Source: an uncultured bacterium
Lineage (GTDB): Bacteria; Patescibacteriota; Gracilibacteria; Absconditabacterales; Absconditicoccaceae
Length of the DNA: 64,000 nucleotides
Reading direction: 5' to 3'
NCBI GenBank assembly: GCA_937872535.1
Contig: CALMTC010000004.1
Location: 1 to 64,000 of the forward strand
The translations under genes were made by a program, and so were the position numbers. The stretch's first letter is position 1. Every line of letters starts with the position of its first letter. This document shows, one piece after another, positions 1 through 64,000 of the stretch. The notes below the pieces were generated by a model. The model made no database searches, was not told where the DNA came from, and saw nothing but the letters and a program-made list of their open reading frames with translations.

Positions 1-115
1 CCTACTATACCTATCTATCTTCTAATCTGTAAACCTAATTGCTGCAATATTAACAGAGAGGTGTGCCTTTTGTTCTTGACTTTTTTGAAAAAAAATTTAT
101 TAATCTGTGCCACTA

Positions 116-535
116 ATGGCTAAAAAAATGGAAAAAAAAGAGAAAATTGTTTACTCGCTAAGTTTTATTCTTAGCCTTATTATCCTCATTGTTGTTAATT
201 TAAAGACGAGTAATTTTGATGGTCTATTAGATTATTTGGTAGCTTTTATCTTTATGTTTTTAGGAGTTTCTGGTGTTTTCTCAGTTGCATTGAGATTGGA
301 AGATGATAGTATGCCAGTGATTGCCAGAGTATTGCTAACTTTTTCCTCAGGAGCTATTTTGGCTGCCTTTGCGGTGGGGGTTTTCGGTCCAGAAAGGCCA
401 AATCCAAAGTCTACTGAATTAGACTTCCAAACTTATCAAGAAAATCTTAGACTGGTGGCATTGATAACTATTTCACTGATTTTTGTTTTTACTCATGTAA
501 TGAGGAAGTTATCTCTGAGATTTAATTTTGTTTAG
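116..535 (+). CDS. Small four-helix membrane protein, unknown function
   Basis: About 139 residues from the ATG at 116; a GTG nine bases upstream is in frame but less likely. After a lysine-rich cytoplasmic start there are four hydrophobic segments (about residues 13-30, 40-60, 67-90 and 110-128), so this is a polytopic membrane protein. No catalytic motif is visible. It stands alone, followed within ten bases by a strong hairpin terminator, and faces the convergent mutL. I do not recognise the family. Confidence 0.7.
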   Translation: MAKKMEKKEKIVYSLSFILSLIILIVVNLKTSNFDGLLDYLVAFIFMFLGVSGVFSVALRLEDDSMPVIARVLLTFSSGAILAAFAVGVFGPERPNPKSTELDFQTYQENLRLVALITISLIFVFTHVMRKLSLRFNFV

Positions 536-543
536 TGTGTTTG

Positions 544-573
544 ACTTAGCTGGTAAGCCGGCTAAGTTTTTTT
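544..573 (+). terminator. Rho-independent terminator
   Basis: A stem of about nine pairs (ACTTAGCTGG against CCGGCTAAGT) with a four-base loop is followed by seven T. It lies between the convergent membrane-protein gene and mutL and probably ends the former. Confidence 0.8.
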
Positions 574-594
574 ATTTGTAAAAAATATCTTTTC

Positions 595-2352
595 TTATGT
601 TCTGTCGAACATTTTATCGATAATTTTTTTGTCGATAGAGACGAAAAAAGGGCGGCCGTGTTGGCAGACAAACATGCCATCGATGTGAGTAAATCAGTCT
701 TTGATGAGATTTTGCATTTCGAGAGGAGAGAGTTTTTGCCCAGCTTTGATGGAAAGTTTGCAGGCTTTGGTAGCAAAGATTTCGTGAAGAATGGAGTCGA
801 GCGTGATGGGATCCAGAAAAATAATTTTTTGAAGAATAAGATTGAGATCGATTTGAAAGGTCTGGAGGACTGTTGGTACTGCATAGATTACGATTGTGTT
901 TTCTCAGAGAGGAGCAATGTCAAATCCTAGACTTTCGAGCTGAGTAATTTTTTCATCAAGATCTGGAAGTTTTTGGATCGAAAGAGAAATGGGAGTCAGC
1001 AGGATAGAAGGTTTTTTCCCGTTTTCTTCAAAATTTTTTTTCATTTTCTCGAATGCAATTCTCTCGGCAAGGGCGTGCTGGTCGATGAAAAAAGTCTGAT
1101 CGGCTTGTTCGAGCTGGATATAACTTTGTCGGAGCTGACCGACAAGCTTGTACTCTCCAGAGCTGTCGCGTAGCGAAAAACTTTCGTCGACGGTCTCCTG
1201 AGCTAGTGAGTTTTGCTGAAAAACTGACTGAGCTTGGAAAAAACTTGATTGTGCTGGGAGTGTTGATGAAATATTATTTGATTTGATTGATCATTGAGAT
1301 TGATAGGATGGGGTACTAGAGTGAGCTTGATATTTAGAAAATTCTTGGTTCATAGTCATGATTTTTTGTTCACCAAGTGTTTGCTTGATGACCATATTGA
1401 CCAGATTATAAATACTTCCTGGATCTAAAAATTTTACTTCAAGTTTGCGAGGATGCACATTTACATCTACTAAATTTGGCTGAATATCTAGAAAAACACA
1501 AGCCAGTGGATATTCTCCTGGTTTGATTTGTCTGTCGTAAGCTGAAAGAATTGCTTTTTTCATGATTTTATCGTTTACAGGTCTTTGATTGACAAAAAGC
1601 TTGATGTTATCTGGAGCTCAAAAACAGAGTGCTGCATCTCAAATGATTCCACTGAGACCAATTTTTTCATCGCTATAATCTAATGTTTTTATCTGGTCTA
1701 ATCGATCTTTTTTGAAGAGGTCGAGAAATCTTTGGCCTATAGAGTCGGTGGCTTGGAGATTGAATACTGTGTTGTTATTTTTTTTCAAGATCATAGCTTT
1801 GTCGAAATGTACCAGAGCGAAATCTACAAAAAGTTGGTAGATATAAAAATATTCTGTCTGGGCTGATTTCAGAAATTTTTGTCTGACAGGTGTGTTGAAA
1901 AAAAGTTCCTCGATAATTACTACTGTGCCGTGATCAAATCAAATTGGAATTCTTTTCAGTTCTACAAAATCTTCGACTTTTTGAATCTGATAACCAGTTT
2001 GACTTCCAGCTGTTTTGGTTTGGAGAGTAAATTTACTAACTTCTGAGATACTTGCCAACGCTTCTCCTCTAAATCCATAACTGGCGATATTGTAAAGATC
2101 TTCTTCCTGTGTTATTTTACTAGTGGCATATCTTTCAAGTACAAAATCTAGATCTTCGATATCTATTCCAGATCCGTTATCTTCTAGTCTTATCATGGTT
2201 TTCCCTCAATCATTGATATCAAGAGTGATTTTGGTAGCTCCAGCGTCGAGCGAATTCTCGAGAAGTTCTTTTACTACTGAAGCTGGTCTTTCTACGATCT
2301 CTCAGGCTTTAAGTTTGTTTATCAGATATTCTGGTAATTTCTTGATACTCAT
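595..2352 (-). CDS. mutL: DNA mismatch repair protein MutL with endonuclease motif
   Basis: 585 residues when UGA is read as Gly. The N-terminal GHKL ATPase is complete: [12 protein letters not shown] near residue 16, the catalytic ENSLDAGAT near 32, DNGSGI near 60 and GFRGEAL at 93-99. NVHPRK closes the transducer region. The C-terminal dimerisation domain keeps the metal-binding [12 protein letters not shown] (about 424-435, the DQHA-X2-E-X4-E nicking motif), an ACK motif and CQHGRP at 563-568. It should therefore nick DNA by itself in MutH-independent repair. Several Gly codons, including the one in AGEIVERP, are UGA. It is divergent from lysS; no mutS is in the window. Confidence 0.95.
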
Positions 2353-2570
2353 TTTTTTCCAAACTTTTAAAATTTATTGTTCTGATGATAGTAAAAACTT
2401 TTTCAGATAAAAGACTAAGTCAGAAATTTATAAAGAAGTGTTAGAAAAATTATAGAATCATACATTTATTCTCTTTTTTCTTTTATCAGAAAAAAACTTT
2501 TTTTTATTTTTTATCTTGAAAAGTTGGTATTTTATCCTATAAGTTAGATGTTTTAGTTTTTGCTGAATTT

Positions 2571-4208
2571 ATGATGACATTATCAGAAAGAGAAGTTCGT
2601 ATGAGTAAGAGAGAGCAGATTAAAAATTTTGGTATTTTTCCTTATGCTCAAAAATTTGATAAAAAAACTCAAATCTGAGCGTTGATAGAAAAATATTGAG
2701 CTGAACTTACTTCAGATTCTAGTCCTTTTCGCGATATTGATCAAATTATCTCTTTATCTGATAAAAGTATTTTTACTGCTGGTCGTTTGATGCTTTTTCG
2801 TTCGCATGGCAAACTTTCTTTTGGAAAACTCATGGATGAGACTGGAGAAATTCAGCTTATGTTTCATAGAGATAACTGTGGCATTATTTCAGCTGATGAA
2901 ATTGTTTTGAAAAATTTGTGAGAGTGAGAGCAGGAAATTTCAGCTTATAAGTTTATAGAGAAATTTGTGGATGTCTGAGATTTCCTTGGTGTAAAGTGAG
3001 AACTTTTTTATACTCATAAGTGAGAGTTGACTATTTTTGTCGAGGAGTTTAAGCTTTTGAGTAAAGCAATCCAGCCACTTGGTGATAAATTTCATGGGAT
3101 TGCTGGCCAAGAAACTGCTTATAGACAAAGATACTTGGATATGATTTTTAATCGTCCAGTTTTGGAGAGGATGAAGTTAAGATCAAAATTTCTCAAGGTG
3201 ATTAGAGATTTTTACGATCAAAAATGATTTATCGAGCTAGAGACTCCAGTGCTTGGAAACTCAGCCTCTGGAGCGGCAGCAGCTCCTTTTGTGACTCATC
3301 ACAATGATTTCGATCTGGATATGTATCTTCGTATTTCTCCTGAAACTTCTCTGAAAAAAGCGACTGTTGGGATGCTTGAAAAAGTTTTTGAGGTGGCAAA
3401 GGATTTTCGTAATGAAGGTTCAGATCCTAGTCATATCCAAGAATTTACGATGATAGAGCACTATGCTGCTTATCGAAATCATGAAGATAATATGCAATTT
3501 ACTGAAGAGATGTTTGAGTATATTTTTGCTCAGATACCTCAGCTCAGTAAAACAGTTTCGGTGGTTGATAAGGAATGAACGGTTAGACAAGTTGATTTTC
3601 AAACTCCTTGGCAACGCATCGATTATGTACAGCAGATTAAGAAAGATAGTGGTATTGATGTCTCATTGTATAGTTCAGCTGATGAACAGAAATTGAGGGC
3701 TGATATTCTCGAGGCTGGGCATCATCGAGTTGGCATCGAACAGCAAGGGACGGCTACTATGATAGATTATCTTTATAAAAAAGTGACGAGACCCCAGATT
3801 ATAGGTCCAGCTTTTATTGTCAATTATCCTAAAACGATGCAACCTTTGGCTCGTGTTAGTGATCAAAATTCTCAAATAGTGGAGCAGCGACAGCTTTTGA
3901 TCAATGGTCGAGAGTGTATCAAAGCTTATTCTGAGCTTGTAGATCCAGTTCAGCAGCAGGCTAATTTTGATGAGCAGGCTAAGGCTGTGGCTCAGTGAGA
4001 TGAAGAAGCGACGAAATGAGATGACGACTTTGTCAAAGCTATGGAATATGGAATGCCTTGTCAGTCTGGTCGATGAATGTGAATAGATCGTATTTTTGCT
4101 TTATTGCTTTCAGATGGACAGCCGATTAATATTCGTGATGTGGTGCTTTTCCCTTTGATGAAGCCAGAAGTGAAATATACTAGGGATGAAGAAAATGGAG
4201 AAGAGTAG
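2571..4208 (+). CDS. lysS: Lysyl-tRNA synthetase, class II
   Basis: 545 residues; a tandem ATG at 2571/2574 gives the start. It charges tRNA-Lys in the cytoplasm. An N-terminal OB-fold anticodon domain is followed by the class II core: motif 2 with FRNEGSDPSHIQEFTMIEHY and motif 3 GMGIDR near the C terminus. The residue before the motif 3 glycines is CGA (Trp) and the glycine after it is UGA, so both reassignments meet here. The SYSE-like element appears as AYSELVDP. The gene is read through UGA at about a dozen sites. It sits 44 bases upstream of the FKBP gene, so the two could be co-transcribed. Confidence 0.95.
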
Positions 4209-4252
4209 AATTGTATTATGTCGCTTGAGATAAGCAGAAATTTTAAATTTTT

Positions 4253-4690
4253 ATGAAAAATAAGATGAAAAAAGTAGAAAAAGGACACCATGTTATGGTT
4301 CATTATACTGGAAAATTATTGGATGGGACAGTTTTTGATACGAGTTATAAAAGAGGAGAGCCATTGCATTTTGCGGTTGGAGCTGGGCAGATGATTAAGG
4401 GATTTGATGTAGCGGTCGAAGGGATGATTGTCGGAGAAAAAAAGACGGTGACTTTGCCGCCAGAGGAAGCTTATGGTCATGCTCGTGAAGACTTAATTCA
4501 TGAGCTTGAAAGAAAAGTTTTTGGTGATTTGGAGCCAGTAGTGGGACAGCGTTATATGCTTGGTCAGTATCCAATTACTGTTTCAAAAGTGACTGAAACT
4601 CATGTGATTGCTGATTTGAATCATGAACTTGCTGGTAAGACACTGGTTTTTGAAATCGAAGTGGTCGATGTTCACGATCATCATCATTAG
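4253..4690 (+). CDS. FKBP-type peptidyl-prolyl isomerase, SlyD-like
   Basis: 145 residues. The start reads VEKGHHVMVHYTGKLLDGTVFD, split here by the typical FKBP pattern VHYTGKL then DGTVFDTS, followed by GQMIKGFD and VGEKKTVTLPPEEAYG. An inserted flap (about 85-130) and a short His-rich tail (HDHHH) match SlyD-type proline isomerase/chaperones that bind metal. It has about fifteen Gly codons and none is UGA, unlike lysS just upstream. It ends just before a hairpin terminator. Cytoplasmic; no signal peptide. Confidence 0.9.
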   Translation: MKNKMKKVEKGHHVMVHYTGKLLDGTVFDTSYKRGEPLHFAVGAGQMIKGFDVAVEGMIVGEKKTVTLPPEEAYGHAREDLIHELERKVFGDLEPVVGQRYMLGQYPITVSKVTETHVIADLNHELAGKTLVFEIEVVDVHDHHH

Positions 4691-4741
4691 TAAATTTTGT
4701 ACCGATAAGCTTTAAAAGTTTTTATGCTGGGTGAGTATATG

Positions 4742-4770
4742 AAAAAAATCTCTTGGTTGAGATTTTTTTT
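4742..4770 (+). terminator. Rho-independent terminator (bidirectional)
   Basis: AAAATCTC and GAGATTTT flank a six-base loop, with A and T runs on both sides. It can serve both the FKBP gene and the convergent gmk. Confidence 0.75.
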
Positions 4771-4800
4771 CTTTTTAGGTGATTTTCTTTTTTAACTGAT

Positions 4801-5397
4801 TTACTCAGTTAGATTTTTTTTAATGAGATTTTCTATTGTCTCTGCGACTATTTTTGTAATTTCTTCGATGTTTCCGCTTCCATCTATTATTATATCACAG
4901 ATCTGATTTGCTTGAATGAGCTCTTTTGATGAACTTTCTATACGATGAGCCAGTTCTTCTTCGCTGATAGGAGCTCTATTGGTGATTCTGTGAATCATTG
5001 TTTCTTTATCGAGATTCAGAAAAATTGATTTATATGACATTTCACTCAGATTTTGTTTTTTTAAAATACTGAGTCATTCTGTGTCGATTTCTTTGAAGGC
5101 GATTTTTTGCTGTTTGATTGCATCAATGAGTGATTGTCTTTTGGTGCCATAGTAGTAAGAATGATGAACAAAAGCATATTCTATAAATTCATTATTTTCA
5201 ATACTTTTTTCAAATTCTTCTGGTGATACAAAAAAATATTTTTCTCCTGGTTTTTCTCACATTCTTGGAGGTCTGGTGGTGTAAGACTGAATAAGCATGT
5301 ATTTTTCTGGGTTTTCTGTGATTAATTTATTGACGATGGTGGTTTTTCCGCTTCCTGAAACGCCTAATAAAAAAATAATGATACCTTGATTTTCCAT
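4801..5397 (-). CDS. gmk: Guanylate kinase
   Basis: 198 residues. GMP plus ATP gives GDP. The P-loop GVSGSGKTT sits at 12-20, followed by the GMP-binding TTRPPRMGE, YFFVSPEEF, FIEYAFVHHSYYGT-like segment (with an extra Tyr) and a C-terminal lid with HRITNRAPISEEELAHRI. Length is normal for the family. The ATG start at 5397 gives the expected short lead into the P-loop. It converges on the FKBP terminator and diverges from rlmE. Confidence 0.93.
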
Positions 5398-5690
5398 AAG
5401 ATAAAGCCAGAAAATAAAAAAATGTCTGAATTTGTATCAGGTTTCTATTTATTTACTTGATGTTTTCAAATGATATAAGCTTAGAAACTCATTTGAGTAG
5501 AAAAGTTGTTGAAAAGAGTGCTATAAAAGCTATTATTTATTTGTAACGATAAGATTTAGAAATTTTCATCTTCATTCACTAAGTTTGAAGATAAAGCGTC
5601 TAAAATCATCGGTATAAACTCTCACATCCATTCAAATTTTTTTCTAAAATTTTCATGGTGGTCGAGTTTATTTACTTAAGATCGAGAAAA

Positions 5691-6311
5691 ATGTTTAAGG
5701 TGCAGGATCATTATTTTCATAAAGCAAAACAGCAAGGCTATATGGCTAGGAGTGCTTTTAAGCTGGAAGAGATTGATAAAAAATATCATATTTTTGATCG
5801 TGAGACGAAAAATGTCCTGGATATTGGCTGTGCACCTGGTAGTTGGCTTCAGTATGTTCATAGTCAGATTAAACAACTTCATAAAAAAACTTCTGATGAG
5901 GGTAAAATGCCTTGGCATATTATTGGGATGGATTTGAAACCTGTGGCTTTGAATCTGCCGGGACTGCATACTTATGTTCAAGATATTGAGGACTTTGATG
6001 GGGTGAAAAAAATTTTGGATGAAAACCAGATAAAAAAATTTGATATTATTATTTCAGATATGGCTCCAAATACTATTTGACTTCGTGATATTGATGCTTT
6101 GAGAAGTGTGAAATTGCTGGAAAAAACTTTGTGGATTTATGAGAATTTTTTGAAACCAGAGGGGAAAGTAGTGATTAAAATCTTTATGGGGCCTTGATTT
6201 GATCAGTTTTTACAGAAAATGAGAGCTATTGTTTGAGCCAAGGGATTTAAGACATTTAAACCACAGGCAGTGAGAAAAGAAAGTAAGGAAATTTATATTG
6301 TGAAATTCTAG
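5691..6311 (+). CDS. rlmE: 23S rRNA 2'-O-methyltransferase RlmE/FtsJ
   Basis: 206 residues from ATG 5691. An in-frame ATG at 5655 adds 12 residues, but MFKVQDHYFHKAKQ is the usual family start. SAM-binding motif VLDIGCAPGSW, then the K-D-K-E catalytic set: K in RSAFKLEEID, D in IISDMAPN, K in VVIKIF, E in RKESKEIY. It should methylate the universally conserved A-loop uridine of 23S rRNA. UGA-Gly occurs after MAPNTI and in MGPGFDQF. The gene precedes der by about 90 bases. Confidence 0.93.
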
Positions 6312-6400
6312 GTAAGAATCTTGTTTTTCTGTAGATTTTAGCTATAGTGTAAGAAAGTTTTGGCTTATTATGTTTGAATTTATTTTTTTGAGAATGTGTG

Positions 6401-7738
6401 ATGAAAGTGGGTTTGATAGGTGCTGTAAATGTTTGAAAATCTACTCTTTTTAATAGATTGATCTGACAGTTTAGAGCTATTGTGACAGATATTCCTGGTA
6501 CGACCAGAGATATTTTGTCTGAAGAGGTTGATTTTGCTGGTTTGTGACCAGTAGAATTTTTGGATAGTCCTGGATTGTTGGATTTTACCTTGGAGCTTGA
6601 GATGATTCATCGTATTATTCAGGAATCAGATTTTTTACTTTTTGTGGTAGATCATGAGGTTGGTTTGTGACCAAAAGAGCATGAAATTCAGAGTTTAGTC
6701 TTGAAACATCAGAAAAAACTGAAGACTGTTTTGGTGGTTAATAAACTTTCTCAGGTGCAACTTTATCAGCAGTATGATGAAACTTTGGCTGATTATTTTA
6801 GCTTGTGATTTGGCCAGGTAGTGTGAGTTTCTGCAAAACAAGGTGAAAATATCGATGTTTTACAGACTATTATTCAAGATTTTGCTCGAGAAAATAAGCT
6901 CGATTCTGATAAAAAAATTATTGATGCTGATGTTCATTTGGCTATTGTGGGGAGACCAAATGTCTGAAAGTCAACACTTTTGAATACTTTGGCTGGTGAA
7001 ACTGTAGCTAAGGTTGAAGATTTTGAGTGAACGACTTTGGATTATAATGTGACGACGATCAATTTCTGACAACAGAAGATGAAAATCTATGATACGATGG
7101 GTCTTCAGAGAAAATCAAAAACTCATGGGATCGAAAAAATAGCTCATGATAAGACTTTTACGATGCTTCGTTTCGTGAAGCCGATTACTATCTTGATGGT
7201 CGATGCTGTGGAGTGACTAACTCGTAGAGATCTAGCGGCTTTGAAACAGATGAGTGAAATGAATTTGCCAGTGATTATTGCTGTCAATAAGATCGATAGA
7301 ATCCCAGCGATAAAACATAAGGCTCTTTTGCAAAAATTTCGTCAGCAGTTCGGTTTTGCTCCGTTTATTCCATTGGTCGGAATCTCAGCTGCTGAGGCTC
7401 AGTGACTTCAAACTCTTCTACAGTGTGTCGGTAGAGTCTGGAAAAATTGGGATCTGAGAATTTCTACTAGCTCTTTAAATAATTTACTTCATAAGGCTTT
7501 ACTGGTCTCGCCACCTAGATTTCCGAAAAATAAAGCTTGTAAACTTTTTTATATTTCTCAAACAGATACAAAGCCTGCTAGGTTTTTGGCTTTTGTAAAC
7601 AATAGTGATAATGCTAATTTTTCGTATAAAAAGTGGCTTGAAAATGCTATTAGAAAAGCTTTTCCTTTTGAATGAGTGCCGTTTGTTATAGAATTTAAGA
7701 GTAGAAAACATTTGAATGAAATGGATAAAAAGGAGTAA
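6401..7738 (+). CDS. der: Ribosome-assembly GTPase Der (EngA)
   Basis: 445 residues with two tandem G domains and a C-terminal KH-like domain. G1 motifs are GAVNVGKST (7-15) and GRPNVGKST (about 184-192), each with UGA for a P-loop Gly. G3 is DSPGLLD then DTMGLQ; G4 is NKL and NKID. The first G domain has shortened switch regions. Der is needed for 50S maturation. The 28 bases up to and including the start codon are almost identical to those of the pilN-like gene at 42135 (see findings). Confidence 0.95.
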
Positions 7739-7838
7739 TTTTCTGTCTTTTGGTGTTATAAACTAGAATATTCTAATATGTTGGGAATGCTCATAAATAT
7801 TCTAAAACCAAAAAAAAATTAAATTCTGCTGAAAAATA

Positions 7839-7878
7839 GAAAATCTTATTTCTGAAGTATTGGAGATGAGATTTTTTT
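7839..7878 (+). terminator. Probable terminator after der
   Basis: AAAATCTTA and TGAGATTTT can pair around a long loop and are followed by a T run; it lies about 100 bases downstream of der. The preceding stretch from 7739 holds only AT-rich sequence. Confidence 0.5.
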
Positions 7879-7935
7879 GTTTTGGGGTTGAAATTTTTTT
7901 CTTTGGAGTAGTATGCACGGATAAATACAAAAAAA

Positions 7936-8835
7936 ATGAATAATAATGTGAAAATTTCCCATAAAATTGATGGGAAAGTAATTGCGAGAGCTCTTAATCA
8001 AGAGAGTTCAAAAAGAGTGAAAGATTTTTTTAAGGAACATGGCTATATTCCCAAGCTCAATGTGCTTTGGATTGGTATGGATTTTGTGTCCCGATCTTAC
8101 TTTAATGTAATTCAGAAAACTTCTTCTGAAGTAGGTATTAGATTCTATAAAAGTAGATTTTTTCCTGATGTTTCTCAGAAAACATTAGAGGATGAAATTA
8201 AGTTTCTAAACGAAGATAAGCAGATCTCTGGCTATATTATGTTATTGCCACTTTCTCAGAATTTAGATGTCTTAGCTTTAAGAGCTAAGATGATTGAATC
8301 GAAAGATGTTGATGGGATGTCTTTGTCTACTACTCAAAAAATAAAAGATGGTTTAGAGCCACTTTTTTGGCCAGCTACAGCTTTAGGCTGTATGGAAGTG
8401 ATTAAGAATCAATTTCCTGGATCTTTAAAAGGTAAAACTGTTACGGTTGTTGGGCTTTCTGATATAGTCGGTATGCCTATAACTAAACTTTTATTGAAAC
8501 TTGATGCTAGTGTTTTGACTGTAGATTCAAGGACTCCCTTGGATCAAAAAGTAGAATCTTGTCAGCAGGCTGATATTGTCATCAGTTGTGTCGGTCGACC
8601 AGATCAACATAAAATTCTGGAAGAACATGTGAAGTCTGGAGCTATGCTGATCGATATTGGTATGTCAGCTCAGTCTGATACGACTAAGAAGGGAAGTTTT
8701 CGACTTGTGGGTGATATTGATCCCACTGCTGAAGAAAAATCTTCGTGTTTTGTTCCAACACTTAATGGTGTTGGGCCAGTAACGGCTGCGATGCTTGTGA
8801 GAAATCTTATTGACGCTGCAATTCAGCAGAAGTAA
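7936..8835 (+). CDS. folD: Bifunctional methylenetetrahydrofolate dehydrogenase/cyclohydrolase FolD
   Basis: 299 residues. It interconverts 5,10-methylene-THF and 10-formyl-THF. Visible motifs: catalytic Tyr and Lys in SYFNVIQK, SKDVDGM, PATALG where most have PCTPxG, VVGLSDIVGMP for NADP, and NGVGPVTAAML. No UGA occurs in the gene although it has about twenty Gly codons. Its three CGA codons fall at S-x-S-Y, G-x-P and x-LVGD, where the family usually has Gln/Arg, Lys/Arg and Lys/Arg, not Trp. Codon use thus differs from neighbouring der and atpG, which suggests acquisition from a donor with the normal code (inference). Confidence 0.93.
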   Translation: MNNNVKISHKIDGKVIARALNQESSKRVKDFFKEHGYIPKLNVLWIGMDFVSRSYFNVIQKTSSEVGIRFYKSRFFPDVSQKTLEDEIKFLNEDKQISGYIMLLPLSQNLDVLALRAKMIESKDVDGMSLSTTQKIKDGLEPLFWPATALGCMEVIKNQFPGSLKGKTVTVVGLSDIVGMPITKLLLKLDASVLTVDSRTPLDQKVESCQQADIVISCVGRPDQHKILEEHVKSGAMLIDIGMSAQSDTTKKGSFRLVGDIDPTAEEKSSCFVPTLNGVGPVTAAMLVRNLIDAAIQQK

Positions 8836-8848
8836 CTTAATTATTAAC

Positions 8849-8882
8849 TACCTGTCGTGAAATTCATGCCAGGTATTTTTTT
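8849..8882 (+). terminator. Hairpin after folD
   Basis: TACCTG and CAGGTA flank a 15-base loop and are followed by seven T, 14 bases after the folD stop. Confidence 0.6.
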
Positions 8883-8884
8883 AT

Positions 8885-8916
8885 AAAAAATCTCGGCAAA
8901 AGACCGAGATTTTTTG
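8885..8916. terminator. Bidirectional terminator between folD and atpG
   Basis: A perfect 12-pair stem, AAAAAATCTCGG with CCGAGATTTTTT, encloses a seven-base loop. The symmetric A/T runs let it serve both converging genes. Confidence 0.85.
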
Positions 8917-8925
8917 AAATTGTTT

Positions 8926-9771
8926 TTATTCGATGAACATTTTTGTGCTTATGATTTTTTTTGCCATCATTCTCTGGCGTTCTTTAGTAAATTTAGTGGA
9001 AAGGGATGGCGTTATTGTATTTTTAACTACTACTGTATGAGAGTTATAGTCTCCAGATTTGTTTTGGAGTATTGCTCCGTAGAGCATATGCTGAATGAGT
9101 TGTTTGATGAGTTCGTCTCTTATTATTTTTGGAGTAGGTTCTAATGTGATCGAATTGTTATCAAGGTTGCTTTTCAGATTTACTCATAGGTTTTTTGTGA
9201 ATTGATTGAAAGAATTTTCTGTGAGTGGGAATAGCTGGAAATTTACTGGAACTTGTACTGTTGTGTTTTTGAAATAATTGAAATAGAGTGAAATATGACT
9301 GTACTTTTTAGTGTCGATTGCAGAAATGAGGAAAGTGTAGAGGGTAGATAGGTCGTTTTCTGAAAAGTTATCGTTGATGGTAGTTTCTCCAGTGATAGAG
9401 TAATTTGATTTGACTGCAAATTCGAGAGATTTTTTTCCTATACAAAAAACTTCAGTGTTTGCTTTTTTTTCTTTGAAGTCAGAGTTGAAATTTTTAAGTA
9501 CTTTTGTGTTGAGTCAACTTCATAATCCTTTGTCTGAAGTGATGAGAATTACTAGTTCTTTTTTTGCTGATTCATATAGATTTGTTTCTCAGAAGAGGTT
9601 TACTTTTGTTCTGATGAAATTTGTCATTGTGAGAAAATCTTCCATGAAATCTTTATAAGATTCTGTCTTTTTTTTGATTTTTATTTCAGATGATTGGTCT
9701 AACTTCTTGATTGTTTTCTGTAAACTTTTTTCTGATTTTCTTTTGTTTTTTATATGTTTAAGTCAGATCAT
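8926..9771 (-). CDS. atpG: F-type ATP synthase gamma subunit
   Basis: 281 residues, usual length for the family. The first helix reads MIGLKHIKNKRKSEKSLQKT and the family hallmark SDKGLCGGLN is in the middle (two of its Gly are UGA). The C terminus ends with KFTKERQRMMAKKIISTKM, the second long helix of the rotor. It forms the central stalk in the F1 sector. No other atp gene flanks it, so the F1Fo genes are dispersed in this genome or partly lost. C-terminal sequence is divergent, so the role rests mostly on the N terminus and the SDKGLCGG motif. Confidence 0.85.
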
Positions 9772-9854
9772 TTTATTTTAACGACAAAAATAAACTATTT
9801 TGCTTATAGTTATTTTTATTCGTGTTTTCAATAGAAAGCAAGGCTAAATATTTT

Positions 9855-10553
9855 TTATGTTTTTTGCCGCTTTTTTGCTATTGATACAATCTCTTCGTAA
9901 TCTCTCGTACCTATAATTGTCTCTACTTCTTTTCAGTCTTTGAAGAATGAGAGCTGTGGTATTGATGCTACTTTATACTCAAATGCTATAGACTGATTTA
10001 ATGGGTTATCTATGTCGATCTTTAGCAATGTGATCGTATCTGGGTGATCAGCTGCAATTTTTTCTAGTACTGGTTTGATTACTTTACAAGGAGTGCATCG
10101 CTCTGCTCGAAAATCTACTATAACAATCTTGTCTGATTGAATTGCTTCTTTAAGAGTTTTTTCTCAAATGATGTCTTGGGTTTGTGGGTTTAGTGGTGGG
10201 GTGCTGGGTGTTTTATTCTCTCAGTTTGTAACTTTTAAAATGTGCTCGAAGACTGTTTCATAGTCTTTTTCTGATCTTACCCCCATGAGAGGTTCTGTGA
10301 TTTGTTTACCGTCTTTGAAGATTAGAATGGTGGGTAGTCACTGGATTTGATATTGTAATGATGTAGTTTGATTCTCGTCTACATCACATTTTCAAAAATT
10401 TATTTCTGGAAATTTTTTGCTAAGATTATCAAAAATTGGCGAAAGCATTTTACATGGCTGACATCGAGTAGCTCGGAAGTCGACTACATAAATTCATCTG
10501 TTATTTCTGATTTCTTCTTGAAAATTTTCATCTGTTAGTACTTTGTGGCTCAT
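9855..10553 (-). CDS. Tandem thioredoxin-domain protein
   Basis: 232 residues with two thioredoxin folds and no signal peptide. Active sites read VDFWATWCQPCK (about 23-34) and VDFWAEWCTPCK (about 150), where all four Trp are CGA codons; both domains have a cis-Pro loop (GLPTILIF and SIPQLSFF) and a KDGK turn. The linker is Pro/Thr-rich. Gln and Thr replace the usual Gly of CGPC, which should shift the redox potential. It is probably a cytoplasmic disulfide reductase. The gene lies between atpG and an HPF-like gene, all on the minus strand. Confidence 0.88.
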
Positions 10554-10585
10554 TATTTTTTGATTTTGGCAGGATAATAAATTTT

Positions 10586-10924
10586 TTATGCAAAAGTTTT
10601 TTTGTACATAATTGAAATAATCTCTTTTAGCGTATGGAGGAGGCGATGAGAGAGATCTATGAATCCTTTGATAGCGATAAGCTCGAATTCTTTGATCTGA
10701 TCGGCTCGTATGTTTACTGTGGCGACAAATTTTTGAGAGTTTATCTCTAGTGTAACGAGAAAAGCATTTTCTTCTCGATTTGTTTTTTCAAAAACAGCTG
10801 TGACATTGTCAAAGTTTGATACTCTTGTTTTAAAGTGTGTTTTTTCGAAGAGAGTGTGCTGTGTCATTTTCTGTCTTTGAATTTTTTTAGATAAACCGTT
10901 TGTCTTGATTCTTTGAATAGACAA
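10586..10924 (-). CDS. Ribosome hibernation factor-like (HPF/RaiA) protein
   Basis: 112 residues from a TTG at 10924; an internal ATG at 10866 would give 93. The layout (short beta strand, helix, then FLVTLEINSQKFVATVNI strands and a long C-terminal helix with GFIDLSHRLLHTLKEI) matches the beta-alpha-beta-beta-beta-alpha fold of HPF/RaiA, but sequence identity looks low. If right, it binds the 30S decoding centre and inactivates ribosomes. The gene is immediately upstream of the double thioredoxin. Confidence 0.5.
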   Translation of the reverse strand: MSIQRIKTNGLSKKIQRQKMTQHTLFEKTHFKTRVSNFDNVTAVFEKTNREENAFLVTLEINSQKFVATVNIRADQIKEFELIAIKGFIDLSHRLLHTLKEIISIMYKKTFA

Positions 10925-11039
10925 AACTCTATGGAATGCAACGGAGACATTAAAAAAAATCTTCTGGAAAGATTGTATTGATTTTTATGGAAACTTTAGT
11001 AAAAAGTATTTGTTTTTAAAACCTAATCTAAAGCCACTT

Positions 11040-11813
11040 ATGAAGAATCAGTATTTCCACACTGTTGTTAAAAAATTGTCGAGATATGAAAATAATGTCA
11101 TCCATTGTGATAAAGTGAAATCGATGATACAACAAATTTTGGATCACGAGTATTCTGATAAGAAGGCTTACAAAATGATTTATTATCTGAAAAACAGATG
11201 ATACATGCTTTCTGTAAAAAAGGATATTTTTTATATCAAAGATCAAGAAAGTAAAGTAACTCAACAAGAAATTATAGATCAATTTTATTGGACGATTGTG
11301 AGAAATCACTGTAAAGAATATTTGAGATGACCTTGGTACATAGCTGGAATCAAAGCTCTGGAGCTTCATATTTCTAATTTTGATCAGCCTGAGGAACTGA
11401 CTATCGTGAACTGAGAAAAACAATCTACTGAAATTTTGATGTTTAATAAAAAAATTATTTTTAAAAAATACGCTTCTGGAAATGCTGAATTATTTTCAAA
11501 GCTTAACAAATTTTCTAAGAAACTGACAATTGGGAAATTTTCTTTTCAAGTTTCTTGTCTGGAACTGGCAATTTTGGAATCACTTTATAGTCCAAATTTA
11601 TTAACTGAAAACTATGTTAAAGAGATTTTAAAAAAGTTGATAAAGAAATATTCAAAAATTATTGATGTCGCGCTTTTTGGTCAGATTTTGAGGTTAGGAA
11701 AGCACCATAGTAGTGTGAATAGACTTTATCAAATTGCTCAGTCGGTTGATCCTGATTTTGCTACTTTGATTTGAGATGTTATCAGAAAGTATAGTTTTCA
11801 GATTGATGTGTAG
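11040..11813 (+). CDS. AbiEi-like winged-helix protein, no partner gene
   Basis: 257 residues from ATG 11040. The N-terminal 70 residues form a winged-helix pattern (AYKMIYYLKNRGYMLSVKK then DIFYIKD), as in AbiEi-type antitoxin/regulators. The rest has the AbiEi-like layout WYIAGIKALELH, then VNGEKQST, KIIFKKYASG and a C-terminal helical half (LAILESLYSP). The usual AbiEii nucleotidyltransferase toxin is not adjacent; the next gene is a TPM protein. It may be an orphan regulator. Family call is from pattern only. Confidence 0.5.
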
Positions 11814-11853
11814 TTTTTTTTAGAATTTAAGAAAGCACTTCTCTCTGAGCCCG

Positions 11854-11946
11854 TTTCCCTTCGAAAGGCTCAGGGACCGGGAGGCAGCTAGCTTAGGGAC
11901 TGCAAATGGATTGCCACGACTCATGCCGTTCGTCTCGCAATGACGC
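11854..11946. repeat. REP-like pair: family A (CCCTTCG..CAGGGA) plus family B (GATTGCC..CAATGACG)
   Basis: The family A copy (11857-11879) is a short palindrome in which CCCT and AGGG pair. About 30 bases later a family B copy (11908-11946) begins with GGATTGCC and ends with GCAATGACG. Other A copies are at 25388, 30196, 47990, 48774 and 62673; other B copies at 43372 and 48835. The A-then-B order is repeated at 48774-48870. GC content is well above the surroundings. Confidence 0.8.
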
Positions 11947-12037
11947 ATTCATAGTTGATAAGCTTAGATGTAAACTTTTTCTTAATTGTCTAAAAAAACT
12001 TTTTTATAGTTTTTGCAGAATTTAAATTTTTAAAGTT

Positions 12038-12886
12038 ATGTTTTGAATGAAAAAGATTATTTGTTTTTTGATAGGAATTATTTTTTTGGGGTGAGTTTTT
12101 GCTCAGAATTCACTGGATCCAATGAATTTTTCAAAACTTCAAAACTATATTACTGATTATTCTGAAGTTTTGACAGCTGGACAGAAATCTGAGCTGGAAA
12201 AAATAGCTCAAGACTATGATAAAACTACGACCAATCAGATTGTGACTGTTTTATTTCCGCAGAGAAATTGAAATGAACTTTTTGATATTGGTATGAAACT
12301 TTTTAGGGAGAATGGTGTGGGGGAGAAGGATAAAAATAATGGACTTCTTTTGCTCATAGCGACCGAGGAAAAAAAGATCAGAATTGTTGTCGGGTATGGT
12401 TTGGAAGGTGTAATTCCTGATGTGAAGGCAAGAGATATTATCGAAGAAAAAATTCGTCCTCGAGTGAATTCTGGTGATTATTTTCAGGCGGTAAAAAATT
12501 TTTATTCTGCTAGTAGTGAAGCTATTGGAACTGGGGAGTGGAATGAGGCAATGCAATGAAACCAACAGGAAAATTCTGAGTGGTATGGTGTGTGAATGGG
12601 TTTCTGAGTTTTAATTGCTATACTTGCGATCTATTTTTCTCGCTCCTTTCTGATGGGATCTGTTTTGTTGTCCTGAGTTTCTAGCTTTTTGGCTTATTTT
12701 ATTCAAAGTTCTTGGCTTTGAGGTGAACTTTATCTTGGTTTTCTTTTTGGGTTGCTTTTTACTTTGGCTATGTTTTGAAGTCGCTGATCAAGAGGTGGTG
12801 GCTGACGAAGCTCTGGCTGAGGTTTTTCTTGATGATGATTTTCTGGTGGCTGAGGTTCTTCTGGCGGAGGAGGAGCTTGAGATTAG
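12038..12886 (+). CDS. TPM-domain membrane protein with glycine-rich tail
   Basis: 282 residues. A signal peptide or anchor (IICFLIGIIFLGGVFAQ) is followed by a TPM domain (about 30-180) with the typical TTNQIVTVLFP, NNGLLLLIA and IRIVVGYGLEGVIPD. Two transmembrane segments follow (about 190-240), then a Gly/Ser tail. The last 40 codons contain nine UGA-Gly, three in a row, and one CGA-Trp. TPM proteins (YgcG/Psb32-like) act at membranes in repair or stress; the exact role is unknown. A second ATG at 12047 is possible. Confidence 0.85.
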
Positions 12887-13000
12887 AGAGATAAGCTCTT
12901 CGGCTTTCCTGAAGCAGGTGCAATGACGGATGTTTTTTATTATATCATTTTTTTAAAATAATGTGCTAACTGATTGCTAGTGGTTTTTTCGTTTGAGTTA

Positions 13001-13028
13001 TTGTTTTTAATAAAAACTATCGTATAGT
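13001..13028 (+). promoter_or_regulatory. Promoter of the 13.04 kb RNA
   Basis: TTGTTT, 16 bases, TATAGT, placed seven bases before the presumed RNA start; no ORF follows. Confidence 0.6.
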
Positions 13029-13034
13029 GACGGT

Positions 13035-13250
13035 GTGATAATGAATAAGTGTCTCCAACACAAAAATTATTGGTCCATTCCCTACCAAGGGTGGTGGTCA
13101 AGCCCGGTTAGGTGCGAAGTCTAAGTTTACTAGTTTTCTTGAATGGCGATTGCTATCTTGGAAAGCTAGTAAGCTTGGAATCCGGGTTTGTATTTCTTTC
13201 CCCTCAAACCTAACCATTCCAAGCTGAGAGTATTTCCTCAGCTTTTTTTT
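13035..13250 (+). ncRNA. Free-standing structured RNA, about 215 nt, unassigned
   Basis: No ORF. It is bounded by a promoter and by a strong terminator (AAGCTGAG with CTCAGCTT, eight T). GC content is clearly higher than in the flanks. Stems seen: ACTAGTTTTC near 13129 with GGAAAGCTAGT near 13161; GCTTGGAAT near 13170 with ATTCCAAGC near 13216, enclosing GGGTTTG/CAAACC. Two competing long-range pairings are possible: CAAGCCCGG with CCGGGTTTG, and GGTTAGGT with ACCTAACC. I could not match it to RNase P, tmRNA, SRP or 6S RNA. Confidence 0.7.
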
Positions 13251-13280
13251 AAGTAAAAATTTTTTATTCTGGTTTTTGAA

Positions 13281-13310
13281 AAACTCCTCGTAGCAGAGGA
13301 GTTTTTTTAT
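13281..13310. terminator. Terminator (AAACTCCTC/GAGGAGTTT)
   Basis: A perfect nine-pair stem with a six-base loop and T run. It lies between the structured RNA and the convergent membrane gene and can serve either strand. Confidence 0.8.
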
Positions 13311-13335
13311 TTTTTTAGCAGAATTTAAATTTTTT

Positions 13336-14322
13336 TTATGGAGTGATGATGACGAAATTAGTGACTAGATAACCAGCTCAAATCAAAATGATTCACATAA
13401 AACCATAAATGAGACTGTTTCTAATTTTTGATACTTTGTCTTCGCTGTCAGGATTGGCTAGGAGCTGTATAGTCTGGACGATGATAAGAATCAGGATTAC
13501 TAAGAGAATGAAGCTCATTGCTCGATTGATAATTTCATAAGCAAATGAGAAATCTCTATCTTCAATAACTGAACTACCAATGTCTCCTAAACTTGCTACA
13601 TTTCCATTGATTGATGGGTTGGTCACTTCTGTTCTTTTTCCGTATATGGCTTCGACAATTGATTGAGATCCGATGAGGAGTAAAATTCAAATAGTATTGT
13701 AGATGATAATAGTCCTTGCGTGGCCTTTGATTTTATCACTTGGAGATAATATGAATCTAAATGCATGGATAAGAAGAATGACAAATAGTAATCAAACAAC
13801 TAAAAATAAGGCTAGTTTGATAAATGGATATAACAAGAGAGTATAAAGTTTTTCAGCTGTTGCGACTCCTATAAATGTATTTGATGTTCCTTGTCCAACT
13901 ATTTGTTCGAAGAGTGTATTTCAGATAAATTGAGCTGAGACCATTAAAATTGTTCCAACTACTCATCAAACGAGATAATTTGTTCATTTTTTGATTCCGT
14001 CTTTGTCTGATGAGCTCATTAAAGTATAAAAACCAAGAAAACCAATTAAAATTCCAACGACGATAGCAATAGGAATTATTATCTTGATACCAATGTAGAG
14101 CATGAGATCTGCAACTCATCTGGCTCAACGAGTTACGATTCAAGCATTGAGTGCATTTCCTATGAGTGGACTGACAACGCTTCCCATTACAGCATCAAAT
14201 CTTCATTGAAATTGATTTCCAGAGAACGGATTTGTTCCTGTATTCTGAGCAAAAACTCCATTGATAAAGAAAAGTGTGCTGAACAAAGACCAGATAAAAA
14301 TATTTTTTATGAATTTTTTCAT
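13336..14322 (-). CDS. Polytopic membrane protein of a T4SS-like locus
   Basis: 328 residues. A cleavable signal (FIWSLFSTLFFINGVFAQ) is followed by about six hydrophobic helices, including LYIGIKIIIPIAIVVGILIG and a final TM pair near the C terminus (AMSFILLVILILIIVQT). It is the last gene of a three-gene minus-strand run headed by a VirB4-type ATPase, so a VirB6/TrbL-like channel or pilin-related role is likely, though no signature proves it. UGA-Gly occurs at many sites in the helices. Confidence 0.75.
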
Positions 14323-14347
14323 TGGTTTTTTGATGGATTGTAAATCA

Positions 14348-15361
14348 TTATTTTTGAATTTTTCATTTTATTCGCATCCCTGCTGATCGTCATAATGCTG
14401 TTATTTCATGGATAAGTGGAATTTTTGGTAGTCCGTGAACTGGAAGCATAACTAAAAATCTAGCAATAATGAGTAATCGTGGGATATACTTTTTGAGAGC
14501 GAGGCTATTGAATGATGCATCTTGGTAGATTATAAAAATATTTCGACCGATACATAAAACTAAAATGACATATTCTGTATATAATTGTCGATTGTTTTTG
14601 ATCGCATAAATTGCTCAAAAATCTTTTTTAATTGACTGTATGTAGTCGCTGAGTTTTTCTGTCTCGAGATTTTTTCTCATCTTGTCTATGATAAAAAGGA
14701 TAGGACCTTTGATGTAAGCTCGTAGTTCTTCGATATTAGTTGTAAAAAGATTGTTGAGAAGTTCTTTGATGGAGTCATTTATAAGATCGATGCCACCGAG
14801 TAGGGTAGCGATTCTGATGATGATAAGCAGTAAAATAGCTATATCAAAACCTCAGTATGGAAATATCAATGAGATGATGATAAAAAGTGTTCGTCGTAGA
14901 AGCGATTCTTTGAGCCATCGAAATGGTTTTTCAAAACTATGAAGCTTATATCGTAGAAAAAAGTTATAGAATGGTAGAAATGCCATAAAAATATTACTAT
15001 CTCCTTTTTGAATTTCTTTGAATTCAAGTTTTTCATCTGATTCGAGAATATGTTTATCTGAGAAAATCATCAATGCTCCCGTGATAATTGTCGCTATAAT
15101 TCAAACTGTTAGTGCGATGTTTACTCGTTCAAGAACGGCTGAGTTCATAAAGAATCCTATGAATCAGTTTATGATCGCTATAAAAAGTGCAAAAATAATG
15201 AAATAACCTAATTTACAATATCATTCTATAAATTTTTTGTCTTCTGCATTTAATGTGAGATGACTATGTTCCAAAAGATTTTTTACTAATGGAGCAAAAA
15301 ACATAATAGCTGATAGTGATAGAAAAACTTTGTTTTGATTGTTTTCTTGGAGCATTTTCAT
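14348..15361 (-). CDS. Polytopic membrane protein next to VirB4-like ATPase
   Basis: 337 residues from ATG 15361. Hydrophobic segments lie near 12-30, 50-75, 85-105, 175-205 and 265-305, with a charged loop (SDKHILESDEKLEFKEIQKG) between. No known domain recognised. It lies 25 bases upstream of the previous membrane gene and 40 bases downstream of the ATPase, so the three are probably one transcript. An AT box ending in ATTATTCTG precedes the start. Confidence 0.7.
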
Positions 15362-15401
15362 GATGAAGTCTTCAGAATAATAAATTTTTTTATTTTATTT
15401 T

Positions 15402-17357
15402 TTATGTTGCAGTGATATTAGTGGTAATGAAATCTTTTTCTTCTGGTGATGCCATGATTTTTACTGCTACATGCTGAGAGCCTGCAAAAAGTAATCACTC
15501 TCAAATATTTGCTGAGACGAGAGTTTGTTTTTCTGTTTCGGTGAGTCCTAGGATGCTACTCAGTGATTTTATCGATGTAGTGGACTGTTTCAACAGAATC
15601 TGTACGGCTGAGTTTGAGACAATTGGTTTTCCGTATTTACTCTTTACAAAATCTTCGATATCCTGAGAAATGGTCGTGATTCCTAATCAATATTTTCTGG
15701 CTCTTTTGATAAGTCAGAATAAAAAGTTTGCAGATATTTCATTTTGGAGCATAATCCACGCTTCGTCCACAACTAATAATCTCTGAGTTTTTTGGGATCT
15801 AATTTTTGTTCGGATAAAGTTCAAAACATTGTACATTGCTGGAGTTTTGAGAGCTTCTTCGAGATCTCTGATACTAAATACTGTAAACTGGGCTGAAAGA
15901 TCTATATTTGTTTGATTATTGAATACTTTGGCAAAAGTTCCTGTTACATATTTACTGAGTCTGATGGCTAGATTTTCTCCTCCTTCCATTCCTTCTAGGA
16001 CATTGAGTAGGTCTTCCATGATCGGAGGTTTTTTTCCTGTATAATCGTCGCTGTCTATTGTAATTCATTTCAGAGCGTAAGTGTTTTGGAGTGCTTTGTC
16101 GAGAAGAGCCTCTGATTCTGGTGTAAGTCAGCCTACCAATATGCCAATCATTCCTAAAAGTCCTGATATCTGACTTCTGAGAAGATCTCATTTTCCGTAT
16201 TCTATGTCTTCAATTTTGGGTGGGATATCGAAGGGATTGATATGCTGATCTGAGTTTGTAGCTATATTTACATACGTTCCTCATACTTTTTCTGTGAGGG
16301 CTTTGTATTCATTTTCTGGATCGATTACCATTACTTGAATTCCCTGAATCAGATATCTGAGGATTTCTAATTTGACTGTAAATGATTTACCAGCTCCTGA
16401 TGTGGCTAAAACAACACTATTCATATTTGGGAGTTTATTATTGAATCTATCGAAAACAACGAGAGCTCCAGTTTGCATGTTTAGACCGTATAAAATTCAG
16501 GTTTTTGAAATAATATCTGAAGAAATAAATGGAAAACTTCCTGCTAATGACGAAGTTACCATACTTCTCGTGATACCAAGGTCATCAATACAAAGTGGTA
16601 CATTGCAGTTCATTCCTTCATCCATTCTTTGATTTGCTGCTTTTATTTTTATTCAATAACCAGAAATTTTTTGTTCAAATTTTTTTCCTTCTTCAACTAA
16701 TTTGTCTGCTTCTGGATTATAGAGACTCATATAAAACCCACTCTCAAAGTATCTTTCTTCGCGAGTTGCTAGTTTTTGTCTAATCATTTCAACATCTCTG
16801 TACTGTACTTCGAGTTCTGTATCGATTGTGATTCTTTTGGAAGCTGCTTCGTTGATTTCTGCTTTTAGCTGAGTAGCTTTATTTTTAAGCATTGTTTGAA
16901 TAGCTGAATCTTCTTCTGGATAGATGAAAAAACTCATATCTCGTTTGCTATGAAAACTTAAGATATCTCTTGTCCAAAGCATATCTATGTAAGAAGGATA
17001 GTTGTTGGCATAGTATGTTTTTCATGTCATTCCTGAGACATTGAACTGATTTCCTTTGATTTCTCGATAACTTGGAGCGATGTGTGTCTTGATGTCGCTC
17101 ATAGAGCTATGAAAACTTTTTTCTGTAGCTTGTATATATCTTCTTAGTTCTGAGGTGAGTAATTTATCACTGTAGTCTTTATCTGGGAGCTCGAGCATTT
17201 TTTTGATCTGATCTTTTAGATCTAATGCTCCTTTGAAATCTTTTGGATCACTTTGTTTAGTGGTTTGTTTGGTTTGGTTTGGTGTTCAAAAAATCCAAGC
17301 AACGAGTCTATCTAGTCGACTTTTTTGCTCGGTATTGGTTGGTGTTTCTGCTGCCAA
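15402..17357 (-). CDS. VirB4/TraC-type secretion ATPase
   Basis: 651 residues from a TTG at 17357; the frame is closed by TAA about 15 codons upstream and the first in-frame ATG is about 60 codons inside, so TTG is the best start. Walker A is ATSGAGKSFTVK (about 318-329), Walker B LLVVDEAW (527-534), followed by the SQD motif region (TTISQDIEDF). The N-terminal half matches the VirB4 N domain (SFFIYPEED...). It powers a type IV secretion or DNA-transfer/uptake machine at the inner membrane. The two downstream membrane genes probably form its complex; no relaxase or coupling protein is visible. Confidence 0.9.
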
Positions 17358-17524
17358 AAAAGGGTATCAACCTCATTTTACGAAATTGGTGTAGTTGGTA
17401 TCAAAAACTTTATTTATGTTTGTTGTCATGGAGATTGGTAGAAATCAAATCTTATAATCGAATCTGATTTATACTATCTAAAAAATAAATTTATGCAAAA
17501 AAGCCTTATGATTTTTCTGTGCTT

Positions 17525-18397
17525 TTATTGACTTTTTTCTGTTTTTATTTCTGGTTCTATTTTAGGTTTTTTGATGATGGGTGTGTCTAAGCTACTGAGA
17601 TCTATTTCTTTTATTTTTGGAAAATCTCTGTAGTTTTGCTGTAGAAGTAAAAGTTTTTCAATTTGATCAGAAATAGATTTATTGTTATCTAAATAGATGC
17701 TCATTATACTGGTTTTTACTATGATTTTATTTCATCCTGGAATGTAGATTATTTGCTGAATTCATGGAATCTTTTCTTGGATAAGCGTTATTTGATTGAG
17801 TAGTGTCTGATGGTCTATTTTGTGAAAAATGCCAGAAAGGTTTGTATTGTTTCAGTAGTCAGGAAGATATATTTTAATAGCGTTTTCTCATCGTATGTCT
17901 CCTGAAAATATTGTAAAGATCTTTCATTTTACTGCTCCTAATTTTTTATCTTTTTGTAAAAATATAATTTCTGGTTCTCAAAAAATAATTGTTACAAGAA
18001 TTGATGATGGTGTTTTTGCAACGATATTTAGTTTTTCTATAAAAGGAAAACTTTCTTTCATTTTTGTAGTCAAAGTACTTTTGCCAAATCGAGTTGCAAT
18101 GATGCTATTTTTTTTCAGTAGTTCTTGTTCTAGGGTTTTTTTAAGTAACGGATTGTGATAGTGATTTTGGGTTTCATCTGCGATGATGATTTCACTGATA
18201 ATGTTTGAAGGTTTGAAAATTAAGTTTTGTATCAGTAAGTAGATTCAAAAACTTAATGATCCTAAAATTATGACTCAAAGGAGAAAAAATCCAATTATTT
18301 TTCGATTTCATTTTTTTTTGGTTTTGGATTTTTGATAGTTTTGGAAAGAAGATCTCTTTATGGGAGCAGGAATTTTTTTTTGTACAAATGTTTTCAT
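17525..18397 (-). CDS. FtsQ/DivIB-like division protein
   Basis: 290 residues: a basic cytoplasmic tail, one TM helix (about 33-55, IIGFFLLGVIILGSLSFGIYLL), a POTRA-sized segment (60-125) and a beta domain ending in KEIDLSSLDTPIIKK, which resembles the end of FtsQ. The C-terminal tail is Lys/Pro-rich. FtsQ links FtsL/FtsB to the divisome. It lies upstream of the VirB4 gene and downstream of the PAP2-like gene. The call rests on architecture more than sequence. Confidence 0.55.
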
Positions 18398-18414
18398 ATT
18401 TGGCTGATTTTTAG

Positions 18415-18867
18415 TTATTTTCGAAGTATGAGATCGTATAAGATTACTGTGAGTGCTACTCCCATGATAATTCATCCTAGAACTTCGATTGGTGTATGTC
18501 CTAGTCTTTCTTTAAGATAATGGTATTTGTTATCGAGGTCGAGAACTGTCTGAAGTTCAGATCTGATGTCATTGATATATGAAGCGTGTTTTCCGGCTTC
18601 ATATCTGATGTTCATCGCATCGTATCGAAAGAGAAATGCAAAAGTGAATGAAATGGCAAATTCTGGGCTATGTAGTCACTGAGTAAGAGCCATCAGGGTA
18701 GTAATGCTACTGGAAAGTCATGAATGAACTGATGGAAAACCTCACGCTGCTCGCAATATCTGAATTGTTCGTTTTCTTTTTTGGTAGAGATCAAGTAATA
18801 ACTTAATAAGCTGGATTAGTGCTCCGACTATGATAGGCACCATAAATAATGGTAGATTTTTTAGCAT
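18415..18867 (-). CDS. Divergent PAP2-family membrane protein
   Basis: 150 residues from ATG 18867 (a TTG further upstream is unlikely). Motifs of the DUF212/divergent PAP2 family: GGFPSVHSGLSSS, YDAMNIRYEAGKHA and LKERLGHTPIEVLGG, with three to four TM helices. The family is acid-phosphatase related; substrate unknown. Its stop is 18 bases from the FtsQ-like start. Confidence 0.85.
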
Positions 18868-19100
18868 TGGAGGATACCAGAAATAAAACTTTTGATGAAA
18901 TTTGGTGTATAGACTTTCTCTTTTGCTTTTATATAGGAAAAAATTATTAAAAATCAAATGGAAAAGTCCTTTTCAAATGCTTGTTTTACGATTTTCTCTT
19001 GTTTATCAAAAAATCCCTTGAAATGAGTTTCATAATGGCTACTCTACACCCGTGGCCTCCGGGCATACTCTTGTTTTATACTCTAATTTGTTCTTCAATT

Positions 19101-19343
19101 ATGAAAAAATTACTTGTAATCGCTAGCGTTCTTTCATTGACTGTTTTGGCTGGATGTTTTAATACTCCTTCTACAACTACTGACTCAACTATGAGTGGAG
19201 AAGTTATGACTGGTGAAATGATGACTGGTGAAGCTATGGTAGAAGAAACAGCTACAACTGATGCAGTTACAACTGAAGAAACAGCTATGACTGGAGAAGT
19301 TATGACTGGTGAAGCTATGGAAGCAACTGGTATGGCTCAATAG
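19101..19343 (+). CDS. Small lipoprotein with MTGE repeats
   Basis: 80 residues. The ATG at 19101 opens a lipoprotein signal (KKLLVIASVLSLTVLAGC, lipobox LAGC at about 17-20); the in-frame extension upstream has no signal logic. The mature part is low complexity: repeats of MTGE(V/A/M)M alternate with Glu/Thr/Ala. No UGA is used. It should be an acidic surface lipoprotein; function unknown. Ends before a hairpin at 19382. Confidence 0.8.
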   Translation: MKKLLVIASVLSLTVLAGCFNTPSTTTDSTMSGEVMTGEMMTGEAMVEETATTDAVTTEETAMTGEVMTGEAMEATGMAQ

Positions 19344-19381
19344 TTTTTGATACAGTTATAAAAACTGTTTACATCAAAATC

Positions 19382-19420
19382 AAAAAAGATATTATGACTC
19401 TGGTTGTAGTATCTTTTTTT
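19382..19420 (+). terminator. Hairpin between the two lipoprotein genes
   Basis: AAAAAAGATA and TATCTTTTTT pair around an 18-base loop; T run follows. Confidence 0.65.
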
Positions 19421-19437
19421 ATCTTTTGAAAATAAAA

Positions 19438-20013
19438 ATGATTACAAAAAAAAGTTTTTTACTCTTTATTTTCGTTTTTTTGGCTTGATGTAGTTCGTCT
19501 GGGTCTATAGGCTGACTTTCTGGTCAAGTAGATCAGCCTGATTTGACTGAGAAGACTACTGGGCTTGATGATTCTACTGTACAGCAAGTTTTGAGTGAAG
19601 AAGCTCGTGTCGAGGAGTTAGATACTGAAGAGTCAGATGATGTAAGAGTAGCTAATGATCGCCTTGCTGAATCGATTTCTGATGTCTCTGATAAGCCGGG
19701 TATCTATGATACTTTTGACCAACAAAAACTTGATGACTATCTTAAAAATTGAAAAAAAGTACTTCTCTTTTTCCATGCTTCTTGGAATCCTACTTGTAAA
19801 GCACTTGAAAAAGATATTCTGTCTAAAAAAAGTTCAATTCCTTCTGAAGTAGTTATTTTGAAAGTCGACTATGATACTGCTGTTGAGTTGGGAAAAAAAT
19901 ATGGTGTGACTATTCAAAATACTATCATCGCTCTAGATAATAATGGTAAGGAAATCGGTAGAAAAAGTATCTGAATTACTCAATTGAAGGAACTTGAACC
20001 GCTTATGAAATAA
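19438..20013 (+). CDS. Thioredoxin-like lipoprotein lacking the first catalytic Cys
   Basis: 191 residues. Signal with lipobox LAGC at residues 15-18, whose Gly is UGA. After an acidic linker (about 25-85) there is a thioredoxin-like domain: VLLFFHASWNPTCK, VVILKVDYD, YGVTIQNTIIALDNNGKE. The CxxC site is WNPTC, so only the second Cys remains and a normal dithiol reaction is not expected. Located outside the membrane as a lipid-anchored protein. Strong terminator follows. Confidence 0.82.
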
Positions 20014-20044
20014 TCATAAAAAAATATTTTCTTGATTTATAGGT

Positions 20045-20083
20045 GAAAAAACTCCTGAGCTATCGAGCTCGGGAGTTTTTTGT
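20045..20083 (+). terminator. Rho-independent terminator
   Basis: AAAAACTCCTGAGC/GAGCTCGGGAGTTTTT forms a 12-pair stem with a short loop and T run, 30 bases after the lipoprotein stop. Confidence 0.85.
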
Positions 20084-20097
20084 ATGGTTGATTTTAT

Positions 20098-20250
20098 TCC
20101 GATAGTGATCGGGGGGTAAAGGTCGCATCTTTATTTTTCTTTACTTTGTTTGAAAAATAAATGCTTAACTTAAGTAAATGCTGAAAAAGTCATCTTAAAT
20201 AAAATTTATATGTCGCCATAATTTGTTTCCCTATTTCAGCATTTACTTGT
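20098..20250. repeat. Dispersed repeat with 15-bp perfect inverted repeat
   Basis: CCGATAGTGATCGGGGG and GGTCGCATCTTTATTTTTC recur in variant form near 41455 and 41310 (GGTCGCATTCTTATTTTTTC, then AAATAAATGCT in both). Inside, AAGTAAATGCTGAAA (20172-20186) is repeated inverted as TTTCAGCATTTACTT (20234-20248) around a 47-base centre. It looks like a remnant of a small non-autonomous element. No gene in 20014-20314. Confidence 0.65.
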
Positions 20251-20314
20251 GTTTTCTCTTAATGGCGCCCTAAAAATTTCTTTCATAATTTTGGGGGCTT
20301 ATTCATCGTTTGCT

Positions 20315-23300
20315 TTACAGTCTTCAGATTTCAAGTTTTTTAAGAGGTTGTTTGTTTTTTATTTTATTTTTTGCTCTGACAAAGAGAGCTGCTTTGATGA
20401 TTTTTCTGACTGTTTTGATTTCATCGATGAGGTCTTGGTTGATGTAGTGAAGAGAGTAATGTGGAAGATAGCCTAGATGAAGACTTTCGTTTTTTGGATG
20501 GAGTTTGAATTTCTGGATTTTTTGGTGCAGATGTTCAGAGATGAATGGTGCAAACGAACCACATGCTGCTAGAAAATCAGAAAATACTCCAAAAAGTGTG
20601 TGATATGCAGATTGTTTATCGAGATCAAAGCCGGCAGATCGGAATCTTCTTCTTGATCTTCTGAGGTATCGATTTGTCAGCTTTTCTATGAATTCTAAGA
20701 GTGTTTTAGTGGCTGTATCTATAGCATATTTGTTCATAGCTGTTTCGAGATTCATGAGCGTACTATGAAGTTCAGCTTTGATTCGTCTATCAAGTTCATT
20801 GCTTATTTGATAGGTAGGAATCTCAATTATTTCTGTATTTTGAAAATTTGATCGATTGTGTTCTTCTTGGTAGAAATGAGTTCGTAGTGGGCTCAAAGAT
20901 TGTTGATGTCATACCAGAATAATATTTTTTCATGGATTTTCAGCGATGATTTTTTCAATTCGATCATTATTTGCTGATTCTCGTAGGCTTTTTTCTGTGA
21001 TGATATCAACTTTTTTTCCAGAGTATTTTTCCAAAACATTTTGTACTGCTTCTGCTGTTTGCTGAGATCTGAGTAGATGAGATTGTACTATAATGTCAGG
21101 CTGGATTCTGATGACTTTTTCTTTGAACTCATCTGATTGGATAGATTCTTTCCCAGAGTCGGTGAGTGGAGCAGCTTCTTGCATGCTTTCAGCTTTGGCA
21201 TGTCTCATGAAAAAAAGTTTCGTACCTGAGTTTTTGTAGTTATCGACTGAAGCATATGTTTCAAAAAACTTGAACACATTTTCGAGAGGTATTGTGAAGT
21301 CTTTGAAGATTTGTTCTACTAGTTTGTCATTGAATTTCATTGGTTCAGCTCTGACGACTGGAGAGCTAAGCATGGCTAATCTAAACGCATCTCATCCGAA
21401 TTGTTCTATGAGAACTTTTGGGTCTGGATAGTTTTTTAGCTTTTTTGACATTTTTTTCCCATCGGCTGCCAAGACAAGACCGTTTACTACTACATTTTTG
21501 AAGGCATTTTCTTTTTTGATCGCATGGCCAACGATGTGAAGCGTTCTGAATCGGCCTCTTGTTTGGTCGAGTCACTCTGCGATGAAATCAGCTGGATATT
21601 CTAAGTCTCCTTTATCTTCACCTAGGAAGTGTGATTGTCAAAATGGCATTGCTCCTGATTCAAACCAGCAATCTAATACTTCTGGTATTCTTGTGTATTT
21701 TTGGTTATTTATCGTAAATCGGTATGAGTCAATGTATGGTTTGTGTAGATCTACTTCTGTTTTTCTACTATTGTCATAATAAAAAATTTTAATTTCTGCA
21801 TTTTTTGGATAGAAATTATATTTTTTAGTGTCGTAATCGAAGTTTTTTACTGCTTTTTGGATCAAAGTTAGGGGATCTGCATGACCTACTGTGACGATAG
21901 TTTTTCACTGAAATTTTTGATTTATCTCATGAAGATACTCTTCTGTTCTTTTGAATGTATCTTTTATTGATTCACCGTCTGAACTTATTGGTGTATCTGT
22001 TCGTTTGATTGTTTTGCAGTCTAGGTGCTGATCTTGGAGTGATGGAGTTATGAGATCAGTCAATCTCATGTCTACCCAGATGAAATCAGAGATTTGAAAT
22101 AATTTTTTCGTAGACTTGTCATTGATGTGATTTTGGAGAGAGTTTCAGCTTATTAGTTTCAGGTATTCTGTTTTTATAGAATCATATTCTTTTTCCAGAT
22201 TTTTAAATTCATCTTCTCAAAAAAGTTTTTTGAAGAGAGGAGTCATTGTTTGGAATGTTCTTGAGAGTGGGGAAAGTACGAATACTGATTCTTTTAGATT
22301 TTTACTGAAAAAATCGAGATGGTCGTTTGCTAGTTTTTCTGCTTGTGATAAACCTTCTTCGTTGAGATTTGCTTTACCTTGAAAATCAGCTCGATGATGG
22401 ACATTGTAGTCTGTTTTTCCGTGTCTGATAAGCATATTTTTCGTTAGATTGTTTGATCCTGTTTTGGTTCGTGAAAAAAGCTCGTCGAGAGATCCGATGA
22501 TGATTTTTTCTGGTAGTTCTTCAGTTGGATTATTATTGATAATTGACGCATTTGGATCAATAAAACGCTCCCAAACTGGAAGAGGTGCTCATCGGTATCT
22601 ATTTCTGGAAATATTTCGATCTGGTGCAGAATCTAATCCATTGATAAATCTAGTTTTGATGTTTTCTGGGACGAAGTGAATTTTTTCAGCTTCTGTAAGA
22701 GTATTGAACTGACTTTTCATGTCTTGTTCTTTTACAAATCGGCTCGTCATTGCTTTATAGATGAGTGGAGAATCACATCTTCGGCAATGTGGATAACTAT
22801 GAGAAATCTGTTCTTGTTTTACGATTTTATTTTCGTTTTTTAGTCTCTGAATAATTTCTTTATTGGTATCTAAAACTTTTTGACCTTCGTAGTCTGGGAC
22901 GAGAGATGTAAACTGACCATAGTCGTCAATTGGTATAAAAAGCCACTGAGAAGCAGTATCTTTTCCGAGATGCTGGGCTGAGACGCTAAAATCGTCCTCT
23001 CCAAAAGCTGGGGCTGTATGAACGATACCAGTTCCATCTGTTGTTGATACGAAATCTCATCATAAAACCTTGAAAAAATCTGCTTGGTGGTCGACTGCAA
23101 ATGGAGCATTTTTGATGTATGGGAAAAGTGGCTGATAATTTAATCATAACAGTTCTTTTCCATTGAGAAGATAAACGATCGTGTATTCTTCTTTTACTTT
23201 GAAATAATTTTTTATGAGATCTTGAGCAAGAATGAAATATTCATCAGCTTGATGATCAAAAATAATGGCATACGAAATATCTTTCCCAACGGTGAGAAAC

Positions 23301-24430
23301 ATATTACTTGGTAGTGTTCGAGGTGTTGTGGTTCGAGCCAGAAATGAAATTTTTTTATTTCCTAGTGTTTGAGAATTTTGTTTGAAAGTATTTTCTACTC
23401 TTACGATATCAACAAAACTTTTTGTAAGTTCCTGTTCATCGTCTATAATATTGCCATCAATATTTACCTGAAATCAAAATTTATTTTCTGATGATTCAAT
23501 ACTGATTCGCTTTAGTTCTTCGTGTTTTTCTGGCTCTTGAATTGCAGGTTCACCGTCGATTGTGATGTCGAAATAATTTATGTGATATAGTTTTCCAAAA
23601 TGAATAATTTTCATCGATCCGATATGTTTTTCTTGAGTAACAGCTGTACCGATTTCTTCTTTTATTTCTCTGTGAAGAGCTTGATTTAGTGTTTCTCCTT
23701 TTTCTACTTTACCTCCTGGGAAAACTCGCATTTGTTCTTTTTGGTGGAAAATCATGCAGTATTGGCCCTTGAAATTTTTTATGACTCCAGCAACAATCTC
23801 TGTAGCATTGTTATCAAGTTCAAATTTGATGGTGAGAGCTGGATCATTTCTGTCAGCATAACCTTCTTGGATGTCACGATTTGAAAGTCAAGTAGCACAG
23901 CTTGGACAGTAACCTTGGACCTTGAAACTTTTATAGATGAGATTTTGATTGTACATCGATGAAAAAACATTGATGATTGATTCCATGAAATTCAAATCCA
24001 TCGTGAAATATGCGTTTTCAAAATCTACTCGTCTTCCAATATGATCAATAAATCGTTTTCGATTGTCATTGACTTGATTGACTGTGGTTCTGCAGGCTTC
24101 GACAAATTTTTCTGTACCGAGCTTTTCCTCTATATCTTTTTTTCACTTGATTCAGAGTTGTTTTTCTACGAAACTTTCTGCTGGCATACCGTGGCAGTCT
24201 CGTCATCGTTTTCTTTTTACCTGAAAACCTTTCATAGTCATGAATCTTGGTACGACATCTTTCAGAGCAGAAGAGAGAAGATGTCAAAAGTGCGGATCTC
24301 AAGAAGCAAATGGAGGTCCATCAAAAAATCTATATGGTCTGAGAGAGGATCTACTTGAGATTGATTTTTCGAATGAGTTGTCTTTCTCCCAGAGGTGAAG
24401 TACTTCTTCCATTAGTTGTTTTTGATCCAT
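20315..24430 (-). CDS. ileS: Isoleucyl-tRNA synthetase with embedded Nudix and two histidine-phosphatase domains
   Basis: 1371 residues, one open frame with UGA=Gly. The IleRS core is of the eukaryote-like type: HFGH at 47-50 (HIGH), GWDCHG at 75-80, [22 protein letters not shown] (CP1 editing, about 465), DWNISRNRYWG at 604-614, [11 protein letters not shown] (about 920), GKKMSKK (about 990, KMSKS), [14 protein letters not shown] at 1251-1264. Inserted: a Nudix domain (about 205-315) with a full Nudix box GKVEKGE...REIKEEIG; a PhoE/GpmB-type phosphatase (about 664-880) with RHG at 669-671 and GHAD; and a SixA-like phosphatase (about 1070-1195) with RHA at 1076-1078 and GHQQS. All catalytic residues are present. 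At least nine conserved Trp are CGA. Normal IleRS is 900-1050 residues. Confidence 0.95.
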
Positions 24431-24613
24431 AGTAGTTTTCTCAAAAAAGTAAAGGAGAATAGCAAACAATTATTTTTATCATAGTAGTGAAAAGTCGCTT
24501 CATTTCAACAGAAATCGGTGTATATTTATCAGATGGAAAATTTTGACAGGAGAAGTTTTTTTCGATAGAATAGTCTTGTTAGATATTTTATCTTTTTTCT
24601 TTGTGTATTCACA

Positions 24614-25285
24614 ATGAACAAGTCAATGAATAGATTTGATGACCAGGATTTTGATAGTATGTTGCATAGTTTTAATACGGCGGGCGGAGTTGGTGTAGAC
24701 GAAGCTTTGTGAGAGATTGATGAACGAGATCTTGCTCAGCAACAGTCAAAAATTGATGATGCAAAACAAGAATCGAAAAATAATGTACTGAAAAATTTTG
24801 AAGCAAATAGTCCTGAAGAATTTTTCTGGAAGCACTATTCTCAGAGTAAAAATGTAGCTGCCAGCTTAGATGCTATTGAGAAAGAAAAAATTTCTCTCCA
24901 AAAAGTAGAAGCTTTGGTAGAAAAAAATAATGTTGATGATCTTTATGAAATGGTCCAATCTTTCAGTTCTTATATTAAAATTTTGAGAGAACTTTCTCAT
25001 GGTGAGTTACCTACAGTGCCAACAAATTCTAAGGTGAAAAATTCTTTGAGAGATCAAAAAGCTATTGATCGTCTGGAATCAGCTTTTTTTGCTGAAGATT
25101 TTTTACCATCTCTTGGTATGGAAGAGAGAGTAGAAAGACTTACTGAAATTCATGATTTCTTATCTGATCTTTATAAAAGTCATAACTTTTCTAAGAATTA
25201 TTCGCTATGGTATGGAGAACTAGAAAATTCTCTCTATAATCTCAAAAAAGATTTTTCTGCTGTGGATTATTCAATTGCTGCATAG
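24614..25285 (+). CDS. Unknown soluble acidic protein
   Basis: 223 residues, ATG at 24614. Charged and mostly helical by composition (DERDLAQQQSKIDDAKQE, EKEKISLQKVEALVEKNN), without signal peptide or TM segment; coiled coil is likely between 35 and 110. UGA-Gly occurs once near residue 33. No family recognised. It is divergent from ileS and ends in a terminator. Confidence 0.7.
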
Positions 25286-25319
25286 TTATTTATTGCGGAT
25301 CTCATTTTTCTTACCTATA

Positions 25320-25357
25320 AAAAAACTCCTTGGCTCGGTGGCTGGGGAGTTTTTTTA
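25320..25357 (+). terminator. Rho-independent terminator
   Basis: AAAAACTCC and GGAGTTTTT flank a 16-base loop that itself has GC/GC pairing; T run follows. Confidence 0.75.
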
Positions 25358-25387
25358 TGTGTTTGGTAAATGTTTTTGCTTGACTAT

Positions 25388-25410
25388 CCCTTCGACAGGC
25401 TCAGGGACCG
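25388..25410. repeat. REP family A copy
   Basis: CCCTTCGACAGG then CTCAGGGACCG, between a terminator and the 3' end of ftsW. Confidence 0.85.
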
Positions 25411-25469
25411 AAAGAGCAGTGAGGGATTTTTTTACATTTACCAGAAAAAAATTTTTTAATAATTATTTT

Positions 25470-26582
25470 TTATGATTTGTAGATGATTTTATAGAGGAGG
25501 GAAAGTTGGATGAGATTGACTATGAGAGCGGTTCCTCAAAAGCTGATGAAGGGGAGTGTGAGACCGGTGTTTGGTAAAATTCTGAGATTGACGCCCATGT
25601 TGACGAAGGCTTGCATGATGATGAGTGAGATGATGGCGACTCAGAGCATTTTGTAGTAGTCGTCACGAACTTTGTGGAGCTCGGAGAGGAAGAAAAATGC
25701 TAATCATAGGTAAAGTGCTAAGAGGACGGCATCTCCAAAAAATCATATTTCTTCTGAGAAGGCTGCGAAGATAAAATCACTCTGTGCTTCTGGAATGAAT
25801 CAGAATTTTTGTAATCATTTTCCATAACCTTTTCCTGTAAATCAGCCACCTCCTATGGAAATGAGAGCTTGTTGAGTTTGCCATCAAATTCATCTATTAT
25901 TTGGATCGATAGTCGTATCCAGGAAGTAACCAAGTCTATTTCTGATGTATGAAAACTGGCTTCATACCAATAAACCTATTAGCAATCAACCTCAAAGAAT
26001 TGCTCCGATAATTTTAGCTCTGACTCAAGCATATCGAGCCATTACAAGAGCTACTAATCAGAGAACAAGTACTGTTCATAAATCAGGGATGAAGAGAAAA
26101 ATTCCTAAAATGAGTCCGTTGATAATGAAAAATGAGGTGAAAAAGTTTTTGGTTTCAAGGCTTTTCTTTTTCCTCAGCAACCAACTGGAGAGAAATATAA
26201 CATAGCCGAGTTTAAAAAATTCTGAGGGCTGAACTGTTCAAATTGGTGGTACATAAAGCCATCATTTTGCTCCATTGAGAGATATGCCAATCTGAGGAAC
26301 AAAAACGAGGAGCTGAAATAAGAGGAATAGTATGAAAATCAGTACAATATTTTTTTCTTTTTTGAAAAAAGGTAGTGGGATCTTGTAGACTATGAGAGCT
26401 AAAACAATTGCTACTACAAGGTTTCTGAGTTGTCTGAAAAAGTAGAAATAGTTTGATGGCTCGGTATATTGTCAAAGCTCCACGAGTTTCAATGTTAATC
26501 AAAAAGATTCGTGGATACTTACGCTGTAAATGGCTAGTATTCAAAATAAAATCAGTATCGCTCCTGTTGCTAAAATTGGCAT
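25470..26582 (-). CDS. ftsW: SEDS peptidoglycan polymerase FtsW/RodA
   Basis: 370 residues with about ten TM helices. SEDS signatures: SLNGAKGWLYVPPIG, QPSEFFKL, GKGYGKGLQKFGFIPEAQSD, FIFAAFSEEIGFFG and, near the C terminus, NMGVNLRILPNTGLTLPFISFGG (split). The catalytic Asp is in the EAQSDFIF loop. It polymerises lipid II glycan strands with a class B PBP at the division site. FtsW rather than RodA is suggested by SDFIFA and the neighbouring division genes. UGA-Gly is very frequent. Confidence 0.92.
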
Positions 26583-26805
26583 ATTTTTTCTTTGCAATTT
26601 TTTAATAAAAAATTTTTAATCTGATGATTTTTTATTTTTTTTGAGCTGTGATGCAATAAGAGCTGAATTTTTGACAAAAAGGCGAATCTGACTAAACTGA
26701 ATTCGAACACATTGAATAGAGATATGTGATTAATCGTGTCTCTAATATGAAAAAATTTAGATGGGTTAGCAGTTTCCAGAAAATTTAATTTTTAAAAAAA
26801 TAGAG

Positions 26806-27522
26806 ATGTTTGATATTAAAAAACAACCAAAGAGAGTGATGCTAAAATTGTCTGGAGAAGCACTGAAAGGAGCGGGAGAGTATGGTTTTGATATAGATTT
26901 TTTGGATCAGTTGGCGAAAAAAATTGTTTCGTTAACGAAGAGAGGAATTGAGATAGTGGTGATTTTGGGGTGAGGGAACATTTTTAGAGGAGTGTCGGGG
27001 GCGTCGAAGTGAATGGATAGAGCGACGGGAGATTATGTTGGGATGCTGGCGACGGTGATGAATGGTATCGCACTTGGTGAGGCTTTGGAGAGAAATGGTC
27101 AACCCGTTAGTGTGCTTTCTTCACTCGAAATGCCAAAAGTAGCAGAACTTTTTGTCAGAAAAAAAGCACTTTCCTACTTGGAAGATAAAAAGGTCGTGAT
27201 CTCGGTAGCTGGTACGGGAAACCCGTTTTTTACGACTGATACTTCTGCGGTGCAAAAGGCTCTGGAGCTTAACTGTGAGTATATCGTCAAGGGGACTAAG
27301 GTCGATGGAGTCTATGATTCTGATCCGATGAAAAATCCAAATGCTGTGAGATTTGACTCGATTGCTGTGGAGGAGGCTCTGAAAATGGGCTTGAATATTA
27401 TGGATCATAGTGCTATTGCTATGGCGATGGATAATAAGTTACCGCTTTATGTTTGTAGAATTGGTGATATTGATCAAATAGGGACAGAGACTATGAGGGG
27501 AACTCATATTTTTGTGGATTAA
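26806..27522 (+). CDS. pyrH: UMP kinase
   Basis: 238 residues. UMP to UDP, hexameric amino-acid-kinase fold. Motifs: VMLKLSGEALKG at 12-23, VVILGGGNIFRG, ATVMNGIALGEAL, VAGTGNPFFTTDT and KGTKVDGVYDSDP. Only two or three Gly codons are UGA. ATG at 26806 follows a purine-rich AGAG. Gap 26583-26805 upstream is AT-rich and shows nothing else certain. Confidence 0.95.
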
Positions 27523-27569
27523 ATTTTTCGTCTGATAAAAAATATTTTTCATTCTGGAAACTGATGTAC

Positions 27570-27625
27570 AACAAGGGGTTGCAACCCCTTGTTCTATAGA
27601 GACGCAATTTATTACGTCTACACTT
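27570..27625. repeat. Perfect 24-bp palindrome plus GACGCAA..CGTC repeat
   Basis: AACAAGGGGTTG and its exact complement CAACCCCTTGTT form one palindrome at 27570-27593, followed by TAGAGACGCAATTTATTACGTC with a second small dyad. This pairing resembles interspersed repeats seen in several bacterial phyla (from memory). It follows pyrH and may also stop transcription, although there is no T run. Confidence 0.7.
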
Positions 27626-27897
27626 TTTGCCCTGCATGTAGATGATAAAAAAATTATTTTCCCTGTTTTTTGCTCTTAATGTATTGTTCTTCTCGTTTTT
27701 CGAGATCGAAAGAGATCTGATTTCACTTTATTTCTGGAGATTTGGTGTTTTGCTGAAAACTGGAGAAAGCACGAGACATTTCATTCATTCAGAGTTTGAA
27801 AAAATCGAGAGTGTTTGCTATTTCTCATGAATATTTTTTATTGCTGGAATTTTCCATTCATTTTTTTATCAGGATAAAAATATTTTTTATTATTTTT

Positions 27898-28341
27898 TTA
27901 TCAAGAAACGCTTATTCTGATTGTTCTGACTAAAAATATTTTCATCTGACCACCAACTTGATATTTTTGTTTGATCATGAAGAGAGCTGTTTTTACATCG
28001 GGTACTCAAACGGTGTCTGGTAAAATTATCCCGCTTTTGGAGCCATCGAGGCTTTCTACGAAAATGCCGTACTCTTTCATTGATGTGTTGAGGATTTTTT
28101 GTGTATCTGATTCTTCATGAAAATCGCTTACGATGTCGCAGATAATTCTTTTAGGGTTTTTCAATGGTAGTACTACTGAATTGTAGAGAGTTTCTATAAG
28201 TTGAGATGCTGGGCGGTCTGTTTCTAGTAGTCCTTGGGAGCTGAGAAGATTATTTTTTTCATCAAATACTGAAAGGAAAAGGCCTTTCGTTTCTTCTGGT
28301 TTTATTTTATCAAAGAGTTTTTTTTTGAGGAGTTCAAACAT
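27898..28341 (-). CDS. AMMECR1-like domain protein
   Basis: 147 residues. GLFLSVFDEKNNLLSSQGLL, ICDIVSDF, EYGIFVESLDGSKSGIILPD and VKTALFMIKQKYQV follow the order of the AMMECR1 domain (a small cytosolic fold of unknown activity), but the RGCIG signature is not obvious, so the assignment is tentative. UGA-Gly occurs after ILPDTV and as the last codon before TAA. Confidence 0.5.
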
Positions 28342-28402
28342 GAAAATGCAGAATAATAAATTTTTTTCTTCTTATTGTTTTGATTTTCTAATTCAATTGA
28401 AA

Positions 28403-28436
28403 AAAATCTATCAGCGTTACTGATAGATTTTATTTT
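28403..28436. terminator. Terminator hairpin
   Basis: AAATCTATCAG and CTGATAGATTT with a five-base loop; A and T runs on both sides. It overlaps the 3' end of the small Lys-rich ORF. Confidence 0.7.
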
Positions 28437-28578
28437 TTCTTTTCGTTACTTTTACTTTTTTTTGTTTTTTATTTTTTTGTTTTTTTAGCATTTCTGCATA
28501 TTCTTTGATTGTCATATCTTTTGATATGTCATCAGGTTCTTTTAGAAGACCTATTTTCTTTAATGTTTTTCTGTCCAT
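28417..28578 (-). CDS. Small lysine-rich protein, hypothetical
   Basis: 53 residues, ATG at 28578. Begins MDRKTLKKIGLLKEPDDISK, then a helix (MTIKEYAEMLKKQ) and a Lys-rich tail. The stop codon lies in the loop of the terminator hairpin at 28403-28431. Too short to classify; could bind nucleic acid. Confidence 0.5.
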   Translation of the reverse strand: MDRKTLKKIGLLKEPDDISKDMTIKEYAEMLKKQKNKKQKKVKVTKRKNKIYQ

Positions 28579-28649
28579 GTAATTTTTTTATTTTCTTGAT
28601 TTTAGTAGTTTTTTTGAGAAAGTCAATCTTAATTTCTATAGATTATATA

Positions 28650-28850
28650 AAAAAAATCCGCAGTCGGAATACCGATGCGGTAAGACACCTAGTTTGGAAC
28701 AGTGATGAACCAAATGACCCAAGCATCTCATTTTATATGCTCGACCTTCTGTGTAGATGGTCTTAAGCAAGTTTTAAAGAGTAAATAACTCTTAACACTT
28801 GACCCTTTAGTGGTTTTTGTTGGTGAAGCCTACTGTTGAGTTTCTGTGTT
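28650..28850 (-). ncRNA. Free-standing structured RNA, about 200 nt, unassigned
   Basis: Minus-strand transcript bounded by a promoter (TTGTAG at 28884-28879, 16 bases, TATACT at 28862-28857) and a terminator (CCGCATCGG, tatt, CCGACTGCGG, then eight T). Internal stems in RNA sense: CAAGT...AAGAGT/ACTCTT...ACTTG nested near 28780; GACC/GGTC; AGCAT/ATGCT; TTTGG/CCAAA. No ORF on either strand. No match to RNase P, tmRNA or SRP seen. Confidence 0.65.
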
Positions 28851-28889
28851 GTCTATAGTATATGACTTTTTTTGATAACTACAAATCAG

Positions 28890-29199
28890 GAACAACCATT
28901 TTTTTTAAATTTCTTTTAAATTACTGACATTTTCTTGTAATTATTTATGATAAATGTTTTTGTTCTGGTTTTTTCTCAAAATTGATAACTATGAGTTTGC
29001 AAGATGACTTTCCACACTTACTTTTTCACAAAATTATTGTTGTTTTTACATTTTTTCTTGTCACAAAGATCAAAACGATTTCTTCGATTTTTATCTTATC
29101 ATACAAAACCTTTTTTGGAAGCTAGTTTTTACTGATTGTTATCAAAACTTTATCCTGAATCTCTTCTGAAAAAAGTCAATGTAAGTTTTCAACAAACTT
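28890..29199. other. AT-rich intergenic stretch, no gene seen
   Basis: Between the small RNA promoter and the rsmH promoter. One 44-codon + ORF from 28991 has no homology I recognise and no ribosome-binding site. A single TTTCCACAC is the only DnaA-box-like word, too little to call an origin. Confidence 0.5.
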
Positions 29200-29229
29200 T
29201 TGACATTGTTCATTGATTTCTTATATAGT
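29200..29229 (+). promoter_or_regulatory. Promoter of rsmH
   Basis: TTGACA, 18 bases, TATAGT, about 40 bases upstream of the rsmH ATG. Confidence 0.65.
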
Positions 29230-29271
29230 TCGTAGACCTTCACCTTCTTATTCGATGATATACTTCTTAAA

Positions 29272-30180
29272 ATGCTCAGACATAAGCCTATTTTAGCTCC
29301 AGAGATTTATGAAGCCCTGTTGCCTTGAATGAAAAAGATCGTGGACGGTACATTTGGACATGGTGGTCACACAGAATTTATTCTGTCTCATCGCGAGAAA
29401 ATGAGTCCTGTCGGAGTAGCCAGAAATAAAATTTTTGATGAAACGAATATTATTGCTTTTGATCGTGATTTGAATGTAGCTTCAAAGTGATTAGAGTTTA
29501 CAAGTTCGTATAAAGATAAGATTACTTTTGTTCACCAAAGCTATGCCGAGATTGAAAAAGTCTTGGAAGAGCTGGGAGTGGGGGAGGTAGATTTTATTCT
29601 CCTGGACTTGGGTGCTAATATGGAACATTTCAAAGATGGAGAACGCTGATTTTCTATCAAGACAAGTGGCCCGCTCGATATGAGATTTGATCAAAATCAG
29701 TCTATGACTGCTGCTGATTATCTCAATAAAATTCCGTTGATGACGATCAAAAATGATTTGATGCAGTATGGTGACTTTAGTGAAAAAAAATCTCTTTGGA
29801 TGGCTGAAAGTATTGTTACTCAGAGGAAGAAAAAACTTTTTTCTACGACTGGTGAGCTTTCAGAATTTCTCTTTGGGATTCACTGCAATGCTAAAGTGCA
29901 AGCTGTTATCTTTCAGGTCATCAGAATTGCTGTCAATAAAGAACTAGAACAAGTTGAAAAGTTTTTGGCTGTGTTGCCAAAAGTTCTCGCTCCTCATGGG
30001 AGATGTGCTATTTTGACTTTTCATAGTATCGAAGATAGAATAGTGAAAAATGCTTTCAAAATGCTAGCTGAAGAACAAAACTGGAAGCTCATTACCAAAA
30101 AAGTGATCAAACCTAGTTATCAAGAAACTCAAAAAAATTCAGCTGCTAAGCCAGCTAAACTCAGAATAATAGAACGCTAA
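29272..30180 (+). CDS. rsmH: 16S rRNA m4C1402 methyltransferase RsmH (MraW)
   Basis: 302 residues. SAM motif VDGTFGHGGHTE near residue 24, FDRDLN, LLDLGANMEHFKDGERGFS, GPLDMRFD, FQVIRIAVNKEL and LTFHSIEDRIVK. It methylates C1402 in the ribosomal P site. In most bacteria rsmH opens the division/cell-wall cluster; here it is followed by an FtsL-like gene in the same direction, keeping part of that order. Confidence 0.95.
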
Positions 30181-30195
30181 AAAAATATTTCCCTT

Positions 30196-30218
30196 CCCTT
30201 CGACAAGCTCAGGGACCG
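30196..30218. repeat. REP family A copy
   Basis: CCCTTCGACAAG then CTCAGGGACCG, 15 bases after rsmH stop. Confidence 0.85.
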
Positions 30219-30308
30219 AAGTTATCTTTTTATTTCTTTACCTCCGGAATGAAGCAGCTTTTTATAAGGACTTTGTTTTCTGAAAAGTACCTCGAGATAA
30301 AAAGCAAG

Positions 30309-30617
30309 ATGAATAGAAGTCACAAGACTATCGACTTGATGAAGCGATGAGTTTTGGGACTTGGTTTTTTGATGAGTTTTGGAATCTATGTTTTTTATGT
30401 GAATGCTGCTTCTACCAAGGGATATTATCTCAGAAAGGAATCTAAAAAACTCGAAAAAATTGAGTTTGATAGAAATATTCTTACTTTGGATGTCGTGCAG
30501 GCAGAAAAACAACTTCGAGATAGTATCCAGTCTTCTCCTAGAAAAACTGAATTTGAACAAATTAATACTAATATTGTTTTTGTTCCTGTTACTCAAAAAC
30601 TTTCTTTGAATCAATAA
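30309..30617 (+). CDS. FtsL-like small bitopic protein
   Basis: 102 residues: short basic N terminus, one TM helix (about 16-36, GVLGLGFLMSFGIYVFYV), then a helical segment with heptad-like KESKKLEKIEFDRNILTLDVVQ. Position directly after rsmH and the topology fit FtsL, whose sequence is always poorly conserved. Call is by context. Confidence 0.5.
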
Positions 30618-30630
30618 TTTCTGACTAGAT

Positions 30631-30665
30631 GATGAAGCTTCACTGTTGTGATCTTCATTTTTTTA
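30631..30665 (+). terminator. Terminator after the FtsL-like gene
   Basis: GATGAAG and CTTCATT pair around a loop with CAC/GTG pairing; seven T follow. Confidence 0.65.
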
Positions 30666-30686
30666 ACCAGAAAAAGAATTTTTTTA

Positions 30687-32099
30687 TTAAAATTTTCGTT
30701 TGAGATTAGTGAGAAAAAGAGAAATATTATAGGTTCATTTGAGCACTTCAAGAGCTTTGGTGGTTGTAAAAAATAAGTGAATAGTTTCTGGAGAGCTGTT
30801 TATTAGTTCAAAGTTAGATATGTATTTTTTGAGAAATGCAAAACGAGGTTCAAATTGTTGGACTGAAAGAGCTGAATTGAATGGAGAGATAAGGTAATTT
30901 TGTGTATCGAGTTTTTGATCTGCTCCTTGTTTGAGGTAGAGATTTATGAGATTGAGTGCTTGTGGAAGATTGGGAGAGTTTTTATTGATAATAAATCATC
31001 GACCTCTTACTGGATAACTTGTCTGGTCTCGAGGAATATTTTTGATGGTGGTATCTGTTTGGGAAAGAGGAGCTTTGGGAAATGAGACAGATCGATTTTC
31101 TCGATCAGATAGAAAACTTAGTACTGTTTTTGTTTTTCCAAAAGCAAAAAGACAAATGTGTGGAAATAATTCACAATCTGGATTATCTTTGCTTAGCTGA
31201 GCTACTGTTCTTTTAAAGTTTGTATAACTTCGAGGCCCGCCAGTTGTGTTGCTCATATTTATAAGGCTACTTATGATTTTGTTGTTTTTATTCTGGTAGG
31301 CTAGTTTGAAAAACTGGTATAAAATCTGACTATAATGAGGAAATGACTCTTGATTTGTTTCAAGAAGTTTGATGTCATTTTTATCCGCACCAAATAAAAT
31401 TGGTATGATTGATTTGTCTTTTTGGATAGTGAAAAGCTGAGCAAATGAGATGAGCTGTTCAAATCATATTTCTGTAGTTTTAGGGTTGCTAGATGTATCA
31501 TGAATTGTGATGAGAGGGTCGATTCCAACTGGAATAAATGTTTTTTTAGTATCTGTGATGCTTTCTTGAAATATTTCTGAAAAGAGTGACTCTACACTAG
31601 GACTAGCATTTGAGAAAGCTATTTTATAGATTTGTCCAGAGAAAAAATCTAATCGTTCATAAGGGATAAGTGCAATATCTATTTCTTTTCCACTTCCTTC
31701 AAATCATTTGTTTAAGAAAATTTTATATTCTGCTTCGTTAGTAAACTTTTTTGTCTGAAGTATGATGTTAAATTTTTCTTTGAGAGGTAATTTTTGTTCT
31801 TGTAATCGTGAATTTGCAATGACAGCTGGATAAGAAATTGTAAGAATTTTTCTTTGCTGAAGAGTTTGAATTTGATTTCAGCTTGATTGATTGTTTGTAA
31901 GAGAATTACCTGAAATTATTGACGGTTCACTAGATGTCGTGGTTGATAAAAGTGTGTTTTCACCAGAAAATGAATTTTGTCATGAAAGATTTTCAGGAGA
32001 TGAATTTGGAAATAAAAGATTGTAAAGCGCAAAAAGAAGTCAAAGTATAATGACTGCTACGATGAAGAGAAATATTTTTTTTTGTGTTTGAAATTCCAT
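30687..32099 (-). CDS. Membrane-anchored solute-binding-like protein
   Basis: 470 residues. TM anchor at about 9-28 (IFLFIVAVIILGLLFALY), then a Ser/Thr/Asn-rich linker to about 75, then a large extracellular domain. FNIILQT, DIALIPYERLDFF, KTFIPVGIDPLITIHDT and the late GWGFIINKNSPNLPQALNLINLYL (split; Trp from CGA) match the layout of family 1 extracellular solute-binding proteins. No permease genes are near. It heads away from the FtsL-like gene and precedes no clear partner, so ligand is unknown. Confidence 0.6.
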
Positions 32100-32102
32100 A
32101 GA

Positions 32103-33233
32103 TTATGTGTTGTTGATAAAGGATTTTTTCTTTCAGATTGGTTTTTTTATTTGAATTATAACTTGATGGGCTCCTATTTTTGCGATACCTTCAATGGTAT
32201 AAAAAATGTCCGGAACTTTGACTGTACATTCTCATCAGTTACAGAATTCGAATTGATATTCAAGTAATGGATACTGATTTTGAAATTGAGTCCTGAGCGG
32301 ATTCGCTATAGCAAAGAAAAGAGATAGATTGGTGAAGCTTGAGTTGCTCAGAATTGTTGAAAATGTTTGTCCAGAAAAAGAATTATCGTTTCCAGTAACG
32401 ATATGATATTGATTAGTACCATTATTGTTTATTATTGGATTGATGACATTTGAAAACCAGATAATTCAATTTTCGTTGATAGTATTTTCTCTGATATGAG
32501 AATCATCGCTCATAATCGTTTCTGGTTTGCCTCCAGTATTAATTGCTTCGTTTGGTAGAATAGTGAATAATTCTGTCTGGTATTGTCCATCCATCTTTCG
32601 ATCGACAGCGGTTTCATTGAAAATGTCATCGCTTTTTATATCGCATTCTGGTTCTATGTCTGTGTCACATAGTTCACTATTTCCGAGTTGCGAAAAAACT
32701 GATTGAACTAGTGGTGGTGTTCTAAAAAAAACTCTGATATTATCTCATTGGAAACGAGTCATGATAATGTTTGAGTTTGAATAGTAGTCTGCTGGATTGA
32801 TTGTATCGTCTCTGTCTAATCTGATATCGAGGAAAGAAAAATAATCTAGTTTATTGAAATTCTGACTATCTCATGATCTTAATTCTAGATCTGTGTTTCC
32901 TAGAGTAGTTGTTGGCAAGTTTCCTGTAACTGTTGAACGAATTTTTCGTTTGGTACCATTATTTGGCTGAGAGAGTACTCCAAAATTATTGATTTTTTTA
33001 TCTGATAATGATCCTGTCTGAGAGTCAATTTCTCCTGATTCTCCTTCGAATCAGGGATTGTGAAATTTGATTGCTAATTCGGCTCTTTCTACGGATCCTA
33101 ATGCTCAGTAATATGCTATGGTATATGTTTTTATATTTCAGAAATTCTCGATAAATGGAGTATAGAGAGAATAGATGCTTATCACAAAAGCAGTGCAGAG
33201 AAAAAAAATAATGAGTGAAAAAGCAATCAACAT
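32103..33233 (-). CDS. PilX-like pilus assembly protein
   Basis: 376 residues. A short start with one N-terminal hydrophobic helix (MLIAFSLIIFFLCTAFVISIY) and then TYTIAYYGALGSVERAELA, the typical post-helix stretch of PilX-type minor pilin-like proteins. The remainder is a beta-rich Asn/Asp-containing exported domain. Placed three bases from the next gene, so it is co-transcribed with the metalloprotease gene upstream. Confidence 0.6.
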
Positions 33234-33253
33234 CTCTTTGTTTTTATAAAAAA

Positions 33254-34534
33254 TTAATTAAATCTGGTTGAATCCCAGGGTCTCATTTTTCTATTTTTTT
33301 CTATTTTTTGACTATCTGTTCCACCTGCATATAAATATTTTCCACCAAATAATTTTTCCATAAATTGGTATTTTTTTTGGAGAACTGGATTGTCTTGTTT
33401 CATCAGATTAAAAGCTTTGTTATCATGGAGATAGAAATTGAGGGTTTCAGCAAAATCTTCAAACGGATTGGTCTGAGCATAACCACTTACAAAATCAAGA
33501 TAGGTGATTCCTTTTTTTTGCGTTGATTCACTTACTCGAGATAGTCTGTAAAAATTGAGAGATGGGTCATCTGTACGAAAGTTTTTTTGACCAGCTTCTG
33601 TAAACTGTTCATCAAAATAACGAGAATTCCCTATCAAAACATCGATGTCGATGAGATGTCCTATTTCATGACTTACAATTTCTATGAACTCGAAGTATGA
33701 TTTCATAATGCTGATGTTGGTTGTGATTTTTTGGTTGGTATAGTATCATCTGTTGTCTGATTGTACTCCATTGATGGTTAAGCCGTTTATTTGACTGATT
33801 ACTTTGGTTTCTGTGACTAGTAGTTTATCGATTTGACTGATTGTATAGATTGCTAATGATAGATAGATGTACTTTGTTTTGGTGGTATGAGTCGAATCGA
33901 AGCTAACAATCGAGCAGATAAAAGAATATTTTTTACAGATTTCTTCATGTTTTTTTGAAAAATCCTCTTCTGATCCTGTTGGCGGTAGATTTTTTTGGGC
34001 ATTTTCGAGTACTTCATTTATATATTTATCGGTTTGATCTAGAACGGCTAATTTTTCTATTCCCAATGCTGCTCCAGCTGATGAGCTCGATGATTCTGTT
34101 GATCTTCTTCTGAGAACTTTAGTTGTACTTGGATTAGTAAGAACTTTTTCTTCACTACCCGACGAGTGAATTATTCCTTCATCCTCGTCTTCTGTATTTT
34201 GTATGATTATTTTATTTTCTTTATGAAAAGAAACTGGATTTTTTATTTGTTGAACATTTCATAAGAGAGAGTTTGTTGGCTGTTTTGTTTCAACAATAGA
34301 TTTAGTTTCCTCGCTTTCTTGAAAAAGTTTGGTGAGCAAACTACTGAGAGGTTTTTTTTCTTGCTGATTTTTTACAAGCTCAGCTTCTAGTGGATCTATG
34401 TTTGATAAATCTATTTCAAATCATGGGTTTCCTACTTCGGTAGCTCATCGAAAAAGTCAAAGAGCGAAAATAGCACTTGCTAACAGTGCTTTTATGAATA
34501 TGAGTAAGAATCTTTTGCGGTTATTGACTTCCAT
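33254..34534 (-). CDS. Membrane-anchored zinc metalloprotease
   Basis: 426 residues. TM helix at about 9-27, then a long low-complexity acidic/Ser region (to about 155), then a peptidase domain with HEIGHLID (HExxH, about 290) and a downstream NPFEDFAETLNFYL that can supply the third zinc ligand (Glu). Active site faces outside. Its ATG lies inside the 3' end of the DnaQ-like gene, so translation is probably coupled. Confidence 0.8.
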
Positions 34535-36602
34535 AGGCGATCACATCATCTAAAACAAGTTTTTGGAACGCATTTATGGTAGTCAAAATCAAATATTTGT
34601 CAAATTTTATCTGATGAGAAAATGAGTTTAAAATAAAGTCATAACCTCAAATTACTATTTTTTTTGGTGACTGTTTGCACATAGCAATACATTTTCCAGC
34701 TGAACCAGTTATGTTTTCGACGATGATTGTATATTCTTTGTGTAAATTTTTCTTGAAAAGTTCGTCGAAAATTCATTGAGCAATTTGTTTAGAGTTTGCT
34801 AGAATGAAAAGTGAATCTCCAGTAATGGTACTCAGGATGCTCGACTGAGAAGATAAAACTGTTATATTTGGCTGTCGATTTACTGTCGTTTGATTTGGTC
34901 ATTCTACTAATTTTTCTACTCATAGCTCTTTTTTTTCATGATGAGAAACAAAAAATATTTTCTGGTTTTTAAATATATGTAAAAAATCTCAAAAGTTGGT
35001 AAACTGGTTGTTTTTTTGTAATAGGAAGTACATTCCAGTCTGATTATATAATTTTTTTTCTATAAAAACTTCATCGTTTACTATTGATTCAAGATGACCT
35101 AGATTTTTCTTGATAAGCAAGAAATCTTCTGGAGTTATTTCAGATTTACAATTTTTTAGGTAAGTTTGAATATGTCAAAAAAGTTTATTTGTTTTGTGAA
35201 AATCGTGATTTTCAGAGATGGAATGGACAGAAAAAAAATCGTTGCTTTGATTTTTACTGATGGCTGCTATTTCAATGAAAATGGTTCCAGTTAAAATCTG
35301 TGAGAAAGAGAGAAGTTTTTCGATATTTTCAGTAATCAGATTTTTTAATTTTTGTTTATAGAGAATATTTTCAATAAGCTGAATGAGGTAATAAAAGTCG
35401 TATTTCTGGTTGAGATAAAAGTTATATGATTTGTATCGTCGATCTGAATCTGCAAAAATAATCGTGTGATCGGTTGGTAAATTTCAGCTTTCTTGCTCGA
35501 AATAGAGGCTGCTGTGAGTTCAGAGAATGATGTTTGGTTGTTGGTTTTTTTTGGTGTTTTTGAGAGCGAAAAAAATCTGATGATCGCTAGGAGTGTTGAG
35601 ATCTAAAACAGATCGACCTTTGTCGTAAAGTGAAAAATATTTGATACAAAAAAGAATTTCTTCTGGAGTTTTTTCTTTTTTGGCGATGAAGCGAGCTACC
35701 ATATCTTCATCAAAACTCGTATCATCTCTAAAAAATCAGAGATTTTTTTCTCATCGGCCATGGAAAGCATTTTTTATGATATCTAGTTTGAATTTATTGC
35801 TGACGGCGATGATGTATTTTTCTTTTGTAGCAAGCAGATTCTTGAAAAAATTTTTGAGCTTTGTAGGTTCGCTATAAAGCTGAGTGGCTGATGGAAGTGG
35901 TAAATTTTTGGTCTGATCTAAAAGTGGTATCGTAGCTGAATTATTTGTTTTGCTGAGAGTTGGTAGAGAAAGCTCGCTGTCTGAGTGCTGAGTTTTTAAT
36001 AATCTTATAATTGGTCGCTTGGAGTCGTGGAGGATGGAACTAAGAAGCTCGTATTTTTCAGCTAATTTCTGAGTTTTTTCGAGGAAAAACTTTAATATCA
36101 CTGTGGCTAGTTTACTGTCGTAGAGAGCATCGTGAGCTGAAGCTGAACCATCTAAGAGATAGGTATTTTTTTCTTTGAAGTCTGGTGGGCAATGCTGAAG
36201 CAAAGTTTCTAGTGAATAACTTGGTATGTGATGAAAAATAGCCTGAGAAAGTGGATGAGTGTCGATTGAGAAAATGCCTTCTATTGATACATATTTTTTG
36301 AGCATTGCTAGATCGAAAGCTATATTGTGTCAGATTATCAGAGTGCCAGGAATAAAAATTTTTTGAAGAGTAGGAATAAGTTCTTCGATTGATGGTGCTG
36401 TTTCTAAGTCTTTGAGATTGAGACCTGTGATAAATGAGACGATATTTTTCAGCTCTGATATATTTTTTTTTGGTTTAATATAGCTTTGAAATTCTTGAAT
36501 TATCGAAAAATTTTCGTCGTATTCTATAAAACCGATCTGAATAGGTTCATCTTTGGTCGTATCGAGACCTGTTGTTTCGCAGTCTAGTGCTATTATTCTC
36601 AT
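34521..36602 (-). CDS. DnaQ-like 3'-5' exonuclease with degenerate DinG-like C-terminal region
   Basis: 693 residues. The N-terminal DEDDh exonuclease is complete: ALDCETTGLD at 5-14, GHNIAFDLAML, and HDALYDSKL. It resembles the epsilon proofreading domain. The remaining 500 residues follow the plan of DnaQ-DinG helicases (IILGTHSSLYFEQESGN, then TIIFADSDR where DEAH should be), but no Walker A is found, so helicase activity is unlikely. Overlaps the metalloprotease start by 14 bases and the PrsW stop by 10. Confidence 0.75.
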
Positions 36603-37486
36603 TGGTTGGTGGAACTGCTAAACTCGGTACTAGGGCTTGGAATATAGAGTCTCTCTGTCTGGTAGAAAAGATAGCTGAGGACGATATATGATCCTAAAAT
36701 ATAAAGAATAAGCAAAAAAGTTCGACCGTTGGTAAGGGTCATATTGTAACCTCGGTGAAGAACAATTCATAGACTGATTCATGGAATGAGCTTCATTATA
36801 TTTTTGGTTTCGATGGCTTGGAGGGCTGATCGTCAGATGACTCCTGTAAAAATGGCATGTAGAAAAAAACTGGTCATACCCCTGGCGAGAGAAAGTGAAA
36901 TTCCTGATACAATAGTAGTTTGATTGCTTATGATGTATACAAAATTCTCAAAAAATCAAAATCATAATCCTGCTAAAACTGCATAAGCGATTATATCGCT
37001 ATTTGTTGTTTTGGTGTGGTCTCGTATGGTATATCCAAAGAAAAATTTCATAAATTCTTCACTCGATGCTATGAAAATGAAATACAAAGTGCTTTTTTCT
37101 CGTCAAATTATAATTCCTAAAGTCACAAAAAGTCCTATAATAATCAAAAACTGAAATGCTTCGAGTATTTTTTTTCGCTGAGGATCTGATCGTTTGGAAG
37201 CTATAAAGATAATAATCCAACTGAGTAGGTATAAACTTAGAAGTCCCACTACTGTCAAATTGAGAGGGCTTTGGAGATGAGAAAAAATAAGAGTATCGAG
37301 CTGAAAAAAATTTCATCGAGCCGGATATAGTAGCATAGCTCCTGATGCTCCACCTCCAGCGATGAGTGATGAAATGAGTAGCTTTTTTTGCGAATGAGAT
37401 GTCTGAAAAAGTGACTGAGCTATCCAGAGCCAGATTCAAATAATGAAGAAATTTACTAAAAATAAAACGAGGAGCTGGAAGATCAT
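36593..37486 (-). CDS. PrsW-family intramembrane protease
   Basis: 297 residues, seven to eight TM helices. Conserved PrsW elements: SSEEFMKFFFGY, GLGFGFFENFVYI and ARGMTSFFLHAIFTGVI, giving the two acidic and the His residues in the membrane. PrsW-type enzymes cleave anti-sigma factors or process surface proteins. Its stop overlaps the start of the exonuclease gene; it sits next to DUF58. Confidence 0.85.
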
Positions 37487-37489
37487 TTT

Positions 37490-38185
37490 TTAATCTGTAA
37501 GTAAAAATCAATTTTTTGGTTTGAGAGTGGGAATTTTTGTGGTTCGATTTTCGAAGTTGATCCCTGTAGAGAGAGGTACTGGGAGCTCCAGGAAAATACA
37601 GTGATTTTTTTTATTGAGAAATGATCGTATGTTTTCTAGTTCTTTATTTCGAGAAAGTCCATCTGAGAAAATAATAATTCCATGGCGTTTAGTAAGTGTT
37701 TTTTGCTTGATAAGAAATGGAGAAAGAGCAGAAAAATAATTTTTTGGAGATTTTTTGGAAAGAGAAGAGAGTCGGGAAAGAGAACCTATGAGTCCAGATC
37801 GATTTTTTCTGAGTGGTTTAATGACTAATTTTTTTTGGCTGGGATAGTAAAGAGTGACTGGGCAGTTTGTTTTTTTTGCGATGAAAATAATTTCCTGCAT
37901 GTAGTGTTTGGCTATTTCGTGGAATGGTTTCGTAGTGCCTCAGAGCCGATTTCTGTTTATATCTCGCAGGATGTGTCGTTCGATATCTTTTTCTTGTCTG
38001 TAGAGATCGACGAATAGCTGGTTAAATTTGGCGCTCATTTTTCGATTGATAGATCTGAAGTCGTCTCCATCTTGGTATTTTCTAAAATCTATAATTTCTA
38101 GACCGCTTCATTTTTGCAGTGATTGAAAAATATTGCTATGAGAACCTTGTATAATTTTTTTTATTTTGAGCAGGTGGCGGAGCAT
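37490..38185 (-). CDS. DUF58/vWA-like protein with degenerate MIDAS
   Basis: 231 residues. GSGLEIIDFRKYQDGDDFRS then INWKMSAKFNQLFVD is the DUF58 signature; its Trp is CGA. The metal-binding DxSxS is replaced (LRDINRN), so metal coordination is doubtful. The C-terminal half keeps a vWA-like beta core (GIIIFSDGLS). UGA is read through near the C-terminal end (N-G-F-L-L-T-D). Usually paired with MoxR; no MoxR gene here. Confidence 0.75.
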
Positions 38186-38221
38186 TGAGAAGAAACCAGA
38201 ATATAAATTTTTTGGAGATTT

Positions 38222-39529
38222 TTATTTTTTTGCTGCGAGTTCTAGGATTTTTTCTTTATCATTTCGTTCTCTTTTTCAAAAATTTGTAAGCTGAATTTTT
38301 TCGTGGCCTTTACCAGCAAGAATTATAAAGTCTCATGGTTTTGCAATATCGAGAGCGAGGGTGAGAGCAAATTTTCTTTCAGGAATGATGAAGTAATTGT
38401 CTCCTTCTTTTCTTTTGATGTTTTGGATAATTTGGCTGATGATGTCGAGACGATTTTCTGTATCTGCATCGTCGTCGGTTACAATCATGATATCGGAATA
38501 TCTGTCAGCGATTTCTCCCATCAGAGGTCTCTTGTATTTGTCTCTTTTTCACGGAGCTCAGAAGACAGTAATAAGTCTACCAGATTTGTTTGCTGTTTTG
38601 AAAAACTTTAGAGTGCTTTCGAGAGCGTTTGGGGTGTGAGCGAAATCGACAAAAACATGGACTCCTTTGATGTCTATGTATTCTAGTCTTCCGCTTACTC
38701 ACTCGAATGACTGGATTGATGCTATGATTTTTTGGAGGTCGATTCCCATCAAGATGCCCATAGCTGTAGCTGCCAAGATATTATAGACATTATGTTCTCA
38801 GAGGAGTCAGGTCGTGATTTGAAATTCTTTTCCTAGATACTGGAGAGTGAAAACTGTTTTTTCTAAACTGAGCTGAATGTTGGTAGCTCTGAGCATAGAA
38901 GAACTGTTTATACTGAAAGACATCATCTTATCGAATCAGATTTCGTCTGCTCGTTTTCTTCCAAACTCGTCATCTTTTGGTAGAGCGGCTCGTTTGTTAT
39001 TTTTCGAGTTAGTCGCTACATACTCAAAAAGTTTTCTCTTGGTATTTGCATAATTTTCTAATGTGCCGTGGTAGTCAAGATGTTCTGGAGTGATGTTGGT
39101 CAAGACAGCTCCATCAAATTCTACACCTTCAAATCTGAACTGATCGAGAGCGTGAGAACTTACTTCTAAAACTGCGTACTGACATCAACTATCTTTGGCT
39201 GTGCTGAGATATCCTTGAAGATCAAAAACATCCAGTGAAGTCATTTTGGTTTTGTTAAAAATTTTTTGATCTCAGAGTTTGATATATGCTGTGCTAATCA
39301 TCAAAGTTTTTCCCAGATTATCGTTGATTATTTTGTGTAGAATATTGCTGGTGGTGGTTTTTCCATCTGTACCAGTAACTCCGATAACGACAAAATCCTT
39401 TGATGGGAAACCACTCATCATATTTGCAATTTGAGCGTATGTTTTTTTGATGAACTGATAAAGAAAAGATTTTTTGTAGAAAGGATATAGGAAATCGTAC
39501 AATGTAATTATCTTTAGAAATTTTTTCAT
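38222..39529 (-). CDS. murE: UDP-N-acetylmuramyl-tripeptide synthetase MurE
   Basis: 435 residues. ATP-dependent addition of the third residue to UDP-MurNAc-dipeptide. P-loop GVTGTDGKTTT at 49-59, LEVSSHALDQFRFEGV, NITPEHLDYHGTLE, VDFAHTPNALE, and APGKRDKYKRPLMG. The N-terminal uridine domain is short (about 50 residues, with a hydrophobic helix), as in many small CPR MurE. The substrate loop reads TDDDADTE rather than DNPRxE, so the third amino acid cannot be predicted. Confidence 0.92.
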
Positions 39530-39620
39530 TGAATATTACCCATTAAATTAAAATTTTTTTATTCTGCCAAATATATTCTACTTGTTTTTCTTCTCTCTCG
39601 TTGGAATTTTTTTTCCATTT

Positions 39621-40172
39621 TTATTCTGCTGGTTTTTCATAGATATAGATAAAGCTTGGTGGAATATTGAGCAGTTCAAATCAAAGTTTTATTTCCCCAA
39701 GATGAGTTTCTATCAGTTTTTTTGCGATAAGTGAATACTGAATTTGAAGAAACAGTCATCAGATTTGAAGATTTTTTTTCACTTCCAGAAGAATGTTTTT
39801 TACGATTTTATTATCAAGCATTGTTAGTGGAACTGTTGATACGATTACATTTGGTTGTTTTCATTCGCAGTATTTTTCCATGTTTTCTGCAGAGTCAAAG
39901 ATGAGCTTTACTCTCTGGTCATTGCCAATGATTTTTTCGAGTTCTTTTTTATAGGATTCATTGATTTCAAATATGATGAGCTGAGAATTGGCAGACATAT
40001 TTTTTATGATTTCTTTTGTGAAACATCAATCTCATGCTCAAAGTTCAATGATGAACTGGTCTTTGGAAAAATTAACATTTTTTAATACACTATTGATGAG
40101 AAGAGGAGATGAAGCACAGATTGTTCCTGTTTCTTTTGGTTTTTTTATGAGTTGTTTAATGTAAGTTAACAT
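39621..40172 (-). CDS. SAM-dependent methyltransferase, phospholipid N-methyltransferase-like
   Basis: 183 residues. TGTICASSPLL precedes the SAM motif IIELGAGDGCFTKEI, then FEINESYKKEL and VIVSTVPLTM. The GTICxSS start and order match PmtA-type methyltransferases of COG3963. Substrate is not certain. UGA-Gly occurs in the SAM loop. It diverges from yebC. Confidence 0.75.
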
Positions 40173-40353
40173 TTTACTTTAATTACCACTAAAAATTTAT
40201 GAAATATTTTTTGGGATTATATTTTTTTAAATTCTGTTTGCTATGGAAAGTTAATGGTATTGTTGGCGAAGTTATGAGGTTAACATGTTGAACTTTTTAT
40301 TTATTTGCTTATACTTACGGAAGTGTGGATTTTTATTTGAGAAGAGCAGAGAG

Positions 40354-41112
40354 ATGGCAAAGCATAGTAAGTGGCACAATATAAGACATAAAAAAGCTAT
40401 ACAAGATGCAAAAAAAAGTAAAATTTATACGAAGGTTGCTAAACTAATTGAAATAGCTGCAAGGGGTGGAGCAGATCCTAAAAAAAATCCTGCTCTTGAG
40501 ATGCCGCTGAGCAAGGCAAAATATTTTTCTGTTCCAAAAGATGTTGTCGAGAAAGCTTTGGCGAAATGATCTGGCAATCAAAATGCTGATCAGCTTCAGG
40601 AGATGGTTTATGAGTGAGTCGGAGCTGGAGGAGTAGGATTGATAATCAAGGCTATCACTCCCAATAGAAATAGAACAGCTGCTAACTTGAAAGTTTTACT
40701 CAATAAGTGAGGAGGTAGTATCTGAGAACCTGGTTCTGTACTATGGCAATTTTCTGAGAAAGGTCGTGTCTTGGTCGCTGGTACTAAAAAAATTTCTGTC
40801 GTAAAGGGTAATCAGATCGAAGAAACACAGCCGCTTCAGGAAGAAATTTTTGAAGAATTTTTATTGAGTTTGTCAGTTAGTGATCGACGCTTTGAAGAGT
40901 GACTGTGTGAAGTTTTTTCTGAAAAATCAGACTTTTTTGCTCTCAAAAATGGTCTGGAAGCTGCAGGCTATGTTATCGAAGATGCTGAAATAGCTTTTGT
41001 CCCACAGTCGACTGTGGAGCTTGATGACGAAAATTCTGAGAGACTGGAAAAACTTCTCGAAAACTTGGAAGATGATGACGATGTCGATCAAGTTTTTCAC
41101 AATACTGGTTAA
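40354..41112 (+). CDS. yebC: YebC/PmpR-family regulatory protein
   Basis: 252 residues. MAKHSKWHNIRHKKAIQDAK, then AARGGADPKKNPALEMPLSKAKYFSVPKDVVEKALAK (split), the YEGVGAGGVGLIIKAITPN segment and an acidic C terminus (ENLEDDDDVDQVF). YebC binds DNA or, in recent work, ribosomes at proline stalls. Upstream AGAGAG gives an SD-like site. Gap 40173-40353 shows nothing else. Confidence 0.95.
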
Positions 41113-41123
41113 ATTTTTTCATC

Positions 41124-41156
41124 CGACACTTGAAAAAATAAGTGTCGATCTTTTTC
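41124..41156 (+). terminator. Terminator after yebC
   Basis: CGACACTT and AAGTGTCG with an eight-base loop, then ATCTTTTTC. Confidence 0.75.
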
Positions 41157-41189
41157 TGTAAAATGCTGAAAATAGTAAAAAAAATAATA

Positions 41190-41600
41190 TAAATCCTCGC
41201 CGGGTGGGCATACTTTTTTGGCATTGCCACAAATCCCGCATAAAATTCTATTACTATTTTTGCGGGGTCGAAAACAATGGAAATCGAAAAGTATGCACAC
41301 TTCGTAAGTAAGGTCGCATTCTTATTTTTTCTTCGTTTCCCTTGAAAAAATAAATGCTCATCTTAAAAAAACTCTAGCCAACGCAAAATCTCGTCTTTAC
41401 TCTCCTCCTTACTCCTTGACTACTCACTATGTTTTTTCTTGGTTCTACCGACTCACCCCGATAGTCATCGAGGGCAGGCCATCAAAGGATCGTCTCGTTC
41501 ATTTTTTCTACAACGAGGTTGGACCTCAGACCCCGCAGTCCTGCGGGGCGTTGGCGAGGATAATCAGTGATTTTTTGTTGCTCAAATTTCTTTTAGAAAA
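41190..41600. repeat. Repeat-rich non-coding block
   Basis: Contains CTCGCCGGGTGGGC (41196-41209, identical at 44648), a variant of the 20.1 kb element (41310-41350), CCCCGATAGTCATCGAGGGC (41457) and CCCCGCAGTCCTGCGGGG, a perfect 18-base palindrome (41532-41549). No convincing ORF on either strand. GC is above average. It appears to be an accumulation of small palindromic elements. Confidence 0.6.
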
Positions 41601-41623
41601 AGCTAAAAATTTTTTTTATAAAT

Positions 41624-41652
41624 AAAAAGCTAGATTATTCTCTAGCTTTTGG
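41624..41652 (-). terminator. Terminator of the small lipoprotein gene
   Basis: AAAGCTAG and CTAGCTTT around an eight-base loop, adjacent to the stop at 41656. Confidence 0.65.
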
Positions 41653-41655
41653 TGG

Positions 41656-41967
41656 TTATTGTTTTTTGATTAATTTTGCTTTTACCAATGATCCTATTAC
41701 TATTGAATCGTTGTTAATGACATTAGTCATTCTTGCATTTCCACACTGGTTTGAGATTTTCCAGTTTTTTTTCATGTCAACATTGGTGAGACATATCCAA
41801 GTGTCGATCTCGATGCTTTCGATCAATGGATCTGAGATGATGAGGCTTTCACCGTTTTCGGTGATGGCGACACCAGTCATTTTGTAAGGATCAGATTTTC
41901 CACAGCTAACGAATATTCCAGCTAGAATAATTCCGATCATCAGAATAAAAAGTTTTACAGTGTTCAT
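41656..41967 (-). CDS. Small lipoprotein-like exported protein
   Basis: 103 residues from ATG 41967. Signal MNTVKLFILMIGIILAGIFVSC gives a lipoprotein-type Cys, then ITENGESLIISDPLIESIEIDT and two further Cys. No UGA and no CGA used; both Trp are UGG. Codon use thus differs from most neighbours. Function unknown. It is divergent from the pilN-like gene. Confidence 0.6.
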   Translation of the reverse strand: MNTVKLFILMIGIILAGIFVSCGKSDPYKMTGVAITENGESLIISDPLIESIEIDTWICLTNVDMKKNWKISNQCGNARMTNVINNDSIVIGSLVKAKLIKKQ

Positions 41968-42134
41968 ATTTTTGTTTTTTGAGGTTTTTAGTGTATTTTT
42001 TGGAAAAGTCAAGTTTGTTTTTGGTTTGATTTTTGTTTTGGGATTGAAGGTTTGGTAAAAGAGGGTGTTTTTTGCACCAGAATAAAAATTTTTTAGTATT
42101 GAGGAGAAGAATTTAGTTTTTTTGAGAATGTGCG

Positions 42135-42683
42135 ATGCAACCAAATCAAAAGTATCAGGGTAGCTCATATACGATTTTTGTTATTTTACTGGTGGCTTTT
42201 TTGGCTGGAGTGGGGCGATATGGCTATATGTATGTGATGAATTATCAAACTGCTGCAAGTTTGGAGAGTTTTAATACTGATAAAACTGAGAAAGAAGCTC
42301 AGTTGGCTCGTATCAAGGCGAAGCCGACCTACAGAAAATATCAGACTGCGAAATCGATAGATCAGACTGTATCTGCGATTCCTTGGTCGATTCAGATGCG
42401 TATTATCAAAAATATGCTGACAATCTTGGAGAGATTTTCCACTAGTACAATGGAACTTTCTGACTTTAAGGTCTCGCTCAGCACGATGGGACTAAAGGGA
42501 AAGGTGACTGATTTGCAGTATGTTTACTGAAGTGGTGGAGTGATAGATACTTTTATCAGACCAAATCTCGTGAAAGGTCTTCGTATCAAGGACTATCAAA
42601 AACTTGGAGACTATTATGAATTTATTTTACAAGCTAATATCAACATAGATGGTATCGATCAATCCCGCACAATCTGTAGATAA
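42135..42683 (+). CDS. PilN-like type IV pilus assembly protein
   Basis: 182 residues. N-terminal TM helix (about 14-36, FVILLVAFLAGVGRYGYMYVM), then a coiled-coil helix (ESFNTDKTEKEAQLARIKAK) and a ferredoxin-like C-terminal domain ending in DYYEFILQANINIDG. Topology and position before PilO and PilC fit PilN. Overlaps the next gene by 35 bases. The start region matches that of der. Confidence 0.65.
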
Positions 42684-43350
42684 TTCCTTTCAAAATTATC
42701 GTCTGGTGGCTATTAAGTACAGAATTTATTCTGCTGTTTTGCTTGTTGGGCTGTATTTTCTCTGGACTTATATCGATGCTATTTTACCAGAGTATGAAGC
42801 TTTGAATGTCACTGCAGCGACGGCTGATGAGACTTTGATGAATCTCGATAAAGAAATCTCTCAGGCAAGACTTGATGATTCAATGGTGACTTCACTTTCT
42901 GGTAAAACAGCTGATATTTTGACTGTCGTAAACTCGCAAACTGGATGCTCGATTCTTCCAAAAAATATTTCTACGAATCTGAATACGATCAAGTCTTATA
43001 TGCTTTTGAGTGATTTGGAATCTGAAAAAATGAAATACGATGAAAAGAAAATATTGGCTAATATCAATGAGTTTCTGCTTAATGATGGTAGAGGAGGGAA
43101 ATATGCTGATATTACTTCGATCTCGATAGGAGAAAAAAAACAAGATAAAGCGAAAAATAATTTTATTCCTATTACGATCTTGATGAGTGTCGATTATCGT
43201 GGTTTGTCTCAGATACTCGATGCTGTGGAAAATAAAATTAATCCTGACTTCCCGATCTTGTACACTATCGAAAGTATCAACTATGATCTGGTTAATGATC
43301 AACAAACTCAGGATGTTACTATGGTTTTGAATGCTTACTATTATAAATAA
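42649..43350 (+). CDS. PilO-like type IV pilus assembly protein
   Basis: 233 residues. One TM helix (about 24-42, IYSAVLLVGLYFLWTYID), a helical stalk and a C-terminal domain with PITILMSVDYRGLSQILDAVEN, typical of PilO. No UGA codon is present. Start overlaps the pilN-like gene, so the pair is probably translated together and forms the inner-membrane alignment complex. Confidence 0.65.
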   Translation: MVSINPAQSVDNSFQNYRLVAIKYRIYSAVLLVGLYFLWTYIDAILPEYEALNVTAATADETLMNLDKEISQARLDDSMVTSLSGKTADILTVVNSQTGCSILPKNISTNLNTIKSYMLLSDLESEKMKYDEKKILANINEFLLNDGRGGKYADITSISIGEKKQDKAKNNFIPITILMSVDYRGLSQILDAVENKINPDFPILYTIESINYDLVNDQQTQDVTMVLNAYYYK

Positions 43351-43371
43351 ACAATATTGAGAAAAAAGTAT

Positions 43372-43426
43372 GGATTGCCGTGTCGTTTTACTCCTTGCTA
43401 AAAATATCGGGACAGGTGCAATGACA
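43372..43426. repeat. REP family B copy
   Basis: GGATTGCCGTGTCG ... GGTGCAATGACAG, with a longer centre than the copy at 11908. Lies between pilO and pilC. Confidence 0.7.
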
Positions 43427-43469
43427 GAAAAAAGCAGAAAATTATTTTTTAATTTAATGATTGATTTGA

Positions 43470-44564
43470 ATGTTGGACGGTTTGATTTCTCAGTTTTTGG
43501 ATTCTAGGGATAAAAGTAATTTTGGTGTCAAAGATAAGATTTTTTTCTTTAGAGAAATGGGATATTTGCTGGAAGGGTGAGTGGCGATTTATGATGCTGT
43601 GATGATCGTCAACAACGGTACTGATAACTATGCTTTGAAGGAGATTACCAGGAGTATTGCTGAAGGACTCAATGGTGGAAAAACTTTTTCTTATTGCCTT
43701 TCGAGACTGCCGAGATATTTCAATGCTGGAGATGTGAATATCGTAAAATCTGGAGAAAAGTGAGGGAATATGAATGAGATTCTCAAGTCATTGGCTAGAG
43801 AGTATGATTATATTGCTGCTGTGCAGAGTAAATATCTGGGAGCCTTACTTTATCCAGCTATTTTGCTAATCGTTTCGGTCGGTGCTATTTTTCTTCTTTT
43901 TACTTATGTTTTACCAGGTATTTTTCAGATCTTGGTGCAGTTTGACTCGGTGCAGATTCCGCTGATGACTCAAATTCTGATGCAGACAACTCAGTTTGTT
44001 AATACTCATGCTTTGAGTCTGCTTGGTGGGCTTGGTGGCTTGATTCTTTTTGCTGCTATCTTTTTTTCTACTGAAGTCTGAGGAAAATTTTATTACTCGG
44101 TACTTTTTGAGATACCAGTTATTGGATCAATGACAAAGGCTTACTATCTGATAAAATTTTCGAGATATATGAAAATCATGCTCGGAGCCGGGATGAATTA
44201 CTTGGATACTTTTTTGCTCCTGAAAAATATTCTTTGAATTAGTGCTTATCAGGATCTGCTCAATAATGTCATCGAGTGACTCAATAGAGGACAGACTATT
44301 TATGACAGTATGAAGTACAATATCGACTTGATTCCAGTCAATGTGCTTGTCCTTCTTAAAGTGGGTGAAGAGACAGCTCGTTTGGAAAATGCTCTGGACA
44401 ATATCATTACCATCTATGAAGCTGAACTGAATGATATGCTCAACAATCTTTCAAAAGTAATTGAGCCGGTCTTGATCGTTTTCGTCTGATGAATTATCGT
44501 GGTCGCGGCTCTTTCTGTCTTTGGTATTATCTGAAGTATTCTCGAAAGTATTCAAGTGGGCTAG
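43470..44564 (+). CDS. pilC: Type IV pilus inner-membrane platform PilC/GspF
   Basis: 364 residues. Two GspF domains: the first with FFFREMGYLLEGGVAIYDA, GKTFSYCLSRLPRYFNAGD and then TM LYPAILLIVSVGAIFLLFTY; the second with FSRYMKIMLGAGMNYLD, VLLKVGEETARLENALDNI and a final TM VLIVFVGGIIVVAALSVFGI. Standard length. It recruits the assembly ATPase; none of the PilB/PilT ATPases are in the window. Confidence 0.88.
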
Positions 44565-44647
44565 TTTTTCGCTCATTTTCTAAAAATAATTTTCTGGTGA
44601 ATGTAATGTGATAGTCAGTTTTTTCCTATTTTAAAAAATTTTTCACC

Positions 44648-44880
44648 CTCGCCGGGTGGGCGTTTCTTTTTTTCTGCCAGGAAAAAAAAGAAACCAAAAA
44701 ACCCCTCTCCACCGCAAAACTCGCAATTATTTTATTGTAATATTTCGATACTGTTTTTTTTACGAACGCCTCAAACCCATCTCGTCAAATACACTCGACG
44801 GGGCCCATTTCGGCTTGTGGTTTTTTCTGTTTTACTCATGCTCTAAGGTAAGCTCAAACAAGGTTGCGGTGGAATGATAT
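44648..44880. repeat. Degenerate repeat block with GTTTCTTTTTTT hairpin
   Basis: CTCGCCGGGTGGGC is identical to 41196. GTTTCTTTTTTT and AAAAAAAAGAAAC then form a hairpin, and AAACCCCTCTCCACCGCAAAACTCG-like text resembles the 41.38 kb copy. No gene is seen from 44565 to 45225 apart from this and two hairpins. Confidence 0.55.
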
Positions 44881-45000
44881 TCAGCTTTAGCGAAGCTGTA
44901 GTTTTTTAGTTTTCCAGATAATTACTTTTTGTAAATCAGCGTTATATTGTGTTTTTTTTGAAAAACGTTTTTTTAGCAATATTTTTGGTTTTGAATTATA

Positions 45001-45034
45001 AAAAAACAAGTGAGACGAGCTCGCTTGTTTTTTA
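45001..45034. terminator. Strong bidirectional hairpin
   Basis: AAAAAACAAGTGAG and CTCGCTTGTTTTTT form a 14-pair stem (one G-T) with a short loop. Confidence 0.75.
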
Positions 45035-45195
45035 TTAGGCTTCACCAACATTTATATTATATATATTTTTTATGATTTGTCAAATAAATGGTGTGCTTTT
45101 TATTTTTGTGAATGTAAAATATATATGTTTTTTGTTTAAAAAATCTATTACTTTATTTATTTTTTAGACATTTATGGTGTCCATTTTTTTTATGA

Positions 45196-45223
45196 AAAAG
45201 CCCCCATATAATGAGGGCTTTCT
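45196..45223 (-). terminator. Terminator of the LRR gene
   Basis: AAAGCCC and GGGCTTT with the ATG/CAT centre; T run in minus-strand sense. Confidence 0.75.
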
Positions 45224-45225
45224 GT

Positions 45226-46197
45226 TTAATATATTTGACACTTTTTAAGGTGTGTTTTTGGTTTTTCCCCTGGATTACCACGAATAACTAATTTTTTTAG
45301 CTTTTTGAGTTTTTCTAGAGGACTAAAATCTTCTATTGAGTTTTCTGCAACTTCTAATTCACTTAGATTCTTGAGATTTTCGAACCTGGCAATTGTTTTT
45401 AATTTATTCGAACAGATTCTCAGAATCTCTAGATTCTTTAGTTTAGATAATGTTTCGTTGTCATTGATTAAATTGTTTCTAAGGTTGAGATACTTTAGAT
45501 TTAGTTTTTCTAGAGGTTGAATATTTGTTATCCAATTGTTCTCTAAATCAAGATATTCTAGATTTACTAAGTCGGAAAGTCCTCCTATGTCTCCTATTTT
45601 GCATCCCATGAGATTTAAAGACTCAAGATGAATAAGATTTTTTAAAGCAGAGATATCACTTATTTTATTGCCCAGCAGACTTAATTCTTTTATGTTGGAC
45701 AAATTCGATAAGGCAGAGATATCATCAATTTTATTACCTCCCAGATCTAATTCAATCAATTTTTTGAGACTTTTCAGAGCGTGAATGTCAACTATTTGGT
45801 TGCATTCTAAATTTAACTTTTCTAGTCCTGTTAGGGATGCTAGAGGGCTGATATCACTTACTTCTGTTAATTTGATTAACAGGCTTTTCAACTTTTCAGG
45901 GTTCTTCAGGGTTTTTATATTCTCGATCTCTTGAATCGATCTTGAGTTTTGGATAACTAAGATTTCTAGGTTTTCGAATTCTCCTAGATCGATGATCGGT
46001 ACTCCAAATAATACTAATTTTTTTACAGATTCCATTTTTGGAATTTCTGAGATCTCATAGTTTTTTTCATGGTCTCCATAAATCTCTAGTACTGTTGGTT
46101 CTTGATCAGAAATCTCTTTTAGATCGATGCTTACCTTTTCAATGACATCGAGTGAAACTTCTGTTTCGCTGATCGTGCTTTTTACTTTAATTGCCAT
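45226..46197 (-). CDS. Leucine-rich repeat protein
   Basis: 323 residues from ATG 46197, which lies 25-30 bases after the predicted transcription start; the in-frame GTG at 46227 is upstream of that start. Ten or so 21-22-residue repeats of the type L-K-x-L-x-x-L-x-L-x-x-N-x-I-x-D-I-x-x-L, as in internalin-like proteins. No signal peptide is visible, so it is probably cytoplasmic or exported by another route. No Gly is UGA and Trp is UGG, unlike neighbours. Confidence 0.85.
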   Translation of the reverse strand: MAIKVKSTISETEVSLDVIEKVSIDLKEISDQEPTVLEIYGDHEKNYEISEIPKMESVKKLVLFGVPIIDLGEFENLEILVIQNSRSIQEIENIKTLKNPEKLKSLLIKLTEVSDISPLASLTGLEKLNLECNQIVDIHALKSLKKLIELDLGGNKIDDISALSNLSNIKELSLLGNKISDISALKNLIHLESLNLMGCKIGDIGGLSDLVNLEYLDLENNWITNIQPLEKLNLKYLNLRNNLINDNETLSKLKNLEILRICSNKLKTIARFENLKNLSELEVAENSIEDFSPLEKLKKLKKLVIRGNPGEKPKTHLKKCQIY

Positions 46198-46225
46198 TTT
46201 TTTTATGTTTTTTATGGTCTTGTTC

Positions 46226-46253
46226 ACTATAATCTGAAAAATAAAAAAGTCAA
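46226..46253 (-). promoter_or_regulatory. Promoter of the LRR gene
   Basis: In minus-strand sense TTGACT, 16 bases, TATAGT; the start of transcription falls near 46219, which decides the ATG at 46197. Confidence 0.75.
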
Positions 46254-46273
46254 GCCCAGTAAGGTCTGATGTT

Positions 46274-47950
46274 TTAAAATGATGATAAGAGGATCATAAT
46301 TTCGTTTCGGAGAGAGCCAGCTGTGGCGTAGCCGCTGTCTTTCATGGGCTGGGCGTTATAGTTTCAGACTCGGATGCAGAGTAGTTTTCAAGATTTGTGG
46401 GCTCAGCAGACTCGACCATCGACGAAATTTCTGGATGTTCAGCTTTTGACGAAGGTGTCGGGGAGGTCAAATCGGTTGAACTGAGGGAAAGAGAGCAGTC
46501 TGTTTGAGTTGATGGAGAGAATGGACTTGATGGTTTCTCTGGCTGATTTGTAAGTGGTGAGAAAGTTTTTTGCTCAGACAGAATCTGTGTAATCGTAAGA
46601 AAAAATCGTTCGCATTTTGGCAAAATCGAGAGGAGAAATTTCTTTGACTCAGAGGGCGAGAGCTAGACCGTACTGAGATGGATCGTCTTCTCGTTTTTCT
46701 TCTGTGCCGACTATTTTTCCTATCGTTCTCAAAAAATCGTAAAAGACATCGACTTTGACTTGATCGAGGAGTTTGACAGCTGGGATATTGAGACTACTTC
46801 ACAGAGCCTGGCCCATCGAAACTTCGCCGTGATAGTGCATCGAAAAGTTTTTTGGCTGGTATTTACCTCCGTTGTCGAGAAAGTAAGAAACTGGCTCATC
46901 TTTAATAATTGTCTCTGGTGTATAGCCAAATTTCTGGAAAGCGATGGTGTATAAAAATGGCTTCATAGCTGATCAGACTTGTCTTTTTCTGAGACAACCA
47001 TTGATATATGAGCCTTGAGAGCCGTAGACTTGGAGGATATTCATGCTGATAAGTTTGTTGCCATCGAAAACTAAAATACAAGTATCGTTAGCGTTTTGAG
47101 TTTCCAGATAGGGTTTCATTTTTTCCAGGATAATTTGGATTTTTTCGTAGAGAGCAAGATCAACTGTTGTTGTGAGATTTGACTGTGTCGGATTGGTAGA
47201 AAGTATGTAATCAACCAGATGAGGAATTTTTTTTTCGATAAAAAGTCAGCGATTTTGCTGGACGATTTGAAAATCGTTCAAAGTGTAGCCAGTGATTCAG
47301 TTTTGGAGCATGCTTTGGTAGGAGTAGTCGGCGAGATCGCTTTTGCTAGGATATTTTGATTTGCTGATGAGATAGATGAGATATGGTTTGGAAAGCTGGT
47401 CACAATCAGTGTTGAAATAGATTTTACAAGCAGTTTTCAAGCCTCTTATCCCGTTTCCAAATGACAAATTATTTAGATAAAAAAGCAGAATTTCATCTTT
47501 GGAGTAGCGAAACTGGAGTCCAATAGCTCAGAGTCATTCGCGGATTTTTTCTGAGATGCCTCTACCCAAAAATGACTCTCTGGAGAGCTTGATGGCTTGC
47601 TGATCGATTGTCGAGGCTCACTGGACGATTTTACCAGCATTGAGATTGACTCGGAAGGCTCTGGCGATGGCTAGGAGGTCGATGCCTGGGTGGCTGTAAA
47701 AACGCTGATCTTCTTTGGTGATCACGAACTGTAAGAGCCGACTTGGTAGCTCGCTGAGCGATTCGTAGGCTGTCTGTCTGTAAGGAGCTCTGATATCAGC
47801 TAATAAAATGCCGTTTTTGTCGTATATTTTGGTGGATGGCTTTTGGTCTAGGTGACTGAAAGATTTTATGCCGCTTGCTATCAAAGCAATGAAAAAAAGT
47901 ATATTTCATCGTATGAAAAATTTTATTACTGGTTTTTTGGCAATTTTCAT
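46274..47950 (-). CDS. Class A penicillin-binding protein (PBP1C-like)
   Basis: 558 residues, short for class A. Signal-anchor near 15-28. Glycosyltransferase motifs: EDQRFYSHPGID at 80-91, GASTIDQQAIKL, ISEKIREgl-like, and LNNLSFGNG. Transpeptidase motifs: SAMK (about 328), SSLN (about 378) and KSGTS (about 499) followed by FVDGWVCG, whose Trp is CGA. It polymerises and cross-links peptidoglycan outside the membrane. No linker or PASTA domain. ORF includes many UGA. Confidence 0.92.
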
Positions 47951-47989
47951 TGGGAGGTAGGTGTCTAAAAAATGATTCAAATTTCCCTT

Positions 47990-48012
47990 CCCTTCGACAA
48001 GCTCAGGGACTG
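47990..48012. repeat. REP family A copy
   Basis: CCCTTCGACAAG then CTCAGGGACTG between the PBP gene and the next minus gene. Confidence 0.85.
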
Positions 48013-48025
48013 GGAGGCGACTATT

Positions 48026-48727
48026 TTATTTTTTTCTGGCTTCTTCGAGCTGTCTTTCGGCGAGTTTGGTAGGGAGATCGAGGAGCAAGAGAGGGATATT
48101 TTTATGAGCTGAGGCGATGGTATAGTTTTTGATTGCTAGGATGGTGTTTTGGAGAAAATAGGAGTAGTGGAATCAGAGGAGATTCGCATTTTGGTATCGT
48201 AGACATGGGTTTTGAACCAGAAAATTATTTTTTATGGATGAGAGATTTGAAGATGAGATTTGATTGATGAGAGAAATTTTTTCACGATTACAGGTGTTTG
48301 AGATGGCTAGTTCTCAGAGCTTGATCGCTAGATTTCGAGATTGTTTGGCTGTAGAGGCGGAGATTCAGTGGTCGGTTTTTCAGAAGGGTAGCAAGAGACT
48401 GCCAAAAAAATAGACGAATGGCTGATGGGGAGAGAGGACGAGCGTTTTTTGCAGGAGTCAGAAAAAAACTGGTGGCTCGAGTCTGGTGCTGCCTGCGTAT
48501 TGGACTGTTTGGAGTCGATATCGGTCTGATTGTCGTTCTTGGTAGGGCAGTGAAACGCAGGATAGTCAGCTTTTTTTACAGGATTCTTGGTGGGAGTTTA
48601 CGAGTGATAGTAAAGTTCAGAGCTGGCTATCGTACTCACTTTTTTGAGTTTGCGAAAAAAAAACTGGTAGGCTAAAGCGTAGCCCAGCAAGAGCTAAAAG
48701 AGTTATAATCCATAGATTTTTTTTCAT
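48026..48727 (-). CDS. Exported protein of unknown function
   Basis: 233 residues. N-terminal hydrophobic segment (LWIITLLALAGLRFSLPVFF) is a signal or anchor, followed by a Ser/Gln-rich segment with two Cys (SCKKSGLSCVS), another hydrophobic stretch near 105-118 and a second Cys pair (SNTC and NPCLRYQN). The last 40 residues form an amphipathic helix. No known domain. Trp from CGA appears several times. Confidence 0.65.
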
Positions 48728-48773
48728 CTCAGTCTAGTTAAGTATTACTATCCTGTCTCTTTGACCTCCCTTT

Positions 48774-48870
48774 CCCTTCGACAGGCTCAGGGACCAGGAG
48801 GCAAGCAGGTTCAGGAAACGAATTTTTTTTAGTCGATTGCCATCCTCGCAGTACTGCGGGACAATGACGA
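48774..48870. repeat. REP family A plus family B
   Basis: A copy 48774-48796 and B copy 48835-48870, in the same order and nearly the same spacing as at 11854. The B copy overlaps the start of the next + gene. Confidence 0.8.
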
Positions 48871-49838
48871 CTCTTATTTTTTTTGCTTATCCATCATTTA
48901 CTGAAATTTTTTTTTCAAGCAATGGAATTTTTTTTGGTTGCAGTTCAGCTGCGATTTTTTATAGTGAGGCTATGAAACTTTTTGCTGATAATCATCATCT
49001 TCTCAGTGTTCAAGAGCTGGAATCTCACAAGGAATTTTCCAGGAGTTTTGGTAATCTCTCGATCTCGACGGCTGACAAAATCGTCGTAGGATACCATAAA
49101 AAACAGCCACTTTTTCTCAACTGGAAAAATGTCTGAGCTGGTATGGGAGTATTTTTTTTCATTTCAAGAAAGGTTTTTTTTCTGGAAAATGTGAATGTGA
49201 AATTTTTTGTTTATGGGCTTAGTATTTATCAGATTTTTGATGAAAACCAGGGAAAAAATTTTGTATGATTTTATAAAATTTCTCAGGAAAGAAAAAATTT
49301 TCTGATGAAGAGTGTCGAAAAAATAGCACCTGAGTATAGTTTTCAGCAGGAGCCTAGTTTTTCTTTACAGTGAAAAACTGATGATCTCAAGAGTATTTTT
49401 GCTGAGCTGGAAAATGCTGATGGAGCTGAGAAGCTGAGTTTTTTGTTTTGATTGGCGGTGGCGTATGGAAAGCGAGATACCAAGGGAGATTCTCTCTTGG
49501 CGTTGAAGATTTTTGTGCCGTATACGATGGAAATTCGCAGATTTGAAGACCAGATTAAAAATTTTTTTAAGAGTTTGAATGATGAGTTGTTGATAGTGAC
49601 ATATGATTTTGTGAAAGATGGATTTGGCGAGATAATTCAGGTGAGTATTACAGATTGGGAGATTTTGTCGCAGTTTGGGAAGTGGTTGAGTGATTATCAG
49701 ATTGAAAATGTTTCTCAAATCACTAGAAAGGAGACGCACGCTAGAGTTAAATCTCAGCTCATTTCTTTTCTGGAAACTGAAAAAGTTGACAGCTCGCTGC
49801 TCGACGGCTGAGTGCTGAAATTGCTCGAGGCTGATTAG
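48864..49838 (+). CDS. Unknown protein, about 324 residues
   Basis: ATG at 48864 (it overlaps the REP copy; a GTG at 48837 is unlikely). Begins MTTLIFFAYPSFTEIFF, contains two mixed alpha/beta halves: NLSISTADKIVVGYHKKQ, then KLSFLFGLAVAYGKRD and a beta-rich LLALKIFVPYTMEIRRF. No signal peptide. A LAGLIDADG-like reading of the second half was considered but is not supported. UGA-Gly used several times. The tRNA gene follows after 12 bases. Confidence 0.6.
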
Positions 49839-49850
49839 TCTTTGCTATTT

Positions 49851-49922
49851 AGGGCGTTGGTGTAATCGGTAACACAACGGTCTTCGGAACCGTTTTTGTG
49901 GGTTCAAGTCCTGCACGCCCTG
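49851..49922 (+). tRNA. tRNA-Trp with UCG anticodon (reads CGA/CGG)
   Basis: 72 nt, all four arms. Acceptor AGGGCGT pairs with ACGCCCT; D stem GTGT/ACAC; anticodon stem ACGGT/ACCGT with loop CTTCGGA, so the anticodon is UCG (34-36); T arm GTGGG/CCTGC with TTCAAGT; discriminator G73; CCA is not encoded. The A1-U72 pair, G73, and the CGGTCT..AACCG anticodon arm match bacterial tRNA-Trp and not tRNA-Arg. It is the expected decoder of CGA (and by wobble CGG) as Trp, the codon use seen in the surrounding genes. Confidence 0.88.
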
Positions 49923-49965
49923 GTTTGTTCAAAACTCAGTCACTTAGATTTTCTGGTATCCTCCA

Positions 49966-50097
49966 ATGCTAAAAAAGTCAAAAGGTGTGATTTCAAGGCA
50001 AGAAATTATCAAAAAAGCTTTAGTTGAAATCTTTCAAGAATTGAAGATATCTTTGGAAGTGTGTTCGTTAAATATCCACCAGATAGATAAATTTTAA
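49966..50097 (+). CDS. Small hypothetical ORF, 43 residues
   Basis: Starts MLKKSKGVISRQEIIKKALV and ends SLNIHQIDKF. Helical, charged, no signal. It lies in the short gap between the tRNA and the CYTH gene. Weak case for a real gene. Confidence 0.3.
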   Translation: MLKKSKGVISRQEIIKKALVEIFQELKISLEVCSLNIHQIDKF

Positions 50098-50130
50098 GAA
50101 AAAAAGTTTTTATTTTCCATTTTATCCTAG

Positions 50131-50625
50131 ATGAATGAATTAGAAGTCAAAATATTAAAAATCGATAAAGATGCTATGATTGCTAAGGTGGAGTCTTTTT
50201 GAGCTCAGAAGATTTTTGATGATACGATAGTGGCTGATTTTTATAAAAATGCTGATGGAAAGAAGCTGAGATTTAGAAAATATGGGGCTGAAAATATTCT
50301 TACTTACAAAGAAAAAATCCAGACTGAAACATTGATGGAAAATCTAGAATACGAAGTTGTTATCGATGATTATGAGACATTTGAGAAGATGCTGGTGGCT
50401 CTTTGATTTGTGAAATACGGACATTCATCAAAGCATAGGACAGTTTATAAGCTGGGAAATATTGTTTTTGATTTTGATAAATATGAAAATATTCCTTGGT
50501 TTGTGGAAGTAGAGTCAGATAATGAACAAGATCTAGTAAAATGAGTAGCATTATTGGGGTATACAATGAACGATACTCATACTTTGACGGAAAGTCAGGT
50601 GAAAAAGCATTATGGAGTGGAGTAG
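50131..50625 (+). CDS. CYTH-domain protein (CyaB/ThTPase-like)
   Basis: 164 residues. Starts with the ExExK hallmark as NELEVKILKID, then KLRFRKYG, LTYKEK, YEVVIDDYETFEKML and a late WFVEVESD. These provide the Arg/Lys/Glu tunnel that binds triphosphate. Actual substrate (inorganic triphosphate, thiamine triphosphate or ATP) is not predictable. Terminator follows. Confidence 0.85.
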
Positions 50626-50644
50626 TTGTTGCTTTTTTTCAACG

Positions 50645-50673
50645 AAAAAACTGGAAGAAAACTCCCAGTTTTT
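50645..50673 (+). terminator. Terminator after the CYTH gene
   Basis: AAAAACTGG and CCAGTTTTT around a nine-base loop. Confidence 0.8.
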
Positions 50674-50693
50674 AGAGCTAGTATACTAGCTCT
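50674..50693. repeat. Perfect 20-bp palindrome
   Basis: AGAGCTAGTATACTAGCTCT is exactly self-complementary and lies between the CYTH terminator and the surface-protein gene. It could be an operator or a small hairpin terminator. Confidence 0.7.
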
Positions 50694-50743
50694 TTACGAT
50701 CATTTTTTAAGGTATCGCTTCCGATTTTTACCGTTATTTGGTA

Positions 50744-53008
50744 ATGAGTTGGAAACGATGTATAGCATTGGATGCTTTTAGTGGTTTTGTTTATATCAAT
50801 ACGGGTATTGTGAGTGGTGGGAATACTCATTCTGTGGCGTTATCTTTTGTCCCAAATAGTGCTGATCTTGTTATTCAAAAAACCGGATCTGTTGATTATG
50901 CTTCGTCAGGAGAGTTAGTTTCGTATGCTATTACTGTAACAAATAATGGTCCAGAGGCTCTCAATAATCTTACCATTAATGATATTTTATGAACAGGTCT
51001 TGTTTATATTGCTAGTTCTCTTTCTCCATCTGTAGTTGCTCAACCGGTAGCGGGTTGACTTCTCTATGGCTTTGAAGTGCCAGGACTCTTTATTTCTGGT
51101 GCAAATCTGACGTTATACTTGACTGCTATGGTTGTTGATAGTTCTGGGTCATTTGTGAATACTGTTTCTGTGACTGGTGATTTGATTGATATGAATGAAA
51201 CTAATAACAATTCATCTCGAACAATATTCCCTTATATTATAGACTTTTTACTTAATGGTTTTTCTTAACCTACTTCTTTGCTTTCGGGAGATACTATTTT
51301 CTATACTCTTACTTATCAGAATATTTGATCTCACATTATTTCAGGCTATACTCTTTCTTTTATTTTGTGAACAGGATTGGATTTAGTATCTGTCTCAACA
51401 CCTCTTGTCAGTAGTGGGTTGGTATCTTCTGGAATCTTGTTTTCTTATACTACATCTGGCTCTCTTGCTGTTTGACAAACTTGAGTACTTTATCTTACAG
51501 CTCTTGCTCTATTTGATTTATGAACTGGTAGTTCTTATGATTTATGGGCAGAAATTAGTGGTTCTCAGTTGGAGATTAATACTGGTAATAATGCCATTTA
51601 CCAGCTTGCTCCTTGGTTTACGGCTCCAGTCTGTGGAAACTTTGTTATAGAGGCTGGAGAACAATGTGATGCAGGACCTTGATGATCTTCACTTTGTTCT
51701 ATAAGTTGTACTGCTATCATTGTGATTCCACCAGTTGCACTGGTTTCACCATCTGGAGGAGGAGGTAGATCGAATCTATCACTGGATTATTGTCCAAATG
51801 GCGATGATTCTCCTAGTTATTATGACAAGAGTTGTATTAGCAATGTGTCTTTTGAGCCTGTAATTGATCAAAATATTTTTACATTGCCGACTGTTTTATT
51901 CCAATCAAAATATACAGAACCATTGATGCTTGGTTGTAAGTATTTTGATGTAGCTTATTATCTGAATGGAACTTTTCGAGATATGGATAATAGCCCTGAT
52001 AAGCGAGAATCTGAGATAATGCGTTTGAATTGTTATCGAAAATGAAGATATGATGATTGGCATTCATATTCTTCCAGACCTGTTACTTTTGGTGAAATGG
52101 TAAAAACACTTACTAAGGTTTCATTACTTTATGACTCAACTTATTTGCCCCAAGAGTGATTACTTTATGAAAAACCATGATATTTTTCAGATTTAGGTCC
52201 TGCTTCTTGGGAATCTCATTATGCTAATGATGCTTTGAGAATTGGATTGATTTCTGATAGTGATTTTGCTCAGAATAGTGATGAGCTTTTGAACTTTGAT
52301 GGAGAAAGATTTGTCTCTTTGATTAAGCTTTTACCTAAAATGGTCCGAGCTTATGAGTATTTGAATGGAGAAATTATTCTTGATGAGTCTTTGAAAAAAT
52401 CTAGTTCATTGTCTTTGGCTCGTACTCAACCAGCAACTTTTGAAGCTATCTTAAAGGCTGGAATTATTGGTATGATTGATCCTACTATAGATTATAAATG
52501 GAATAAACCAGTAACCAGAATAGAGTTTGCTAAAATGTTTATTAAGATCTTTGATCGTCATCTTACAATAAAAGTTTCTCCTGAAGTCGTAAAAAGTGAA
52601 CTTTATACAACAATCAATAAACAATTGAGGTTTAAGAAGGAATGAGATAGGATACCTTTTCTGAGTGATATGATTGACCAAATTAAACTGAGTGATCCTG
52701 ATACTTTTCGAGAAAAAACTTCTGCTTCTTTGTCGGAATTTATTTATCTGATGCAAGTAATTCGCGTTAATCCTTATAAAAAACCTTCGTATAAAGAAGT
52801 CGTAACAAGAGTTATTCAAAGTGATCTCTTTATCCTGGCCAAGAGCTTACTTGATAGGTATCCTACTAAACGAAATGTGCTTTTACCAAGAATTGGTGTG
52901 CTATTGTCTTGATTTGATAAGGCTACTTTCTTTCAAAAGTATGGTTTGACTGAACAAGAGTATTTTAGATATCTGGGTAAAATCTTTGATAGTCTTTATA
53001 ATCGTTAA
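50744..53008 (+). pseudogene. S-layer-type surface protein (DUF11, Cys-rich, SLH), interrupted by TAA
   Basis: One frame continues from 50744 to 53008 except for a TAA at 51266-51268. Before it: DUF11-like repeat (ADLVIQKTGSVDYASSGELV, YAITVTNNGPEALNNLTIND). After it: a second repeat starting PTSLLSGDTIFYTLTYQNIG, then CGNFVIEAGEQCDAG...CSISC (GEeCDdG-type Cys repeat), GGGG linker, CPNGDDSPSYYDKSC, and three SLH-like modules (VTRIEFAKMFIKIF). No signal peptide is seen at the 5' end, so the gene is also truncated there or starts elsewhere. Read as a decaying gene, though a sequencing error or two genes (51269 onwards without its own start) is possible. Confidence 0.7.
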
Positions 53009-53030
53009 TCTTTTTTAGTTTTATTTATTG

Positions 53031-53067
53031 AAAAAACCAGTTTACATTTATTGTAGACTGGTTTTTC
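53031..53067. terminator. Terminator between the SLH gene and the next minus gene
   Basis: AAAAACCAGTTTAC and GTAGACTGGTTTTT with a seven-base loop. Confidence 0.8.
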
Positions 53068-53072
53068 GATCT

Positions 53073-54083
53073 TTATTTTTTAATTTTTCTTTGATAGAGC
53101 CAGAATAAAAATTTTATCATTACGAGAGCGCCTACTAATAACCAAAATCGTTGAGGGAAGATAAATATGGTCGTGCTAATTACATATTCACTGATTGTTT
53201 TCTTTTCTGAGAGATTTTGTCAATCAATTACTCCTGAAGTTGGTTCATAAGCTACTACAAATGAATAGTCAAAGAATCCATAGTATCGAGGCAGTTTATC
53301 TATTTTGTATTTGAATTGAATTGTATCTCCAGCTACTATTTGTCTTGGAGTATCTATGATGGAATAACTATAGCCGAATCTGTTTGATAGAGACCCACTT
53401 ATTGATACTTTGTAGGGGATTGAGCCTGAGTTTACTGCTTCCATGATTGCTACTAGTTCGTTTGTAGTTGGATCTCGGTAAGAGTAAAGCTTTGGTTCTC
53501 TTGAAAGTGAATGGCGAGGAAAAGCATTTCAAGAGAATGATCTCAGAGAAAGTCACATTGTCACTTCTCCAGAGATGAGTGCGTCGATAAAATGAGCTTT
53601 ACGCACTTTTATGGTGAACATTTTGCCGCTTTCTTGGTGCTGAATATCTTGTGAATCGATTTCTGAGTATGTTATACAACCGTTTATGAGTCCAGCATAC
53701 GAGTCAGGAAACTCAATACTTGCTTTTTTGATTAAAGTTGTATTTCCTGGTAGTTCAAATGAGTTTTCATATCAAGTTACAAATTGTCAGAATATTTCTT
53801 TTTCTCCTTCGTTTTTACAGGCTTTTTTCTGATCGGTGTCGTTTGTGATTGTTCCATCTACGAATCAAATACTGAGTTTTACTTTTTCACTGGATTGATT
53901 GCTAAATGCCATACAGATCTCTTGTTTTTGGTTTTGATTTAGCTCTAAAACTAATGATTTTCACTGTTTTCAAGTACCTTCTTGGCAAAATGACATAGTG
54001 ACAGATCAGATCGCTGCATAGCTTATATTAGTTACTAAAAAGCTAAGAGTAGCAATTAATGTGATGGCAAGTTTATTATTCAT
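53073..54083 (-). CDS. Secreted Ig-like protein with C-terminal TM, WxL-interacting-like
   Basis: 336 residues. Signal peptide ending in SYA, a first beta domain (NQKQEICMAFSN, VKLSIGFVDGT), a second with GNTTLIKKASIEFPDSYAGL and VNSGSIPYKVSISGSL, GDTIQFKYKIDKLPRYYG and one C-terminal TM helix (QRFWLLVGALVMIKFLFWLY) with a basic end. This is the plan of DUF916/DUF3324 proteins that anchor WxL proteins. It lies in a cluster with a WxL-like gene. Confidence 0.6.
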
Positions 54084-54101
54084 TATTCAGGATTATAAAT
54101 T

Positions 54102-55064
54102 TTAAAATATTTTTTTAATCAGAGATTGTATTGTTGAATATATTTCTTGAATCATTTGAATAATCCAATCTCGTAGTCATTGTGAAGATTGACTATTATA
54201 GCGAATTATTTTACTGATTTCTTCTGACTTTTTTTCTATTGTGATAATAAGAGTATTTTCTTGATTTCTATCATTATATTCTGTGATATATTGCGTATTT
54301 TTTTCTATGACGGTGGAGATGAACTCTGGGGTTTTTAGGTTCAGGATTGTTGTTATTGTTTCGATTAGTTGATTTGGAGGTTTGTCTGTCTGGTACTCTG
54401 TTCTTGTTGTTTCTGGTGGCTGTGGTTTTTGAATTACTGGGATAATTCGTACTGGCAACCTCGGTGGAGAAACTGTGTCGCTTCCTGTTTTTATTGTTTG
54501 TATTGAGTTTATTTTTACTGTGGAACAGAGTCCGTCGTAGTAGCTTGGCGAGCTATCACCTCAAGGACATATATCTCGAAGTGATTCACTCAGACCTCAT
54601 CCTCATCAAGCAGTAGATGAAGGAGAGGATGGGGTGCTAGGCGGTGGCGTTACTGGAAAGAAATTGATCGTAAATACTTGAGGAGGTAGATATTCTATGC
54701 CACTAGAAAAATTGATGAAAATATATTTTATTCCATAGCTGGCAGTTAATTCTGTCGAAACTATTCAGCTATATGCTAAACCAGAACCTCATAAAATCAC
54801 TGTTTGTATGTCTCCAGTAATTGTGAATTGGCTTGCATCTGATGATTCTAGGAAGAATGAAATTGTTGAATTGTTCGTTTGGTATATTCAAGAGCTGAAT
54901 GTACCTGATCAAGGACCGATACTGGCTAATCCTGAAAAGGTATTTACTACTGAAAGAAAAACTTGTGTCTGCGATTCTGATGCAGCAAAAATTTTATCTT
55001 TATTGGCTAATAAGATACTCAGAACTATAAGTCATAAACTCATTCACATAAAAAATTTTCTCAT
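54102..55064 (-). CDS. Secreted surface protein with CPxGDxSPSYYD motif
   Basis: 320 residues. Signal SLGLIVLSILLANKDKIFA, then a beta-rich domain (about 35-150, ASIGPGSGTFSSGIYQTNNS, VIFLGGSGLAY-type), a Pro/Ser linker and GGGGG, then CPGGDSSPSYYDGLC, a repeat of the motif of the SLH gene at 51.8 kb. The C-terminal part is Pro/Thr-rich with a final amphipathic helix (DWIIQMIQEIYSTIQSLIKKIF). No anchor seen. Confidence 0.65.
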
Positions 55065-55187
55065 CTGCTTTTTTTATATTTTTTGATTAATTATCCTAGT
55101 TTATTTTTTTCCTCTTTTAAGTCCAAGAAATCAGTAAAAATCTCTATGAATGGATTGACAATTTTTGATATCTTTTTCTATTGTGAA

Positions 55188-55222
55188 AAAAAATCTCCCT
55201 TTTTCAAAAAGGAGATTTTCTC
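55188..55222 (-). terminator. Terminator of the WxL-like gene
   Basis: AAAATCTCC and GGAGATTTT with a CTTTTT/AAAAAG inner stem. Confidence 0.75.
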
Positions 55223-55238
55223 TGTTATTTTTTTAATT

Positions 55239-55829
55239 CTAGTTTTCTATCAACGTGTATGTCAGTGTGGCTGTATAGTTACCAATTGCTTGGAATGCCG
55301 GTACTGACACCTGTAGGAATGGATAACTACCATATTTTCCAATTACTCCCGAGTTCGCTGCTGTATCTCTTTTTATAAATGTGACTGGACTGTTGAGAGC
55401 TTGATAAGCAACTAAGGTGTCCGCTACTACTACTCTTGGATTTGCTGCTCCTGTAAGGAGGACAGTTCCTGTAGAAGTTACTTTTACAGCTACATTTGAC
55501 GATGCTATTGTTCCATTTGGTCCAGTGAGATTCGTCGATTGAAGTGTTGTGTAGTAACCAGAATTGGCACCTTTAAGATCTTCTACGAAGAAAGCGTTTG
55601 CTGCTCATGTGAACTGAGCTTCTTTGGTTGTCACTGTCGATGCAACGGTCACTGATCCGAGATCAAAATTTCCAGTGCTTCCGATTGACACTGCTCAACC
55701 AGATATGGTCAATGTAATTGCTGTATCAAGAGCTGCACTTACTTGTTTTACTACTCGTACGACGCTGAGAAGGGCACATGTTGCTCCTATAATAGTACCT
55801 CGTTTCACTACTTTTTTGTTGTTGTTCAT
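55239..55829 (-). CDS. WxL-like surface protein
   Basis: 196 residues. Signal-like start (KKVVKRGTIIGATCALLSVV and a site after VSA), then TLTISGGAVSIGSTGNFDLGSVTV, FFVEDLKGANSGYYTTLQST and at the end YPFLQVSVPAFQAIGNYTATLTYTLIEN (split), which follows WxL domain layout (FGS, D.RG...GW, YTATLTWTL). Consensus promoter TTGACA-16-TATAAT lies upstream, which suggests high expression. Probably a cell-surface or S-layer-like protein. Confidence 0.65.
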
Positions 55830-55901
55830 CTCTTTTGTTTATCTCTATATAAATAAATTTTTTTATTTATTGTTCTGTTTTTTCTTTTTGAACAATGTCT
55901 T

Positions 55902-55929
55902 ATTATATATAATATTTTCTATTTGTCAA
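55902..55929 (-). promoter_or_regulatory. Promoter of the WxL-like gene
   Basis: In minus-strand sense TTGACA, 16 bases, TATAAT, both hexamers perfect, with a 5' leader of about 65 bases. Confidence 0.85.
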
Positions 55930-55955
55930 TTTTTCTATAGCAGAATATAAATTTT

Positions 55956-58874
55956 TTAATATTCATAGATGGTAAATGTGAGAGTTCAATTATAAGATCA
56001 TGGATTTTGGTATGCTGGAATGAGGATTTTTATTTGTGGTGTATTTCAATAGATTCATCTTAGATAGTTATTTGGAGCAGTATTTCTCATGATATAGGTA
56101 AATACTCAACTCATTGCTTGAAAGGATGAAAGTCCAGTCGAAATAGTAACTAGAGGATTGGCTGAGCCACTGAGAAGCTGTATGCCTGTGGCTTGTATAA
56201 AAATACTTGAACTGGGAATTGTGCTAAATAATCATGAAAGAGGGGTGGCTGATAATGTCGTATAATAACCACTATTTAATCCTTTTTGATCACTAATACT
56301 GAAAGGAATGGTTGGAGACTGAATAGCTTCCTGTAGTATATTACTTGCTAAAAGTCCAGTAAATTGAAGCCCGGATGCACTATTTATAGTTACTGTTCCA
56401 ATTCGTTCTACTGTTGCTGTGATTTCTCATGTAGAGCCATCAAGATTTAGGTATTCAAATGTAAATGTCCCGTTATTAGTAAAGGTATAGACCCCTGTCG
56501 CATTATTATTTGTAATGATGGTGGTATTTGGTAGTCAAGTGACTGTTGCTTTTACTGATCAGGTCGTGGCTCCGGTGGTACTATAGTTTATAGATGGTCA
56601 TGTTACGATACTGAGGGCTGAAGTGAATACGAATGAACCAGAGTAGCCATAGGCGTTTATTACTTTAAGTGTTACATTGTAGGTTCAGTTGGCGAAAGGA
56701 CCTATTGTTTCGTTTGGTATTGTTCGCGTTCAGTTACTGGAATTTACTGTGCCTGTGTAATTTATTCAACTGATCGTAACTATAACTGAAGATGTTTTTG
56801 GTCATACTGTTCACGATAATGTCGGACTGTCATTATTGGTAGTCAGGGTTTGAAAAGTTCCTGTTAGTGCTGATAATAGTTGTATTCTAGGAACTGGTAA
56901 ATTTATATTGTAAACACGAGTTTCGTCTATTGCTCATGAAAAATATCTTGTTGGGGTGCTGGTACTTTGTCTTCCTATTGAAACGACATTTGCTGCATTA
57001 CTAGAAAATGTGACGAGTGGAGACGCTGTCGCTTCGGAGATGCCGTTTACATAAAGTCTTATATCTGTAGTGCTGTTAAAAACTCATACTATATAATATC
57101 GCTGTCCTGTAACTAGACTTGACGATGAATTTGTAATAGACTCTAATGTATTTCTTAAAATGACACTTGCTTTATTACCATTGAGACCGATTCCTCGATA
57201 TCTATTATTTGCTGATGATCTTGCAAGTCAGGCAATTCGTTGTACTCCAGAAAGACGACTTGGTCTTACTCGGGCTCCAATTGTAAAAGGGAATGCTGTG
57301 ACTATTTGATCATTTCTTTGAAGATATGCATTTGTTCCATTAAAGTTTACTATAGATTCTGCTCACAGAGTAGTGACAGTGTAACCTCCAAATCAAGTTG
57401 CATTATCTCCGTTAGTAGAACTGTCAAAAAAAACTGCACCACTATTACTACTTGTGATATGTCGGATTAATCAGGATGCCATTACTACACTATTTGTGTC
57501 TAGGTAAATTCTATCAGTAGTAAAAGCTGTAGTACCACCGGAATTACTGAATGCAGCATAGACTGTTTTGAGTTCATCTGTTCCTGTAAGTGTCCAGTTG
57601 AAGCTGCTAGAATATCCTGTCCAGTTTGCTGCATCTCTTGCTGCTGGTGTATTTCCAAATTTCATGAGAGTAGCTCCTGTTACATTGTTTTGGAGAGTAA
57701 CATTGAATCCGGTTGCTGTGGTTGCGTCATTATTTATGACAAATGATCCTGTTGAAAGTCAGAATGAAAATATTGTAAAATGTGTTGTGTTGAAAGAAAT
57801 CGTTGTTTCTCCATCTTGTTCTTTTGCTTCGGTAGTGGTTTGGTGTGATCGAGTTTCTCCGTTATCTTCTGAGAAAAAGACATCAATTGTGTTCCCTAGA
57901 AAAATAGAATCGACAGTGCTTGTGATTTGAACTGTTTTTGGGGTCATATCAATTTTATCAATAAAATCGATATTTTCATCTGTTTTTACTTTTATTGTTT
58001 TGAAAATATTATTATTTTCATCTGGGTAAGATGTCGTTTCGATGGTTTCAGGCTTATAAATGATTCACTGATAGGCTTTTCTTTCTCTTGTCAGTGCTTT
58101 TGTACCTGCGTTGATTTTAATTTTTATGGTTTCATCATCTGATACGAGGTCGATACTTTCTGTTATAATTCCTTGGGAGTATTTTGTTCTTATATTTTTC
58201 TTAATTTTATTATTTTCTTTAAAAAAGTTTTTATTCTGACTTTTGAAATTATTTCCAGTACATGGCTCAGTGACTATACAGTCTGTTCATGGAAAATCCA
58301 TTTCATTATAAAAATCAAGAATATTAGTATCTTCTTCAATTTCTTCTCAAGTATTTATTTCTGTTGTTCTGTCTTTTGTTATTAGGGAGATTTCTTTGTT
58401 ATCTGTATCATCAATAAGTGATTCATTATTTTTTCCACTTAATTCTATTGAGTTTCATAGATCTCAACTTCAAAACTCATTTGTGATGATTTCTCTTTCT
58501 TGATTTTCTCAAGTTATTATTGATCAAGTAATTTCTAGTGGACTATTTATTGTCGTATTATTTAAGCTATCTCATGATCCATTTTCCGAGGTAGAAATAT
58601 CGAAAGATGTAACAGTTGGTTGACTATTTTCAGTTTCATAAACTGTGATTGTTTGTGATTTCTCTTCATAAGTGGGAGGTGGAGTGTCTGTTTGTTCATA
58701 AACTGTGATTGTTTGTTCTGGTAAACTTACGGTTTCTGTTGTTTGTGTTATTTCTGCTTCTTGAGCAAATGTACTTTTTGAGCTTATCGATTGTATGATG
58801 ATTTGTGAAAAAATAGCAATAGTGATTGCTACTTTTATAACTGTCCCGTATGATATCTTTTTTATTTTTTCCAT
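55956..58874 (-). CDS. Large LamG/WxL surface adhesin
   Basis: 972 residues. Signal helix (about 12-32), then a repeat QTITVYE twice near 50-75, an acidic low-complexity stretch to about 170, beta domains, a LamG/concanavalin-like module (about 490-650; GFGGYTVTTL, VNFNGTNAYLQRNDQIVTAFPFTIGA), two Ig-like modules (TLKVINAYGYSGSFVFTS) and a C-terminal WxL-like domain ending in PAYQNPGSYNGTLTFTIYEY. Secreted; likely binds carbohydrate or host surface. Confidence 0.7.
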
Positions 58875-59054
58875 CTTTTGCTTTTATTTAGTTTATAATT
58901 TTCTCTTGTGATTGAGTATAGGAAAAAATTATAATTTAGTCAAAAAAATAGTGTTTTTATTAAATAGAATTATTGTCATTTTGATAAAAAGATATTTTAT
59001 AATGACTGAGAAGAAGCCAGATTAAAAAAATTAAGAAAAAAAGTATTTAAAAAT

Positions 59055-59082
59055 TTGACAGATTTAAAAAAATATTTATAAT
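59055..59082 (+). promoter_or_regulatory. Consensus promoter of the 59.1-60.0 kb RNA
   Basis: TTGACA (59055-59060), 16 bases, TATAAT (59077-59082): both hexamers match the sigma70 consensus exactly. The predicted start of transcription is about 59089. No ORF begins here. Confidence 0.85.
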
Positions 59083-59088
59083 TATCGT

Positions 59089-60037
59089 GTTGATGAGGGA
59101 TGAATGTTTTCGTTTCTGTATCGGTCATTAAAATGGAGTAGTTCTTTTTCCTAGTAGATGGTTGAGGCTTCATTACTTTTCTGAAGTTTTGCTGAGATTT
59201 GTGTCAGGTTTGTAGGTGATAGTGAAAATGGTTGGTAATTCGACCGTTGGAGGTATGATTAGCAGCCTTATTGTCTCCGCTGATTTGAGATGGTTTTCGG
59301 TTTCAGTCGTCTACTAGGGGGAAGGATATCTCAACTTATTATTGTGCGTGGCTTTTGAGGCTGAAGGTGCTAAGTCTTTGACTTGGTGCTGTCGGAGATT
59401 CGAGCTTTCCATGGACTTGTAGATTTCTGAGGAGAAACGGAACTTTTTCTTCGGTATCTAGCTTTTCTTTGTGATTGGTCTTTATATGAGGCTGATTATA
59501 GAGGGAGTTTCAGGGGAGTATTTCGTAATCTTTTCGATCTTTAGGGAGGAAAATACAATAATTGCGATGTTTGTTTAAAGTAGAAATACTTTTTATCAAT
59601 CTTTGTTATCCTGGCTGATAGCCGTTGTCTTCGTTCTTGACTGCTTTTCTTAATTTTTTCATCATAGAGGTATTATATCTTGATGGTGGTAAAGTCGAGT
59701 GAGTAGGTAAGAAAAAGATGATGAATGAAAAGACTTTTATTGAGAAGTACTGTCTGACTTGTTTTCAGAATCCTATTGGATGATGAGGATAGGGGATTAC
59801 TATACGATTTCGTATCGTGTATTATTTCAGTTTGGTGGGTAGTAAAAATTCTGAGTGCTGACTCTTCGTAGTCTCACTGTGAAACCTGTGTGTTGTCGGT
59901 GAAAGTCGACTTGCTAGGGTGGTGTGAACTTATCGTTTTCATCTTTTTATTATCGGGTCTTGTATGATAGTGGGTAGTGGTGTCTTTTCTCCTTTTTTTG
60001 TTCTTACATTATGCCAGATTTTATCTGGTGTTTTTTT
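59089..60037 (+). ncRNA. Large structured non-coding RNA, about 950 nt, unassigned
   Basis: No ORF over about 60 codons with UGA as sense on the + strand. A perfect promoter precedes and a terminator ends it. GC is well above the window. Hairpins seen: GTGCTAAGTC/GACTTGGTGC with a three-base loop (about 59366-59388), AAAGTA-GAAA-TACTTT (about 59577-59592), GTATTT/AAATAC, CCTAT/ATAGG, ACGAT/ATCGT, GACT/AGTC, and GTCGGT-GAAA-GTCGAC near 59903, a U-G closed GAAA hairpin. GATGAA near the 5' end can pair with TTCATC near the 3' end. Candidate for a new large RNA class. Confidence 0.75.
60011..60037 (+). terminator. Terminator of the large RNA
   Basis: CCAGAT and ATCTGG around a three-base loop, then GTG and seven T. 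Confidence 0.8.
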
Positions 60038-60192
60038 GTGCTGAAAAATTTCTTACTGATTCGTTCCACTTTACCCACTTTTTTATGATGGTTGAGTATG
60101 TTTTACAAAACTCTTGTAGTAAGAACTTATATTCATACATTTAAAAAAAAATTTTTTTCTGGTGAATGATTTATTTTTTTGATTAGTGAGTG

Positions 60193-60696
60193 ATGCGTGT
60201 GGTGATAGGGAGGGGAAGAGAAGTGACTTTGATCGGTGAATCTTTTTTGATAGCAGTGAACGGGAATTTTTCAGATTTAAAACTTTTTGATGATGAAAAA
60301 AATCGTTGTTCTTTGAAGATTGAAATAAATGATGACTGTGTTTGGTTTGATGATAAAAATAATATTTTAGACGAAAGCCAGATAAAAAATTTTGGTATTG
60401 AAGTGAAAAAAATCTGGAATAAATCATTTTTGATTATGATTGAGTGAAAAAAAATCATCTATCATCAGCCACAAAGTGAGCTTTATCAGCTAGATTTTAA
60501 GAGTGATGTGGTGCTTATTGATGCGCGTGTCGGTGAGAAGGAAGCTCTGGAGAGTGCGAGATTTGCTCAGGCTACTATAGTGACTGTTTATCATGTCGAT
60601 GGTGGGTTTGATGCGGTGGAGTTTTGTAGAAAAGTAATGCTCAATCACTTGGGGACACCAAAATATCTTAAATTTTCTCAGTATGTTGTGCTTTAA
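60193..60696 (+). CDS. Unknown soluble protein
   Basis: 167 residues from ATG 60193 (a GTG just before it is possible). Beta-rich N-terminal half (MRVVIGRGREVTLIGESFLI, VWFDDKNN), then VVLIDARVGEKEALESARFA and a helical end. No metal or nucleotide motif found; a metallo-beta-lactamase reading was rejected. Not recognised. Confidence 0.6.
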
Positions 60697-60743
60697 TTTT
60701 TTGAGGCTGGAATTTTTCTGGAAAGCGTTCTTGACTCCTTGTC

Positions 60744-61214
60744 TTGAAAAATTATAAGCAGAAAAGGTTTAATTTTTTACTTGAGGGGATGGCACATACT
60801 GGTTCACCAAGTATTGCTTGGATGGTGACGAGATTTTTAATTGGCTCTGTGTTGCTTTTTATCTGTTGGCTTCATCTTCAACAAAATGAAGCTGAAAAAA
60901 TTTCTTTGGTTTCTGGTTTTAAGGTTTTGTACCAAAAGTCAACTATTGTGCGAGAAAATATAGTGGGACAAGATGGAGATATTTTGTCTGAACAGTTTTC
61001 TCTTGTGAAGAGTTATGAAGAAGTAGTGAGAAATGCAGAAGCGAGATGTGTCTGACTTCCACTTGTTGAGACAGTTAACAAATCTTATCTAGATCTTAAG
61101 ACACAATCTTTGGCTGTTTATAAGGAAAAAAGACAGTACTATGTCAATCATCTTCATGAAATTATGGCTCAAGTACAAGAAATCTGTCCTGATAAAGGAA
61201 TGAGTTTGAAGTAA
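60744..61214 (+). CDS. Bitopic membrane protein, unknown
   Basis: 156 residues from TTG 60744, or 141 from the ATG at 60789. One TM helix (about 27-45, RFLIGSVLLFICWLHL) and an extracytoplasmic helix-rich part with coiled-coil character (YKEKRQYYVNHLHEIMAQVQ). No family recognised. It is upstream of cysS by 41 bases, so may share its transcript. Confidence 0.6.
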
Positions 61215-61255
61215 AAAAAATTTCTATCTGTTTTTTTAGTGTATAATTTTTTCTG

Positions 61256-62662
61256 ATGAAACTAAAAATTTATAATACACTTTCTCGTATTAAGGAAGAA
61301 TTTCAGCCACTTGATCCAGAACTAGTGAAGATCTATAGCTGTGGACCGACTGTCTATGGAGATCCTCATATTGGAAACTTGAGAGCTTTTACTTTTGCTG
61401 GTTTGCTTGGAGATACTATCAGGCATGTGCTGGGGCTCAAAGTGAAGCATGTGATGAACATTACTGATGTTGGACATCTGACGGACGATGGAGATCATGG
61501 TGAAGATAAAATGGAAAAATGATCCAGAAAAGAATGATTGACTGCTTGGGAGATTGCTGAGAAGTATGAAAAAAACTTTCATGAGTATTTGACAAAGCTT
61601 GGTATTCACTTTGATGAATTTCCAAAAGCTACAGACTATATCTCTCAGCAGATTCAGATCGTAGAGGAGCTTGAAAAAAATGGTTATACTTATTTGATTC
61701 CAGGAGATGGAATTTATATGGATACCAGTAAGATTGAAGACTATGGAAAGCTGATGGGCGAACACTATAAAAAAAATATAGCTGGGCTCAATGCTGGTGC
61801 AAGAGTCGAGAATGATGGTAAAAAAAATCCTACAGATTTTGCTCTGTGGAAGATTTCTCCTGCTGGTGAAAAAAGACAGATGGAACGAGATTCGCCTCGA
61901 GGAGTCTGATTTCCTGGCTGGCATATAGAGTGTAGTGCTATGTCGAGAGCTACACTTGGAAACTTTTTTGATATTCATACTGGATGATACGACCATATTT
62001 CGGTTCATCATACCAATGAAATTGCTCAGTCGGAGTGTGGTTTTACTGATCATAAAAAATGGGTAAACTATCGAATGCACTGTCAGTTTCTCAATATCAA
62101 AGGTGAAAAAATTTCTAAATCACTTTGAAATACTTTTTCTCTGCCAGAGATCGAAGCTAGGTGATTTAGTGCTCTCGATCTGAGATATTTTTTTATGCAG
62201 GCTCACTACAGAAGTTTTCAAGATTTTACTCGAGAGGGGCTAGAGGCTGCTAAGAGTGCTAGGAAAAATTTATCTAAAAAACTGAAAAATTATTATTCTG
62301 GATTTTCTCTTGGTGACTGAAATTTTGCTGGTGACTTAGCTGAAGAAATAGTTTCTCCACTTCTGAATGATCTTGATATGCCTACTGTTTTGGCTGTGGT
62401 TCATACATGGTCGACTCATTTGGATGAAATGAAACTAAAAAATATTTACTTTCTGGAAAAAAATATTCTCAAGCTGGGGATTTTTGATGAAGAAATCGAA
62501 GAAAAAATTGAGATTCCAGAAGAGATTATCTGATTGGCTCAGCAGCGTGTCGAGGCTAAAAAGGCTAAGAATTTCTGACTGGCTGATGAACTGAGGGAGA
62601 GAATTAAGGAGCTTGGCTATGTTGTTGAAGATTTGAAAGAGGGAGGCTTTGAGATAAAGTAA
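61256..62662 (+). CDS. cysS: Cysteinyl-tRNA synthetase
   Basis: 468 residues. Zn ligand C29 in [14 protein letters not shown] at 38-41, [38 protein letters not shown], and KISKS (about 284) in the catalytic core. The consensus W.SPWG is encoded with CGA at 61886 and 61898 (residues 211 and 215), followed by UGG in PGWH. Many UGA Gly. C-terminal anticodon domain is short. Charges tRNA-Cys. Confidence 0.97.
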
Positions 62663-62672
62663 ATGCTGTGTG

Positions 62673-62695
62673 TTCCTTCGACGAACTCAGGGACC
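62673..62695. repeat. REP family A copy (divergent)
   Basis: TTCCTTCGACGAA then CTCAGGGACCC, followed by CTTCGGAAGG; most diverged of the six copies. Confidence 0.7.
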
Positions 62696-62844
62696 CTTCG
62701 GAAGGCAAACAGCTCAGCGAACGGGATCGATGCATAGAATTTTTATAAAAAAATCAGAATAAAACTTTTTTAAAGAGTTTTTTTGAGTTGCATTGGCGTT
62801 TTAAAAAAGTATCGTTCTTTTGGTTTTACTATTTTTTTGTAGAG

Positions 62845-63456
62845 ATGAAAAAAATTATAGTGGCAGTGGCTGCTTTGGTAGTGGTGGCTTTGGGAATTTA
62901 TTATCGATTTGAGCAAGGACGCCGTTATGATTTTATGGGTCATATTTCTTATGATCAAGTTTTTCAGACGAGAGAGTATACTGGTAGCTTGAAAGCAATC
63001 TTGCCAGATACTGTGTTGCCGGTTCAGCTTGGTAAGCGTTATATAGCAGGAGGTACTATTTTTCAGTTTGTGATGCAGCCTACTCATACTTTCCCGATTG
63101 CTGGTTTTAATCCTATGCTTCAGAAAATTCATTTTGCTGGTATATTGGTTTATGACCCAAATGAAAATAAACTTCAAAGATTGTTTTCGATTAAACCTCG
63201 TTATGTTGGTGGTACAGGCTTGAAATACAATCCTATAGCTCTCTTTAAAGATGATCTGAGTCTGATTGTTGATTTGGCTGATGATGCTATGAGCTGAAAA
63301 ATTGCTGGGAAAATTGTGAGATTATCTTATAATCTTACTGATAAAAAACGAAATCAAGTTGGATGTTATGAGTATTATTCTTTGGATGGAAATTATAACC
63401 AAGGTGGTATCGCTTTGCCTTATAAATTGGTTCAAGCTACGGGCTGTGTTTACTAA
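62845..63456 (+). CDS. Exported protein of unknown function
   Basis: 203 residues, ATG 62845 preceded by GTAGAG. Hydrophobic start (KKIIVAVAALVVVALGIYY) is a signal anchor; the rest is beta-rich (KAILPDTVLPVQLGKRYIAGG, FQFVMQPTHTF, LIVDLADDAMSGKIAGKIV). One UGA near residue 152. A TTG at 62788 could add 19 residues. No known domain. Confidence 0.65.
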
Positions 63457-63492
63457 TGAAATTAAATATTTATTTTTCTACTGAAAAAAATA

Positions 63493-63669
63493 ATGAACGC
63501 ACAACGATTTATGGATGTCTTGATAGCTCTTGGAACTGGTATGTTTGTTTGAGCTTTGTTTACACTTTTAAAACTTCCTCTTCCTGCTCCTTGAGTTTTT
63601 GCTGGTGTTGTTGGTATTTTTGGTATTTTACTAGGAGGTTTGTTGGTGAATTATTTTATGGGAAAGTAA
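63493..63669 (+). CDS. XapX-domain small membrane protein
   Basis: 58 residues, two TM helices. Matches the XapX/DUF1427 pattern: GTGMFVGALFTLLKLPLPAPGVFAGVVGIFGILLGGLL (split), with the PAP turn between helices and a Gly-zipper in helix two. Function unknown. UGA-Gly at the GALF and PGVF sites. Starts 36 bases after the preceding stop. Confidence 0.75.
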
Positions 63670-63712
63670 TTTTTTAGTGGTTACCAGAAAATTTATCTTC
63701 AAGAAAAACAGT

Positions 63713-64000
63713 ATGATTGGTATTTTTGATAGTGGGTTTGGTGGATTGCAAACGCTTACTTATTTTCAAAAAAATTTTCCTGAGCATGATTTTATTCTGT
63801 TGGCTGATAATTTACATGCTCCTTATGGTGTAAAATCTCCTGATGAAATTCAAACACTTACTTTTAGGTGATTGCATTGGCTTTTTGATCATGGTGCTAA
63901 GATTGTTATTCTGGCTTGTAATACTGCTTCTGCTTATGCTATTAGAAATTGGCAGACTACTTATCCGAATAAAAAAGTTCTCTCTGTTAGTATTCCTGGG
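63713..64000 (+). CDS. murI: Glutamate racemase, 5' part only
   Basis: The first 96 codons; the window ends inside. IGIFDSGFGGLQTL and VILACNTASA with the first catalytic Cys are visible. Produces D-Glu for peptidoglycan. ATG at 63713. Confidence 0.92.

What the first reader, a model, noticed from the sequence alone, without database searches (positions are those of the whole stretch)
13035..13250. Unassigned 215-nt RNA with competing long-range helices
It has its own promoter and terminator and no downstream gene on the same strand, so it is not a leader. Two alternative pairings share bases (CAAGCCCGG/CCGGGTTTG and GGTTAGGT/ACCTAACC), pointing to a pseudoknot or switchable fold.
Basis: seen in the sequence. 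Interest (0 to 1): 0.72.

Follow-up and report, generated by a model that had tools for sequence, protein, structure and literature searches.

The report
Orphan structured RNA in a Gracilibacterium
A roughly 200-base stretch between two convergent genes of a tiny uncultured bacterium (one that reads TGA as glycine) looks like a real, strongly folded RNA that ends in its own terminator, but it matches no known RNA and has no detectable relative in 48 related genomes, so its function cannot yet be inferred.

Summary
Folding z is -6.1 to -6.8 on the + strand and -2.4 on the - strand. H3 and H4 share only GG (13106-13107); trimmed to 7+8 bp they can coexist as a pseudoknot, and predicted folding of growing transcripts puts H3 before H4. 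"Own promoter" is only weakly supported. The genome is Gracilibacteria-type (TGA=Gly). The RNA is not 6S, RNase P RNA or tmRNA, each found elsewhere in the genome; SRP RNA and SRP proteins are undetected across the family. No homologue turned up in 48 family genomes, GTDB contigs, or viral, phage and plasmid sets. A control model built the same way from this genome's 6S RNA did recover 6S in other genera, so the failure is informative. Covariation cannot be tested because no same-genus genome is held. Best reading: a young, lineage-restricted, terminator-ended structured RNA, either autonomous or a 3' UTR product of the upstream TPM gene. Transcription and mechanism are unproven.

The parts
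13035..13250 (+). Candidate structured RNA (start uncertain, 13035-13050; end at the terminator U tract)
   Evidence: MFE -72.3, z -6.1/-6.8 on + and -2.4 on -; no Rfam match
13002..13042 (+). Weak promoter-like signals: TTGTTT-N15-TATAGT and extended -10 TGTGATAAT
   Evidence: Read by eye; not reported by the consensus scan
13070..13101 (+). 5' hairpin (13 bp with a bulge); its last bases overlap the 5' strand of H3
   Evidence: MFE structure; -11.4 kcal/mol alone
13099..13107 (+). H3 5' strand CAAGCCCGG, pairs with 13182-13190
   Evidence: predicted to form first in a growing transcript
13106..13113 (+). H4 5' strand GGTTAGGT, pairs with 13208-13215
   Evidence: present in the MFE
13120..13179 (+). 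P3: 20-bp wobble-rich hairpin (13120-13139/13160-13179) with an apical 5-bp stem
   Evidence: -31.1 kcal/mol alone; score reached by 0 of 500 shuffles
13172..13181 (+). H2 5' strand AGCTTGGAAT, pairs with ATTCCAAGCT 13216-13225; competes with the base of P3 and with the terminator
   Evidence: Perfect 10 bp; the H2 hairpin is -19.4 alone, but enforcing it costs about 10 kcal/mol overall
13182..13190 (+). H3 3' strand CCGGGTTTG
13191..13207 (+). Mostly unpaired CU-rich loop UAUUUCUUUCCCCUCAA
   Evidence: MFE structure; no target signal above shuffled seeds
13208..13215 (+). H4 3' strand ACCTAACC
13216..13225 (+). H2 3' strand ATTCCAAGCT, overlaps the terminator 5' arm by 5 nt
13221..13250 (+). 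Intrinsic terminator AAGCTGAG-N8-CTCAGCTT plus U tract
   Evidence: -10.6 kcal/mol
12038..12886 (+). Upstream same-strand gene: TPM-domain membrane protein (TGA=Gly), possible source of a 3' UTR
   Evidence: PF04536, E 8.7e-34
13336..14322 (-). Convergent gene: T4SS pilin/VirB6-like membrane protein, nearest of a - strand cluster that includes a VirB4/TraG-like ATPase (15402-17429)
   Evidence: PF18895 and PF19044

Best explanation
A genuine structured noncoding RNA of about 200 nt, encoded on the + strand, ended by an intrinsic terminator and restricted to this lineage. Predicted folding of growing transcripts: the 5' hairpin and the long P3 hairpin form first, then H3 closes P3. When the CU-rich linker and the H4 3' strand emerge, H4 pairs through the shared GG. 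This either displaces H3 or stacks with a 7-bp H3 to make a compact pseudoknot with helix order P1-P2-P3-P1'-P2'. The terminator then forms. Most likely it acts post-transcriptionally, as a trans-acting or protein-binding RNA, with the unpaired CU-rich linker and the P3 apical loop as candidate contact sites. Shown by computation: the helices, the terminator, the + strand bias of the fold, and absence from known families and from the relatives held. Inferred: that it is transcribed, its start point, the pseudoknot, and any regulatory role.
For: Fold z -6.1/-6.8 on + against -2.4 on -; without the terminator z -5.3, core alone z -6.1. Top five helices are rare in shuffles. GC is 0.41 (core 0.45) against 0.34 for the window. 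Intrinsic terminator. Helix order H3 then H4 in growing transcripts. No Rfam family. Own 6S, RNase P RNA and tmRNA lie elsewhere. Single copy in the genome.
Against: No transcript data. No homologue in 48 family genomes, so no covariation test. Promoter weak. Known functional RNAs of this genome (6S, RNase P, tmRNA) have modest z-scores of -1.4 to -2.8, so an extreme z is not a hallmark of function here. A pseudoknot pattern nearly as strong occurs in an unrelated place in another genome (best 39.0 in G042 against 42.5 here, though with a 10-bp instead of a 20-bp hairpin). No mRNA target signal above shuffled seeds.
Confidence: 0.45

Rival explanations
1. It is the structured 3' UTR and terminator of the TPM-domain gene (12038-12886), not an autonomous gene. 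It would stabilise the mRNA or release a 3'-derived small RNA by processing.
For: Same strand, about 150 nt after the TPM stop. No terminator-like site lies between the gene and the RNA, and no consensus promoter lies before the RNA.
Against: TPM homologues in relatives are followed by other genes and show no such RNA. Weak promoter-like hexamers lie just upstream of 13035. The fold is far more elaborate than a terminator.
Confidence: 0.25
2. Non-functional sequence: a chance or decayed palindromic element, such as remains of a mobile element, that folds well.
For: No conservation in the family. A few other intergenic windows of this genome fold as well (4 of 568 at z <= -6), and the genome carries other long inverted repeats.
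Against: Single copy. Wobble pairs keep 20 consecutive pairs intact on the + strand only. Five strong helices including a terminator in 210 nt.
Confidence: 0.2
3. An orphan transcription attenuator. P3 sequesters the H2 5' strand so the terminator forms. If P3 is opened, for example by a ribosome at the stop codon (13122-13124) of a mini-ORF 13041-13124 (MNKCLQHKNYWSIPYQGWWSSPVRCEV), H2 forms as an antiterminator and disrupts the terminator.
For: H2 is a perfect 10-bp helix that overlaps the terminator's 5' arm by 5 nt and the P3 3' arm by 8 nt. The mini-ORF has tandem Trp codons.
Against: No + strand gene to regulate; a second terminator lies at 13278-13307 and then - strand genes. Enforcing H2 costs about 10 kcal/mol. 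A frame of 27 codons is unremarkable when only TAA and TAG stop.
Confidence: 0.07
4. A highly diverged housekeeping RNA (6S, SRP RNA, RNase P RNA or tmRNA).
For: SRP RNA is not detected in this genome, and Rfam's 6S model misses this genome's 6S.
Against: RNase P RNA, tmRNA and 6S are found elsewhere in the genome. SRP RNA and SRP54-domain proteins are undetected across the family, so there is no SRP for it to serve. The family 6S model scores at most 6.8 bits here.
Confidence: 0.02

Closest known systems
Orphan intergenic structured small RNAs of bacteria, as sought by GC-rich intergenic-region screens (PMC6429828, PMC8632094; abstracts seen)
   Same: GC-rich island in an AT-rich intergenic region, stable fold, intrinsic terminator, no adjacent regulated gene
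   Different: Those classes are accepted on comparative evidence; this one has no homologues yet
HDV-like ribozymes (topology only)
   Same: Helix order P1-P2-P3-P1'-P2', with a 7-bp P1 and a P2 immediately following it
   Different: P3 has 20 bp instead of about 3, there is no P4, P1 starts with C-G instead of the G-U at the cleavage site, and there is no Rfam match
Transcription attenuators
   Same: Mutually exclusive helices, one of which overlaps an intrinsic terminator
   Different: No gene downstream on the same strand, and the antiterminator form is about 10 kcal/mol less stable

Membership tests
6S RNA | Match to the Rfam or a family-specific 6S model; closing stem and central bubble | tested here: not met
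   No Rfam 6S match; family model R2 scores at most 6.8 bits here and finds the likely true 6S at L139:13620-13770(-), 34.4 bits
RNase P RNA / tmRNA | Match to RF00010 / RF00023 | tested here: not met
   Both lie elsewhere: G000:C7:15254-15594(-) and G000:C19:42824-43197(-)
SRP RNA | Match to RF00169; an SRP54-type partner in the genome | tested here: not met
   No match in own genome or in any family genome; no SRP54 G-domain protein over the cut-off
HDV-like ribozyme | Nested pseudoknot helix order P1-P2-P3-P1'-P2' | tested here: inconclusive
   The complementary strands are in that order: H3 13099-13105/13184-13190, H4 13106-13113/13208-13215, P3 between them; that the pseudoknot forms is inferred
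HDV-like ribozyme | P1 begins with G-U at the cleavage site, short P3; Rfam match | tested here: not met
   First pair is C13099-G13190, P3 has 20 bp, and no Rfam HDV match up to E 10
Attenuator / riboswitch leader | Regulated gene downstream on the same strand | tested here: not met
   The next genes, 13336-17429, are all on -; a second terminator lies at 13278-13307
Attenuator / riboswitch leader | Antiterminator helix mutually exclusive with an intrinsic terminator | tested here: met
   H2 overlaps the terminator arm by 5 nt, though it is disfavoured by about 10 kcal/mol
Trans-acting small RNA | Discrete transcript | not testable with these tools
   No expression data available
Trans-acting small RNA | Base-pairing targets | tested here: inconclusive
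   The duplex scan of 1042 approximate gene starts gave no signal above shuffled seeds
Conserved structured ncRNA class | Homologues with covariation | tested here: not met
   No homologue in 48 family genomes; a 6S control model built the same way finds 6S across genera. Not testable within the genus

The most novel reading that the evidence does not exclude
A new class of pseudoknotted regulatory RNA confined to one genus of TGA=Gly CPR bacteria, whose H3-to-H4 strand exchange during transcription is a functional switch.
Probability: 0.1. Interest if true: 0.6.

Novelty: new member of a known kind. Interest (0 to 1): 0.3.

Why it matters
Almost nothing is known about regulatory RNAs in host-dependent CPR bacteria. 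A well-folded RNA outside every Rfam family is a concrete candidate for testing. The more secure gain is the bookkeeping: which housekeeping RNAs this lineage keeps (6S, tmRNA, RNase P RNA) and which appears to be lost (SRP RNA together with its proteins).

Tried and rejected
Homology: blastn and the single-sequence model R1 in 48 family genomes (the order holds the same genomes as the family), R1 with E up to 10 in closed genome G042 (best E 0.22), plasmids and phages (one 33-nt match inside a phage gene, E 5e-3, taken as chance), viral contigs (the five exact 16-mer hits were not scanned with R1), GTDB contigs by protein and by pattern (three exact 17-mers in unrelated phyla, no R1 match). 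Synteny: neither the VirB6-like gene nor the TPM gene keeps this intergenic region in relatives. A structural descriptor search (contiguous pseudoknot plus hairpin plus terminator) put the candidate second of 77 hits at 1252 terminators; the top hit overlaps a tRNA-Lys gene, and nothing comparable in P3 length came up in G042. Sequence resemblances considered and dropped: an integron attC site (GTTAGGT/ACCTAAC fit the R box consensus, but in the reverse order), a T-box (only AGGGTGG), an HDV-like ribozyme. sRNA target scan: no signal. Strand asymmetry of raw energy is not by itself unusual in this genome (76 of 748 windows), so I rely on shuffle-controlled z-scores.

Full report
What is in the sequence. 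The window belongs to a 1.25-Mb genome (23 contigs, 98.8% complete) whose genes are open only if TGA is read as glycine, as in Gracilibacteria and Absconditabacteria. The candidate lies between a + strand TPM-domain gene (12038-12886; PF04536) and a convergent - strand type IV secretion-type cluster (13336-17429; PF18895, PF19044). They overlap only by G13106-G13107. There is also a 20-bp wobble-rich hairpin P3 (13120-13139/13160-13179), a perfect 10-bp helix H2 (13172-13181/13216-13225) and an intrinsic terminator (13221-13244).

More than chance. MFE is -72.3 kcal/mol with z -6.1 or -6.8. Without the terminator z is -5.3, and the core 13099-13215 alone gives -6.1; the reverse strand gives -2.4. 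The five best helices were equalled rank for rank in 0, 2, 0, 4 and 2 of 500 shuffles. In the same genome 4 of 568 intergenic windows reach z <= -6, so the candidate would sit in about the top 1%, not alone. The claim of an own promoter is weak: the consensus scan reports none. TTGTTT-N15-TATAGT and TGTGATAAT can be seen by eye. No terminator-like site lies between the TPM gene and the RNA, so a 3' UTR origin remains open.

How it could fold. H3 trimmed to 7 bp and H4 (8 bp) use one continuous 15-nt strand (13099-13113) and can coexist. Their 3' strands lie in the order H3' then H4', with P3 between the 5' and 3' strands, which makes a pseudoknot with the helix order of HDV-like ribozymes. Predicted folding of growing transcripts gives P3 by 13180, then H3 at 13192-13208, then H4 once 13216 has been made, and last the terminator. 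H2 is mutually exclusive with the base of P3 and with the terminator, and costs about 10 kcal/mol to enforce. All of this is prediction; no pair has covariation support.

What it is not. No Rfam family matches at gathering threshold. Up to E 10 on the 500-nt stretch the matches are all below their families' cut-offs and to unrelated families, most of them at the terminators; the best, RefA9 (E 0.0014), lies at 13280-13339 on the other strand and outside the RNA. RNase P RNA and tmRNA lie on other contigs. Rfam's 6S model finds only four family genomes, all below its cut-off. Orienting those four and building a family model (A3, R2) located a likely 6S of this genome at L139:13620-13770(-) (34.4 bits, E 1.7e-5) and one in closed genome G042 (57.9 bits), while the candidate scored at most 6.8 bits. 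SRP RNA is undetected in this genome and in all 49 family genomes, and so are proteins with the SRP54 GTPase domain over the cut-off (all 14 control genomes ring). The Vampirococcus genome paper (PMC8080830) already reports two SRP subunits missing there and in many CPR bacteria. The candidate is therefore very unlikely to be a disguised SRP RNA.

Conservation. No relative of the candidate was found by blastn or by a single-sequence covariance model in 48 other genomes of the family, nor in closed genome G042 with E up to 10. Nor was one found in phages, plasmids, viral contigs or GTDB contigs. This absence has a control. A single-sequence model made in the same way from this genome's 6S RNA (R3) recovers 6S in G042 (E 2.8e-5) and in four further family genomes. 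An RNA conserved as well as 6S would therefore probably have been seen. None of the family genomes held shares this genome's genus, so covariation within the genus cannot be tested here.

Mechanism. The most economical reading is a lineage-restricted, terminator-ended structured RNA that acts after transcription; the unpaired CU-rich linker (13191-13207) and the P3 apical loop are the natural contact sites. A duplex scan of 1042 gene starts gave no target better than shuffled seeds, so the target is open. An attenuator is a neat formal fit (H2 against the terminator; a 27-codon frame with tandem Trp codons), but there is no gene to control. A 3' UTR of the TPM gene is the strongest practical rival; a decayed palindromic element is the null.

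Verdict. It is an orphan RNA candidate of an ordinary kind, with moderate interest because of the organism and the elaborate fold.

Noticed in passing
whole genome and family (G000-G048): SRP RNA (RF00169) and SRP54-domain proteins (Ffh/FtsY, PF00448) are undetected in all 49 family genomes, including single-contig ones. Absence of SRP subunits in many CPR bacteria is already mentioned in PMC8080830.
   Followed up: partly
L139:13620-13770(-) (G000:C19:52620-52770); L237:15807-15954(+); L062-L065 at about 1500-1660: Divergent 6S RNAs of this family that Rfam's 6S model misses or scores below cut-off, and in two cases (L063, L064) apparently places on the wrong strand; a four-sequence family model finds them.
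   Followed up: partly
window 59315-59530 (+): Extreme strand asymmetry of folding (-68 against -17 kcal/mol per 210 nt, z -5.6 on +) with long G-U-rich helices and no Rfam hit: possibly another structured RNA.
   Followed up: partly
L093:16190-17340 (G000:C2, about 55190-56340): CRISPR-like repeats with the Cas12a-type ending ATTTCTACTATTGTAGAT.
   Followed up: no
window about 25395, 48781, 62687; L072, L100: Dispersed imperfect palindrome around CCCTTCGACAGGCTCAGGGA in several intergenic regions: a REP-like element.
   Followed up: no
L136:4280-4540: Long inverted repeat around TAGAGACGCGATTAATCGCGTCTCTA, MITE-like.
   Followed up: no
1042 predicted gene starts of G000: Shine-Dalgarno-like motifs are not enriched at -20..-3 (57 genes) over -45..-28 (78 genes), which suggests mostly SD-independent initiation; gene starts were only approximated.
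   Followed up: no
L204-L209 against window 12038-12886: In several relatives the TPM gene is followed by a LemA-like gene (recognised by motif only, not scanned); in the window it stands alone and is followed by the candidate RNA.
   Followed up: no

What the first reader, a model, noticed from the sequence alone, without database searches (positions are those of the whole stretch)
49851..49922. tRNA-Trp with UCG anticodon, the decoder of the sense reassignment
The body and identity features are those of tRNA-Trp (A1-U72, G73, anticodon arm) but the anticodon is UCG instead of CCA. This is the molecular partner for CGA=Trp and stands directly in the window that shows the codon use. It also raises how TrpRS accepts a UCG anticodon, since the CCA anticodon is normally a strong Trp identity element.
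Basis: partly seen in the sequence, partly recalled or inferred. Interest (0 to 1): 0.92.

Follow-up and report, generated by a model that had tools for sequence, protein, structure and literature searches.

The report
Tryptophan tRNA that reads CGA
This bacterium of the Absconditabacteria kind reads the codon CGA, which means arginine in nearly all life, as tryptophan, and the window holds the one tRNA gene that does it; the code change was published in 2021, but the comparison adds how the tRNA probably arose and how its synthetase may have adapted.

Summary
Positions 49851-49922 (+) encode a complete tRNA with anticodon UCG, which ARAGORN labels Arg. It has A1:U72, G2:C71, G3:C70, G4:C69 and G73, and U20 instead of the A20 that ArgRS needs. 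It is the only UCG tRNA in the 98.8%-complete genome. There is no ACG tRNA and no detectable TadA, and the three true Arg tRNAs (GCG, UCU, CCU) all carry A20. Aligned to a standard-code relative, CGA codons meet Trp 24 times and Arg 4 times, three of the four in one apparently foreign gene; CGY codons meet Arg 70 and Trp 0. UGA is glycine.

The kind is known: Shulgina & Eddy 2021 reported CGA/CGG=Trp with Trp-type tRNAs in Absconditabacteria. Three additions look new. (1) With identity positions masked, the family's UCG tRNAs group with sister-lineage tRNA-Trp(CCA), not tRNA-Arg(UCG), which suggests descent from a Trp tRNA. (2) The TrpRS loop that reads C35/A36 (Thr-Asp/Asn-Ser in 62 of 75 other TrpRSs) is altered in 8 of 8 CGA-using relatives but intact in the one relative that almost lacks CGA and lacks the tRNA. 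(3) CGA is now about as common as UGG, and coding-strand bias sets the choice between them. Charging itself is untested.

The parts
49851..49922 (+). tRNA-Trp(UCG) gene, 72 nt, CCA end not encoded; acceptor stem AGGGCGU/ACGCCCU, 4-nt variable loop
49884..49886 (+). anticodon UCG, pairs with CGA (and possibly CGG by wobble)
   Evidence: pattern match from 49882
49851..49854 (+). A1 G2 G3 G4, 5' side of the Trp-type acceptor pairs A1:U72, G2:C71, G3:C70, G4:C69; the first five pairs are identical to those of this genome's tRNA-Trp(CCA)
   Evidence: identity role from PMC9976931
49918..49922 (+). C69 C70 C71 U72 and discriminator G73
49864..49871 (+). D loop AATCGGTA with U20 at 49870, lacking A20, the main ArgRS determinant
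   Evidence: role of A20 from PMC9976931
2571..4208 (+). Class II tRNA synthetase gene (lysyl type by recall; Pfam PF00152) in the window: CGA at codons 302, 447 and 501 falls where the standard-code relative G103 has TGG
48837..49838 (+). Upstream neighbour, open frame of 333 codons ending 12 bases before the tRNA; no Pfam family; context only
50131..50625 (+). Downstream neighbour, CYTH-domain protein; context only

Best explanation
The gene is the decoder of CGA as tryptophan in a member of the Absconditabacteria (Patescibacteria), which also reads UGA as glycine. Shown: the tRNA sequence, its Trp-type and non-Arg-type identity elements, its uniqueness in the assembly, and the meaning of CGA in protein-coding genes. 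Inferred: TrpRS charges it through G73, A1:U72, G2-G4:C69-C71 and C35; it escapes ArgRS mainly because U20 replaces A20, although it keeps C35; it reads CGA and probably CGG, with a second Trp-type tRNA(CCG) for CGG; and TrpRS tolerates G36 in place of A36 because Ser227 and Asp226 (E. coli numbering), which contact A36 and C35, have changed. Also inferred: the gene descends from a tRNA-Trp whose anticodon changed, not from a recharged tRNA-Arg(UCG).
For: Identity: R1:U72 (25 of 29) or G1:C72 (4 of 29), G73 (29 of 29) and no A20 (29 of 29) in the family's UCG tRNAs, against A20 in 17 of 17 non-family UCG tRNAs and A73 in 16 of 17 (three table cells have a gap or a shifted end, and one of the 17, L251, is a probable contaminant in a family genome). 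tRNA set: only Arg(GCG, UCU, CCU), all with A20; Trp(CCA); Trp-type CCG; Gly(UCA); one UCG. TadA not found, control found in 12 of 14 genomes. Codon meaning: own CGA aligns with TGG 71 and CGA 52 times in relative G042; in standard-code G103, W 24 and R 4, against CGY W 0 and R 70, Fisher p = 4e-19. Examples: the conserved Trp of TyrRS GSDQWGNI, and Trp positions in sigma-70 (TYATWW), MsrB (CGWPSF) and an alanyl-type synthetase (families). Alignment-free: CGA/(CGA+TGG) falls from 0.75 to 0.23 as coding-strand G+T at fourfold sites rises, rho -0.58, while the sum stays at 96-134 per 10,000 codons. Origin: unbiased outgroup tRNAs with identity positions masked place the family's UCG tRNAs with outgroup Trp(CCA), bootstrap 79. 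TrpRS: canonical T-[DN]-S in 0 of 8 CGA=Trp family members, 62 of 75 others, and in the family member that lacks the UCG tRNA; residue roles from PMC12135181.
Against: No charging, proteomic or modification data. The window genome's own TrpRS keeps Asp226 and changes only Ser227 to Thr, which also carries a hydroxyl; G042 keeps Ser227 and changes Asp226 to Ala. The TrpRS comparison is not corrected for shared ancestry. The tRNA tree rests on 54 columns with bootstrap 79. One gene, pyruvate phosphate dikinase on contig C2, has CGA at four conserved Arg positions. MnmG is not found above cut-off, so what keeps U34 from reading the Arg codons CGU/CGC is unknown. CGG is too rare to test here: 1 W in 3 aligned positions in G103 and 1 W in 5 in G042.
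Confidence: 0.93

Rival explanations
1. CGA is still arginine and this is a divergent tRNA-Arg, as ARAGORN labels it.
For: It has a UCG anticodon, keeps C35 and G36, and G73 is allowed in Arg tRNAs; this genome's Arg(GCG) and Arg(UCU) are scored G73.
Against: It lacks A20, which every true Arg tRNA scored here has. CGA aligns with Trp 24 to 4 outside the family and never with the Arg codons among the ten commonest partners in G042.
Confidence: 0.02
2. CGA is read ambiguously, mostly Trp with some Arg, because the tRNA keeps ArgRS determinants C35 and G36.
For: The pyruvate phosphate dikinase gene (C2:72848-75541) has CGA at four Arg-conserved positions and no TGA in 77 glycine codons.
Against: The total absence of TGA in that gene (p about 5e-14 under host use) points to recent transfer from a standard-code donor rather than ambiguity; outside it only one of 25 W-or-R positions is R.
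Confidence: 0.07
3. The UCG tRNA descends from the ancestral tRNA-Arg(UCG), which lost A20 and gained Trp identity, as proposed in the 2021 paper for tRNA(CCU) in the AGG=Met Bacilli.
For: It needs no anticodon change, whereas CCA to UCG needs two. Some outgroup Arg(UCG) tRNAs have a similar anticodon arm and D stem (L200).
Against: With identity positions masked, 20 of 22 by mean and 21 of 22 by best match (one tie) are closer to outgroup tRNA-Trp(CCA) than to tRNA-Arg(UCG). The 4-nt variable loop and GTGT/ACA[CT] D stem match one class of outgroup Trp tRNAs and not most outgroup Arg(UCG) tRNAs, which have GCTC/GAGC and mostly 5 nt.
Confidence: 0.22
4. The TrpRS loop changes are lineage drift unrelated to the anticodon.
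For: The substitutions differ between members (TST, TDT, TSV, TDA, TAS), and a few unrelated bacteria also depart from T-[DN]-S (13 of 75). The family is about 50-60% identical, so many sites differ.
Against: Neighbouring contact residues Thr225, Lys274 and Glu155 are invariant, and the one family member without the UCG tRNA keeps TDS.
Confidence: 0.45

Closest known systems
Absconditabacteria code with CGA and CGG = Trp and UGA = Gly (Shulgina & Eddy 2021, PMC8629427; NCBI table 37 by recall)
   Same: Same three reassignments, a CGA-reading tRNA(UCG) and a tRNA(CCG) classed as Trp-type by G73, no A20, R1:U72; low GC; no tRNA-Arg(ACG), Arg(GCG) instead.
   Different: The paper reports CGA below 37 per 10,000 in aligned Pfam domains and calls the codon not yet rebounded; here it is 55.5 per 10,000 over all frames of 100 aa or more, 51.4 in genes aligned to G042 and 30.3 in those aligned to G103, nearly equal to UGG. 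The measures are not identical. The origin of the tRNA and the TrpRS are not treated there for this clade.
CGG = Trp in Anaerococcus and in uncultivated Bacilli (order RFN20)
   Same: A Trp-type tRNA with G36 in place of A36, so TrpRS must accept the same change at position 36.
   Different: Anticodon CCG only; CGA stays Arg and tRNA(UCG) is absent there.
AGG = Met in a clade of Bacilli
   Same: Arg codon reassigned through a tRNA of new identity.
   Different: There the tRNA appears to be a recharged tRNA-Arg(CCU), by gene neighbourhood; here the body resembles tRNA-Trp.

Membership tests
Absconditabacteria CGA/CGG=Trp, UGA=Gly code | CGA aligns with conserved Trp | tested here: met
   W 24, R 4 against G103; TGG 71 against G042
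Absconditabacteria CGA/CGG=Trp, UGA=Gly code | CGG aligns with conserved Trp | tested here: inconclusive
   CGG is 3.2 per 10,000; 1 W in 3 and 1 W in 5 aligned positions
Absconditabacteria CGA/CGG=Trp, UGA=Gly code | UGA read as glycine with tRNA-Gly(UCA) | tested here: met
   TGA aligns with Gly 311 of 497 in G103; tRNA at C18:7276-7349
Absconditabacteria CGA/CGG=Trp, UGA=Gly code | tRNA(UCG) with G73 and without A20 | tested here: met
Absconditabacteria CGA/CGG=Trp, UGA=Gly code | tRNA(CCG) with G73 and without A20 | tested here: met
   C11:166305-166377, A1:U72, G73, U20
Absconditabacteria CGA/CGG=Trp, UGA=Gly code | Taxonomic placement in Absconditabacterales | tested here: inconclusive
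Its family is the only one of those sampled in the class with a recognisable Gly(UCA) tRNA at this sensitivity; named relatives are labelled Gracilibacteria or Patescibacteria
bacterial tRNA-Trp | G73 and A1:U72, with G2:C71, G3:C70, G4:C69 | tested here: met
   sequence at 49851-49922; determinants from PMC9976931
bacterial tRNA-Trp | anticodon CCA | tested here: not met
   anticodon UCG; this is the reassignment itself
bacterial tRNA-Trp | charged by TrpRS | not testable with these tools
   needs aminoacylation assay
bacterial tRNA-Arg | A20 in the D loop | tested here: not met
   U20

The most novel reading that the evidence does not exclude
The capture of CGA came from a duplicated tRNA-Trp whose anticodon changed to UCG, together with substitutions in the TrpRS loop that reads C35 and A36, so that the enzyme accepts G36. 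The tRNA and the synthetase changes would then be coupled: the family member that lacks this tRNA and nearly lacks CGA keeps the ancestral loop. This would be a readable example of synthetase and tRNA co-evolution behind a sense codon reassignment.
Probability: 0.4. Interest if true: 0.62.

Novelty: new member of a known kind. Interest (0 to 1): 0.45.

Why it matters
Sense codon reassignments in bacteria are few, and for this one it was not known where the new tRNA came from or how a synthetase that reads the anticodon tolerated the change. The comparison gives testable answers to both, in a genome where CGA is already about as common as UGG for tryptophan. It also matters practically: annotating such genomes with code 25 puts Arg at about 1,300 positions in the 240,000 codons sampled here that are Trp.

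Tried and rejected
(1) First origin test gave 29 of 29 for Trp descent, but most of its outgroup Trp tRNAs had been fetched because they resembled the queries; it was replaced by an unbiased pattern-based sample, which agrees less strongly. (2) A strict pattern search first suggested that genus g12 and others lack the UCG tRNA; a covariance model found it in all but a few. In g17 (G155) and g15 (G130) no UCG tRNA was found; for G155 the CGA count agrees, for G130 the data are thin. (3) A Gly(UCA) search to find sister families with UGA=Gly found only this family, but TrpRS genes of families f12, f14 and f22 hold in-frame TGA, so that search was not sensitive enough. (4) Idea that Trp was moved to CGA to avoid misreading of UGG by tRNA-Gly(UCA): the prediction that conserved Trp prefers CGA was not met (W at 24 of 79 CGA against 43 of 107 TGG, p = 0.22). 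(5) Promoter and terminator scan near the tRNA gave nothing beyond chance.

Full report
What is there. The window holds one tRNA gene, 49851-49922 on the + strand, anticodon UCG (Rfam tRNA 61.1 bits; cloverleaf fold). ARAGORN calls it Arg because it goes by the anticodon. Read base by base it is AGGGCGU UG GUGU AAUCGGUA ACAC A ACGGU CUUCGGA ACCGU UUUU GUGGG UUCAAGU CCUGC ACGCCCU G. It has A1:U72, G2:C71, G3:C70, G4:C69, C5:G68 and G73. These five pairs and G73 are the same as in this genome's own tRNA-Trp(CCA). G73 is the major determinant, and G2:C71, G3:C70, G4:C69 and A1:U72 are determinants of B. subtilis and E. coli tRNA-Trp (PMC9976931). Position 20 is U; A20 is the main determinant for E. 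coli ArgRS (same source).

The tRNA set. The assembly (1.25 Mb, 23 contigs, 98.8% complete) has 40 tRNA matches, all of which were read. UCG occurs once, here. There is no ACG tRNA, and TadA, needed for inosine decoding of CGA, is not found. Arg tRNAs are GCG, UCU and CCU, all with A20. A second Trp-type tRNA has anticodon CCG (C11:166305-166377: A1:U72, G73, U20). tRNA-Trp(CCA) lies at C8:54350-54421 and tRNA-Gly(UCA) at C18:7276-7349.

Codon meaning. About 668 open frames (240,000 codons) from fetched stretches of the genome and the window were aligned codon by codon to two relatives, with CGA masked as X. Against G042 of the same family, own CGA aligns with TGG 71 times and CGA 52 times, and no Arg codon is among the ten commonest partners. 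Against G103, a standard-code genome of the same class, own CGA meets Trp 24 and Arg 4; own CGU/CGC meet Trp 0 and Arg 70 (Fisher p = 4e-19). Three of the four Arg cases are in one gene (below). CGA stands at the conserved Trp of TyrRS (GSDQWGNI), and at Trp positions of sigma-70 (TYATWW), MsrB (CGWPSF) and an alanyl-type synthetase (families). In the window itself, three CGA codons of a class II synthetase gene at 2571-4208 meet TGG. TGA meets Gly 311 of 497 times. CGG is too rare to judge here.

An independent test without alignment. If CGA and TGG are synonyms, strand-specific mutation bias should trade one for the other at a constant sum. Sorting 547 genes by G+T at fourfold sites, CGA falls from 91 to 22 and TGG rises from 30 to 74 per 10,000 codons, their sum with CGG staying between 96 and 134; CGA/(CGA+TGG) runs from 0.75 to 0.23, rho = -0.58, p = 5e-34. 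In standard-code G103 CGA is nearly flat (45-58), with a weaker rho of -0.26 driven by TGG. In the window, - strand genes have 122 CGA and 27 TGG, + strand genes 35 and 53. Overall CGA is 55.5 and TGG 60.1 per 10,000. In a 20-kb stretch of a named relative (L082, Candidatus Gracilibacteria isolate Tobar13m-G42) CGA outnumbers TGG 39 to 16. So CGA has rebounded, at least here, beyond the early stage described in 2021; the two ways of counting differ, so the comparison is approximate.

Spread in the family. UCG tRNAs with G73 and without A20 occur in 29 of 29 sampled members of the family across many genera. Seventeen UCG tRNAs outside the family set have A20, and 16 of them A73; one of the 17 (L251) lies on a small contig of a family genome and is probably a contaminant. 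A lineage of the family, g17 (G155, GC 0.23), gave no UCG tRNA by three searches, and in 171 kb CGA is only 3 per 10,000; the window genome's CGA sites there are TGG 20 times. Whether g17 lost the tRNA or never had it is open.

Where the tRNA came from. Outgroup tRNAs of the class were fetched by patterns covering only the anticodon loop and T arm. The anticodon loop, 1:72, 73 and the D loop were masked, leaving 54 columns. Of 22 distinct family UCG tRNAs, 20 are closer on average to outgroup Trp(CCA) than to outgroup Arg(UCG), and 21 by best match with one tie. The tree joins them to a group of outgroup Trp(CCA) tRNAs with D stem GTGT (bootstrap 79), away from outgroup Arg(UCG) (clade of 18, bootstrap 95). 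All 22 share a 4-nt variable loop and GTGT/ACA[CT] D stem; the family's present Trp(CCA) tRNAs have GCTC/GAGC and 5 nt. The simplest reading is that an older tRNA-Trp body took the UCG anticodon. The support is moderate; 54 columns cannot prove it.

How TrpRS may accept it. In E. coli TrpRS, Ser227 bonds to N1 and N6 of A36, Asp226 to N4 of C35, Thr225 and Lys274 to C35, and Glu155 to G73 (PMC12135181). UCG keeps C35 but has G36. In the window genome's TrpRS (C10) the loop is Thr-Asp-Thr. Eight CGA=Trp family members have TST (4), TDT, TSV, TDA and TAS; none has canonical T-[DN]-S, which 62 of 75 other bacterial TrpRSs have (p = 5e-6, not corrected for ancestry). The g17 member that lacks the tRNA has TDS. 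Gly271, next to C34, is Lys in 7 of 8 family members and 7 of 75 others, and Lys in g17 too, so that change is not specific. Thr225 (apart from 4 Met), Lys274 and Glu155 are conserved. This is a correlation with a structural rationale, not a demonstration.

What does not fit. The pyruvate phosphate dikinase gene at C2:72848-75541 has no TGA among 77 glycine codons and has CGA at four positions that are Arg in maize dikinase, while both neighbours are rich in TGA. It looks like a recent import from a standard-code donor; if expressed here, these Arg would become Trp unless CGA is ambiguous. MnmG, which would restrict U34 wobble, is not found above cut-off (control found in 14 of 14), so the boundary between CGA/CGG (Trp) and CGU/CGC (Arg) is not explained.

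Known or new. The code, and Trp-type UCG and CCG tRNAs, are published for Absconditabacteria (PMC8629427). The window adds a new genome of that kind. Descent from tRNA-Trp, the TrpRS loop, and the strand-driven equilibrium of CGA and TGG were not found in the papers searched. Those papers are the open-licence part of the literature only.

Noticed in passing
G000:C2:72848-75541 (L167:12848-15541, - strand): Pyruvate phosphate dikinase gene with no TGA in 77 Gly codons and CGA at four conserved Arg positions, set among genes rich in TGA: apparent recent import still written in the standard code.
   Followed up: partly
window, genes on - and + strands: Choice between CGA and TGG for Trp follows the coding strand: 122 CGA/27 TGG on - strand genes, 35/53 on + strand genes.
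   Followed up: yes
G155 (genus g17), loci L260, L302-L321: Family member with GC 0.23, CGA at 3 per 10,000 codons, no UCG tRNA found, and canonical TrpRS loop TDS: possible state before or after the capture of CGA.
   Followed up: partly
G000:C6:375-446 (L019): Degenerate tRNA with an apparent four-base anticodon (caaa), its 3' part identical to the CAU tRNA (probably initiator) at C6:36-107; Rfam score only 33 bits. Probably a decayed duplicate.
   Followed up: no
G000:C11:166767-170297 (L038:6767-10297, + strand): 1176-aa open frame with no TGA in 108 Gly codons and no CGA, no Pfam family; either strong codon selection or foreign origin.
   Followed up: no
families f12, f14 and f22 of the same class: TrpRS genes with 3 to 21 in-frame TGA, so TGA is sense there too, although their Gly(UCA) tRNA was not found with this genome's sequence as query.
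   Followed up: no
G000, whole assembly: MnmG (GIDA) not found above cut-off (control 14 of 14 genomes), which leaves the modification of U34 in all UNN tRNAs open.
   Followed up: no

What the first reader, a model, noticed from the sequence alone, without database searches (positions are those of the whole stretch)
59089..60037. Large ORF-free structured transcript of about 950 nt
A consensus sigma70 promoter (TTGACA-16-TATAAT) and a rho-independent terminator frame about 950 nt with no coding frame, higher GC and many hairpins, including a ten-pair stem with a three-base loop and a GAAA-capped stem. It matches no RNA I know: too long for RNase P, tmRNA or 6S, and lacking a group II intron ORF. 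It may be a new class of large ornate RNA.
Basis: partly seen in the sequence, partly recalled or inferred. Interest (0 to 1): 0.9.

Follow-up and report, generated by a model that had tools for sequence, protein, structure and literature searches.

The report
Orphan 950-nt structured RNA, TGA=Gly bacterium
A tiny uncultured bacterium that reads the stop codon TGA as glycine carries a stretch of about 950 bases that looks like a strongly transcribed, intricately folded RNA that makes no protein and matches no known RNA family; its fold is statistically very solid, but no relative of it was found, so its function is unknown from comparison.

Summary
Between a perfect sigma-70 promoter (59055-59082) and an intrinsic terminator (60011-60037) lie about 945 nt with no coding frame, also under the genome's own code (TGA=Gly). 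As + strand RNA it folds to -308.6 kcal/mol against -242.6 ± 7.9 for 100 dinucleotide shuffles (z = -8.4), and z = -9 to -10 with local composition kept. The opposite strand shows nothing (z = -0.7). 27% of pairs are G-U and the signal nearly vanishes when G-U is forbidden, so the fold is at RNA level, not DNA palindromes. It has the largest folding-energy excess and strongest strand bias of all 94 non-coding gaps of 350 nt or more in the genome. No Rfam family matches even at E ≤ 5. No reliable relative was found by DNA (58 other genomes, phages, plasmids) or by covariance models of three domains (49 to 353 genomes). Covariation, the decisive test, could not be run. A ~450-nt orphan RNA on contig C15 shares promoter, first bases and fold character, not sequence. 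Most likely an autonomous structural RNA, perhaps GOLLD/ROOL/OLE-like in mode of action, not in membership. In passing: a separate unlisted ~340-510-nt RNA family with strong covariation in a related genus.

The parts
59055..59082 (+). perfect sigma-70-type promoter, TTGACA-16-TATAAT
   Evidence: only 12 perfect sites in 1.2 Mb
59089..60037 (+). predicted non-coding transcript, about 945 nt, start inferred 7 nt after the -10 box (GTTGATGAGG...)
   Evidence: inferred start and stop; fold z=-8.4 sense, -0.7 antisense; -9.1/-10.0 with block shuffles
59087..59128 (+). 5' hairpin, 18 pairs
   Evidence: mean pair probability 0.90
59144..59324 (+). domain I: 23-pair stem with a side hairpin and a 30-pair inner arm
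   Evidence: alone z=-8.0, antisense -2.7
59325..59984 (+). long-range closing helix 59325-59354 with 59955-59984 (27 pairs) around the central and 3' domains
   Evidence: mean pair probability 0.91
   Evidence: z=-5.6
59420..59508 (+). two long adjacent hairpins (59420-59460 and 59461-59508)
   Evidence: z=-2.9 and -5.1
59510..59757 (+). central domain with the long arm 59624-59722; the inner part 59540-59612 is poorly defined
   Evidence: z=-3.5; arm alone -5.2
59758..59828 (+). two hairpins of the 3' half
   Evidence: z=-4.4 and -2.3
59845..59943 (+). three hairpins near the 3' end, the middle one (59884-59920) with the GAAA-capped tip 59895-59910
   Evidence: z=-2.1: weakest domain
60011..60037 (+). 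intrinsic terminator, ATGCCAGAT-TTT-ATCTGGTGT then T run

Best explanation
The locus encodes an autonomous, strongly transcribed structural RNA of about 945 nt that works as RNA. Shown by sequence and computation: perfect promoter, terminator, no frame, a + strand fold far beyond chance that relies on G-U pairs. Inferred: it is transcribed as one stable molecule and kept by selection for its fold. Proposed mechanism (inferred, about 0.35 on its own): a scaffold that binds a protein partner or copies of itself, as OLE, ROOL and GOLLD RNAs do. The confidence given is for the first part, a functional structural RNA made from this strand.
For: Perfect promoter and terminator at the two ends. z=-8.4 against 100 shuffles, none of which comes near (minimum -263.4, native -308.6), antisense -0.7, 94 of 350 pairs G-U, and forbidding G-U leaves about -1.5 SD. 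Block shuffles -9.1 and -10.0, and every domain tested alone is below chance. Largest energy excess (-69 kcal/mol) and strongest strand bias among 94 non-coding gaps of the genome. Excess per nt larger than that of this genome's RNase P and tmRNA (-0.070 against -0.038 and -0.021). A sibling RNA (C15:26908-26425, minus) shares a perfect promoter, the start GTTGATGA, T/G-rich sense strand, excess -0.071 per nt and silent antisense.
Against: No homolog, hence no covariation. A minimum-energy fold of a single sequence can be wrong in detail, and a stable fold alone does not prove function. No expression data. The sibling shows no sequence similarity to it and no match to its domain models.
Confidence: 0.8

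Rival explanations
1. It is a member of an existing large RNA family (GOLLD, ROOL, OLE, group II intron, RNase P, tmRNA, rRNA fragment) that has diverged beyond recognition.
For: Size and many-branched fold are like those of ornate RNAs; a GAAA-capped stem near the 3' end faintly recalls group II domain V (by eye).
Against: No Rfam family at E up to 5 for this stretch and none at gathering score in the window besides a tRNA. RNase P RNA and tmRNA are found elsewhere in the genome. The domain-V catalytic AGC triad is not at the GAAA stem (by eye), and no reverse transcriptase lies beside it (neighbours).
Confidence: 0.12
2. It is a regulatory RNA: a long leader or an antisense/sponge RNA whose long helices sequester a target, rather than a scaffold.
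For: A gene starts on the same strand 150 nt downstream (60190) and a divergent surface-protein gene starts 210 nt upstream (58874).
Against: A terminator separates it from the downstream gene. The downstream gene's homolog in G005 has only an 82-nt gap beside it. No target was searched for by pairing.
Confidence: 0.2
3. It is a decayed protein gene or a foreign remnant, and the fold is an accident of composition.
For: Two minus-strand frames of 86-89 aa with scores that are slightly positive with the window-trained set.
Against: Their scores are within the noise (3 and -8 with the whole-genome set), no Pfam match, and composition-preserving shuffles, global and local, do not reproduce the fold.
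Confidence: 0.05
4. The hairpins are DNA-level inverted repeats (mobile-element remnants).
For: Relatives such as G005 have palindromic intergenic stretches with high z on both strands.
Against: Such repeats fold on both strands; here the antisense is at -0.7 and the signal drops to about -1.5 SD without G-U pairs; the stretch is single-copy in the genome.
Confidence: 0.03

Closest known systems
ROOL and GOLLD RNAs
   Same: 600-900 nt, many long branched helices, no frame; function unknown, form RNA-only cages (PMC12286853)
   Different: no match to any Rfam model; not in a tRNA island (the only tRNA of the window is at 49851); no phage record carries it
OLE RNA
   Same: large ornate bacterial RNA with an elaborate fold
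   Different: no Rfam match; no OLE-associated protein looked for or seen beside it
Group II intron RNA
   Same: size, closing long-range helix, GAAA-capped stem near the 3' end
   Different: no Rfam match, no catalytic triad at that stem, no intron-encoded protein, starts at a promoter and ends at a terminator
C15 orphan RNA of the same genome (G000:C15:26881-26425, minus)
   Same: perfect promoter, start GTTGATGA, T/G-rich, strong sense-only fold (z about -6)
   Different: half the length, no sequence similarity beyond promoter and start

Membership tests
GOLLD / ROOL / OLE | match to the family's covariance model | tested here: not met
   no Rfam hit at E up to 5
GOLLD / ROOL / OLE | covarying multi-branched secondary structure | not testable with these tools
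   no homologs found; single-sequence fold only
GOLLD / ROOL / OLE | homo-oligomeric complex | not testable with these tools
   needs cryo-EM or mass photometry
Group II intron | domain V with catalytic triad | tested here: not met
   no Rfam group II model matches; triad absent at the GAAA stem by inspection
RNase P RNA | match to RNase P model | tested here: not met
   no hit here; the genome's RNase P RNA is at C7:15254-15594
tmRNA | match to tmRNA model | tested here: not met
   no hit here; tmRNA is on C19
large structured non-coding RNA (broad kind) | own promoter and terminator, no frame, fold beyond chance on one strand | tested here: met
large structured non-coding RNA (broad kind) | discrete transcript | not testable with these tools
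   no RNA-seq available

The most novel reading that the evidence does not exclude
A new class of giant ornate RNA, made in this TGA=Gly lineage together with a smaller sibling on C15, both driven by perfect consensus promoters and starting with GUUGAUGA, forming an abundant RNA-only or ribonucleoprotein assembly.
Probability: 0.35. Interest if true: 0.85.

Novelty: new variant of a known kind. Interest (0 to 1): 0.62.

Why it matters
Few bacterial RNAs this large and this structured are known besides rRNA, and three of those recently turned out to build RNA-only complexes (PMC12286853). A genome of 1.25 Mb that keeps a 945-nt non-coding gene behind one of its 12 perfect promoters is probably spending on something useful.

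Tried and rejected
Hidden protein under TGA=Gly: rejected. Known RNA: rejected at E up to 5. DNA homologs in own genome, 58 others, phages, plasmids, viral contigs: none of significance. Synteny through neighbouring genes: the downstream gene has weak homologs in G005 and G006 without such a gap; the cysS scan of genome contigs returned only distant phyla. Covariance models of three domains: R2 and R3 in 353 genomes, R1 in 49. R3's best foreign hit (G312, 20.4 bits) lies almost wholly antisense to an open 231-aa frame and breaks many pairs, so taken as chance. Whole-genome structure scan of G005: high-scoring gaps were palindromic repeats, atypical genes, tRNA/rRNA, a CRISPR array and one RNA of the side family. 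Shared start GTTGATGAGG with the G025 RNA: at first looked like kinship, but G025's own relatives do not keep it and no sequence similarity follows. The side family's profile finds nothing convincing in this genome. Domain models against sibling RNAs: no convincing match.

Full report
What is there. The window is contig C4 of a 1.25 Mb, 23-contig genome. Genes run open only when TGA is read as glycine: cysS at 61256-62662 has nine such codons, the surface protein at 55956-58874 thirty-one. That is the code of Absconditabacteria/Gracilibacteria (NCBI table 25; identity of the organism inferred from this). In the divergent space between the surface-protein gene (minus, starting at 58874) and a small gene at 60190 (plus) sits the reported element.

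The frame. A perfect promoter, TTGACA-16-TATAAT, stands at 59055-59082 and a terminator at 60011-60031 with its T run to about 60037. Promoter-like sites as such are as common as in shuffles (7 against 5.7), but perfect ones are rare: 12 in the 1.2 Mb held, six of them with no same-strand gene within about 400 nt. The inferred RNA runs from about 59089 to 60037.

No protein. Under tables 11 and 25 the longest frames are 86-100 aa, scattered over both strands. Hexamer coding scores trained on this genome are -14 to +8, where 86-codon pieces of real genes have a median of 29. No Pfam match.

The fold. Sense MFE -308.6 kcal/mol; 100 dinucleotide shuffles -242.6 ± 7.9, best -263.4; z = -8.4. Antisense -131.2 against -126.2, z = -0.7. 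350 pairs, 94 of them G-U; with G-U forbidden the value is -149.4 against -133.6 ± 10.2. Shuffling inside 40- or 80-nt blocks, which keeps local composition, gives z -10.0 and -9.1; limiting pairs to 200 nt gives -7.7; domains taken alone give -2 to -8. The tool's first figure, -12.8, rests on 20 shuffles and should not be quoted. Helices with mean pair probability about 0.9 include a 23-pair stem (59144-59166 with 59302-59324), a 30-pair arm (59191-59225 with 59268-59301) and a 27-pair long-range helix (59325-59354 with 59955-59984), each with a few bulges or internal mismatches; the inner central domain (59540-59612) is uncertain.

How unusual in its genome. Of 94 non-coding gaps of at least 350 nt (1.198 of 1.25 Mb examined), this one has the largest energy excess (-69 kcal/mol) and the strongest strand asymmetry. 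Known RNAs of the same genome score lower: RNase P z -2.5, tmRNA -1.3; 20 long genic stretches lie between -3.2 and +2.0.

Relatives. None that can be trusted. Rfam: nothing up to E = 5. DNA: nothing beyond short AT-rich chance matches in its own genome or 58 others, phages or plasmids. Covariance models built from its own domains: R2 hit only itself in 49 and 353 genomes; R1 hit itself and one marginal place in its own genome, E 0.3, in 49; R3 gave three weak foreign hits in 353, the best of which is almost wholly antisense to an open frame and breaks pairs. Models from a single sequence are weak, so distant homologs can have been missed. The absence of homologs means that covariation, the usual proof, is missing.

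A sibling. C15:26908-26425 (minus) has a perfect promoter, the same first bases GTTGATGA at the same spacing, about 450 nt without a gene, a terminator, z = -6.0 sense and -0.2 antisense, and the same T/G-rich make-up. Beyond promoter and start there is no sequence similarity. Over 353 genomes, the promoter-plus-GTTGATGA pattern with a perfect promoter recurs once, in G025.

The G025 lead. G025:C51 has a 512-nt ORF-free RNA there (z = -8.2). Homologs in G034, G065 and G017 give an alignment with 31 of 87 pairs changed on both sides, against 12.3 ± 2.5 in shuffles and 5-8 when slid, and G005 has a likely member (aligned with the others before the search, so its score is not independent). Rfam has nothing for it. 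It is a genuine RNA family, but the GTTGATGA start is not conserved inside it and it shows no relation to the finding. It is reported under things noticed.

Mechanism. Shown: promoter, terminator, lack of a frame, RNA-level fold. Inferred: one stable transcript, maintained for its structure. The most likely action is as a scaffold, alone or with protein, as for OLE, ROOL and GOLLD (PMC12286853); this last step is a guess by likeness of anatomy.

Verdict.

Noticed in passing
L251:6521-7032 (-), L278:2092-2478 (+), L279:2004-2359 (+), L280:2456-2943 (-), G005:C1:28853-29191 (-): An RNA family of about 340-510 nt in a related genus and probably in G005, near dnaX in three of them, with perfect or near-perfect promoter, terminator, A/C-rich linker and core UGGUUACUU...GGUAACC; 31 of 87 pairs covary in four sequences, no Rfam match. 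Looks like a new RNA family worth its own study.
   Followed up: partly
G000:C15:26425-26908 (-), L222:6425-6908: Orphan RNA of about 450 nt with perfect promoter, start GTTGATGA and sense-only fold (z about -6); no homolog in 48 other family genomes.
   Followed up: partly
G000:C7:29606-30105 and G000:C10:24908-25407: Two 98.6% identical 500-nt copies of a unit with perfect promoter, about 430 nt without a gene and a terminator.
   Followed up: partly
G000:C2:55370-56380 (L198): CRISPR array whose repeats end in TCTACTATTGTAGAT on one strand, the mark of Cas12a-type repeats (by eye). No Cas gene was looked for.
   Followed up: no
window 28655-28935 (-): Gene-free stretch ending in a GC-rich terminator hairpin and T run, possibly another small RNA of about 250 nt; no Rfam match.
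   Followed up: no
window 44565-45083 (-): Perfect promoter at 45083 followed by about 500 nt without a same-strand gene, A-rich, shares GTTGGTGAAGCCTA with window 28827.
   Followed up: no
window 41190-41580, G000:C5:14230, C8:54588, C11:202911: Dispersed intergenic repeat of about 260-365 nt, 87-98% identical between copies.
   Followed up: no
G000:C2:25300-25771 (-): Perfect promoter followed by about 400 nt without a reliable gene, possible RNA, z -2.5.
   Followed up: no
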